From: Frankia tisae
Lineage (GTDB): Bacteria; Actinomycetota; Actinomycetes; Frankiales; Frankiaceae
Reading direction: 5' to 3'
NCBI RefSeq assembly: GCF_025403405.1
Contig: NZ_JANEZT010000008.1
Location: 1 to 43,729 of the forward strand
DNA length: 43,729 nucleotides
Shown: positions 1 through 43,729 of the stretch, piece after piece
Layout: each line of letters opens with the position of its first letter
Position numbering within the stretch: the first letter of the stretch is position 1
Program-made: the position numbers and the translations under genes
The notes under the pieces: model-generated
Databases searched by the model: none
Seen by the model: the letters and a program-made list of their open reading frames with translations, nothing else
Told to the model about the DNA's origin: nothing

Positions 1-574
<574 letters not shown>

Positions 575-581
575 TCAGCCT

Positions 582-608
582 TTGGCACTCCCTAGGCGAG
601 AGTGCTAA
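582..608 (-). promoter_or_regulatory. CIRCE operator B (HrcA binding site)
   Basis: Minus strand reads TTAGCACTC, nine bases, GAGTGCCAA: perfect left arm, one mismatch in the right arm. It lies seven bases downstream of operator A, at or just after the predicted transcription start, so it could act both as a DNA operator and as a hairpin in the leader RNA. Confidence 0.85.
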
Positions 609-612
609 GTCT

Positions 613-641
613 TGTTTAGCACTCGGCATGGGTGAGTGCAA
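613..641 (-). promoter_or_regulatory. Probable groEL promoter (-35 TTGCAC, -10 TAAACA)
   Basis: On the minus strand TTGCAC (641-636) is followed after exactly 17 bases by TAAACA (618-613). Both hexamers lie in or beside the upstream CIRCE, the arrangement known from actinobacterial groE promoters where HrcA blocks RNA polymerase. Transcription would start near 606, giving a leader of about 165 bases before the ATG at 439. The assignment is by inspection only. Confidence 0.55.
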
Positions 642-642
642 G
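616..642 (-). promoter_or_regulatory. CIRCE operator A (HrcA binding site)
   Basis: Minus strand reads CTTGCACTC, nine bases, GAGTGCTAA. The consensus is TTAGCACTC-N9-GAGTGCTAA; the right arm is perfect and the left arm matches at seven of nine positions. It covers the spacer and the edges of both promoter hexamers. Confidence 0.85.
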
Positions 643-852
643 CTCGCCGCCGCTTCTCCGCGTCGCGCACCGCCGCCTCCCCGGCCCGTTGCCGGGTAGG
701 TGACACAGGCCGCCGTCCGGTATCGGCCTGCCCTGGCCTGCCTCGTAGGCGCCACCTCGCGCCGCCGGGCGCACGGGGCCGTCCGGGGTCCCCCCTCCGA
801 AGCGCGGGGCGGTGCTGCGGGTCCCAGGGACCGAGGGACGACCGCTGGTCGG

Positions 853-2130
853 TCAGTCGTCGCCGAGGCCGGCGGCCTCGAAGGCGCGCAGCGACGGCTT
901 GATGGTGGCCGTCGGCCCGCCGGTCTCGACCAGCGGGTCGAGGGTCTTCAGCCCATCGCCGGTGTTGTAGATGACGGTCTCGGCGGCCGGGTCGAGCAGG
1001 CCCTCGCGCAGCAGGCGGCGCAGGTTCGCGACCGTGACGCCGCCGGCGGTCTCGCCGAAGATGCCCTCGGTGCGGGCGAGCAGCCGCATGCCCTCGAGGA
1101 TCTCGTCGTCGCTGACGTCCGTGATCGCGCCTCCGGTGCGGCGGGCGACGTCGAGGGCGTACGGTCCGTCGGCCGGGTTACCGATGGACAGCGACTTCGC
1201 GATCGTCGACGGCCGCACCGGGGCGACGGTGTCGACCCCGCGGGCGAACGCCGCGGCCACCGGATTGCAACCGGCTGCCTGCGCGCCGAAGACCCGGTAG
1301 GGCGTCGGCTCCACCAGGCCCAGCTTGCCGAGCTCGCCGAACGCCTTGTCGACCTTGGTGAGTAGCGAGCCGGACGCGATCGGCACGACGACCTGCTCGG
1401 GCAGCCGCCAGCCGAGCTGCTCGGCGACCTCGTAGCCCAGCGTCTTGGAGCCCTCGGCGTAGAACGGCCGGACGTTGACGTTGACGAACGCCCACTCGTA
1501 CTCGCCGGCCAGCTCGCTACACAGCCGGTTGACGTCGTCGTAGTTGCCCTGGATCGCGACGAGGGTCCCGCCGTACACGCCGGTGGAGACGGTCTTGCCG
1601 GCCTCCAAATCATGCGGCACCAGCACCACCGAGCGCAGGCCGGCCCCGGCGGCGTGCGCGGCCACGGACTGGGCGAGATTGCCGGTCGAGGCGCAGGCCA
1701 CCGTGGTGAACCCGAGCTCGCGGGCGGCACTGAGGGCCACCGAGACGACGCGGTCCTTGAACGAATGCGTCGGGTTGGCGCTGTCGTCCTTGACGTAGAG
1801 CGTCTTCATCCCCAGCTCGGCGGCCAGGCGCGGGGCCGGGCGCAGCGGCGTCCAGCCGGCGCCGAGGGACACCCGGCGCGCCGGGTCGTGCCCCGCGGGC
1901 AGCAGGCCCACATAACGCCACAGGTTGGCCGGCCCGCGTTCGATGGATTCCCGGGTGACCCGACCCAGCAGGTCGGGGTCGTAGGAGATCTCCAGCGGGG
2001 CGAAGCACTCCACGCAGACGTGGGCCGGGGAGAGCGGGTAGGTGGCGCCGCAGTGGCGACAAGATAGCCCGACTGCGGGGTTCGCGACGTCGAGGGTGGG
2101 AGTGTCGGCACGCTCGGGCGCGAGAGTCAT
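853..2130 (-). CDS. thrC: Threonine synthase-like PLP enzyme under a SAM riboswitch
   Basis: This 425-aa fold-type II PLP enzyme would convert O-phosphohomoserine to threonine and phosphate. The PLP lysine is Lys125 in NPTHSFKDR, and the phosphate-binding loop is seen in ACASTGNLAQSVAAHAA. The N-terminus carries Cys24/Cys27 and Cys39/Cys42 as a small zinc ribbon-like knuckle, typical of the longer archaeal/plant-like threonine synthases. The ATG at 2130 is chosen because GAGGAG sits seven bases upstream; an open frame reaching 2166 would run into the riboswitch. The gene stands alone, without hom or thrB. An S-box in front of a threonine synthase is odd, because SAM would shut off the threonine branch, so a paralogue with a role in the methionine branch is an alternative. 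Confidence 0.9.
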   Translation of the reverse strand: MTLAPERADTPTLDVANPAVGLSCRHCGATYPLSPAHVCVECFAPLEISYDPDLLGRVTRESIERGPANLWRYVGLLPAGHDPARRVSLGAGWTPLRPAPRLAAELGMKTLYVKDDSANPTHSFKDRVVSVALSAARELGFTTVACASTGNLAQSVAAHAAGAGLRSVVLVPHDLEAGKTVSTGVYGGTLVAIQGNYDDVNRLCSELAGEYEWAFVNVNVRPFYAEGSKTLGYEVAEQLGWRLPEQVVVPIASGSLLTKVDKAFGELGKLGLVEPTPYRVFGAQAAGCNPVAAAFARGVDTVAPVRPSTIAKSLSIGNPADGPYALDVARRTGGAITDVSDDEILEGMRLLARTEGIFGETAGGVTVANLRRLLREGLLDPAAETVIYNTGDGLKTLDPLVETGGPTATIKPSLRAFEAAGLGDD

Positions 2131-2137
2131 GAAGAAG

Positions 2138-2143
2138 CTCCTC
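2138..2143 (-). promoter_or_regulatory. Shine-Dalgarno GAGGAG overlapping riboswitch P1
   Basis: GAGGAG on the minus strand, seven bases before the ATG at 2130. Bases 2141-2143 are shared with the 3' strand of riboswitch helix P1. It decides the start codon of the threonine synthase-like gene. Confidence 0.8.
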
Positions 2144-2251
2144 ATCTTTCCCGGGCAACCTGCCACGGGTCGGAATTAGCACCTGCCGCGCATCGGATGC
2201 GGGAGGTTGCCGGGGCTTCACAGGGCCGTTCCCTCTGCCCCTCTGGATGAG
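2141..2251 (-). promoter_or_regulatory. SAM-I (S-box) riboswitch
   Basis: Minus strand 2251 to 2141 has the S-box core in order: P1 5' strand CTCATC (2251-2246), CAGAGGGG, GAGGGA, CGGCCCTGTGAAGCC, GGCAACC, a P3 hairpin around CGCATCCGATGCG, GGTGCTAATTCC, a P4 hairpin (CCCG...GGCA / TGCC CGGG) and P1 3' strand GATGAG (2146-2141). These are the conserved SAM-binding elements of SAM-I, not SAM-IV. The last three bases of P1 are the first three of the Shine-Dalgarno, so SAM-stabilised P1 should block ribosome binding directly. A competing hairpin TCTGG-ATGAG-CCAGA (+ strand 2242-2256) would take up the P1 5' strand. No intrinsic terminator follows, which points to translational control. Confidence 0.9.
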
Positions 2252-2476
2252 CCAGATGAAGTTGTCTGTCCGTACTGTAGACCGTGGGCCGGAGATCGTG
2301 CACCGGTGTTTCGTGGTTCACGGTCATGAGATCGTGTTTCGCCGGGTGCGGTCCGTCCTGGCCCCCACAATGTTCACCGGCGCGGGGCAGGCCGGGCCCG
2401 CGCCGGGCGACCGCCGTCCCCGCCCGGTGCCCGGGCAGCGGCGGCGGGCCGACCCACCTCGCAGATCAGGGAGTCC

Positions 2477-3277
2477 GTGACAGTGAGTATTCGCGTCGTC
2501 TACACCGATCTCGACGGCACGATGGTCGGCCCGAAGGGCTGCTTCTTCCGCGCCGAGGGTGGGGCGATCACCCTGGACCCGGCGCAGGCGCTCACCGAGC
2601 TGCACGCGGCCGGCATCGCGCTGGTGCTGGTCAGCGGTCGCACCCGGCCGCAGCTGCTCGAGGCGGCGCAGATCTTCGGCGCGGACGGCTTCATCGGGGA
2701 GCTCGGGGCGATCGTCGGCTGGAACGACGGGCGAGACAGCGAGATCCTGCGCGGCGCCATGCCACCCGATTTCGACCAGGTCCCCGAGTCGCTGCTCGAC
2801 CAGTTGATCGAGCGCTATCCCGGCCGCCTGGAGCTGCACACCCCGTGGCACACCGGCCGCGAGGTCGACGTCATGCTCCGCGGCCGCATCGACGTCGGCG
2901 AGGTCGACGGCTGGCTCGCCGAGACCGGCTTCGCCTGGCTGAGCATGCGTGACAACGGCCTGATCTCGCCGGCCCACATGCCCGAGCTGGGGGTGGCGCC
3001 GCACGTGTACCACCTCGTTCCCGGTGGGGTGGGCAAGGGCGACGCGGTGGCCTACGACCTCAAGCGCCGCGGCGTGTACCCGGCCGAGGCGATCGCGATC
3101 GGCGACTCCGCCAGCGACCTGGCGATGGCCCCGCACGTCGGCCGGATGCACCTGGTCGCGAACGCGATGCGCCATCCCGACATCACCGCCCTGCTCGCCC
3201 GTTACGACAACGTGACGGTCGAGGCGGGCACGGTCGGCGCCGGCTGGGCGAGCGCGGTGCGGTCAGCCACCGTCTGA
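2477..3277 (+). CDS. HAD-superfamily phosphatase (HAD-IIB / MPGP-like)
   Basis: A 266-aa cytoplasmic HAD hydrolase with all four motifs: DLDGTM with the nucleophile and acid/base aspartates near residue 10, VSGRT (motif II), a lysine in GGVGKGDAV (motif III) and IGDSASDLAM (motif IV). The cap between motifs II and III fits the C2B type, as in Cof proteins, sucrose-phosphatase and mannosyl-3-phosphoglycerate phosphatase. The GTG at 2477 follows AGGGAG; a second GTG two codons on is possible. It faces away from the threonine synthase and precedes otsA, which suggests a sugar phosphate substrate such as a compatible-solute precursor. The substrate cannot be named from sequence alone. Confidence 0.85.
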   Translation: MTVSIRVVYTDLDGTMVGPKGCFFRAEGGAITLDPAQALTELHAAGIALVLVSGRTRPQLLEAAQIFGADGFIGELGAIVGWNDGRDSEILRGAMPPDFDQVPESLLDQLIERYPGRLELHTPWHTGREVDVMLRGRIDVGEVDGWLAETGFAWLSMRDNGLISPAHMPELGVAPHVYHLVPGGVGKGDAVAYDLKRRGVYPAEAIAIGDSASDLAMAPHVGRMHLVANAMRHPDITALLARYDNVTVEAGTVGAGWASAVRSATV

Positions 3278-3290
3278 TCCGCTGGGGCTC

Positions 3291-3323
3291 GGTTCACTGG
3301 CGGTTCACTGGCGGTTCGCTGGC
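3291..3323. repeat. 11-bp tandem repeat, three copies
   Basis: GGTTCACTGGC occurs at 3291-3301 and 3302-3312, then GGTTCGCTGGC at 3313-3323. It lies just after the HAD gene stop codon, in the spacer before otsA. Its role is unknown; slippage-type expansion is likely. Confidence 0.8.
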
Positions 3324-3478
3324 GGTTTCCCCGCTGTTGGCGAACCGGACGGCGGCCGGACACCGGACGGACGATAGCCGGTCGTTTCCGACGGAACCTG
3401 CGCCGGATGGCCGTGGTGTGGCCGGCGGTCCGGCCTGCGCGGCCGTCCGGATGGCCTACCCTCCGCAGTGTGCAGCGG

Positions 3479-5035
3479 ATGCGGGAAGCCGAGCAGGGCA
3501 CGTCGGCGAGTCCTCTGGCGCGGGGGACAGCGCGGGTGCTGGTTGCCTCCAACCGGGGCCCGGTGGCGTTCGTCACCGGTGACGACGGTGAGCTGGTGCT
3601 GCGGCGGGGGGCCGGCGGCCTGGTCAGCGGCCTGAGCCAGGCTGCTGCCGATGCCCCGCCCGACGCCCTGCCGATGGTCTGGGTGTGCGCCGCGCTCGGT
3701 GACGCCGACCGGCGCGCGGTTCGCGCCGCACCGGCCGGCCGGCTCGACCTTGCCGGCCACGACACCGGCGGCACGGCCGTGCGGATGCTCGACGTCGACC
3801 GGGTCGTGTTCGACCGGGCCTACAACGCGGTCGCGAACCGCATTCTGTGGTTCGTCCAGCACCTGCTCTACGCCCCGGCCTCGCAGCCCGTGTTCGACCC
3901 GTCGTTTCGCCGCGACTGGGCGGCCTACGAGGCGTACAACGCGATGTTCGCCGAGGCGTTGGCGCACGAGGCCGCCCCGGGCGCCTCGGTGCTCGTCCAG
4001 GACTACCACCTGACCCTCGTCGCCGGGCAGCTCCGCCGACTGCGCCCGGACCTGCGCATCGCCCACTTCAGCCACACTCCGTGGGCGCCGCCGGAGTACT
4101 TCCGGATGCTGCCCGACGATGTCGGCGAACAGATCCTGCGCGGCATGCTCGGCGCTGACCGGCTGGGGTTCCTCACCGACGCCTGGGCCGACGCCTTCAC
4201 CGAGTGCGCCCGCGGTCTGGCCGGCGTGCGGGTCGAGCGGCGCGCGATCACGGTGGCACCGCCCGCCGGGGCGGTGGGGGCTGGCCGCACGGTGCGGATC
4301 GGGGTGCACCCGCTCGGCGTCGACGCCGACGAGCTGCGCGGCCGGGCCGACGCGTCCGACGTCGCCGCCCGGGCGGCGGAACTCGTCGAGCTGGCCGAGG
4401 GCAGGCGCCTGATCGTCCGGGTGGACCGCACCGAGCTGTCCAAGAACATCGTGCGTGGCCTCGCCGCCTACCGCGAGCTGCTGCGGACCCACCCGGAATG
4501 GCGCGGCAAGGTGATGCACCTGGTCTGCGCCTACCCGTCGCGACACGATCTGCCGGAGTACCGCGAGTACACGGCGGCGGTGCAGCGGCTCGCCGCGGAG
4601 ATCGAGGACGAGTTCGCCACGGACACCTGGCTGCCGCTGCGGCTGGAGATCACCGACGACTATCCGCGGTCGATCGCCGCGCTCACGCTCGCCGAGGTGC
4701 TCGTCGTCAATCCGATCCGGGACGGGATGAACCTCGTCGCGAAGGAGGGGCCGGTCCTGTCGCGGCACGACGCTGTGCTGGTGCTGTCCCGGGAGGCGGG
4801 GGCCTGCGCGGAGATGGGCCGGGCGGCGCTGGTGATCAATCCCTTCGACATCCAGGCGACCGCGCAGGCCCTACACACGGCACTGACGATGCCCGCGGCC
4901 GACCGCCGGCGCCGCGCCGGCGAACTCGCCGCCGTGGCCGGCCGGCTGCCGCCGCGGGTCTGGTTCACCGACCAGCTCGCCGCCCTCGCCGCGGATCGCG
5001 CCGACACGCCAGTCAGCCACCGAGGCGCTCGATGA
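3479..5035 (+). CDS. otsA: Trehalose-6-phosphate synthase (GT20)
   Basis: A GT20 glycosyltransferase that joins UDP- or GDP-glucose to glucose-6-phosphate to give trehalose-6-phosphate. Family marks in order: ASNRGP, RRGAGGLVSGL, LVQDYHL, SHTPWAPPEYFRMLP, VDRTELSKNI (the Arg/Lys pair that holds the donor phosphates) and NPIRDGMNLVAKE (the Asp/Glu donor site). About 518 residues from the ATG at 3479, slightly longer than E. coli OtsA. The start is uncertain: GTG 3470 and ATG 3407 are in frame and none has a good ribosome site; 3479 was taken because the residues before it look non-coding. It converges on and overlaps otsB by 23 bases, so the two trehalose genes are adjacent but not one transcript. 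Confidence 0.9.
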   Translation: MREAEQGTSASPLARGTARVLVASNRGPVAFVTGDDGELVLRRGAGGLVSGLSQAAADAPPDALPMVWVCAALGDADRRAVRAAPAGRLDLAGHDTGGTAVRMLDVDRVVFDRAYNAVANRILWFVQHLLYAPASQPVFDPSFRRDWAAYEAYNAMFAEALAHEAAPGASVLVQDYHLTLVAGQLRRLRPDLRIAHFSHTPWAPPEYFRMLPDDVGEQILRGMLGADRLGFLTDAWADAFTECARGLAGVRVERRAITVAPPAGAVGAGRTVRIGVHPLGVDADELRGRADASDVAARAAELVELAEGRRLIVRVDRTELSKNIVRGLAAYRELLRTHPEWRGKVMHLVCAYPSRHDLPEYREYTAAVQRLAAEIEDEFATDTWLPLRLEITDDYPRSIAALTLAEVLVVNPIRDGMNLVAKEGPVLSRHDAVLVLSREAGACAEMGRAALVINPFDIQATAQALHTALTMPAADRRRRAGELAAVAGRLPPRVWFTDQLAALAADRADTPVSHRGAR

Positions 5036-5861
5036 GCACCTCCAGCAGCGCGACCATGCCGGCGGGGCCGCCGACGACCAGGTCGGCGCGTTCCCGCAAC
5101 ACGGCGGGGACCTCGGGACTGTCGCTGCACACGGTGATGCCGGGCAGCCCGCCTGCCCGCATCTCGTCGACGGCGGAGAAGGCGGGCAGGTCGCCGTAGT
5201 CGTCCCCGGCGACGAGCACCGAGCGTGCCCCACGGGCGGCGACGAGCTCGCGCAGCGCGCCCCCCTTGTCGTGCCCGGGCGGGCGCAGTTCCAGCACCTT
5301 CTTGCCCGGGGCGGCCTCCAGCCCGTGCTCCTCGGCGAGGGTCGTCAGGGCCGGGGCGAGCGCGGCCAGCGCCGCGTCCGGGTCGGCGGTGCGGCGCACG
5401 TGCACGACGAGCGCCTGGTGCTTGTCCTCGACGACCGTGCCGGCGGGGGCGTCGCGCAGCAGCTCGGGCAGTGCTCCGCGGACGGCGGCGACGCCCGCCA
5501 GCGGCTCGGGGCTGGTGATCGTGCGCGACTGCGAGTCCCATCGCTGCAGTCCGTACTGACCGAGGATGACCAACTCGCCGAGGCCGGGGAGCTTCGCCAC
5601 CCCGGTCAGCTCCAGCAGCGCGTCGACCGGCCGCCCGGTGATGATCGCCAACGTGCCCACCGCGTGGGAGATCCGGCGCAGCGCCTCGAGCGCCCCGGCG
5701 GCGGGAACGGCGTCGGCCGGGCGGGCGACGATCGGAGCGAGGGTGCCGTCGTAGTCGAGGGCGATCAGGGCGCGGTCGGGCGCGGTGAGCAGGGCGGCGA
5801 GCCCGGCCCCGCCGGCGGGGGTGCGGGGCGCGGGCGGGCTGTGCTGGGCGGAATCGCTCAC
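5013..5861 (-). CDS. otsB: Trehalose-6-phosphate phosphatase
   Basis: A 282-aa HAD-superfamily OtsB that removes phosphate from trehalose-6-phosphate and completes trehalose synthesis begun by the convergent otsA. Motif I is ALDYDGTLAPI, motif II IITGRP, the lysine lies in the PGKKVLELRPPGHDKGGAL stretch typical of OtsB, and motif IV is VAGDDYGDLPAF. The proline/alanine-rich N-terminus (about residues 5-20) is probably disordered. The start is GTG 5861 with AAGG upstream. The 3' end overlaps otsA by 23 bases tail to tail. Trehalose is a stress and storage sugar in actinomycetes. Confidence 0.93.
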   Translation of the reverse strand: MSDSAQHSPPAPRTPAGGAGLAALLTAPDRALIALDYDGTLAPIVARPADAVPAAGALEALRRISHAVGTLAIITGRPVDALLELTGVAKLPGLGELVILGQYGLQRWDSQSRTITSPEPLAGVAAVRGALPELLRDAPAGTVVEDKHQALVVHVRRTADPDAALAALAPALTTLAEEHGLEAAPGKKVLELRPPGHDKGGALRELVAARGARSVLVAGDDYGDLPAFSAVDEMRAGGLPGITVCSDSPEVPAVLRERADLVVGGPAGMVALLEVLIERLGG

Positions 5862-5947
5862 GGAGCCTTCCCGGGGTCGCTGTCGTCTATGGTCGAGGGC
5901 CGGCGGACATGCCCACCGGGGAATGTCTCAGGCGGAACGATCCCTGA

Positions 5948-6595
5948 TTATTTTTCCGGGTCGGCGGGAAAGTCGCGAGTGATGACGAGGATCAGGGCGC
6001 CGGTGGAGACGATCCTCGTCTGGGCACGGGGGACGATCTTTTCGATGCCCGGAATGGCGTCCTTGAGCGCCTGGGCGGCCGCGGCGTCGGAGTCGTCGTA
6101 AAACACCGTCGAGACCGGCACGTCGTAGATCGACTGGAAGTTCCCGGTCCGCTCGACGGGGAACCCGGCGGCCTCGACCTGCCCGGCTGCCTTCTCGGCC
6201 AGTCCGGAGATCCGGGAGTTGTTCAGCACGACCACCGGCGCTGTCACGGGGGGCCGCCGGCCCGGCTGCGCCGGTGGCGGCACCGGTGTCGCCGATGCCG
6301 GCCGTTCGGCGGGTGGCGTCGTCGTGGCCGGGCTCGGGCGATGGGTCGGCGAGGCCGCGGGCGTCGTGCGATGCACGGAGGGCGACGGGCTTGGGCTGCC
6401 GCCGTCCGGAGTGCGGGAGGGCGCCGCGACCGGGTTCGGCGGCTCGGGGCCGGACTTGCCGTTGAGGAGGTTGACCAACAGGATGCCGACGAGCACGGCG
6501 ATGACGGCGATGGCTCCCGCCACCACGGCGTGCAGCCGGTCCGCGGGCCGGCCCGGAGGTCGGCGCTGCGGCGGCGCGCTCGTGCCATGCGTCAT
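5948..6595 (-). CDS. LytR C-terminal domain membrane protein
   Basis: A 215-aa protein with one N-terminal membrane segment (AVVAGAIAVIAVLVGILLVNLL, about residues 22-45), a Pro/Ser/Thr-rich linker that probably spans the cell wall (about 48-110), and a C-terminal LytR_C domain beginning PVVVLNNSRISGLAEKAAG. LytR_C domains often lie at the C-terminus of LCP cell-wall ligases; here the catalytic LCP part is absent, so it is more likely an accessory or binding protein at the envelope. The ATG at 6595 uses the GAGGAG that forms the last codons of the DUF3263 gene upstream (GAGGAGTAA), so the two are translationally coupled. Confidence 0.85.
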   Translation of the reverse strand: MTHGTSAPPQRRPPGRPADRLHAVVAGAIAVIAVLVGILLVNLLNGKSGPEPPNPVAAPSRTPDGGSPSPSPSVHRTTPAASPTHRPSPATTTPPAERPASATPVPPPAQPGRRPPVTAPVVVLNNSRISGLAEKAAGQVEAAGFPVERTGNFQSIYDVPVSTVFYDDSDAAAAQALKDAIPGIEKIVPRAQTRIVSTGALILVITRDFPADPEK

Positions 6596-6603
6596 AGGTT
6601 GCT

Positions 6604-6912
6604 TTACTCCTCGCCCCGGTCCCGGCGGCCGGACCTGGCGGCCCGGCGCTGCTCGCGCAGTCGGCGCAGCCGCCGGACGAGCATCGGATCCGTGATCAGC
6701 GCCGCGTCCGAGTCGATCAGCCGGTTGAGGATCTGGTAGTAGCGCGTCGAGGACAGACCGAACTCGGCGCGGATCGCCTCCTCCTTCGCCCCCGGATGGC
6801 GCCACCAGCCCTGCTCGAAGCGAAGGACGCGCCGGTCGCGGTCGGACAGCTCCGCGGCCGGTGTGCTCGTCCGCCCGGGTTCCTCGGGCGGCAGGGGTTG
6901 AGCTGCCTGCAC
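6604..6912 (-). CDS. DUF3263 domain protein (small predicted HTH protein)
   Basis: A 102-aa protein with the DUF3263 signature: LSDRDRRVLRFEQGWWRHPG, KEEAIRAEFGLSSTRYYQIL and a basic tail LVRRLRRLREQRR. The middle looks like a helix-turn-helix, so DNA binding is plausible but not shown. The start is GTG 6912: GAGGAGG lies seven bases upstream, while the open frame continues to 6972 without a ribosome site. It is followed eight bases later by the LytR_C gene, to which it is coupled. DUF3263-LytR_C pairing near groEL is a recurrent actinobacterial neighbourhood from my family knowledge; no function is established. Confidence 0.85.
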   Translation of the reverse strand: MQAAQPLPPEEPGRTSTPAAELSDRDRRVLRFEQGWWRHPGAKEEAIRAEFGLSSTRYYQILNRLIDSDAALITDPMLVRRLRRLREQRRAARSGRRDRGEE

Positions 6913-6979
6913 AGCGGGACCTCCTCGGGACGCGGCCGGGACGATGAGCACGGTCGGACGCAGCCACGCCACGCCCGGT

Positions 6980-7480
6980 ATGGTTCGCCGCCCACTATTT
7001 CACCCCGAGGGTCCGACATCCCCGGTCGTCTCCGGGAACACACATTCCGGGCGGCCATCGCACCGGCGGTCCCGCAGACGAGGCAGACGAAGTCCTCCGT
7101 GGTGCGGGACCGCCGTGCGCGGCGACGGGTACACCAACCACTGCCCATCATGCCTGTGCTCGCGCCACGTCGACGTCCATCCCGGCGACCGCACGGCCGG
7201 CTGCGGTGGGGTGATGCGTCCGGTGGCCGTCGAGACCCGGACGCACGACGTGATCCTCACTCATGCCTGCGAGCGCTGCGGCCACCGCCGGCGAAACCGC
7301 ACCGCGCCGGCCGACGACCGTGACGCCCTGCTCGCCGTCGCCGCCGCAGCGGCACAGGCGGCGGTGTTCTCCACCACCGAAGTGGCGTTCCCCGCGATGG
7401 GATCTCTGCTGGGGCCGGACTCCGCCGGCGCCCGGCCACGGCGCCGCACCGCCCGCGCCCGCACTGGCCGCGGCCGCTGA
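6980..7480 (+). pseudogene. RNHCP-domain zinc protein with an internally inverted segment
   Basis: The frame encodes most of an RNHCP protein: GDGYTNHCPSCLCSRHVDVH, PGDRTAGCGGVMRPV and ILTHACERCGHRRRNR, with a family-typical tail DDRDALLAVAAA. The expected first zinc knuckle (F-x-C-x-x-C-G) is missing and replaced by RRRGRRSPPWCG. The bases 7064-7115 are flanked by perfect 13-bp inverted repeats; turning this segment round restores TTEDFVCLVCGTAVRGDGY in the same frame on both sides. In the present orientation the frame stays open, but the N-terminal metal site is destroyed. The start is uncertain: ATG 6980 is the nearest in frame and has no ribosome site. This may be a switchable gene, a fixed inversion mutation or a sequencing/assembly error. 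RNHCP function is unknown. Confidence 0.8.
7064..7115. repeat. Invertible-looking segment: 13-bp inverted repeats, 26-bp core
   Basis: Left arm CGGCGGTCCCGCA (7064-7076), core 7077-7102, right arm TGCGGGACCGCCG (7103-7115). The arms are perfect reverse complements. The core read on the minus strand gives ACG GAG GAC TTC GTC TGC CTC GTC, the missing start of the RNHCP domain. No recombinase gene lies nearby. Confidence 0.9.
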
Positions 7481-7805
7481 GCGGCCCGCGTCCCGGTCGG
7501 GTGCGTCCCGGTCGGGTGCGTCCCGGTCGGGTGTGCCAGGTCGGGTGTGCCTGGTTGGGCAGCCGCACGAGTTGCCGAGAGCTCGCACGATCGGTGGCCT
7601 TGACCGTGGTCACCCTCGGCAACTCGGCGACCGGCACCGTCCGGTGGCAGCCCTGGGCCCGAGGGCCCGGGATGCCGCCCGGCGCGGCCCGTTCGGGGCC
7701 GGCGCGGGTCACCTCGCGCCGGCGAGTACCCCGTCGGTCGGGGTGGCGACCCGTGGGGGAAGGGACGCCTGGTTCAGGCTGAACTGTGGAGCGGCAGGCG
7801 GGCCC
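7481..7805. other. Intergenic gap between convergent RNHCP and dehydrogenase genes
   Basis: No gene seen. It holds the 15-bp tandem repeat at 7491-7535 and a GC-rich GGGCCC-GA-GGGCCC element near 7655-7670 that might act as a terminator. The rest is unremarkable. Confidence 0.6.
7491..7535. repeat. 15-bp tandem repeat, three copies
   Basis: TCCCGGTCGGGTGCG at 7491 and 7506, then TCCCGGTCGGGTGTG at 7521, followed by decayed partial copies to about 7560 (AGGTCGGGTGTGCC, TGGTTGGGC). Each unit includes a small CCCG/CGGG inverted repeat. It lies just after the RNHCP stop codon. Confidence 0.85.
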
Positions 7806-9062
<1,257 letters not shown>

Positions 9063-9165
9063 AGGCACCTCCGCGGCGCATTTCGAGTCACCCTCCGCCG
9101 CCGAACGCGCCGCCGGGTTCGTCGGCCACGGCGCGCTCCGTTGCGTGCCGTGGCAGTGACTCGAT

Positions 9166-10686
9166 ATGGCGCAAACAATAGGTGACGGCAGAGGCCCTCT
9201 GCCCGGCGCGTCGAGGGCGCGCCTCGGGCTGCCCGAACGGGCGGGTACGGTCGCGGTCGTGCGCGCGGATCAGTCGGCCCCGTCCGCCGGGCCGCCCCGC
9301 CCGCCGGCCCCGGAGCCGGCCGCCGTCGGCGGCCCGGTGGCCACATCCCGGACCGGTCCGGGTGCCCCCCGTCTGACCGCCGGTCGGTTGTGGGGTGCCT
9401 GGCTGCTCAGCCGGGCGCTGCTCGTCGTCGGGGTCCTGGCCGGCCAGACGTTCGGTGCTCAGCAGAGTGTCCTGGGCGATCTTCGAATCTACGCCGGCTG
9501 GGCGCACGATCTCGGCCACGGCGGCGGCCTGCCCGTCGGTGATGATCGCTGGCAGTACCCGCCTGCAGCGGCGGTCGCGCTCGTGCTACCGGAGCTGGCT
9601 CACACCCTTTCGGCGGTGCCCTATCGAGTGGCGTTCCTCGTGCTGACCCTTCTCGCCGACCTCGCGGTGACCGCCGCGCTGGCGCGGCGCGACCGAGGCG
9701 CGGCGCTGTTCTGGGTGGTCGGGATCACCGCGCTGGGTCCGGTGGCACTGGCCCGGTTCGACCTGCTACCGGCGGCGGCGGCGGTCGCCACGGTGCTCGC
9801 CGTGTCGCGCGCCCGGTTCGGCCGCGCCGGATTCCACCTCGGCGTCGGGGCGCTGCTCAAAGTGTGGCCGTTGTTGCTGCTGGTCGCGGTGCCGGTCCCG
9901 GCGGGCTCGCCGGCACGGTGGCCGGCCTGGCTGCGAGCGGGGGCGGCCCGCCTGGTCGGCGGGTTGCTGGGCGCCGTGGTGCTGCTCGCCGCCGTCGGAG
10001 CGCTGACCGGATGGTGGCGCGACGCCCTCGGCTTCCTCGGCGCGCAGCAGGCCCGCGGGCTGCAGGTCGAGGCGGTGGCCGCGACGCCGTTCGTCGTCGC
10101 CCACATGCTCGGCGGGCCGGCGCCGGACTACTCCTACGGTTCCCTGCAGTTCGGTGGCTCGGTGGCGCGCGCCGTCGCCACGGCGTGCAGTCTGCTCGAG
10201 GTCGTCGCCATCGTCGTCGCGGCGGTGTGGTGGTGGACGCGGGGCCGGCTGCCGGCGGGTGACGGGGCAGCCCGGGCGGTGGCCGGGACGCTCGCCGGGC
10301 GAGCCCTCGCGCTCGTCGTCGTGGTCGTCGTCACCGCCCGGGTGCTCAGCCCGCAGTACCTCGTGTGGATCCTCGCGCTGGTGGCCGTGGGGCTCGCAGT
10401 GGACCCGGCGGCCACGAGCGGCACCGACGGCACCGGTACCGGCGGCCGGCCGCGGGGGCCGCGGGGGCGGTTGCCGGTGGCGCTGCTGGCCTGCGTCGCG
10501 CTGACCCAGCTCATCTACCCGTGGCGGTACAACGACGTCATCCAGGGCCGGATCGTCCTGAGCCTGCTGCTGGTCGGGCGCAACCTCGGTCTGATCATGG
10601 TGTGTTGGTGGGCGGTGCGGGCCGCCGCCGCGGCGCCAGCAGTGCGGTTGCGGCCCCGGCCGCGAGGGCCAGCGCGGCGACGGTGA
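9166..10686 (+). CDS. GT87 (DUF2029)-like membrane mannosyltransferase
   Basis: A polytopic protein of up to 506 residues with roughly ten membrane segments after a Pro/Ala-rich cytoplasmic N-terminus (about residues 30-70). The conserved region GDLRIYAGWAHDLGHGG followed by WQYPPAA, with an acidic residue after the first membrane segment, matches GT-C enzymes of family GT87, which take mannose from polyprenyl-phosphate-mannose for phosphoinositide mannoside or lipoglycan building. The C-terminal part has PQYLVWILAL, also typical. The start is uncertain (ATG 9166 or GTG 9259, neither with a strong ribosome site). Its 3' end overlaps the convergent MptB-like gene by 92 bases. The acceptor is unknown. 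Confidence 0.75.
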   Translation: MAQTIGDGRGPLPGASRARLGLPERAGTVAVVRADQSAPSAGPPRPPAPEPAAVGGPVATSRTGPGAPRLTAGRLWGAWLLSRALLVVGVLAGQTFGAQQSVLGDLRIYAGWAHDLGHGGGLPVGDDRWQYPPAAAVALVLPELAHTLSAVPYRVAFLVLTLLADLAVTAALARRDRGAALFWVVGITALGPVALARFDLLPAAAAVATVLAVSRARFGRAGFHLGVGALLKVWPLLLLVAVPVPAGSPARWPAWLRAGAARLVGGLLGAVVLLAAVGALTGWWRDALGFLGAQQARGLQVEAVAATPFVVAHMLGGPAPDYSYGSLQFGGSVARAVATACSLLEVVAIVVAAVWWWTRGRLPAGDGAARAVAGTLAGRALALVVVVVVTARVLSPQYLVWILALVAVGLAVDPAATSGTDGTGTGGRPRGPRGRLPVALLACVALTQLIYPWRYNDVIQGRIVLSLLLVGRNLGLIMVCWWAVRAAAAAPAVRLRPRPRGPARRR

Positions 10687-12394
10687 CGAGGGCGGCCACG
10701 CCGGTGGTGCCGAGCAGCCGCCAGGTGGCCGCGAGCGGGGGGAGGGTCGCGACGCACAACAAGGTGGAGGCCAGGACCAGCACGGCCGCGGTGCGCCCCG
10801 CGGCCGTGCCCGCCAGCGCCCCCCCTCGCCGTCCGGCCGGGGCGCCGCGTGCCGCGAGGACGGCGAGCGGCGCCAGGCACAGCGCGAGGTACCAGGGGTA
10901 GACCACCGGATTGCCGAGCGCCACTGCCAGACCACCGAACCCGACGACGACCAGGTCGGGCCGATGGTCGGCGAGGGCCCGAAACGCCCGGTCGCCGCCC
11001 GCCGGCGGCGTCCCGGCGGACGATGTTTCGGCGGAAGATGCCCCGACGGGTGGCGTTCCGACGGGTGGTGTCTCGGCGGGTGGTGTCCGGCGCCAGGCGC
11101 GCAGGGCGAGCGCGAGGACGACGGCCGCCGCGGCCGCGAGGCACAGCGCCCGGGTCACCCGCTGCGACGTGCCGTCCGCGGGATGTACGCCGACCAGCGC
11201 GAGCACGCCGTCGGCCGCCGTGGCGAGGATCGAGGCGGGAGCGATTCCGGTGGTCACGGCGCCCGATGTCGACAGCGCCCGGATCCAGGTCGGGCCGAAA
11301 CCCGCGGCGGCGATGCTCAGGCCCGAGGCGACGGCGACGGCGACGACGTCCGCGGTGAGGCGCACGGCGCCCGCCCGCAGCGGCCGGGGCGCCCGCCGCG
11401 CGGCCAGCAGGTGGGCCAGCACCAGCCAACCGACGCAGAGCAGGGCGGTCGCCTTGACGTTGCCCGCGAGGCACGCCAGTCCAGTCGCGGCCGCGCCCGC
11501 AACGATCCCACCCACCTCGGCCCGCCCCGAGTTCGCCGCCTGCGAGTTCGCCGCCTGCGAGTTCCCCGCCTGCGGGTGCGGCCCCGTCGCGCGGCGGGTG
11601 GCGCGGTCCACTACGAGGGCGGCGACGACGAGCATGGCGGCGATCGCGTCGAGGTGCGCGCTGCCGACGAGGTGGATGACGACCACGGGGTTCGCCGCGA
11701 CCAGGACCGCAACCGCTTGGCGCCGGGTCGGCTCGGACCCGGCGAGGCGCAGCGACAGGCCGATCATGGCGATCGTGGCGAGGACGGCGACCACTCGGAG
11801 CACCACGACGGTGCCGGCGGGCCCGCCGCCGATCGCCGCCGCGGCCTTCTCGACCGCGACCGCGGCGCCGCCGTAGGGGGTGTGGGTGTGCCACCAGCGC
11901 GGGTCGACCGCCCGCACGAACGCCCGGCCCGAACCGTCCGGCGCCCCGGCCGTCAGCAGGGTGGCCACGCCGTGGGTCGCCGGGTCCAGGCCGAGCCGGG
12001 CCAGCTCGCCCTGGGCGGCGTAGGCGTATACGTCCCGGCTGAACAGCGGCGGCCCGACGGCGAAGGGCAGGCTCCATGCGACGGCCGCTGCGAGCCCGGC
12101 GCGGGTGGACACCCGCCCGGCGGCCATCGCGCCTACCAGGAGAGCCCAGCACAGACACAGCGTGATGACGCTGAGCGCGGACATCCCGGCCAGAACGCCC
12201 CTTGCCGTCTCCGTCGTTGGGGTCGATGGGAGAATTCCCAGCCAGGATGAGGGATCGGTGACGTACGGATCGCGTGGGCCGAGCCGCCCCTCGGCCAGCA
12301 TGGCCGCGACCGCGGCGCCGGTTCCGCCGATGATCAGCCAGATGGCGCTGGTCGAGGCCCTGTTGGCGGACGGTCCGCGGCCGCCGCGCGCCAC
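10595..12394 (-). CDS. MptB-like polyprenol-phosphomannose alpha-1,6-mannosyltransferase
   Basis: A GT-C membrane protein with about a dozen membrane segments. The loop PPLFSRDVYAYAAQGELARLGLDP with DPRWWHTHTPYGG is diagnostic of the MptB family, which extends the mannan core of lipomannan-like glycans outside the membrane. Two hydrophilic loops carry in-frame tandem repeats: NSQAA-type near 11529-11573 and a Thr/Ser-Pro-Pro-Ala/Gly run near 11015-11095. The start is uncertain: the frame is open to 12613, but that would overlap the divergent gene that starts at 12502 with a good ribosome site, and the extra residues look non-coding, so GTG 12394 (599 aa) is used. The acceptor glycan is inferred only from the family. 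Confidence 0.8.
   Translation of the reverse strand: MARGGRGPSANRASTSAIWLIIGGTGAAVAAMLAEGRLGPRDPYVTDPSSWLGILPSTPTTETARGVLAGMSALSVITLCLCWALLVGAMAAGRVSTRAGLAAAVAWSLPFAVGPPLFSRDVYAYAAQGELARLGLDPATHGVATLLTAGAPDGSGRAFVRAVDPRWWHTHTPYGGAAVAVEKAAAAIGGGPAGTVVVLRVVAVLATIAMIGLSLRLAGSEPTRRQAVAVLVAANPVVVIHLVGSAHLDAIAAMLVVAALVVDRATRRATGPHPQAGNSQAANSQAANSGRAEVGGIVAGAAATGLACLAGNVKATALLCVGWLVLAHLLAARRAPRPLRAGAVRLTADVVAVAVASGLSIAAAGFGPTWIRALSTSGAVTTGIAPASILATAADGVLALVGVHPADGTSQRVTRALCLAAAAAVVLALALRAWRRTPPAETPPVGTPPVGASSAETSSAGTPPAGGDRAFRALADHRPDLVVVGFGGLAVALGNPVVYPWYLALCLAPLAVLAARGAPAGRRGGALAGTAAGRTAAVLVLASTLLCVATLPPLAATWRLLGTTGVAALVTVAALALAAGAATALLAPRRRPAPPTNTP
11529..11573. repeat. 15-bp in-frame tandem repeat in the MptB-like gene
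   Basis: GAGTTCGCCGCCTGC at 11529 and 11544 and GAGTTCCCCGCCTGC at 11559, encoding repeated Ala-Asn-Ser-Gln-Ala on the minus strand in a hydrophilic loop. Confidence 0.9.
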
Positions 12395-12501
12395 CGAAGA
12401 GGAGGTGGTCGCGGCCGGCCGGTCGCCTGCCGGTGGGCCGGCGGGAGATGATCGGTGGGATGCGGCGGACGGACCGTCGTCGACGCCTTGGGAGGTCGCG
12501 G

Positions 12502-14244
12502 GTGACAGCGCTCGCGGCGCCCGGCTCCCCGGTCGACGCCACGCCCGGTAGTCGGCCGATGGCATCGCTTGTGGCGCTGCCGGCCGGCGAGACCGAGTCT
12601 CGCGTGGCTCCACTGCCTCAGACCCCCTTCATCGCCCTCGAGCCGCCGCGGCACCACGGGCCGGTTGTGCGGGGCCTGCTCGTTGTCGTCGCGGCCGTGC
12701 GCCGGTGGCCCTGGACGCTGACCGCGGCACTGTGCCTGCTGTGCGTCGGGCTCGGCGTGACCGGCCCCGACACCCCCGCCCAGGAGTACCGGGTGTGGCT
12801 GTTCCGCCACGGCGGGGCGGTCCTCTGGGACGATCAATGGTACGGCGGCCACACCATACCCGGGTACAGCGTGCTGTTCCCGCCGCTCGGTGCGCTGTTG
12901 GGGGTCCAGCTCCTGGGCGCGATCTCCTGCGTCGCCTCCACGGTGATCGTGACCCGGCTGCTGCGTGGGCCGGGTCGGCGGTCGGGGCAGGACCTCGTCC
13001 TCGTCTGGTTCGCCGTGGCGACGGTGTCGAACCTCGTCGTCGGGCGGATGCCGTTTGCCCTCGGCATGGCGTTCGGTGCGCTGGCGCTGCTCGGGGCCCG
13101 TGAACGCCGGGCGAAGCTGACCTGGGCCGGCGCCATGCTGTCATCGCTGGCCTCGCCCCTGGCCGCCGGTTTCGTGCTGCTCGTCGGCGCCGCGCTGCTG
13201 CTGACCATCGGCTGGCGGCGCGTGCTGCCGTTCGCCGGAGCCGGGGCCGGCATCGTCGTCGCGCTCGCCTTCCCCGAGGACGGCTACCAACCGTTCCCGG
13301 CGCTGACCTTCCTGTCGTTGCTGGCGCTCATCGCGGTGGGACTGCTGGTGGTCCCGAAGGGCGCCCGGGCGATCCGGCACGGCCTGCTGTTGTGGGCGGC
13401 TGCGGCGGCGCTGTTCTTCTTCATCCCCTCCCAGGTCGGGGGGAACATCACCCGGCCGGCGACGCTGCTGGCCGGCCCCGCGGCGGCACTGCTGCTCGCC
13501 GACCGTCGCCGGGTGCTCGCGATCGTGGCGATCCCGCTGATCGGCTGGCAGATCGGCCCGATCCACGGCGCGCTGCTCACCCAGGGCGATCGGTCCTCGT
13601 CCGCCGGGTACTACACCGAGCTGCTCGACTACCTCGACCGCGGCGCTCCGGTGCCGGCCGGCCGGGTCGAGGTTCCGTTCACCCGGGCCCACTGGGAGGC
13701 GCGCTTCGTGGCGCCGAGCGTGCCGATGGCCCGGGGCTGGCTGCGCCAGCTCGACAGCAAGTACAACGCGCTGTTCTACGACGGCAGCCTCAACGCCGAG
13801 ACCTACCACGAGTGGCTGCTCGCCCGGGGCATCCGCTACGTCGCCCTGCCCGACGTGGAGCTCGACCCGTCCGCCGTCGCGGAGGCGAAACTGCTGCGGG
13901 CGGGCCTGCCCTACCTCGAGCTCGCCTGGCAGAACCCGCACTGGAAGGTCTGGCTCGTCACCGATTCCCCCGGCCTGGTGCAGGGGCCGGCGAGCCTCAC
14001 CGAGCTCGGGGTGAGCTCGGTGGCCGTGCGCTTCCGCACGCCGGGGGTCGCCACCGTGCTCGTCCACTACACGCCCTACTGGCGGCTGTCGGAGGGCAGG
14101 GCGTGCGTGTTCCGCGCCGCCGGCGGCTGGACGGGCATCCTCACCGAGGCGGCCGGGCCGGTGCGCCTGTCCGCCCGGCTCTCGGTCGACGGCCTGACCC
14201 GGGCCAGCGCCCTGGACTGTCCGGTGGACCAGCGCATCTCCTGA
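12502..14244 (+). CDS. Polytopic membrane protein of unknown function (GT-C-like layout)
   Basis: A 580-aa protein I cannot assign to a named family. It has a cytoplasmic N-terminus of about 55 residues, around ten membrane segments (about 60-370) and a soluble C-terminal domain of some 200 residues, probably extracytoplasmic. After the first membrane segment comes DDQWYGGHTIPGYSVLFPP, resembling the first outer loop of GT-C glycosyltransferases; the C-terminal part (RGWLRQLDSKYNALFYDG, LLARGIRYVALPDVELD) resembles the soluble domains of YfhO-like or arabinosyltransferase-like membrane proteins. The start GTG 12502 has GGGAGG six bases upstream. It is divergent from the MptB-like gene and near the GT87-like gene, so a role in envelope glycan assembly is inferred from context. 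Confidence 0.7.
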   Translation: MTALAAPGSPVDATPGSRPMASLVALPAGETESRVAPLPQTPFIALEPPRHHGPVVRGLLVVVAAVRRWPWTLTAALCLLCVGLGVTGPDTPAQEYRVWLFRHGGAVLWDDQWYGGHTIPGYSVLFPPLGALLGVQLLGAISCVASTVIVTRLLRGPGRRSGQDLVLVWFAVATVSNLVVGRMPFALGMAFGALALLGARERRAKLTWAGAMLSSLASPLAAGFVLLVGAALLLTIGWRRVLPFAGAGAGIVVALAFPEDGYQPFPALTFLSLLALIAVGLLVVPKGARAIRHGLLLWAAAAALFFFIPSQVGGNITRPATLLAGPAAALLLADRRRVLAIVAIPLIGWQIGPIHGALLTQGDRSSSAGYYTELLDYLDRGAPVPAGRVEVPFTRAHWEARFVAPSVPMARGWLRQLDSKYNALFYDGSLNAETYHEWLLARGIRYVALPDVELDPSAVAEAKLLRAGLPYLELAWQNPHWKVWLVTDSPGLVQGPASLTELGVSSVAVRFRTPGVATVLVHYTPYWRLSEGRACVFRAAGGWTGILTEAAGPVRLSARLSVDGLTRASALDCPVDQRIS

Positions 14245-14274
14245 CGGCGGCTCCGCTCGGGGCCAGCCGGGAAG

Positions 14275-16176
14275 TCAGGCGGGGTCGTCGAGGCGGACGA
14301 TGCGCAGCCCCACATGGGCGAGGATCGCCGGCAGGCTGCGGATGACATCGCGGGCGCGTTCCCGGTCGGTCTCGGGCAATGCCGACCAGTCGACGATCGC
14401 GGGGTGGCGGCGGTCGGGACCGTTCTGCTGGGTCGGGCCCAGGGCGTAGCCGTGGACCTCCCGCTCCCGGCGCCACCGCTGGTGTTCCTGCTGGGCGAGC
14501 TCGTCGATCTCGTCCGCGGCGAACGCGAAGTCGGTGTCGGCCTCCCCGGCCGGCATCAGCATCAGCGTCTGTGCCGCCTGCAGGATCTCCCCGAACTGGG
14601 CGGCCTGCGCCCGGTTGGAGTCCCGCAGGTCATCCGGGAGCTCCTCCCACCCCACCATCGCCGGCCTGGACCCCATCGCGATGCCCCGGCGGCGTTCCGC
14701 CGCCAGATAGCGCTCGTGGCTCGCCCGGGCGAAGCGTTCGATCAGGTCGGTGTCGCCGAGGTCGAGCGGGAGCGCCTCGTCGTTGACGGCGAAGAAGCGC
14801 ACGCCGCCCAGGAGGTCCTCCAGCAGTGGCCCCGGCAGCGGGGTCGATGGGCGGGGGAACGTCGGGCGGCCGAAGACGTCCTGCAGGCTGCGCTGCCGGC
14901 CGGTGCACACGATGACCGTGGTCCGCGCGACCCCGAATCGGCCGTTGAGCACCTGCGCCGCGTCCAGCCCGCACAGCAGCGCCCGTTCCTCGTCGCTCTG
15001 ACAGACGTAGACGAACTCGGGGGGCCCGTTGGGACCATCCGCTTCCATGACGGCCGGCGGCAGCTCGCTGTTCGGGGTGTTGTGACCGGTGAGCGCGACC
15101 CGGGTGAGCGCGGGTTCTCGGACGCGCAACGCGGCGAGTATCTCATCGGCCGCCGGATCGGCCACGGCGATGGGCAGCAGCGGGCCGGCCGCCCCGACCA
15201 GGGCCACCCAGCGGCGGGCCAGCTCCATCACCAGGGCGCGGCCGAGGCCTGACAGCCCGAGGACGGCCAGGGGCGCTGGTACGACGGGCGGTTCCTCCTC
15301 GTGATCCGGGGCGGCCCAGCTCGGCGGGTAGCGGTTGAGCAGGGCGCGCGCGCCGAGTACCTCGACGGCGAAGAAGTCCAGCCGGAATCCGCTGTCGTCG
15401 TTGAACCCGATCCGTCGGGCACGCAGGTGCGGGATCAGGGAGAGGTCGCCTACCTGGGCCACGCAGCGCAGCGGCTGCTCCGCCCGGTCGGCGGCCAGAC
15501 GCCGGGCGGCAAGGGCGATGGCCAGGTTCGACGAGGTGTCCGGCAGGCAGCCGTAGACCACGTCCGCGCGGGCGACCCCGGCCTTCGCCAGCACCAGCGG
15601 CTCCATCGGGTCGCCGACGACCCGCAGCAGGCCGGGCGGGAGTTCGGCGTCCGGATACTCCCGCTCCGCGTCCTCGGCGACCAGCACCACCCGTTTGGAC
15701 CGGGAGAGCTTGTCGACGAGCGCGGACGCCGTGGGACCGGTACCGCACACGATGACGTGATGGCGGGCGTGGCGGGCCCGGAAGCGTTCGAAGCGCTGGG
15801 CGAAGATCGTGCTTACGCCGTCGGCGACTCCGACGGCCGTCGCCACCGGCGCGAGGAACCGCGCTATCTCCAGCGCCAGCGGGTACCGCCCGCCGTTCTG
15901 GAAGACCGTCCCGTCGGCGAGGAAGAGAGTCGCGGTGAAGAACACGATGTTGGGCCAGTTGAACATCGCCGGCTCACTGCGGAACTGCCGGTACATCCCG
16001 ATCAGGCCGAGGCTGAACGCGATCACCCCGAGGACGGCGAACGTCCCCAGCAGATGACGGCGCAGCCAGCGGGCCAGCCGGCCGGCGACAGGCTGCGGGC
16101 GGGCCACCCAGCGTTCGAGCCGATGCCCGACGCCGCCGCGCCCGCCCCGGCCGCCGGGTGCGCCGCGGCTGATCAC
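14275..16176 (-). CDS. 2-TM tandem RCK/TrkA-N protein with C-terminal RyR domain
   Basis: A 633-aa protein. Two membrane segments (about 41-61 and 99-125) flank a hydrophobic pore-like stretch (NIVFFTATLFLADG), as in 2-TM ion channels, but the potassium filter TVGYG is absent. A TrkA-N/RCK Rossmann domain follows (VIVCGTGPTAS, about 139-250), then a second Rossmann-like unit (LAVLGLSGLGRALV, about 301-420). The C-terminus (about 560-626; QQEHQRWRREREVHGYALGP, HPAIVDWSALP) is a RyR domain, named from ryanodine receptors and found in predicted bacterial nucleotide- or ligand-sensing proteins. It could be a ligand-gated channel or an NAD-binding membrane sensor. It lies 81 bases downstream of the PP2C gene on the same strand. 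The start GTG 16176 is not well supported. Confidence 0.8.
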   Translation of the reverse strand: MISRGAPGGRGGRGGVGHRLERWVARPQPVAGRLARWLRRHLLGTFAVLGVIAFSLGLIGMYRQFRSEPAMFNWPNIVFFTATLFLADGTVFQNGGRYPLALEIARFLAPVATAVGVADGVSTIFAQRFERFRARHARHHVIVCGTGPTASALVDKLSRSKRVVLVAEDAEREYPDAELPPGLLRVVGDPMEPLVLAKAGVARADVVYGCLPDTSSNLAIALAARRLAADRAEQPLRCVAQVGDLSLIPHLRARRIGFNDDSGFRLDFFAVEVLGARALLNRYPPSWAAPDHEEEPPVVPAPLAVLGLSGLGRALVMELARRWVALVGAAGPLLPIAVADPAADEILAALRVREPALTRVALTGHNTPNSELPPAVMEADGPNGPPEFVYVCQSDEERALLCGLDAAQVLNGRFGVARTTVIVCTGRQRSLQDVFGRPTFPRPSTPLPGPLLEDLLGGVRFFAVNDEALPLDLGDTDLIERFARASHERYLAAERRRGIAMGSRPAMVGWEELPDDLRDSNRAQAAQFGEILQAAQTLMLMPAGEADTDFAFAADEIDELAQQEHQRWRREREVHGYALGPTQQNGPDRRHPAIVDWSALPETDRERARDVIRSLPAILAHVGLRIVRLDDPA

Positions 16177-16257
16177 CGTGGCCGTCCCGGCGGGATTGCC
16201 GAGGGCGGGATCGAGACCGCCGACGCCGGGTTCGCCGCGCCGGCCGTCCGATCGGCC

Positions 16258-17601
16258 TCACCGCGCGGAGGGCTCGGATACCAGGTCGGCGACGACGATG
16301 GTGGTGTCATCGCGGGCTCCGGCGAGCAGGGCGGCTTCGACGAGGGCATCCGCGGCCCGCTCGGGCGGCTCGGAGCCCAGCTCGCCGAGCAGGCCGTCGA
16401 GCTGCTCGGGTGTCATCACCTTTGTGATGCCGTCGCTGGCGAGGACGACCCGGTCGCCAGCCCGGACCGGCTCGCTGAAGATGTCGGCCTCGATCTCGTC
16501 GGCGAGACCGACGGCATTCAGCAGCGGGCCGTTGCGAATCGCGTGCGGGGTGGTCAGCGCCCGCGGGCGCCCCCGGTTCGGCTGCAGCCACACCGAGCTG
16601 TCGCCGACATGGGCGACGGTGAGGTACTCGCCGGTGTTGTGCTGCCGGCCGAGGATGACGACGTCCAGCGTGCAGGCCATGCCCAGCCAGGTCGGTTCCT
16701 CCCGGGCCCGGGTACGGACCACCCGATTCGCCCGCTCCACCGCCTTGCGCAGACCCTCCAGGGGATCCTCGGCGTACTGAGGACGGAAGCCGGCCACGGT
16801 GGTGACGGTCAGCGTGGAGGCGATCTGGCCGGCGGCCTCGCCCCCGACGCCGTCCGAAACCGCCAGTAGGCCGTCCACGACGACGAACGCGTCCTCGTTG
16901 GGACCGCCGCGCTTGCCTCGGCGGGTCCGGCCGGCGGCGGCCAGCCGCAGCGGGGCGGCCGTGGTCTGCTCGGGCTCGGTGGCCATCAGATCGGTCGACT
17001 GCTCCCGCGGTGAGGCGGCGGCGGTGTTGGGATACGTGGTCGCCGTCGAGGTGCTCTCCCACCGTGGGTCGCCCGCGGCCGCTCGCCTGCCCGGCGGCTC
17101 GGCGCCCGGCGCGGCCGACTGCGCCACGAAGGTCGTCGTGGGCGGCGCGATCGGGTGGTCACCGGTCTGCGGGTCGTAGTAGCGGGTGGCGTCCTCCCGC
17201 TCGTCCTCGAAGGACTGGTGCTGATACGGCGGAGCGGCGGGGGGTGGAGTCCAGCCGGTCGCGTCGGGATCGCGACTGTTCTCCTCACCGACTGGAACCT
17301 GCGCGGTCACATCCCCTCCCCACGACTCGCCCGCTTCCGGGCCGTCGCCTGCGTCGTCGGCCGCCTGTGCGGCGGGGGGGACCGGCGCCGGCTCGGTGAA
17401 GCCCGGCACGATCCCATCCGGCGCGGCGGCGTCGGAGCTGTCTCGCAGCGGCACCGCACCGGAGCGATGCCGCTGATGGTCCAGTCCGCGGCCGCGGCGC
17501 TGGCTTCCCTGCCGAACCGGCCGGTTGTTCAGGGCGAAGAAGATCACCAGGGCTACCAGCAGCACCACGATGAGCATGATCGGCACCAGCGAGCTACCCA
17601 T
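16258..17601 (-). CDS. Membrane-anchored PP2C-type Ser/Thr protein phosphatase
   Basis: 447 aa from ATG 17601. One membrane segment (SLVPIMLIVVLLVALVIFFAL, about residues 3-24) is followed by a long Pro/Ala/Asp-rich linker (about 30-215) and a PP2C domain (218-447). Metal-binding acids are present: NED (Asp237), SDGVGG (Asp250), SDGITK (Asp390) and ARDDTT (Asp431), plus HVGDSSVWL. It should dephosphorylate Ser/Thr proteins, metal-dependent; the side of the membrane it faces depends on topology, and cytoplasmic is expected. ATG 17601 is chosen for the AGGACGGAGG just upstream; more upstream codons in frame look non-coding. It sits between the GAP1-like gene and the RCK-RyR gene on one strand; no kinase lies in the window. 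Confidence 0.85.
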   Translation of the reverse strand: MGSSLVPIMLIVVLLVALVIFFALNNRPVRQGSQRRGRGLDHQRHRSGAVPLRDSSDAAAPDGIVPGFTEPAPVPPAAQAADDAGDGPEAGESWGGDVTAQVPVGEENSRDPDATGWTPPPAAPPYQHQSFEDEREDATRYYDPQTGDHPIAPPTTTFVAQSAAPGAEPPGRRAAAGDPRWESTSTATTYPNTAAASPREQSTDLMATEPEQTTAAPLRLAAAGRTRRGKRGGPNEDAFVVVDGLLAVSDGVGGEAAGQIASTLTVTTVAGFRPQYAEDPLEGLRKAVERANRVVRTRAREEPTWLGMACTLDVVILGRQHNTGEYLTVAHVGDSSVWLQPNRGRPRALTTPHAIRNGPLLNAVGLADEIEADIFSEPVRAGDRVVLASDGITKVMTPEQLDGLLGELGSEPPERAADALVEAALLAGARDDTTIVVADLVSEPSAR

Positions 17602-17700
17602 GGCCTCCGTCCTCGCCGAACCATTCATGATCACGCTGTCGGACGTGTCGCCAGCCGTCCTTCTCCTACCCAAGGGCATCGGCGCACCGCTAACCCCTGG

Positions 17701-17720
17701 TGTGTCGCGACACCGACACA
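17701..17720. promoter_or_regulatory. Compound palindrome upstream of the PP2C gene
   Basis: TGTGTCGCGACACCGACACA contains the perfect 12-bp palindrome GTGTCGCGACAC and an overlapping outer pair TGTGTCG / CGACACA. It is about 100 bases before the PP2C start and could be a repressor or activator site. No regulator is known. Confidence 0.4.
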
Positions 17721-17828
17721 GGTGCTGGTCATTGTTCCAGACTCCAACGACCCCGAGTAGAGCGAACGGGACAGCCACGGTGGTCGTTTCACCGGTCGGG
17801 CGCGGCGGCGGGACCGCGGCACCCCGGA

Positions 17829-17878
17829 GGCACCCGCCCGCCCGGCCGCCGTCGACGTGCCGCCGCCGGGCGGGTGCC
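17829..17878 (-). terminator. Hairpin after the GAP1-like gene, possible terminator
   Basis: GGCACCCGCCC (17829-17839) pairs with GGGCGGGTGCC (17868-17878), an 11-bp perfect stem, with further GC pairing inside the 28-base loop. It lies about 105 bases past the stop codon of the 17984-21481 gene. No T-run follows, as is common for actinobacterial terminators. Confidence 0.5.
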
Positions 17879-17983
17879 TGCCGGTGCCTGCTGCCCGCCG
17901 GACCCCGTGCCGGGCACGACGTGCCGTGGGAGCGCGCCGGGCGGGCTCGCGGTCGTCACCCGCCGGCCCGACGAACGGTGGTG

Positions 17984-20900
17984 TCACCGGACCAGCGCGA
18001 ACAGGGCGAGCACGGCGGCGGCCAAGGTGAAAGCGAACACGGGGAGCCCGAAGGAGCGCCGCCGGGGCCGGATCGCGCCGCGTTCGGCGATCCCGGCGAT
18101 GACCCGGGACTCGACGAAGCCGGGTAGTTCGTGCTCCGCCCGCAGGCGCGGGTCGTCCGGCAGGTAGAGCGCGACCAGCCGGCGCACGACGCGTTCCAGG
18201 TCGGCGGGATGCGGCCCGCCATCGCGACGGAAGTACTCCTCCGCGGCCACCTGCAAGCCCGCCCCCGAGGTCGCCCCCGAGGTTGGCTCCGAGGTTGGCT
18301 CCTTGCCGGCCCGCTGGGGCGCGCCCCGGCTCCGGATCGCCTCGTGCAGATCCCAGGCATCGTCCCAGCTCGGCACGTGCCGGACCAGCAGGCCGAAAAC
18401 CCGGGCCGGGTCGAGCTGCCCCGGCCCGCAGGCGTCGAGGAACGCGACCGCCGGACTCCGCCCGTCCGCCGAGTTCGGCGGGATGCGCACGGTGAGCTCG
18501 GCGCCCAGGTCATGCAGCTCCGCCGGGGACGACGCGGGGCGACGCGGGCCGACGGCCGCGCAGGCGGTCTGATCATCGCCGTCCACGCCACGGGCGTAGA
18601 GGCCCAGCACGCGAGCAACGGTGTCGACCACCTGGCTTCCGCCCTGGCGGGCCGCAGCCAGTGCCTCGAGGAAGGGCCGGGCGCCGGCGGCGAGGAGCTC
18701 AGGTCCGTCGTCGTCGCGTCCGGGCGGTGACGCCGAGCCGGCCGGGACAGCAAAAGCCGCCGCGGCGGCGATCGCGTCCCGGAGGTCCTCGGCTCCGTAC
18801 CAGCCCGGGGCGTACAGGACGAGTACCCGGAAGGCGTCGGCTCCCCAGGAACGGGTCTCCCGCAGCAGCCGCACGACCGCCGCCGCCGGCGACTCGGCGG
18901 GTGCCCCCGCGGCCGGTGCGGTCGCGGGGAGCGCCGCGCCGGCGGCGAGCCAGGCCAGCTCGTCGGCGAGAGCGTCGGCGAACATGTACCCCTCGGTGAG
19001 CCCGAACCGGTCGAACACAGTCCGCAGGGCCGGGCTGAGCAGGTCCCGGACGCGTGCGGCCCGGTGGCGGTCGTCCCGACGGCCCGGGTCGGCGGCGGGT
19101 GCGACCGCCAGCGCGCCGAGGTCCGCGACCAGCCCGGCCAGTAGCTGCACGATCTGCCGATGCATCGTCATGACGGCGGTGTGGACCGCGGTGACGTATG
19201 CCGCCCGGTCGAACTCGGTCGGATCGCCGGCCGGTGCCAGCCGGGTGATTGCCTGGGTGACGTCGCTGGCGGCGCGGGCCAGAACGTCGGCGCGCTGCCC
19301 CGGTGGGCGGTGAGGCTTCGGCCGGAACCGGGCGCCCGGCGCGCCCGGCGGGCGGAACAGGCCGCGCAGCGAGGCGAGCTCGTGCAGCTCGGTGGGCGAT
19401 TCCAGCGGATCTGCCAACGGATCGTGCCCCGAGTACGTCAGCGAGACCCCCAGCGGCACCCCGAAAGCGGCCAGCAGCCGGTCGACGGGGTGCAGTCGGC
19501 CGTCCCAGTACGACCACTCCATCCGGTAGGCCGCCGCCACATGCCGGGTGACCGCGACCTGAGCGGCCCGCTCCAGCTCAAGCCACTCCGTGGTGGCGGC
19601 CGCCGCGGGAGAGGCCGCTGCTGGCAGGACGGCTGTCACCGTCACCTCGAAGCCGGTCTCCGGTTCGTCCGGGGGGAACTGGTCGGTGGTGCCGGGCTGG
19701 CCCGTGGCGGACGGGGGTCTTCCCGGACGGACGGTGCGCAGCGCGTCGAGGGTCTCGGTGGCGAGCCGCAGCGCGCTGCCGCTGGCCGACGGAAGCCGGT
19801 ACGACGAGAGGATCGATTCCAGGCCGGCGGCGAGGGGCGGGATCGCCTGGCGCAGCGGCTCCTCGGCCCCGCGGGTGGGCGACGGACCGCGCAGCGCGGC
19901 GAGATCGTCAGCCAGCGCAGTCAGAGCCCCCTCGACCTGCCGTTGCTCCTCGACGACGGCGGCCTCGACGTCCGCGGCAACCCGGGCACGATCGGCCGGA
20001 TCGACCTCCCCCAGCCGGTCGAGCACGCCGGCCACGACCATGGCACGGCCCTGCTCCCGCGACGTCGGCTCGGTCCGTTCCCCCCATTCCGCCGGCGATC
20101 TCAACCGCCGGTTGGACGCGCCGGCAGGCGGTCCCGTCAGCTGGCCCGCGATGCGGCGCAACTGCCCGCGCAGCCGTTCGGCGCTCGGCAGGTGGATGGG
20201 CAGACCGACCGGGCGGGTCAGGATCGCGATCAGCCGACCTGCCGGGTCGGTGCCGTCCTCGTCGGCGGGTCCCGGCGCCAGCAGCAACTCGTAGGCGTCG
20301 TGCAGGTGCTCGACGACCGCGCGCGCATGCCCGGCGGCCGGCGGCGCCGCGGTGGACGATCGCGCATCCGCCGGCAAGGCCATGGCCTGGGCGGGGGACG
20401 GTTGACCCGCTGCGGTCTCCGGGCTCGGGGGCTGCTCGCCTGGTCGGTCCACTGCCGTGTCCCGTGCGCTTCTCGCCACCAGCCGGCGGCACCAGTGCCC
20501 GGGATCGTGCGGCTGGAACGCCTCCTCGCCGACCAGGGCCAGCAGGCCGCTGACGCCGCGGATCCCGCTACGCCCGTAGACATCGACGAGCAGGCGGGCC
20601 GCCTCGGAGACGGCCGGGGGGACCGGCGGCGCGACACGTGGATCCACCTGAATTGCCGCCGGGTCGGCACCGGCCACGAGCTCGGGCGGCACCGGGACGA
20701 ACAGGAACCGGGGTGCGGAGGGGCCCGAACCGGGGGCGGGCGAAGCGGCGTGGATGGCGAAGGTGAGCCGGTAGGGGAGCACCCCTTCGAGCATCTCGAC
20801 GAGTGCCCACATCAGCGTGACGGCCTCGTCCGGGCCGGTGTGCGACACCATGAACGGTCGCTCCGTCCACGACCAGGTGAGCACCGTCGAGACCAGGGCG

Positions 20901-21481
20901 GTCAGCCGGTTGCGCCGGGCGGGGACCCGCGCGGCCTGGCGCAGGGTCCGCTCGCCGGTCCGTCGCTGCGCGGTGAGGTCGTCGAGGCGCAGGGGGGGCA
21001 GCCGCGGCGTGGTCCGGGCGTCGCCGGCCGTGGCCCCGCCGGCCGCGTACAACGCCAGCGCGACCCGTTCGGTCAGGTAGTCGGCCCGCCCGATCAGGAC
21101 GTGCGCCCGCAGCCGACCGCGGCCGGCGCCGTTTCGGCCGGCGCTGTTTCGGCCGGCGCTGTTTCGGCCGGCGACCTGGACGCGGTGGACGAGCGCGGCG
21201 TCCGGCACGTCGGACTGGTCGTCCCGGACGGGCCGATCGGGCGTGCCGACGACGTAGGCGAGGGCGGTCGGCGGGTGGTCGGCGGGACTGTCGCCCGCCT
21301 TGACCTGGGCGGCGAGCAGGCCGTTCCACGAGCGGGTTATCGCGGAACTCAGCGAACTCGCGATGGGAAAGTAACCCTCGGTGTCGGCCCGTGTCCGCCT
21401 GGACCAGGCATAGACGATCTGGTCGATGCGGGTCACCGCGGAGGTGGCGCTGTCCGTGGCCGCGGGGCCCACGCGATTCAT
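17984..21481 (-). CDS. Large tail-anchored protein resembling GTPase-associated protein 1
   Basis: A 1165-aa protein. The N-terminal part (RIDQIVYAWSRRTRADTEGY, FPIASSLSSAITRSWNGLL, then HRVQVAGRN..LRAHVLIGRADYL) resembles the N-terminal domain of GTPase-associated protein 1 (GAP1)-related proteins of predicted actinobacterial NTP-dependent conflict systems. This match is from memory and tentative. The middle is Ala/Pro-rich with helical stretches; the C-terminus is one hydrophobic segment (LPVFAFTLAAAVLALFALV), a tail anchor. In-frame repeats occur near 21131-21175 (Ala-Gly-Arg-Asn-Ser) and 18265-18300 (Glu-Pro-Thr-Ser). The start ATG 21481 overlaps the preceding stop as ATGA, so the two genes are coupled. 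No GTPase partner is present; PP2C and RCK-RyR genes follow. Confidence 0.65.
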   Translation of the reverse strand: MNRVGPAATDSATSAVTRIDQIVYAWSRRTRADTEGYFPIASSLSSAITRSWNGLLAAQVKAGDSPADHPPTALAYVVGTPDRPVRDDQSDVPDAALVHRVQVAGRNSAGRNSAGRNGAGRGRLRAHVLIGRADYLTERVALALYAAGGATAGDARTTPRLPPLRLDDLTAQRRTGERTLRQAARVPARRNRLTALVSTVLTWSWTERPFMVSHTGPDEAVTLMWALVEMLEGVLPYRLTFAIHAASPAPGSGPSAPRFLFVPVPPELVAGADPAAIQVDPRVAPPVPPAVSEAARLLVDVYGRSGIRGVSGLLALVGEEAFQPHDPGHWCRRLVARSARDTAVDRPGEQPPSPETAAGQPSPAQAMALPADARSSTAAPPAAGHARAVVEHLHDAYELLLAPGPADEDGTDPAGRLIAILTRPVGLPIHLPSAERLRGQLRRIAGQLTGPPAGASNRRLRSPAEWGERTEPTSREQGRAMVVAGVLDRLGEVDPADRARVAADVEAAVVEEQRQVEGALTALADDLAALRGPSPTRGAEEPLRQAIPPLAAGLESILSSYRLPSASGSALRLATETLDALRTVRPGRPPSATGQPGTTDQFPPDEPETGFEVTVTAVLPAAASPAAAATTEWLELERAAQVAVTRHVAAAYRMEWSYWDGRLHPVDRLLAAFGVPLGVSLTYSGHDPLADPLESPTELHELASLRGLFRPPGAPGARFRPKPHRPPGQRADVLARAASDVTQAITRLAPAGDPTEFDRAAYVTAVHTAVMTMHRQIVQLLAGLVADLGALAVAPAADPGRRDDRHRAARVRDLLSPALRTVFDRFGLTEGYMFADALADELAWLAAGAALPATAPAAGAPAESPAAAVVRLLRETRSWGADAFRVLVLYAPGWYGAEDLRDAIAAAAAFAVPAGSASPPGRDDDGPELLAAGARPFLEALAAARQGGSQVVDTVARVLGLYARGVDGDDQTACAAVGPRRPASSPAELHDLGAELTVRIPPNSADGRSPAVAFLDACGPGQLDPARVFGLLVRHVPSWDDAWDLHEAIRSRGAPQRAGKEPTSEPTSGATSGAGLQVAAEEYFRRDGGPHPADLERVVRRLVALYLPDDPRLRAEHELPGFVESRVIAGIAERGAIRPRRRSFGLPVFAFTLAAAVLALFALVR
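21131..21175. repeat. 15-bp in-frame tandem repeat in the GAP1-like gene
   Basis: GTTTCGGCCGGCGCT at 21131 and 21146, and GTTTCGGCCGGCGAC at 21161, encoding repeated Ala-Gly-Arg-Asn-Ser on the minus strand near the N-terminus. Confidence 0.9.
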
Positions 21482-22035
21482 GGTCGCAGGTCCGAGAACT
21501 GGACCTCCAGCACCCCGGCGCCTCGGACGGGGGCCAGCCGCAGTACGCCGGCGCCCCGCGTCGCCGCGGTCCAGACGATCTCGATGCTGGACTCGACCGG
21601 CTCCGCGGGATCGGCTCGGTTCGTTTCCCACGGCGCAGGGTCCGGTCGGGCCGCCCGAGGCGCGAAGCCGATTACGCCAGGAATGGCCGGCACCGTGCGG
21701 GTGAGTTGATCGAACACCTCGGGGCTGCGCAACGCGTCGAGCAGGGCCCGCAGCGCCGGCCCGTCATCGCCGGCATCGTCGGCGACGGCCCGGGGTTCGT
21801 CCTCGAGCCACTCGAGCCACTCGGGTCCGGCTGCCGCGGACTTGCCTGCGGCGCCAGCGCTCACGTCGAACCTCACGTGCCGGTGAAGCAGGGTTGGCAC
21901 AGTGCCGGGGGTGAAGCGGCCCAGCACGCACTCCCGGCTACAGAAGCGCAGGTCCAGGGTGGCGGCCAGACCGGCCGCGGCACTCACCGACGGCTCCGGG
22001 CGACGGTCGTCCCACGGCGCGCCCGAGCATTCCAC
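21478..22035 (-). CDS. Small protein of unknown function coupled to the GAP1-like gene
   Basis: About 185 aa; no family recognised. The N-terminus holds Cys3, Cys32 and Cys36 (RFCSREC), which might be part of a metal-binding knuckle. The middle is acidic (WLEWLEDEP), and the C-terminal half (SSIEIVWTAA, GAGVLRLAPVRGAGVLEVQF) looks like a small beta-rich domain. The stop codon overlaps the start of the GAP1-like gene (ATGA), so they are probably a functional pair. The start GTG 22035 is the first available after an in-frame stop and lacks a close Shine-Dalgarno; a GGAGG occurs about 20 bases upstream in front of an out-of-frame ATG (22054). Confidence 0.65.
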   Translation of the reverse strand: MECSGAPWDDRRPEPSVSAAAGLAATLDLRFCSRECVLGRFTPGTVPTLLHRHVRFDVSAGAAGKSAAAGPEWLEWLEDEPRAVADDAGDDGPALRALLDALRSPEVFDQLTRTVPAIPGVIGFAPRAARPDPAPWETNRADPAEPVESSIEIVWTAATRGAGVLRLAPVRGAGVLEVQFSDLRP

Positions 22036-22652
22036 CGGGCCCGACGATGTTCATTCCTCCGCGCCCGGTTTGCCGGTGCGTGATTGGTCTCCGAGAGGGG
22101 GCGGGACTGGCGTTGTTTTCCTGCCGGGTAATGCTGCCGGGCAATGGATGCCCGGGTTTTGGCGCATGGGCGGGATGGGCTGCCCCCACCCGGCGTCCTC
22201 TGCTTCCTTGACAATGGACGTCCCCCCCGGTTCGCCGCCAGCGGACAATGATCGTGTAGTCGGCCAATTACTGCCTACTGGCGAAAAGTTATTCCTCGAA
22301 CCTCGGTCAGTCCAGCGGAAGACCAAAAAATCATCCCGGTCCGGGTGATCCGAACTCCCGGTGCGGGCGCCGGAGTCGGGAGCGCCGGCGTCGGCGACGG
22401 CTTTTCGCCGGCTGCATGCGTCGACGCGGCGTGCAGCAGCATGTGCGGCGGACCGTTCTGGTTTCGCGGCGTGCCGTCGAGTGGACACCGATGATAGGCC
22501 CGAAGCTCGCCGTTATACGTCTGCGCCGAACGCCGTGCCGGGATTTCCGGCAAAGATGGACGAGCGTTGCAGAGCTGATGTCAGCTCGGTGTTCCACGGG
22601 AGGTTCCACGGGAGGTTCGGTGGGCGCCTGCCGCCGGGTGGAGGAGCCTCCT
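22036..22652. other. 617-bp gap upstream of the GAP1-like operon
   Basis: No gene I can support. An open frame on the minus strand (22051-22488) lacks a ribosome site and has non-coding-like composition. The part 22240-22340 is AT-richer than its surroundings and may hold the operon promoter. A direct repeat (GGTTCCACGGGAG-like, two copies around 22585-22615) lies near the end of the phosphoesterase gene. Confidence 0.5.
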
Positions 22653-24215
22653 TCACCGGGCGTGACGTTTATCCGGGTCGGCGGCGCGGGCGGAGCGCTT
22701 TTCGCCAGGGAAGGCGGTCGGTGCCGCGGCGGTTCTGGGCCGGACCAGCGTCACCTGGTCGAATGGCACCGGGTCGGGGGAACTCGAGTCGTATGCGGTC
22801 ACCCGGATGCTGGTCAGCCCGCCCGGCCCGCCGGGATCCACCTCGAACCCGGCGAACGCATAGGGGTGATCGGGTGCTCGGAAGGCCAACCAGGACGCGT
22901 CCTCGAGCTCGCGCACGGCGGGCCGGTGCCGGCGACCCGGTTCGCGGTCGCGGACCCCGACCACGATCCGTCCGGCGGGCGGATCCAGCAGCGTGTCCGC
23001 GGACGGCGACGACGAGCCCCCGGTGCCCACCATCAGATGGACCGTTCCCGCTGACGTGTCGACGACGGCGGCGCCGCCGGGCTCGTCCGGACCCCCCGAC
23101 CCGGCCGCCCCCGCAACCGGCCGGGGAACGAGGGTCCTGCTGCCGGGGACGGTGCCCCGCACCGGGTGGCTGCGTTCGTAGTGGTGCTCGTGCCCGTAGA
23201 GCACGAGGTCCACTCCGTGACGGTCGAACAGCGGCAGCCAGGCCTCCCGGATGCCCAGGTCGGCGCCGTTGTGATCGGCCGAGGTGGACAGGGCCGTATG
23301 GTGCATGGCGACCACGATCCAGTCGATGCCCGGGTCGGCGCGGGCCTGCTTCAGCGTCCGTGCGAGCCAGGCGGTCTGCCGGCCGGCGCTGAACCCGCGC
23401 AGGTAGATCGGGCCGCTGTTCTGGTAGCAGACGTCGTCGGCGCTGAGCAGCACGAAGCGGACCGCGCCGACGGTGAAGGCGTACCACAGGCCCTCAAGGT
23501 GGTTTTCTTCCCCGTTCGGTGGCAGCTCGAAGTAGGTCTGGTAGGCCGCGAGCCCCAGTGCCCCGTTCCCCCGCTCGATCTCGTGGTTCCCGACGCACGG
23601 CAGCCAGGGCCGTAGCCGCGCGGACGTGCTGATCATCGTGAACCAGTCAGACCAGGTCCGCACGGGGTCCTCACGCTGGTTGGCGTAGGACAGATCCCCG
23701 CCTGCCAGCGCGAACAGGGGCGCGCACCGCTCGACGCCGGCCACGGCGTACCCGGAGGCGGGCGAGCCGAACGGGTCGTACGGCCGATCGGTGCCCTGAT
23801 CGCCGAAGAAGGTGAAGCTGAAGGCGGCCCGCGACCCCGGCGCCGTGCGGAACGAGCCGTCCGCCGCCTGCGGGCGGCCGCCGTGCTCGATCGTGAAGGT
23901 GTACTCCGTGGCCGGCTCGAGCCCGGACAGGGGTGCGTGATGGGCGAAGACGGCCTCGCCGGTGTGGGCATCCCGATAGGAGCGGGTGTTCGCCGGGATC
24001 GCCTCGCCGGGCGTGCCAGGCTCGGCCTGGCAGCGCACCGCGGGCCGGGTGACGGGGCCGCGGGTCAGCCAGGAGACGACCATGGCCGTCGCCGGGTCGG
24101 GACCGAAGGCCAGATGGACGCCGTAGGCTTCCTTGGCACCGCCAGTCACTCCACCCGATCCCGCCTGATGTCTGCTGCCGTGGGCCTGCTTGCCAGGCAT
24201 CAAGCATGGTGTCAT
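22653..24215 (-). CDS. Purple acid phosphatase-like metallophosphoesterase
   Basis: Up to 520 aa. A fibronectin-like N-terminal domain (about residues 30-125; YGVHLAFGPDPATAMVVSW, LEPATEYTF) precedes a calcineurin-type metallophosphoesterase with the five blocks FFGDQG (Asp139), GGDLSYAN (Asp174), GNHE (Asn210), AMHH and YGHEHHYERS. This is the purple acid phosphatase layout, dinuclear-metal phosphomonoesterases. Most such enzymes are secreted, yet no signal peptide or Tat motif is visible; the N-terminus is short and hydrophilic. The start may be ATG 24215, ATG 24200 or GTG 24149. It is co-directional with the GAP1-like operon but 617 bases upstream of it, so a functional link is unproven. 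Confidence 0.85.
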   Translation of the reverse strand: MTPCLMPGKQAHGSRHQAGSGGVTGGAKEAYGVHLAFGPDPATAMVVSWLTRGPVTRPAVRCQAEPGTPGEAIPANTRSYRDAHTGEAVFAHHAPLSGLEPATEYTFTIEHGGRPQAADGSFRTAPGSRAAFSFTFFGDQGTDRPYDPFGSPASGYAVAGVERCAPLFALAGGDLSYANQREDPVRTWSDWFTMISTSARLRPWLPCVGNHEIERGNGALGLAAYQTYFELPPNGEENHLEGLWYAFTVGAVRFVLLSADDVCYQNSGPIYLRGFSAGRQTAWLARTLKQARADPGIDWIVVAMHHTALSTSADHNGADLGIREAWLPLFDRHGVDLVLYGHEHHYERSHPVRGTVPGSRTLVPRPVAGAAGSGGPDEPGGAAVVDTSAGTVHLMVGTGGSSSPSADTLLDPPAGRIVVGVRDREPGRRHRPAVRELEDASWLAFRAPDHPYAFAGFEVDPGGPGGLTSIRVTAYDSSSPDPVPFDQVTLVRPRTAAAPTAFPGEKRSARAADPDKRHAR

Positions 24216-24301
24216 GGGCCACGGCCGCCCATCGACCGAACATGGTGTGGGTTAGCCGACGTTCAGGCGCCGCCGGCGCCCGACCCGTGGACCCTTACTG
24301 T

Positions 24302-24333
24302 CCTGGGACGGCGCATCCGCCCGCCGTCCCAGG
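24302..24333 (+). promoter_or_regulatory. 12-bp perfect inverted repeat in the TSUP gene leader
   Basis: CCTGGGACGGCG (24302-24313) and CGCCGTCCCAGG (24322-24333) with an 8-base loop, ending 22 bases before the start codon and about 11 bases before its GGGGAG ribosome site. It could be a leader hairpin, an operator or a terminator of upstream transcription. Confidence 0.6.
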
Positions 24334-24355
24334 GACGGGTGACCGGGGAGCGACC

Positions 24356-25108
24356 ATGACTGCCGCCGACGCCGCCCTGCTGCTCGGCGCCGGCGTACTG
24401 GCCGGCATCACCAGCACCGTTGCCGGGCTGGCGTCGCTCGTCTCCTACCCGGCGCTGCTCGCCACCGGGCTGCCGCCGCTGGCGGCGAACGTCACCAACA
24501 CGACGGCGCTGCTGTTCGTGGCGGTGGGCGCGGCCGCCGGGTCGCGGCCCGAGCTCGCGGGCCAGGCCGACCGGGTCGCCCGGTTCGCGGTGATGACCCT
24601 CGCCGGCGGAGCGGTGGGTGCCGTCCTGCTTCTGACGCTGCCGGAGCGAACGTTCGAACGCGCGGTGCCGGTGCTGATCGCCGGGGCGGCCGTGCTGCTG
24701 TGGGCGCAACCCCGGATCCTCGCCCGGCGGGCCGAAGCGCCGGCCGAGGGCGGCGCGGCGGTGCTCGCCGCGGTCTTCGGAACCGGGATCTACCTGGGCT
24801 ACTTCGGCGCTGGTGGCGGCGTGGCGCTGCTCGCCGTGCTGGCGGTGGCGATTCCCGAGCCGCTGGCTCGGGTCAACGCGATCAAAAACGTGTCGTCGGG
24901 CTTCGCGAACCTGGTCGCGGCGGCGGGGTTCGCGGTCTTCGGGCCGGTGCACTGGGCGGCGGTGGCGCCGCTGGCCGTCGGCCTGCTGATCGGCGGCGCG
25001 GCCGGGCCGCCGATCGTGCGCCGGCTGCCGGGCGACGCCCTACGGGTACTCATCGGGCTGGCCGCGCTCGGTCTCGCGGCGAGCCTCGCCTGGGATGCCT
25101 ACACCTGA
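24356..25108 (+). CDS. TSUP (TauE/SafE) family permease
   Basis: A 250-aa membrane protein with about eight segments in two related halves, each starting with the family pattern (GAGVLAGITSTVAGLASLVSYPALL in the first, GIYLGYFGAGGGVALLAVLA in the second). TSUP proteins export or import small anions such as sulfite, sulfoacetate or thiosulfate. The substrate cannot be told here; no sulfur genes are next to it. ATG 24356 has GGGGAG five bases upstream. It converges with clpC across a strong hairpin terminator. Confidence 0.9.
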   Translation: MTAADAALLLGAGVLAGITSTVAGLASLVSYPALLATGLPPLAANVTNTTALLFVAVGAAAGSRPELAGQADRVARFAVMTLAGGAVGAVLLLTLPERTFERAVPVLIAGAAVLLWAQPRILARRAEAPAEGGAAVLAAVFGTGIYLGYFGAGGGVALLAVLAVAIPEPLARVNAIKNVSSGFANLVAAAGFAVFGPVHWAAVAPLAVGLLIGGAAGPPIVRRLPGDALRVLIGLAALGLAASLAWDAYT

Positions 25109-25130
25109 TCCGGACCCGTACCTGATCCGA

Positions 25131-25172
25131 CAGGTGAGCCCCGGAACCTGGTGGGATTCCGGGGCTCACCTG
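25131..25172. terminator. Bidirectional hairpin terminator between TSUP gene and clpC
   Basis: CAGGTGAGCCCCGGAA (25131-25146) and TTCCGGGGCTCACCTG (25157-25172) form a perfect 16-bp stem with a 10-base loop, placed between two convergent genes (stops at 25108 and 25206). Confidence 0.9.
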
Positions 25173-25205
25173 CGGGCCGACTGCGCTGGTTGCGCGCCGG
25201 TGGTG

Positions 25206-27710
25206 TTACTCGCTGGACTTGGCGAGGTCGATCGGCGGTGCGTCCGGAACCTGGTTCGGCTTGGTCTCGCCGCGGAAGACGAACTTGGCGTCGTCCCCCT
25301 CGCCTTCGACGTCGCCGACGACGATCTCGCCCGGCTTGAGCGTGCCGTACAGGATCTTCTCGGACAGGACGTCCTCGATCTCGCGCTGGATCGTCCGGCG
25401 CAGCGGCCGGGCGCCGAGCACGGGGTCGTAGCCCTTCTTCGCCAGCAGCACCTTGGCGGCCGACGTCAGCTCCAGGGCCATGTCCTTGTTCTTGAGCTGG
25501 ATGTCCACCCGGGCCAGCATGAGATCGACGATCTGGATGATCTCGGCCTCGGAGAGCTGGTGGAAGACGATGATGTCGTCGATCCGGTTGAGGAACTCCG
25601 GCCGGAAGTGCTGCTTGAGCTCGTCCTGGACCTTCGCCTTCATCCGCTCGTAGTCGACGGCGCCCTGACCGGTGGCGAAGCCGATGCCGGGGCCCTTGGA
25701 GATGTCCCGGGTGCCCAGGTTCGACGTCATGATCAGGACGGTGTTCTTGAAGTCGACCAGCCGGCCCTGGGAGTCGGTCAGGCGACCGTCCTCCAGGATC
25801 TGCAGGAGCGTGTTGAAGACGTCGGGGTGGGCCTTCTCGACCTCGTCGAACAGGACGACCGAGAACGGCTTGCGCCGCACCCGCTCGGTGAGCTGGCCGC
25901 CCTCCTCGTAGCCGACGTATCCGGGCGGGGAGCCCACCAGCCGCGAGACGGTGTGCTTCTCCATGTACTCGGACATGTCGAGCTGGATGAGCGCGTCCTC
26001 GTCACCGAAGAGGAACTCGGCGAGCGTCTTGGACAGCTCGGTCTTACCGACACCGGACGGGCCGGCGAAGATGAACGACCCGCCGGGACGCTTGGGGTCC
26101 TTCAGCCCGGCACGGGTGCGCCGGATCGCCTGGGAGACGGCCTTGATGGCCTGCTGCTGGCCGATGACCCGCCTGTGCAGCTCGTCCTCCATGCGGAGCA
26201 GACGAGCCGTCTCCTCCTCGGTGAGCTTGAAGACCGGGATGCCGGTCCAGATGGCGAGGACCTCGGCGATCTCCTCGTCGCCCACCTCGGCGACGACGTC
26301 CATGTCGCCGGCCTTCCACTCCTTCTCCCGCTTCGCCTTCTCGGACAGGAGGGTCTTCTCCTTGTCCCGCAGGGAGGCGGCCTTCTCGAAGTCCTGCGCG
26401 TCGATCGCGGACTCCTTGTCCCGGCGGACGCCCGCGATGCGCTCGTCGAACTCACGCAGGTCCGGCGGCGCGGTCATCCGGCGGATGCGCATCCGTGAAC
26501 CGGCCTCGTCGATCAGGTCGATCGCCTTGTCCGGCAGGAAACGGTCCGAGATGTACCGGTCGGCCAGGGAGGCGGCGGCGACCAGGGCGGCGTCGGTGAT
26601 CGACACGCGGTGGTGCGCCTCGTACCGGTCGCGCAGGCCCTTGAGGATCTCGATGGTGTGCGCCACCGACGGCTCCGCGACCTGGATCGGCTGGAAGCGG
26701 CGCTCGAGCGCGGCATCCTTCTCCAGGTGCTTGCGGTACTCGTCGAGAGTGGTGGCACCGATCGTCTGCAGCTCACCGCGGGCGAGCATCGGCTTGAGGA
26801 TCGACGCGGCGTCGATTGCGCCCTCAGCGGCGCCCGCGCCGACCAGCGTGTGCAGCTCGTCGATGAACAGGATGATGTCGCCGCGGGTGCGGATCTCCTT
26901 GAGGACCTTCTTCAGCCGCTCCTCGAAGTCACCGCGGTAGCGGGAGCCGGCGACCAGGGCGCCGAGGTCGAGGGTGTAGAGCTGCTTGTCCTTCAGGGTC
27001 TCGGGCACCTCGCCCTTGACGATCGCCTGCGCCAGGCCCTCGACGACGGCGGTCTTGCCGACGCCGGGCTCGCCGATCAGGACTGGGTTGTTCTTGGTCC
27101 GGCGCGACAGCACCTGCATGACGCGCTCGATCTCCTTCTCGCGCCCGATGACCGGGTCGAGCTTGGACTCGCGCGCCGCTGCGGTGAGGTTGCGGCCGAA
27201 CTGGTCGAGCACCAGCGAGGTGGACGGGGTGCCCTCGGCCGGAGCGCCGGAGGTGGCTGTCTCGCCCTTGCCCTGGTAACCAGACAGGAGCTGGATGACC
27301 TGCTGGCGCACGCGGTTGAGGTCCGCGCCCAGCTTCACGAGCACCTGGGCGGCGACGCCCTCGCCCTCGCGGATCAGGCCGAGCAGGATGTGTTCGGTCC
27401 CGATGTAGTTGTGGCCGAGCTGGAGGGCCTCCCGGAGCGACAGCTCCAGGACCTTCTTCGCACGCGGGGTGAACGGGATGTGCCCGCTCGGTGCCTGCTG
27501 GCCCTGGCCGATGATCTCCTCGACCTGGGACCGCACACCCTCAAGGGAGATGCCGAGGGACTCGAGGGCCTTGGCGGCGACGCCCTCGCCCTCGTGGATC
27601 AGGCCGAGCAGGATGTGCTCGGTCCCGATGTAGTTGTGGTTGAGCATCCTGGCCTCTTCTTGGGCCAGGACGACGACCCGACGTGCCCGGTCGGTGAATC
27701 TCTCGAACAT
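25206..27710 (-). CDS. clpC: ATP-dependent Clp protease ATPase subunit ClpC
   Basis: An 834-aa Hsp100 unfoldase that feeds substrates to ClpP in the cytoplasm. Two Clp_N repeats at the N-terminus ([20 protein letters not shown] and [20 protein letters not shown]) are followed by AAA-1 ([15 protein letters not shown]; Walker [10 protein letters not shown]), a UVR-type middle domain ([20 protein letters not shown]) and AAA-2 ([35 protein letters not shown]) with a C-terminal D2 domain. Length and order are those of actinobacterial ClpC1. ATG 27710 has AAGGAG six bases upstream. It appears monocistronic. I did not find a HAIR site or a clear ClgR site upstream. Confidence 0.98.
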
Positions 27711-28212
27711 GTGCGCTCCTTCGAGCTGCGACCGACCACACGACAGCCGGTATCCGCATGCTAGCTCCGCCGAGGCATGTCCTCACGCATCGAACAGAAA
27801 CCTACCCGCCGGCTCCGCCCTCTTCGTCGAGGACGGAGGACCGACTCAACTGCCGGCCCGACCAGCGGAGACGCTTAGGGCAACCGTGGCCGACCAGCCA
27901 TGATTCCGTCACGTCGTTCCGCCAAGAGCAGAACGACTCGAACCGCGCGGCGCCGTCGCCGCCCGCCCGCTCGGGGCGGCGAGGGCCGCCCGCGAGGCGG
28001 TCTCCCGCCCCGACAGGCTCTCCCTCGTCGCTACCGACGGTAGTCGATGACAGGGTGCCTTCTGTTGTGATTGGCGCCACATGCATATCACTTTGCTATT
28101 TTGATGTTACGTATCGTCGTCGATGCTCGAGGGGTCTCGTGCATTGTCAGACTGAGTGTATTCGGTTAACCACTTTACGTCTGTCGCTGCCGGACTGTGT
28201 GCCAGGTGTTGA
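27711..28212. other. 502-bp gap upstream of clpC
   Basis: No gene seen. It must carry the clpC promoter. The stretch 28075-28205 is clearly AT-richer than the surrounding sequence and may hold regulatory sites or the 3' region of the fhuF-like transcript. No convincing operator or terminator was found. Confidence 0.6.
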
Positions 28213-29172
28213 TCATACTGCAAGTGCCCCGTGACCCTGCGTGTCTATCCAGGCGCGCATGCGTCGCTCCCGCTCGATGTCGTCGGTGAAGGGACAGGTC
28301 GTGCAGTACTCGTCGCCGAGCCGGTGGGCGAGGCAGCAGGATCCGCAGCGCATCCCCGTGTAGGGCCGGCCGCGATGGACGAATTCGTGCCAGCGCGGGC
28401 GGGCGCGCATGGTCGGGGCCGCCCGTTCGAAGAAGGCGTCGGCCTCGTCCCGTCCCGCGTCGGGGTCGCCGGTGGCCCGCTCGGTCAGCAGGAAGGCGCG
28501 TGCGCACTGGGCGGCCACCGCCCCCCAGAGGGCCGGATAGCCGAGTCGGACCCGCCCCCGCAGCTCCCGGACGAAGGGACCCAGATGGGTGAGGATCTCG
28601 TCCACGAGAACTCCTCGTAGCGCGACGAGATCACCGACCACCCGGTCCGCCCCCTCGCCGGGCGCGCTCGCGGGCTCATCGGGCGGGCTCGCGGGGTGGC
28701 CGCCTGCGGCCGCCCGGGCGTCGGCCAGCACCGTCCCGGCGGGTCCATGCAGCGCCGTCCGGTCGTACCAGCCGCTGTCGAGCTCTCGCAGTGACATCCT
28801 CGTCGGGTCCAGGTCCGGGACTCGTTGCAGCAGCATGTAGGAGGCGACGGCCGGCGCTACGACGGCGGCGGAGTACCAGTTGGCCAGGTAGCTGGCGGCG
28901 ACCTCGGGGCTGGCACCGGGATGGGACCGAGCGATCCGGGCCAGCGACCGCGCCACTCCCCCCGGCCCGGTGAGGAAGGCGCAGTCCGCCCAGCCGGGGC
29001 CGGCCGGCACGCCGTAACACAGGCTGCGGGGCTCCAGCGCGCCGGCAAGATCATGCGGGACGATTCCCTGCGCGGCGGTCGCGCTGGAATCCCGCGGGGA
29101 GCGGCGGGTCGAGGCGCCGCCTTCGGTGGCCGACTCCCGCGGCGTTGCAGGAGTCGGCAGAGGCACGAGCAT
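28213..29172 (-). CDS. FhuF-like ferric-siderophore reductase
   Basis: A 319-aa protein whose C-terminus carries the FhuF [2Fe-2S] motif, MRCGSCCLAHRLGDEYCTTCPF (Cys-Cys-x10-Cys-x2-Cys). Such proteins reduce ferric siderophores in the cytoplasm to free iron. The N-terminal 50 residues are Pro/Ser/Thr-rich; the rest is helical (ASYLANWYSAAVVAPAVASYMLL). The start is ATG 29172. More upstream ATGs at 29196 and 29262 are in frame, but the iron box and -10 element lie over that part, and the predicted transcription start coincides with the A of ATG 29172, which implies a leaderless mRNA. Iron repression by an IdeR/DmdR-type regulator is expected. No siderophore genes are adjacent. Confidence 0.88.
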   Translation of the reverse strand: MLVPLPTPATPRESATEGGASTRRSPRDSSATAAQGIVPHDLAGALEPRSLCYGVPAGPGWADCAFLTGPGGVARSLARIARSHPGASPEVAASYLANWYSAAVVAPAVASYMLLQRVPDLDPTRMSLRELDSGWYDRTALHGPAGTVLADARAAAGGHPASPPDEPASAPGEGADRVVGDLVALRGVLVDEILTHLGPFVRELRGRVRLGYPALWGAVAAQCARAFLLTERATGDPDAGRDEADAFFERAAPTMRARPRWHEFVHRGRPYTGMRCGSCCLAHRLGDEYCTTCPFTDDIERERRMRAWIDTQGHGALAV

Positions 29173-29176
29173 GAGC

Positions 29177-29195
29177 TTAGGTAAAGCTAACTTCA
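29177..29195 (-). promoter_or_regulatory. Iron box (IdeR/DmdR/DtxR operator)
   Basis: The plus strand reads TTAGGTAAAGCTAACTTCA, matching the 19-bp consensus TTAGGTTAGGCTAACCTAA at 15 positions, with the core TTAGGT and GCTAAC intact. It covers the -10 element of the fhuF-like gene, so iron-loaded repressor would block transcription. Confidence 0.85.
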
Positions 29196-29207
29196 TCGCG
29201 CTGTCAA
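29179..29207 (-). promoter_or_regulatory. Predicted leaderless promoter of the fhuF-like gene
   Basis: On the minus strand TTGACA (29207-29202), a 17-base spacer, then TTACCT (29184-29179). The predicted +1, six bases after the -10, is base 29172, the A of the ATG. A perfect consensus -35 is rare in this window. Confidence 0.65.
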
Positions 29208-29476
29208 ATGACTGTGACCACACCGGCATGCACACCCGACATAGGCCCGGCTTGAGGCACATATCCCGCTCTGCCCCTCAAGGCGCCATGCGACGGACTC
29301 TTCGCGGGAGGTAGTCGGACCGGACCCCTCGTCCCGCGGCGTACGCGTCGGAGATGGCCGTCTGCCCAGGCTCGACTCCGCGCTGTGCCCGATTGTCCTC
29401 CTCTCCTTCGCATCGCGCTCCCGGCGGTCCTTGTGCGTATCTGGGCGGGGATCGCGCATCTGGCGGTGGGGTGGGG

Positions 29477-30391
29477 TCAGCGGCGGTCGGTGGTGAGGCG
29501 GCGGTCGACCGCCGTGGCGATGGCCTGCTGGCCGCGGGCGGTCGGGTGCGCGCTGAGGTCGCGGGCCGGCGGGAACATGCCGATCGGGGCCACCCAGGAG
29601 TCCTTGGTGCAGATCTCGTGGCCGCGCAGCGCCCGGTCGGTCGCGACGTACTCCACGTCCGCGTCGGCCGCCGCCCGCCGGATCACCCGGTTCAGCTGGC
29701 TGTTCAGACTGGTGAGCTGGCGTCGTTCGGTATTACTCAGCCATTTACAGGTGTTCTTGCGCTGACTGCTCGGGAATATGTCGGGATATCCGACCACGAC
29801 GATCCTGGATTTTGGTGCTGCCGCCTTCACCGCCGCGTAGTTCGCGCTCAGGACATCCGGGAGTTCCTTGGTGATGCGATCCCGCTCGCGCTTGTCCTTG
29901 CCATCCCAGAAACATTTCCAGGCGAAGCAGCTCAGGATTACGTTGCTAAAACCGATGTCATTGCCGCCGATGGTGATGGTGACGATGTCCGGGGCGGTGC
30001 GCAGCCCTCGCAACTGGGTCAGCTGTGGCTTCTCGCCCTTGAACGACTCGTTGAGGGCGTCCGTGGTCGCCCCGGAGCATGCCGCGAACAGCGCCACGGT
30101 GGTCGACGGCTCCATGGCGGCCAGTCGCCGCGGCCACGCCTGGTTGCTACGCCGGCAGCGGGGAGTGAGTACGTCGAAAGGGGGGCTGCCCTCGCCCGAG
30201 GAGTAGGAGTCGCCCAGCGCCGCCAGGGTGCGCTGCCGCGGCGCCGTGGCAGCCGACGCATTCCCCCCGGACGACACCGTCACGGCGGTATAGAGGAATA
30301 CCGTCGACAGAACGAGGAGGAAGGGCCGGGTGAGGCGCCCGGACCGGCCGGCCCCACGACCCGCCCGTGCTCCCGGAGATCGGTCCCGCAT
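29477..30391 (-). CDS. Secreted SGNH/GDSL-type esterase or lipase
   Basis: 304 aa. A basic N-terminus and a hydrophobic segment (PFLLVLSTVFLYTAVTV, about residues 23-39) ending in ASAA around residue 47 form a likely Sec signal peptide. The SGNH blocks are ALGDSYSSGEG (nucleophile Ser62), a central Gly (PDIVTITIGGND) and HPTARGQQ with the catalytic His. Six cysteines in the mature part suit disulfide bonds, as in Streptomyces scabies esterase-type enzymes. It should hydrolyse ester bonds outside the cell; the substrate is unknown. The ATG at 30391 lacks a clear Shine-Dalgarno. Confidence 0.88.
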   Translation of the reverse strand: MRDRSPGARAGRGAGRSGRLTRPFLLVLSTVFLYTAVTVSSGGNASAATAPRQRTLAALGDSYSSGEGSPPFDVLTPRCRRSNQAWPRRLAAMEPSTTVALFAACSGATTDALNESFKGEKPQLTQLRGLRTAPDIVTITIGGNDIGFSNVILSCFAWKCFWDGKDKRERDRITKELPDVLSANYAAVKAAAPKSRIVVVGYPDIFPSSQRKNTCKWLSNTERRQLTSLNSQLNRVIRRAAADADVEYVATDRALRGHEICTKDSWVAPIGMFPPARDLSAHPTARGQQAIATAVDRRLTTDRR

Positions 30392-30515
30392 AGCAGGAAT
30401 CTTAACCGGCGGAACCGGCCTCGCATCCAGGATCCGGCAAGATGTCGGTTACCTGACCGGCCACCGGGCGGGAATTCGCCCGCCAGTCGCCGGACGAATC
30501 ACGCCGCGGCCGAAA

Positions 30516-31267
<752 letters not shown>

Positions 31268-31268
<1 letters not shown>

Positions 31269-32371
31269 CAGGACTCCTCCACGGTCGGGCCCGCCCAGTC
31301 CGGCCCCGAGGGACGGCCGGGATCGAGATCGAGGCCGAGATCGAGAGCGGGCGCGGAGTGGGTGAGGGCGCCGACCGCAAGATAGTCCACCCCGGTGGCC
31401 GCGACGTCCGGGGCCACCCGCAGGGTCAGTCCGCCGCTGGCCTCCAGCCGTACCCCCGCCGGCCTGGCGATTGCCACCGAGGCCCGCAGGTCGGCCGAGG
31501 TCATGTTGTCGCAGAGGATGAGGTCCGCCCCCGCGGCGACGGCCTCGGCGACCTGGTCGACCGTGTCGCACTCGACCTCGACGGGCAGCCCCGGGAAGCG
31601 GGCCCGCACCGCCACGAAGGCCGCCGCCACCCCGCCCGCGGCGACCACATGGTTGTCCTTGATCAGTGCCGCGTCGGTCAGCGACATCCGATGGTTGCGG
31701 CCCCCACCGCAGCGCACGGCGTACTTCTCCAGGGCGCGCAGCCCGGGCAGCGTCTTGCGGGTGTCGCGGATCGCCGCGCCCGTCCCGGCGATGGCGTCGA
31801 CCCAGGCGCGGGTCAGCGTGGCGATCCCGGACAGGTGGCACAGCAGGTTCAGCGCGGTGCGCTCGGCGGTGAGCAGGCCGCGGACCGGGCCGTTGACCCG
31901 GGCCACCGTCGTGCCGGGGGAGACGGCGTCGCCGTCGTGGGCGGTCAGGGTGACGGTCACGGACCGGCCGAGCAGGCTCTCGAACACCGCCGCGGCTACC
32001 GGCAGCCCGGCGACCGTGCCGGCCGCGCGGCTGACCAGGGCTCCGTGCCCGACCAGGGCGGCGTCGACGGTTGCCTCGGAGGTGGCGTCGACCGCGCCGA
32101 TCCGGCTGGCGTCGACCGCGCCGATCCGGCTGCTCTGCCCGTCCGACTCCGAGCCCGGGAGGTCCTCGGCGACGGCCCGGCCGATCACCGCGACGACACC
32201 TTCGGGGTCGAGGCCGGCCGCCGCCAGCGCGCTGCGGGTGGCGGGGGACAGCCGACCGCTGTGGACCTCGGCCCAGTGGTGGTCCGCCGAGGCCTGGTCG
32301 GCGGCCGCGGCTGCGGCTGCGGCGGTGTCCGCTTCGCCGGCCACGGCCTGAGGGGTGCGCGGATCGCTCAC
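31268..32371 (-). CDS. nadC: Nicotinate-nucleotide pyrophosphorylase (carboxylating)
   Basis: 367 aa; converts quinolinate and PRPP to nicotinate mononucleotide, carbon dioxide and pyrophosphate in NAD synthesis. Conserved blocks are LLCHLSGIATLT, DTRKTLPGLRALEKYAVRCG, NHRMSLTDAALIKDNH and VEVECDT..LILCDNM. The start GTG 32371 overlaps the nadB stop (GTGA). The protein is about 70-80 residues longer than usual: an Ala-rich N-terminal extension (about 1-35) and, near residue 85, a perfect in-frame 24-bp duplication giving SRIGAVDA twice. Both lie outside the catalytic core. No nadA is present nearby, so quinolinate synthase must be encoded elsewhere. Confidence 0.96.
32084..32131. repeat. Perfect 24-bp tandem duplication inside nadC
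   Basis: Bases 32084-32107 are repeated exactly at 32108-32131, adding eight codons (SRIGAVDA-type) in frame, in the N-terminal part of NadC. Confidence 0.95.
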
Positions 32372-34068
32372 GGCGCCGGCCGCATGGGTTCGACGTCGAT
32401 GATCAGTTCCCCCTCCGGGTCGAGCCGGGTCAGGATCCGGCCGAGCCAGTGCGCGTCGTCGCGTTCGCCGAAGTCCTCCCGCCAGTGGGAGCCCCGGGTC
32501 TCCGTGCGGGTCGCGGCGGCGGCGACGAGGGCGGTCGCGACGGTCCGCAGGTTGGTCATCTCCCAGGCCGGCGGGCCGGCGGTCACCGTCGCACCGCTGA
32601 CCCGAAGGTCGCCGAGGCCGGCCAGGACCTTCGCCGTCGCCCGCAGGCTGTCGGCGCTGCGCAGCACCCCGGCGCCGTCGGTCATCGCCCGGGTCAGCTC
32701 GGCGCGTTCGGCCGGATCGGTCAGCCCGCTGCCCCGGCCGACGACCGGGGCGGCGGGCACGGCGTCGCCGCGCCGGCCCGCGCGCTCGGTGCCCGCGATG
32801 GCATGGGCGATGCGGGCCGCGAAGACCAGGCCCTCCAGCAGGCTGTTCGACGCCAGCCGGTTGGCGCCGTGCACCCCGGTGCAGGCCACCTCCCCGCAGG
32901 CGTACAGGCCGGGGACCGTGGTGCGGCCCCACAGATCGGTGCGCACCCCGCCGGAGGCGTAGTGGGCGGCCGGCGCGACCGGGATCGGCATGGTCACCGG
33001 GTCGACGCCGACCGAGCGGCAGCGGGCGGTGATCGACGGGAAGCGTCGCTCGATCGTCTGCGCACCGAGCCCCCGGGCGTCGAGATACAGGTGGTCGACG
33101 CCGTGGGCCGCCATCACCCGCGACATCTGCTTGGCGACGACGTCGCGGGGGGCGAGGTCGGCCAGCGGATGGGCACCGGCCATCACCCGCTCGCCGGCGG
33201 CGTCGACGAGGACGGCACCCTCGCCGCGCATCGCCTCGCTGACCAGCGGTTGCTGGCCCCCGGGTTGGGCGCCCACCTGGGCCGAGGCCGCCGGTGGCAG
33301 CCACAGCGCGGTCGGGTGGAACTGGACGAACTCCAGGTCGGCGACGACGGCGCCGGCCCGCAGGGCCAGGGCCACGCCATCCCCGGTGGACACGCCCGGA
33401 TTGGTGGTCGAGGCGAAGATCTGCCCCATCCCGCCGGTCGCGAGCACGATCGCGGGCGCGGTGACCGCCCCGACGCCGTCCCGGCTGCCCTCGCCGAGCA
33501 CGTGCAGGGTCGCGCCGGCCGTGCGGCCGTCGGCGTCCCGCAGCAGGTCCAGGACGAGGGCGTTCTCGATCACCTCGATCTCGGGATCGGCCCGCACCGC
33601 GGCGATCAGGGCCCGCTCGACCTCCAGCCCGGTGGCGTCGCCGCCGGCATGGACGATCCGGTTGCGCAGGTGACCGCCCTCGCGGGTGAGGGCGAACGAG
33701 CCGTCGTCGGCCCGGTCGAAGCGCGCGCCGAGCTCGGCGAGCTCCCGAACCCTGGCCGGTCCCTCGTCGACCAGCACCTGCGCGGCGCCCGGATCGCACA
33801 GGCCGACGCCGGCGACGAGAGTGTCGGCGAGATGGTCGGCGGGGGAGTCCTCGGCGGCAAGCGCCGCGGCGATCCCACCCTGGGCCCACCGGGTGGAGCC
33901 CGCGTCGAGATGCGCCTTCGTGACCAGCAGGACCCGGGCCGAAGGCAGCTCCCGGCGCAGGTGCAGGACCGCGGTGAGACCGGCGATCCCCGATCCGATG
34001 ACGACGATGTCCGCGGCGCGGGTCCACCCTGGGCGAGGTGCGCCGAGCCGGCACGGCAGCATGATCAC
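32368..34068 (-). CDS. nadB: L-aspartate oxidase
   Basis: 566 aa; flavoprotein that oxidises L-aspartate to iminoaspartate, the first step of NAD synthesis. The FAD-binding N-terminus is [18 protein letters not shown]; other marks are [22 protein letters not shown], the active-site region [18 protein letters not shown] and [21 protein letters not shown], which separates NadB and fumarate reductase-type proteins. The helical C-terminal domain is complete. The GTG at 34068 overlaps the panD stop (GTGA), and the stop overlaps nadC (GTGA), so translation is chained. The product iminoaspartate needs NadA, not seen here. Confidence 0.97.
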
Positions 34069-34499
34069 CGGGGTGCCACGACCGTTCGGCTGACGTCGCC
34101 GCGCAGGCTCTCCGGATCGCCGGGAAGCGCCTCGGCCGGGTCGTGCCCGCGGCCGATGATGCGGTTCTCGGCATCGACGAACAGCACGCGGGGGACGTGC
34201 CGGCGCGCCTCGGCGTCCTCCATCACCCCGTAGGCGATGATGATGACCAGGTCGCCGGGCTGGACCAGCCGGGCCGCCGCGCCGTTGATGCCGATCACGC
34301 CGCTGCCGGCCGGGCCCGCGATCGTGTACGTCTCCAGGCGGGCGCCGTTGTTGATGTCGACGATCGTCACCTGCTCGCCGGGGAGCAGGTCGGCGGCCTC
34401 GAGCAGGTCGGCGTCGATCGTCACCGAGCCCACGTAGTGCAGGTCGGCCTGGGTGACCGTGGCCCGGTGGATCTTGGCGGTGAGCATGGTGCGCAACAC
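34065..34499 (-). CDS. panD: Aspartate 1-decarboxylase proenzyme
   Basis: 144 aa; pyruvoyl enzyme making beta-alanine from aspartate for pantothenate. The self-cleavage site is HYVGSVTID, between Gly24 and Ser25, so Ser25 becomes the pyruvoyl group. The fold core ([33 protein letters not shown]) is complete. The start is GTG 34499 because the family begins [14 protein letters not shown]; it lies two bases after the panC stop. Neighbouring nadB also consumes aspartate, so the operon holds two aspartate-using first steps. Confidence 0.98.
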
Positions 34500-34501
34500 G
34501 G

Positions 34502-35635
34502 TCAGGCCCCCTGGGCGTTGGTGGGGAGGATGAGCGAGATGTTGTCGATCAGGCGGGTCGTGCCCACGCGGGCGGCGACGAGCAGCAGCGCGGGGCCGCT
34601 GCGGACCGGCCCCAGATCCTCGGGGCTGGCCAGTTCGAGGTAGTCGACGGCGACGCCGTCCGCCGCGGCGAGCACGGCACCCGCGGCCGCGAGCACCGCC
34701 GGCGCCCCCGCGCCGCTGGCCGCCACGCCGGCGGCGAGCGCCCGGGACAGCGCGAGCGCGTCGGTCCGCTGCACGGGGGTGAGGTAGACGTTGCGGCTCG
34801 ACCTCGCCAGACCGTCGGGCTCGCGGGCCGTCTCCACCCCGATGACGGTGACGTCGAAGGCGAGGTCGGCGACCATCCGACGGATGCAGACGAGCTGCTG
34901 GGCGTCCTTGCGGCCGAAGAACGCCAGGTCCGGGTGGACCAGGTGCAGCATGGTCCCGACGAGGGTGAGCATCCCGTCGAAGTGACCCGGGCGGGACGCG
35001 CCCTCCAGCACCGCGCCGAGCGGTCCGGCGCTGAGCTGGACCAGCGGCGGCGGATCGTGGATCACCGTGGGGGCGAACACCACGTCAACCCCCTCCCGGG
35101 CACACACCGCGAGGTCCGCGGCGAGCGTGCGCGGGTAGCGGTCGAGGTCCTCGCCCGCCCCGAACTGCAGCGGGTTGACGAAGATCGTGGCGACCACCTG
35201 ATCGGCCTGGGTGCGGGCCGCCCGCAGCAGGCTCGCGTGCCCCTCGTGCAGCGCCCCCATGGTCATGACCACGGCGCGGACCGGGCGGTCGTGCCGCGAG
35301 GACGCGCGGGCGGGCCCCGCTTCGTCCTCGGCGGCCGATCGTGGGTGCGCGCCCGACCGCTGGTCCAGCGCGACGAGGGCGGCTCGCAGCTCGGCCCGGT
35401 CGCGGGCGACCACGGGCTGAGCTGGCCCGGCCGGCGCCGGCGCCGGGCGGGGAATGGTCGCCGGCCGCGGCACCGCTACTGGCTCGGCGGCTGCTGCAGG
35501 CTCGGTGGCCGCTGCAGGGTCGACGGCCGCTGCAGGGTCGGCGGTCGCCGTGGGCTCGGCGGCGGCGGATTCGGAACCGGCGGGCCGACCGGGGCGCGGG
35601 GCGCGGTCGGGCGCGGTGGAAAGGTCGATGCTCAT
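34502..35635 (-). CDS. panC: Pantothenate synthetase with a disordered N-terminal extension
   Basis: 377 aa; ATP-dependent joining of pantoate and beta-alanine. The HIGH-type motif is [10 protein letters not shown] (124-133); then [46 protein letters not shown] and SSRNVYL (KMSKS equivalent). The usual protein is about 280-310 residues with MGALHEGH near residue 30, so there are some 75-95 extra N-terminal residues, mostly Ala/Pro/Glu/Asp repeats from a tandem-repeat DNA tract (about 35464-35560). ATG 35635 opens the five-gene operon; its Shine-Dalgarno is weak (GGAA). No panB is present in the window. Confidence 0.95.
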
Positions 35636-35820
35636 CGTTTCCGTTCCAGTCCTCAGGGAGGGGTACCGGACGTCGAGCGCCACTGTAACTCGCCTGCAAT
35701 GCCTGCCGCGACTCCCTGTGATCCGGGCATCGTCGGCTCGGTCCACGCGCCGTTTCCCAGCCCCGCGCCGGTGCGGGTGCAGCGCCTCGGAAGTCCCCCT
35801 TCCCGTCCTAGAGTCCGTCA

Positions 35821-35841
35821 CCGAACACCGAACACCGAACA
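35821..35841. repeat. 7-bp tandem repeat upstream of panC
   Basis: CCGAACA repeated three times (35821-35841), followed by CCGGAAC. It lies between the MMPL stop codon and the panC start, about 185 bases upstream of panC. Confidence 0.85.
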
Positions 35842-35902
35842 CCGGAACGGAACCGGCGAACCGCTGCCCTAGCTCCAGGGACGGGATGGTACGGACGCCT
35901 CG

Positions 35903-38605
35903 TCAAGGCGGCGGCATCGCCCAGCGGGGCGTCGGGTAGCCCGGCCGAGGCCGCCGTGGCGGATCCAGCGGACCGCTCCCGTTCCCGTTCCCGGTGCCGC
36001 TCCCGTTCCCGTTCCTGGTGCCGGTGCCGGTGCCGGTGCCGATGTGGTCCGGGGTGGCTTCCTGCACCGGCTCGGGCTGGGCCGCCCTGGCGAGCTGGCC
36101 GATCTGGTCCGGGCGGGCCCGGTGCCCGGTCGCGCTGATTGGCTGGGTCGGCAGGTCGGGACCGCTCGCGTTGTCCGGCCTCGGCCCTGGCCCTGATTCC
36201 GGCGCCGCGTCCCGCCACACGCGCTCGCCCAGCAGGGTGAGCACCGCCGGCATGAGGATCACCCGGATGACGGTGGCGTCGATGAGGATCGCGGCACCGA
36301 GGCCCACCCCGAGCTGCTTCATGCTGACCTGGGACAGTGTCGCGAAGATCGAGAAGACCGCGACCATGATGACCGCCGCGCTCGTCACCACCCCGGCGCT
36401 GCGCCGCACCCCCACCGCCACGGCGTCGCGCATGGACAACCCGGCCGCCCGGGCCTCCCGGACCCGGCTGAGCACGAAGACCTGGTAGTCCATGGACAGC
36501 CCGAACAGCACCACGAACAGCATCAGGGGCAGCCAGTTGGTGACGGCCCCGGTGGAGGTGTAGCCGAGCAGCCCGTCGGCCCAGTGATGCTGGAAGACGG
36601 CGACCAGCAGGCCGTAGGCGGCGCCCACCGACAGCAGGTTCAGCCCGACGGCCACCGCCGCGACGACGGCGCTGCGGAACGCGGCCAGCAGCAGCCCGAA
36701 GGCAAGCACCATCACGAAGCCGATGACCAGCGGGGTCCGGCTGTTGAGGCGGGCGTTGAAGTCCGCGGAGCCGGCCGTCGTGCCGGTGACGTCGGCGCGC
36801 AGGCCCGGCGTGGCGCCGATGGTCGCCGGGATCACCGTGGACCGCAGCGTGTGCAGGGCCCGCACGGACTCCCCGTCCGTGCCGCTGCCCGCGATCGGAA
36901 TCTTTACCCGGGCGACGCGATGGTCGGCGGTGACCGTGACGACCACCGGCTCGAACATCCGGCCGCTGGCGATCGCCCGGGTGCGCAGCGCGTCGATGGC
37001 CGCCCGCACCTGCGGGGTGGTGACGTCGGTGCTGCCTGTGCTGCCGTTGCCGGAGACGACCACCGCGGCGGCCACCTCGCCGCCGGGGAAGGCCGTGGAG
37101 AGCCGGTCGTAGGTCTTCATGATCGGCAGGTTCTTCGGGATGTCGTCGAGGCCAGGTTCGGCGGTGTGCATCCCGAGCGCGGGCAGGGCCAGCAGCACCA
37201 GCAGGCCGGCCGCGACCGCGGCGACCGGCCCGGGCCGGTGCAGCAGCCGACCCATGATCCCTGGCCTGGCCAGCTGCGCCTGGTAGGCGCGTCGCCGCGC
37301 GAGCAGCTCGTCCCCGGGGCCGTGGACGGCGGGATCCAGCGGTTCGACCGGCCCGGTGCCGGCCCGGTCCCGCCGCCTCGCGCGGCGACGACGCCGGGCG
37401 GGCCCGCCCGCACGGCGGTGCCACGGCAGGCGCAGCAGCTCCACCCGGTCGCCGAGCAGCGACAGCAGCGCGGGCAGCACGGTGAGCGACCCGAGCACGG
37501 CCACCAGGACCACGATGATCGTGCCGACCGCGACCCCGGTGAACACGGACAGCCCGGTGATGAACAGGCCCGCCATCGACGCCGCGACCGTCAGACCGGA
37601 GACCAGCACCGCGTGCCCGGACGTCTCGGCGGCGATCTCCAGGGCGCGCTGCGGACCGTGGCCGGCGCCTCGCTCCTCGCGTTCCCGGCGGATGTAGAAC
37701 AGGGCGTAGTCGACGCCGACCGCGAGCCCGATGAGCAGCATCACCGAGGTCGCCGTGTCGTCGGTCGGGAACAGCCGGCTGGCGAAGGCGACCAGGCCGA
37801 GCGCCCCGACGAAGGCGGTCAGCGCCAACCCCATCGGGATCACCGCGGCGACCACCGCGCCGAACACGGCCAGCAGGATGCCGAGGGTGAGCGGGATGGC
37901 GAGCAGCTCGGCGTGGTGGAAGTCATTGCCGACGGTGGCGTCCAGGGCCTTGTCGGCGCTGGCGTCCCCGAACTGTTCGACCGACACGCCAGGATGCGCC
38001 GCGCGGACGGCGGCGACGGCGTCCAGCGTCGGTTCGACCGGCGCCGGATCGTCCTCGGTGCCCTTCAGATCGAAGGCCAGCAGCACCGAGCGCAGGTCGT
38101 GGGAGACCAGGCCGGTGTCGGTGCTCACCCCGGGCAGGGCCAGCGGGCTGCGAAGCGCGGTGGCCACCCCGCTCGCCCGGACCCGCGCGGCGACGTCGGT
38201 CAGCGCCGAACGGATCTGCGGGTCGGCCAGCAGCGCCTGCGGGCTCGCCGCGGGGGTGGTGCGCTGGATCAGGACGTTCTCGTCGGCCGGGTTGACGTAG
38301 CCGTGCTCGGCGAGAATGCGCTGGGCCCGGGCGTCCTGCCCGGTGCTGTAGTCGGTGTCGGCCAGGGTGCGGGTGCCGATCATGCTGCCGAGGGCGATCG
38401 CCAGGACGACGCCCAGCAGCCAGCCGCCGACGGCCAGCCGCCGATGCCGGACACTCCACCGTGCCGCCCGCGCGGCGAGGTGCGTCGGCCGGTCCCCGCC
38501 GGCCGTCGGGCCGTCGGGCCGGCCGGCCTCGGGAAGATCGGGCGGCCGGCCCGGACCGGCTGTCGGACCTGGGGAAACGGCTGGCGGATGGGGCGGCGTC
38601 TGCAT
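35903..38605 (-). CDS. MMPL-family RND transporter
   Basis: 900 aa with the MMPL layout: one membrane segment (about 55-75), an extracytoplasmic domain, five to six segments including GLAVGVDYALFYIRRERE, a basic cytoplasmic loop, then a second half repeating the pattern with LFGLSMDYQVFVLSRVRE. The Asp-Tyr pairs belong to the proton relay of these lipid or hydrophobic compound exporters. The C-terminus is a low-complexity tail alternating Gly with Thr, Asn or Ser, encoded by hexanucleotide repeats. The start ATG 38605 (MQTPPHPPA) is chosen over the longer open frame, which runs through purC. A 19-bp palindrome sits directly before the ATG. The substrate is unknown. Confidence 0.93.
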   Translation of the reverse strand: MQTPPHPPAVSPGPTAGPGRPPDLPEAGRPDGPTAGGDRPTHLAARAARWSVRHRRLAVGGWLLGVVLAIALGSMIGTRTLADTDYSTGQDARAQRILAEHGYVNPADENVLIQRTTPAASPQALLADPQIRSALTDVAARVRASGVATALRSPLALPGVSTDTGLVSHDLRSVLLAFDLKGTEDDPAPVEPTLDAVAAVRAAHPGVSVEQFGDASADKALDATVGNDFHHAELLAIPLTLGILLAVFGAVVAAVIPMGLALTAFVGALGLVAFASRLFPTDDTATSVMLLIGLAVGVDYALFYIRREREERGAGHGPQRALEIAAETSGHAVLVSGLTVAASMAGLFITGLSVFTGVAVGTIIVVLVAVLGSLTVLPALLSLLGDRVELLRLPWHRRAGGPARRRRRARRRDRAGTGPVEPLDPAVHGPGDELLARRRAYQAQLARPGIMGRLLHRPGPVAAVAAGLLVLLALPALGMHTAEPGLDDIPKNLPIMKTYDRLSTAFPGGEVAAAVVVSGNGSTGSTDVTTPQVRAAIDALRTRAIASGRMFEPVVVTVTADHRVARVKIPIAGSGTDGESVRALHTLRSTVIPATIGATPGLRADVTGTTAGSADFNARLNSRTPLVIGFVMVLAFGLLLAAFRSAVVAAVAVGLNLLSVGAAYGLLVAVFQHHWADGLLGYTSTGAVTNWLPLMLFVVLFGLSMDYQVFVLSRVREARAAGLSMRDAVAVGVRRSAGVVTSAAVIMVAVFSIFATLSQVSMKQLGVGLGAAILIDATVIRVILMPAVLTLLGERVWRDAAPESGPGPRPDNASGPDLPTQPISATGHRARPDQIGQLARAAQPEPVQEATPDHIGTGTGTGTRNGNGSGTGNGNGSGPLDPPRRPRPGYPTPRWAMPPP
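35975..36040. repeat. Hexanucleotide repeat tract in the 3' end of the MMPL gene
   Basis: Alternating runs of CCCGTT and GGTGCC units on the plus strand, encoding Gly-Asn/Gly-Thr/Gly-Ser dipeptides in the C-terminal tail of the transporter. The unit length keeps the frame open when copies are gained or lost. Confidence 0.9.
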
Positions 38606-38624
38606 GGAACGACGATCTCGTTCC
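38606..38624. promoter_or_regulatory. 19-bp palindrome immediately upstream of the MMPL start
   Basis: GGAACGA-CGATC-TCGTTCC, perfect 7-bp arms, touching the ATG at 38605. Such a site suits a TetR-type repressor, common for MMPL exporters, or an RNA hairpin over the ribosome site. No regulator gene is adjacent. Confidence 0.5.
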
Positions 38625-38772
38625 CGCCGTTCATGGTCACTGCGGCGAGCTACCGACTTCCCGCTGTGGCCATCCGCCGGCCCAGGGTGGGGCTGTCCCC
38701 ACCGTTGCCTCCCCCGCCAGCAGGTCCGTGCCGCGGCGCGGCGGGCTCGGCTCGGCTGGCGGCGGGCTCGGC

Positions 38773-39684
38773 TCAGCTGGTGGCGAGATAGTCCTTGAAG
38801 GAGATGCCGGTCAGCCGCTCGTACGCCTCGACGTAGCGGGCCCGTGTCGCCTCGACGACGTCGTCCGGCAGCTCCGGCCCCGGCTCGGTCTTGTCCCAGC
38901 CGGTGCCCGTCAGGTAGTCGCGGATGTACTGCTTGTCGAACGACGGCTGGGAGACACCCGGCGACCAGGTGTCCTCCGGCCAGAAGCGCGACGAGTCGGG
39001 GGTGAGCACCTCGTCGGCGAGCCGCAGGGTGCCCTCGGCGTCGTGGCCGAACTCGAACTTCGTGTCCGCGAGCAGGATGCCCCGCTCGGCCGCGAGGTCG
39101 CTGGCCCGGCCGAAGATCTGCAGGGTGAGCCGCTCCAGCTCGGCGGCGAGCTCGTTGCCGACCCGGCCGGCCGCGTCGGCGCGGCTGATGTTCTCGTCGT
39201 GCTGGCCGATCGGGGCCTTCGTCGACGGGGTGTAGATCGTCGACGGCAGCCGGCTGCCGTCGACCAGCCCGGCCGGCAGCGGGTGCCCGCTGACCGCGCC
39301 GGTGCGCTGGTAGTCCTTCAGGCCGCTGCCGGTCAGGTAGCCGCGGGCCACGCACTCGATCAGCACCATGTCCAGCCGGCGGCACAGCATCGACCGGCCG
39401 CGCAGCTGCTCGGTGTACGGCGCGAGCTCGGCCGGGTACTCGTCCACGTTCGAGCTGATGACGTGGGACGGGACGAGGTCGGAGAGCTGGTCGAACCACC
39501 ACAGCGACAGCCCGGTCAGCACTGCGCCCTTGTCGGGAATCTCGGTCGGCAGGACCACGTCGAACGCCGATATGCGGTCGCTGGCGACCAGGAGCACGGC
39601 GTCGTCCCCGACCGCGAACAGCTCCCGTACCTTGCCCGAACCCAGGTGGGTGAGTCCGGCGAACTCCTCATGTGTCAGCGGCAT
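38773..39684 (-). CDS. purC: SAICAR synthetase
   Basis: 303 aa; ATP-dependent addition of aspartate to CAIR in purine synthesis. Signature regions: HLGSGKVRELF near the N-terminus, LLVASDRISAFDVVLPTEIPDKG, VECVARGYL-like IECVARGYLTGSGL, and the ADTKFEFG motif (ILLADTKFEFGHD) followed by LADEVLTPDSSRFWP. It is the longer, about 300-residue form frequent in actinobacteria. The start ATG 39684 matches the family N-terminus (MPLTHEEFAGLTHLGSGKV); an open frame continues to 40542 but shows no family similarity. It is separated from purB/E/D by a plus-strand gene. Confidence 0.97.
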   Translation of the reverse strand: MPLTHEEFAGLTHLGSGKVRELFAVGDDAVLLVASDRISAFDVVLPTEIPDKGAVLTGLSLWWFDQLSDLVPSHVISSNVDEYPAELAPYTEQLRGRSMLCRRLDMVLIECVARGYLTGSGLKDYQRTGAVSGHPLPAGLVDGSRLPSTIYTPSTKAPIGQHDENISRADAAGRVGNELAAELERLTLQIFGRASDLAAERGILLADTKFEFGHDAEGTLRLADEVLTPDSSRFWPEDTWSPGVSQPSFDKQYIRDYLTGTGWDKTEPGPELPDDVVEATRARYVEAYERLTGISFKDYLATS

Positions 39685-39885
39685 GCCCCCGACCGTACCG
39701 ACCCCGGCCACCACCCGTGGCCTGGTGCGTCCCGCGCCATGTTCGCGTACCGATTTGTCCGTTCGAGTCGCTCGGTGCAGTTCGGACGGCCCGTTCTCCG
39801 ACCTGCGGTACCAGCAGCCACCCCCCAGCATGGACCGGGGTCGGCCGGATCCGGCGGCCGGCGCCCGGAAACCGGCGGAGGGCGA

Positions 39886-40413
39886 ATGGCGGGACCATGG
39901 GACGCGGGGCGCCCCGAGCACGGGATCTACGGCACGGTCCTCACCGCGGGCCTGCTCGCCGCGCAGGATCCGCGAGACTACCCGCTGACCGACATCGTCG
40001 TCGATGTCCTCGTCACGGTCACGGTGTTCTGGCTGGCCCACGGCTACGCCCACGCGATTGGCCACCGTCTGAGCGCCGGTCGCGGCCCCGACAACGGTCT
40101 GACCCCGGCCGATGCGTACGCGGATCCCGAGATTCGGGGCCCGCGGTTGGCCTGGGTGGCGCTGGTGGAGAGCTGGCCGCTGGTCCGGGCCTCGATCATC
40201 CCGCTGGGTGTGCTGGTCCTCGCGCGGCTGGTCGGCGCCTCCGTTGACGACGCGCAGGAGGCGGCACTGTGGACGTGCGTCGCCCTGCTGGCCCTCTGGG
40301 GCCTGCGCGCCGGCCGGGCCGCGGGCCTCGACGGCTGGCGGCTCGCCCGCTACGCGACCGGCAGCTCCCTGCTCGGCCTGATCCTCGTCGCCCTGGAGGT
40401 CCTCATCCACTGA
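39886..40413 (+). CDS. Small integral membrane protein, unknown function
   Basis: 175 aa with about four membrane segments (IVVDVLVTVTVFWLAHGYAHAI, about 37-58; LVRASIIPLGVLVLARLVG; ALWTCVALLALWGLRAG; SSLLGLILVALEVLI). Two His residues in the first segment (AHGYAHAIGH) are notable. A cytoplasmic start of about 35 residues precedes them. ATG 39886 has GGAGGG close upstream. No family recognised with confidence. It lies alone between purC and purB on the opposite strand and ends before two strong hairpins. Confidence 0.75.
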   Translation: MAGPWDAGRPEHGIYGTVLTAGLLAAQDPRDYPLTDIVVDVLVTVTVFWLAHGYAHAIGHRLSAGRGPDNGLTPADAYADPEIRGPRLAWVALVESWPLVRASIIPLGVLVLARLVGASVDDAQEAALWTCVALLALWGLRAGRAAGLDGWRLARYATGSSLLGLILVALEVLIH

Positions 40414-40491
40414 CCGTCGTCGACTGATCCCGCTGACCGGCTGCCGCTGACCGGCTACCGGGCTCGGGTCGTTGGGCGGGGAGCTGGGTTG

Positions 40492-40544
40492 CCTTGCCGT
40501 TTGGGGGGGGCGAAACAGGCGCCGAGGCCCCCAAAACGGCAAGG
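40492..40544. terminator. Hairpin terminator between the membrane protein gene and purB
   Basis: CCTTGCCGTTT plus a G-run (40492-40510) pairs with CCCCC-AAAA-CGGCAAGG (40528-40544): about 16 bp with one bulged A and a 20-base loop. It sits between convergent genes (stops at 40413 and 40586). Confidence 0.8.
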
Positions 40545-40548
40545 AAGT

Positions 40549-40574
40549 CCGGGGCCCGGCCGGCCGGGCCCCGG
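40549..40574. terminator. 26-bp perfect palindrome after purB
   Basis: CCGGGGCCCGGCC (40549-40561) is directly followed by its reverse complement GGCCGGGCCCCGG (40562-40574), with no loop. It begins four bases after the previous hairpin and lies 11 bases past the purB stop codon, so it probably ends purB transcription. All bases are G or C. Confidence 0.75.
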
Positions 40575-40585
40575 GACTTGCCGGC

Positions 40586-41893
40586 TCAGGTGAGGGCGGC
40601 GAGGGCGTCGAAGACGGGGCCGAGGCGCTCGGTGTAGCGCTCGGGGCGGCTGACCTCGTCGAGGCGGGCCTCGTCGAGCGGGAGGCCGCGGTCGCCGGCG
40701 TGCTTGCGCAGGGTTTCGCGGAACGGCACGCCGGTCTGCCAGGTCTCCATCGCCGCCGCCTGGGTGATGGCGTAGGCGTCCTCGCGGGACAGGCCCGTCT
40801 CGACCAGCTCCAGCAGCACCGCCGAGGTGTAGACCAGCCCGCCGGTGGCGTCGAGGTTCGCCCGCATCCGCGCTGTGTCGACGACCAGGCCGGTGACCAG
40901 CCGGGTGGTCAGGTGCAGCAGGTAGTCGACGCCGGCGGCGGCGTCCGGCAGGGCGATCCGCTCGGTCGAGGAGTGGGAGATGTCGCGCTCGTGCCAGAGC
41001 GGCACGCCCTCCAGCACCGGGACGTACTGGGCCCGCACGATCCGGGCGAGGCCGGCGATCCGCTCCGACATGATCGGGTTCTTCTTGTGCGGCATCGCCG
41101 AGGAGCCCTTCTGCCCGGAGCCGAACGGCTCGGACAGCTCCCGGACCTCCGTGCGCTGGCCGTGGCGCACCTCCAGTGCGACCGCCTCGCAGACGGTCGC
41201 CAGCCCCGCCAGCGCCGCCACCCAGTTGGCGATGCCGTCGCGCAGCACCACCTGGGTCGCCACCGGCGTCGGGCGCAGGCCCAGCTTGCCGGCGACGTAC
41301 GCCTCGACGTCCGGGGTGATGTTCGAGTACGTCCCCACCGCGCCGGAGATCTTGGCGACGGCGACGTCGGCGCGGGCCGCGCGCAGCCGGTCGCGGCAGC
41401 GGGCGAGGCCGAACGCGAGGTCGGCGACCCGGTGGCCGAAGACGGTCGGCTCGCCGTGGATGCCGTGGGTGCGCCCGACCCGCAGGGTGCCCCGGTGGGC
41501 CAGGCCCAGGTCGCGCAGGGCCGCCACCAGCGTGTCCGCGCGGGCCAGCAGCAGATCGGTCGACTCGACGAGCTGCAGGGCCAGCGCCGTGTCCAGCAGG
41601 TCCGACGACGTCATCCCGAAGTGGACGTAGGCGGCGGCCGAGCGGGGCTCGGTGCGGTCCGCCCAGGCCGACAGGAAGGCGATCACGTCGTGCTGGGTGA
41701 CGGCCTCGATCTCCGCGACCGCTTCGGGCGTGGGAGCGGGGGCCGCCCGGACCGGTGCGACGGAGTCGGCGGGAATCCGGCCGGCGGCGGCGTGCGCCTC
41801 CATGACCAGCACCTCGACCTGGCACCACAGCTCGTACTTGCGTGCCTCGGACCACACCCGGCCCATGTCGGGCAGGGTGTACCGGCCGATCAC
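40586..41893 (-). CDS. purB: Adenylosuccinate lyase
   Basis: 435 aa; splits SAICAR to AICAR plus fumarate and adenylosuccinate to AMP plus fumarate. The fumarase/aspartase signature GSSAMPHKKNP is intact, with FGMTSSDLLDTA and the catalytic His region GRTHGIHGEPTVFGHR. The GTG at 41893 overlaps the purE stop (GTGA), so purD-purE-purB are chained. It completes, with purC, two consecutive aspartate-to-fumarate steps of purine synthesis. Confidence 0.98.
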   Translation of the reverse strand: MIGRYTLPDMGRVWSEARKYELWCQVEVLVMEAHAAAGRIPADSVAPVRAAPAPTPEAVAEIEAVTQHDVIAFLSAWADRTEPRSAAAYVHFGMTSSDLLDTALALQLVESTDLLLARADTLVAALRDLGLAHRGTLRVGRTHGIHGEPTVFGHRVADLAFGLARCRDRLRAARADVAVAKISGAVGTYSNITPDVEAYVAGKLGLRPTPVATQVVLRDGIANWVAALAGLATVCEAVALEVRHGQRTEVRELSEPFGSGQKGSSAMPHKKNPIMSERIAGLARIVRAQYVPVLEGVPLWHERDISHSSTERIALPDAAAGVDYLLHLTTRLVTGLVVDTARMRANLDATGGLVYTSAVLLELVETGLSREDAYAITQAAAMETWQTGVPFRETLRKHAGDRGLPLDEARLDEVSRPERYTERLGPVFDALAALT

Positions 41894-42414
41894 GGCTGGG
41901 CGGCGGCGGTGGCCACCGTGCTCAGGGCGTCCGCCGCGGCCTGCTCGAAGTCGTCCTTGAACGCGGCGAGCCTGAGGCTCAGGTCGGGGTCGGACAATGC
42001 CAGGATCTGAACGGCGAGGATCGCCGCGTTCGTCGAGTTGTTCAGCCCGACGGTGGCGACCGGCACGCCGGGGGGCATCTGGGCGATGGCGAGCATCGAG
42101 TCCATCCCGTCCAACGCTCCACCGGAGATCGGCACCCCGATCACCGGCAGCGTGGTCAGCGCCGCGACGGCCCCGGGCAGCGCCGCGGCCAGGCCTGCCC
42201 CGGCGATGACCACCGAGATGTTCCGAGCCCGCAGCTGGCCGACGTACTCGGCGAGGGTGCGGGGGGCCCGGTGCGCCGACAGCGACACCTGCTCGTACGG
42301 CACGCCGAAACGCTCCAGGGTGGCGCCGGCCTTGCTCATCGTCTGGGTGTCCGACGGCGACCCGAAGACGACGGCCACCCGGGGACGGTCGGGTCCGGTG
42401 CTGCTCTGCGACAC
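41890..42414 (-). CDS. purE: N5-carboxyaminoimidazole ribonucleotide mutase (PurE class I)
   Basis: 174 aa; converts N5-CAIR to CAIR, the substrate of PurC. Motifs: VFGSPSDTQTM, SLSAHRAPRTLAEY (active-site His), AGAGLAAALPGAVAALT and VPISGGALDGMDS. Length and the SAHR motif fit class I, which works with PurK; purK is not in the window. The GTG start at 42414 lies three bases after the purD stop codon. Confidence 0.98.
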   Translation of the reverse strand: MSQSSTGPDRPRVAVVFGSPSDTQTMSKAGATLERFGVPYEQVSLSAHRAPRTLAEYVGQLRARNISVVIAGAGLAAALPGAVAALTTLPVIGVPISGGALDGMDSMLAIAQMPPGVPVATVGLNNSTNAAILAVQILALSDPDLSLRLAAFKDDFEQAAADALSTVATAAAQP

Positions 42415-42417
42415 GCT

Positions 42418-43728
42418 CTACTCCTTCTTTCTTGGCCGCGTCGGGTCCTCGCCCGGCGCGGTGCCCGCGCGATGTACGTCAGCCGCATGACGCATCCGGG
42501 ACGGATCCCCGATATCGGTTCGGTAATGAGCGCCGGCCAGCGAGATCCGGCTGACGGCCTCGTAGGCAGATCCTCGCGCGGACTCCAGGTTGGAGCCGAT
42601 CGCCGTGACGGACAGCACGCGCCCGCCGGACGAGACGACCTGCCCGTCGGTGTCCCGGCGGGTCCCGGCGTGCAGGACGTCGACGCCCATCAGCGCGCCT
42701 GCGGCGGCGAGCCCGCGGATCGGGTCGCCCAGGCGCGGCGCCGCCGGGTAGCCCGGCGCGGCCACGACGACACTGATGGCGGCGCCCGAACGCCACACCG
42801 GCGCGCGGCGCCCCGACAGCACGTCGGTCAGCGGCGTGCTGAGCAGGGCGAGGATGGCCTGCACCTCGGGATCGCCGAAGCGGACGTTGAACTCCACCAC
42901 CCGCGGGCCGCGGGTGGTCAGCGCGAGCCCGGCGTAGAGCAGGCCGGTGAACGGGGTGCCGCGCCGCGCCATCTCGTCCACGGTCGGGCGGATCACCGTC
43001 GCCACGATCTCCGCGGACAGCCCGTGCGACGCCCAGGGCAGCGGGGTGTACGCGCCCATCCCGCCGGTGTTCGGCCCGGTGTCGCCGTCGCCGACCCGCT
43101 TGTGATCCTGAGCGGGTAGCAGCGGCAAAATCGCGCCGGACTCGGTCACGACCGCGAACAGCGAGACCTCCGGGCCGTCGAGATACTCCTCCAGGACGAC
43201 CCGGTCATCCGGGTCACGTAGGCTGGCGCGCACGGCGGCGACGGCGACGTCGCGGTCCTCCGTCACGGTGACACCCTTGCCGGCGGCCAGCCCGTCGTAC
43301 TTCACCACGTACGGCGGACCGAACTCGTCGAGGTCGGCCAGTGCGGGCTCAACCTCGGTGTGGTCGCGGGCGGCGGCTGTGGGAACGCCCGCGGCGGTCA
43401 TGACCCCCTTGGCGAACGCCTTGCTGCCCTCCAGCCGGGCCGCGGCGGCGCTCGGCCCGAACACCGGCAGGCCGCGGGCGCGCAGCTCGTCGACGGCCCC
43501 GGCGACCAGCGGCACCTCCGGACCGATCACGGTGAGATCGGCGCCGACCCGCTCGGCGAGCTCCGCGACCGCGTCCGGGTCGGCGACGTCGAGTGGGCGG
43601 GGTTCGGCGAGCTCCGCCGTGCCGGCGTTGCCCGGCGCGCACACCAGCGCGTCGACCCTCGGGTCGCGAGCGAGCGCCCGGCAGAGGGCGTGCTCGCGCC
43701 CGCCGGAGCCGACGACCAGGACCTTCAT
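42418..43728 (-). CDS. purD: Phosphoribosylamine-glycine ligase (GARS)
   Basis: 436 aa, complete: the ATG is at 43728, one base from the window end. It joins glycine to phosphoribosylamine with ATP. ATP-grasp features: MKVLVVGSGGREHAL at the N-terminus, YVVKYDGLAAGKGV, LLPAQDHKRVGDGDTGPNTGGMGAY and VVEFNVRFGDPE. The tail after about residue 420 is basic and short. It heads the purD-purE-purB run; its promoter lies outside the window. Confidence 0.98.
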   Translation of the reverse strand: MKVLVVGSGGREHALCRALARDPRVDALVCAPGNAGTAELAEPRPLDVADPDAVAELAERVGADLTVIGPEVPLVAGAVDELRARGLPVFGPSAAAARLEGSKAFAKGVMTAAGVPTAAARDHTEVEPALADLDEFGPPYVVKYDGLAAGKGVTVTEDRDVAVAAVRASLRDPDDRVVLEEYLDGPEVSLFAVVTESGAILPLLPAQDHKRVGDGDTGPNTGGMGAYTPLPWASHGLSAEIVATVIRPTVDEMARRGTPFTGLLYAGLALTTRGPRVVEFNVRFGDPEVQAILALLSTPLTDVLSGRRAPVWRSGAAISVVVAAPGYPAAPRLGDPIRGLAAAGALMGVDVLHAGTRRDTDGQVVSSGGRVLSVTAIGSNLESARGSAYEAVSRISLAGAHYRTDIGDPSRMRHAADVHRAGTAPGEDPTRPRKKE

Positions 43729-43729
43729 C

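Follow-up and report, generated by a model that had tools for sequence, protein, structure and literature searches.

The RNHCP gene of a Frankia strain raises the question of how a short block of coding sequence comes to lie in reverse orientation between two perfect copies of an inverted repeat, at the very point where the first zinc knuckle of the protein should be. The window, that is, the whole stretch of 43,729 nucleotides that we analyzed, represents bases 1–43729 of a contig in a 7.07-Mb draft assembly of 882 contigs. Frankia are nitrogen-fixing symbionts of woody plants, and the closest named matches of the RNHCP gene come from Frankia torreyi, Frankia sp. AgB32 and Pseudofrankia asymbiotica. 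An earlier note on this DNA had described a perfect 13-bp inverted repeat around a 26-bp core, and this description is accurate: the arms (7064–7076 and 7103–7115) have 13 nt each, are 100% complementary and stand 26 nt apart. Two further statements of that note were reproduced, namely that the residues TTEDFVCLVCG are encoded on the minus strand (we find them in the frame 6717–7151) and that inversion of the 52 bp in silico restores one continuous frame, which reads TTEDFVCLVCGTAVRGDGYTNHCP. The features of the locus are collected in the table.

Coordinates of the RNHCP locus, its neighbours and the segments assigned to the rearrangement
Feature	Position	Strand	Basis
DUF3263 protein, divergent neighbour of the RNHCP gene	6604..6972	-	family match
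Open frame with truncated RNHCP gene, 178 aa	6944..7480	+	ORF list, Pfam match
Microhomology 1, CGGCGG, with a native copy upstream and its reverse complement within the gene; site of the first switch	7064..7069	+	G002 alignment, four-point fit
Left arm of 13-bp inverted repeat	7064..7076	+	7070-7076 new, putatively copied from right arm
33 bp that all best placements assign to the inverted copy of the gene's start region	7070..7102	-	four-point fit
26-bp core, reverse complement of the stretch coding T-T-E-D-F-V-C-L-V	7077..7102	-	frames, in-silico flip, relatives
Microhomology 2, TGCGGG; return to native strand	7103..7108	+	G002 alignment, four-point fit
Right arm, native gene sequence (C-G-T-A-V)	7103..7115	+	comparison with relatives
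Rest of RNHCP gene, open, without signs of decay	7115..7480	+	codon comparison with G002
Glu/Leu/Phe/Val dehydrogenase, convergent neighbour of the RNHCP gene	7806..9068	-	family match

The plus-strand frame encodes ...PPWCGTAVRGDGYTNHCPSCLCSRHVD... and matches the Pfam RNHCP profile (PF12647) at positions 9–90 of 90, with 90.4 bits against a cut-off of 24; the intact F. torreyi protein matches positions 2–90 with 99.1 bits. The start of the domain had been reported missing from this frame, which holds for the beginning of the profile but not for every residue of the motif. The right arm of the repeat contains TGC GGG, so that Cys17 and Gly18 are retained, whereas Cys14 and all residues before it are lost; the N-terminal block [FYW]-x-C-x-x-C is incomplete, with C17 the only one of its two cysteines kept. 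Ahead of the codon at 7103, the frame runs through intergenic DNA from upstream and then through the inverted copy, and therefore no functional product is expected from it. Comparison of the RNHCP domain with solved structures by sequence search returned nothing better than E = 0.67, and a Foldseek search of the PDB with the protein of F. torreyi as modelled by AlphaFold (mean pLDDT 82.9) gave no match at E ≤ 0.001, the best being 0.086. A literature search for the term 'RNHCP' returned no biological paper, a result that concerns this search and does not speak for the wider literature.

The polarity of the arrangement can be read from the relatives. A protein search of 97 genomes, including that of the window, detected RNHCP in 34 at E ≤ 0.001, leaving 33 relatives. 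The gene is not universal among the genomes searched: 63 of the 97, a set that contains some incomplete genomes, have no match. Within the genus, matches are present in 11 of 13 genomes including the window's own; G008 and G012 have none, and in G012 the match to the neighbouring LytR_C stretch ends at a contig end. The core was inspected in 29 of the 33 relatives, no locus having been fetched for G020, G041, G070 and G071. In all 29, which include no strains of the same species, the N-terminal block is in forward orientation directly before the NHCP core. A DNA search gives the corresponding picture from the other side, as the stretch 7059–7108 matches relatives in the orientation opposite to its flanks in at least 10 genomes among the matches listed. 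The earlier note had allowed for a family that lacks the F-x-C-x-x-C block altogether, but the block [FYW]xCxxC is present in 89 of 89 distinct family cores (109 loci given, of which 8 were duplicates and 12 had no core by the pattern used), and C14 and C17 are invariant in the 31 aligned family members out of 69 listed. With the block forward in every relative inspected, we rejected an ancestral inverted state; judged by these comparisons and by an alignment of eight sequences of relatives, two of them from one genome, the native orientation is ancestral and the window arrangement is derived.

The repeat itself is likewise absent from the relatives inspected. Among the 29 relatives, the longest exact inverted repeat across the block is 8 bp, against 13 bp in the window, which served as the positive control (spacers of 15–60 nt were scanned, and 56 of the 123 bases scanned in locus L033 are N); an earlier scan of 27 relatives gave the same maximum of 8 bp. 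The closest relative, G002, has an exact repeat of at most 6 bp across the core, and the native 6-bp pair CCCGCA/TGCGGG flanks the core in both G002 and G011. Pairs of 13 nt are not rare in a window as GC-rich as this one: 21 inverted pairs of at least 13 nt occur at distances of up to 120 nt, six of them perfect. It is the exact match of a 45-nt reverse complement to the gene of a relative that exceeds chance, not the 13-bp repeat by itself. The hairpin at the window repeat is strong, with a DNA-fold z of −3.68 (81 nt of the window) versus −0.41 for 111 nt of the native G002 sequence.

A base-by-base comparison with G002, which is 97% identical upstream and is also a draft genome, resolves the footprint. 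The stretch upstream of the DUF3263 gene aligns to G002 free of gaps as far as 7073. The native order in G002 is ...CATCGCACCGGCGG, followed by 103 bp and then by TGC GGG ACC GCC GTG; the 103 bp contain a −10-like TACGCT, the GTG start and the codons for V-T-R-R-F-T-R-T-T-E-D-F-V-C-L-V. The window is native up to 7069 and native again from 7103, and positions 7064–7108 are an exact 45-nt reverse complement of the RNHCP gene's own start region. Thus, 33 bp of inverted copy stand in place of 103 bp of G002 sequence, and the locus is 70 bp shorter. CGGCGG at one end and TGCGGG at the other are common to the native and inverted copies, and there is therefore a 6-bp microhomology at each switch point. 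The best linear alignment of the window against G002 requires 11 mismatches and 4 gaps totalling 70 gap bases. Flipping the 52 bp reduces this to 2 mismatches and one 70-bp gap, and we rejected a simple 52-bp inversion, which leaves this gap and a mismatch in the arm that it is meant to create. An exhaustive, gapless fit of a four-point template-switch model covers 127 bp with one mismatch and no gaps, the sole residual mismatch being a synonymous TAC/TAT difference downstream. The fit has 49 equivalent placements, with tracts of 33–45 bp. A single base is informative about the left arm: the window has T at 7070, whereas in native G002 CGGCGG is followed by G and CCCGCA is preceded by A, and T is the complement of the right arm. 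Copying of the right arm is the best explanation of the left arm, and the 13-bp repeat would therefore be a product of the event. The sequence comparisons demonstrate the footprint of the change, its polarity and the loss of the native 5′ elements.

We consider it probable that the start of this strain's RNHCP gene was rewritten by one reverse-oriented template switch during DNA synthesis, comprising two jumps, because the fit has far fewer edits than the linear alignment and fewer than the flip and because T is the base expected at 7070 if the right arm was copied. Synthesis would have left its template at CGGCGG, and these 6 bp of microhomology would have annealed to CCGCCG, which lies within the gene at a distance of about 110 bp. 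Some 33–45 nt would then have been copied backwards, before a return to the native strand through the second 6-bp microhomology, TGCGGG. The net outcome would be the replacement of 103 bp of native sequence, from just past CGGCGG to codon 16, by 33 bp of inverted copy, with the perfect 13-bp repeat created in the same event. We infer that it took place in a living cell, and the strand and direction of synthesis likewise; with a template about 110 bp ahead, the switch probably occurred across the fork and not within a nascent hairpin. The suggestion in the earlier note of an inversion by replication slippage is in this respect half right: the event appears to be of a replication type, but as a template switch with deletion and not as a flip between pre-existing repeats. 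Such candidates number two in 197,222 aligned bp, one interior and one at a contig end, and the event is therefore rare (the scan used inverted-template matches of at least 20 bp at 90% identity or more within 300 bp; 12 contigs were given and 11 summed, C44 yielding no alignment). In the reverse comparison, with G002 as the query, the RNHCP locus is the only candidate.

The competing explanations differ in how many events they invoke and in whether the arrangement exists in the organism. The loss and the inversion could be separate: a 70-bp deletion would first have taken out the −10-like element and the start and given, by luck, an imperfect repeat around the core with 12 of 13 positions matching, and a later template switch within that hairpin would have inverted the spacer and perfected the arm. 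After the flip, the alignment of the window to G002 does come down to a 70-bp gap and a single additional mismatch, the native CCCGCA/TGCGGG repeat flanks the core in G002 and G011, and the available portions of a study of yeast genes describe spacer inversion and arm homogenisation at short inverted repeats (PMC8604942). Yet this course requires two events together with a chance CGGCGG at the edge of the deletion, a match that the single template switch uses as its microhomology with no extra base change required. We regard the two-event course as unlikely, and note that on the sequence the single event leads it by no wide margin: one base, and a 6-bp match that would otherwise be coincidental. 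Less credible still, and very unlikely, is the ON/OFF switch of the earlier note, with reversible inversion of the 52 bp turning the first zinc knuckle on and off. The perfect repeat, the frame that is open both ways and the strong hairpin are what such a switch would present. The relatives, by contrast, have one orientation in 29 of 29 and no exact repeat above 8 bp, the −10-like element and the native start are missing from the window in either orientation, and the window differs from its relatives by a deletion as well. No family of the resolvase or integrase type is found among the matches of the 26 ORFs scanned for families, out of 184 mechanically listed ORFs of at least 90 aa in the window, and the spacer, at 26 bp, falls far below the 266, 296 and 844 bp given for invertible segments in the part of the literature at hand (PMC5903667). 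A recombinase-free variant, in which repeated template switching at the new 13/26/13 hairpin flips the 26-bp core as a polymerase-driven toggle, strikes us as equally remote; if true, the core would flip at a measurable rate and toggle one cysteine of a metal site.

The most serious rival places the event outside the cell: a polymerase jumping in vitro between nearby strands would have produced a fold-back chimera that entered the draft consensus, while the gene of the living strain is intact. We hold this to be possible, if doubtful. The arrangement is known from the one draft assembly, an inverted sequence with a deletion at short microhomology is the signature of chimeras in multiple displacement amplification (MDA) in the available account of these (PMC1855051), and the absence of decay in the RNHCP tail is also what an artefact predicts. 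Another contig of the assembly, C453, opens with a fold-back, in which positions 1–53 are the reverse complement of 96–148 at 98% identity (C453:1–148, L173) and the match to G002 is unidirectional from base 45; this is the contig-end candidate of the scan and may have arisen during amplification or assembly of the draft, as fold-back artefacts are expected at contig ends. Of 11 larger junctions with G002, moreover, 10 have the shorter sequence in the window, and six of these 10 have an overlapping match of 8–19 bp and could be faulty joins in the draft; over length differences of at least 15 bp, 1799 bp are missing in the window versus 258 bp in G002. Shortness of this kind is not special, however: among 25 length-changing events of at least 15 bp between G002 and the one-contig genome G003, G002 has the shorter form in 17 and the longer in eight. 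At the RNHCP locus, the second of two jumps leads cleanly back to the native strand within 45 bp, and the locus is internal to a contig that measures at least 43.7 kb. Fold-backs with separated arms appear at none of 20 further contig starts of the assembly (palindromes are present at 2 of 20 starts here and at 2 of 20 in G002), one interior candidate is all that the aligned sequence contains, and the lost stretch is matched nowhere else in the assembly at E ≤ 0.001. We rejected the idea of an assembly full of inversions, since the RNHCP locus alone among the 11 larger junctions with G002 has an inverted-template match (minus-strand matches at E ≤ 0.01). On balance, we favour a real mutation, by a single template switch, over an artefact.

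What the event removed can be read from the relatives. Of 27 relatives, 20 have a TAnnnT hexamer at most 16 nt ahead of the start codon, 18 of these at exactly 6 nt, and seven have none; its position 6 nt before GTG or ATG can be seen, for example, in loci L007, L008 and L009. In our own reading, this suggests a conserved leaderless promoter in Frankiaceae. The window has neither the −10-like element nor the native GTG/ATG start, and residues 1–16 are absent, Cys14 included. A protein search of the window's genome detects one RNHCP match only. With the native start missing and the first zinc knuckle broken, the RNHCP gene of the window is most likely inactive.

The remainder of the gene carries information on timing. 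Over the remaining 121 codons, the window and G002 differ by nine synonymous and five nonsynonymous changes, with dN/dS of 0.21. Of the changes that could be placed by means of G003 and G011, two synonymous and no nonsynonymous ones fall on the window branch, and three synonymous and two nonsynonymous ones on the G002 branch; seven of the 14 are unplaced. An old pseudogene was rejected on account of the low dN/dS of the tail and its open frame. As the remainder shows no decay, the event is either recent or absent from the organism.

Other repeats were seen elsewhere in the window. Just 3′ of the RNHCP stop codon, at 7489–7532, CGTCCCGGTCGGGT or a near-copy occurs three times at a spacing of 15 bp. 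Between the convergent RNHCP and glutamate-dehydrogenase-type genes, positions 7568–7626 form an inverted repeat with 25-nt arms, 76% complementary, and a 9-nt loop, which looks like a shared terminator of the two genes. A perfect 16-nt inverted repeat with a 10-nt loop directly follows a TauE/SafE-type gene (25131–25172). At 40423–40582, the window has 160 bp against 27 bp in G002, and inside this stretch lies a perfect palindrome with overlapping arms of 19 nt (40549–40574).

To judge by its sequence, the event appears to belong to a known kind, the short-range template-switch mutation, or else to be a sequencing error, and not to be an on/off switch. Short-range template switching has been reported in both eukaryotic and prokaryotic replication, and the four-point model of Loytynoja and Goldman, as presented in the accessible part of the same source, has the same succession of native sequence, reverse-complement tract and native sequence, with a perfect inverted repeat in the descendant, a local template and a cluster of changes from one event (PMC7954356). 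The window differs from the cases described there in that the event lies in a bacterial coding gene, causes a net deletion of 70 bp and has its template about 110 bp ahead. In E. coli, template-switch mutation has been studied at quasipalindromes, and there too a bacterial template switch ends in a perfect inverted repeat; in the account available, a pre-existing imperfect repeat is perfected, whereas the relatives of the window have exact repeats of no more than 8 bp at this site (PMC7202029). The chimeras of MDA, so far as the source describes them, share the inverted sequence, the intervening deletion and the short complementarity, but the window has two jumps, regains the native strand within 45 bp and presents this form in an assembled contig (PMC1855051). 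A site-specific inversion switch is likewise bordered by a repeat, typically of 10–20 nt in the part of the literature at hand, a range that includes the 13 bp of the window (PMC5903667); the window nonetheless has no conserved repeat or second orientation in relatives, its spacer is 26 bp and its native start is lost. As for the RNHCP domain (PF12647), the window gene is a member without Cys14 and without the first positions of the profile.

An inverted block between perfect repeats resembles a switch, and this locus calls for caution in such cases, as comparison with the relatives indicates that the repeat was made by the event. Should the arrangement not be real, it would illustrate that one chimeric jump is enough to give a draft assembly a pseudogene that does not exist. 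If it is real, it would represent a clean bacterial template switch, with both of its microhomologies still readable, that deleted a promoter-like element and a start codon and inactivated a gene at one stroke.
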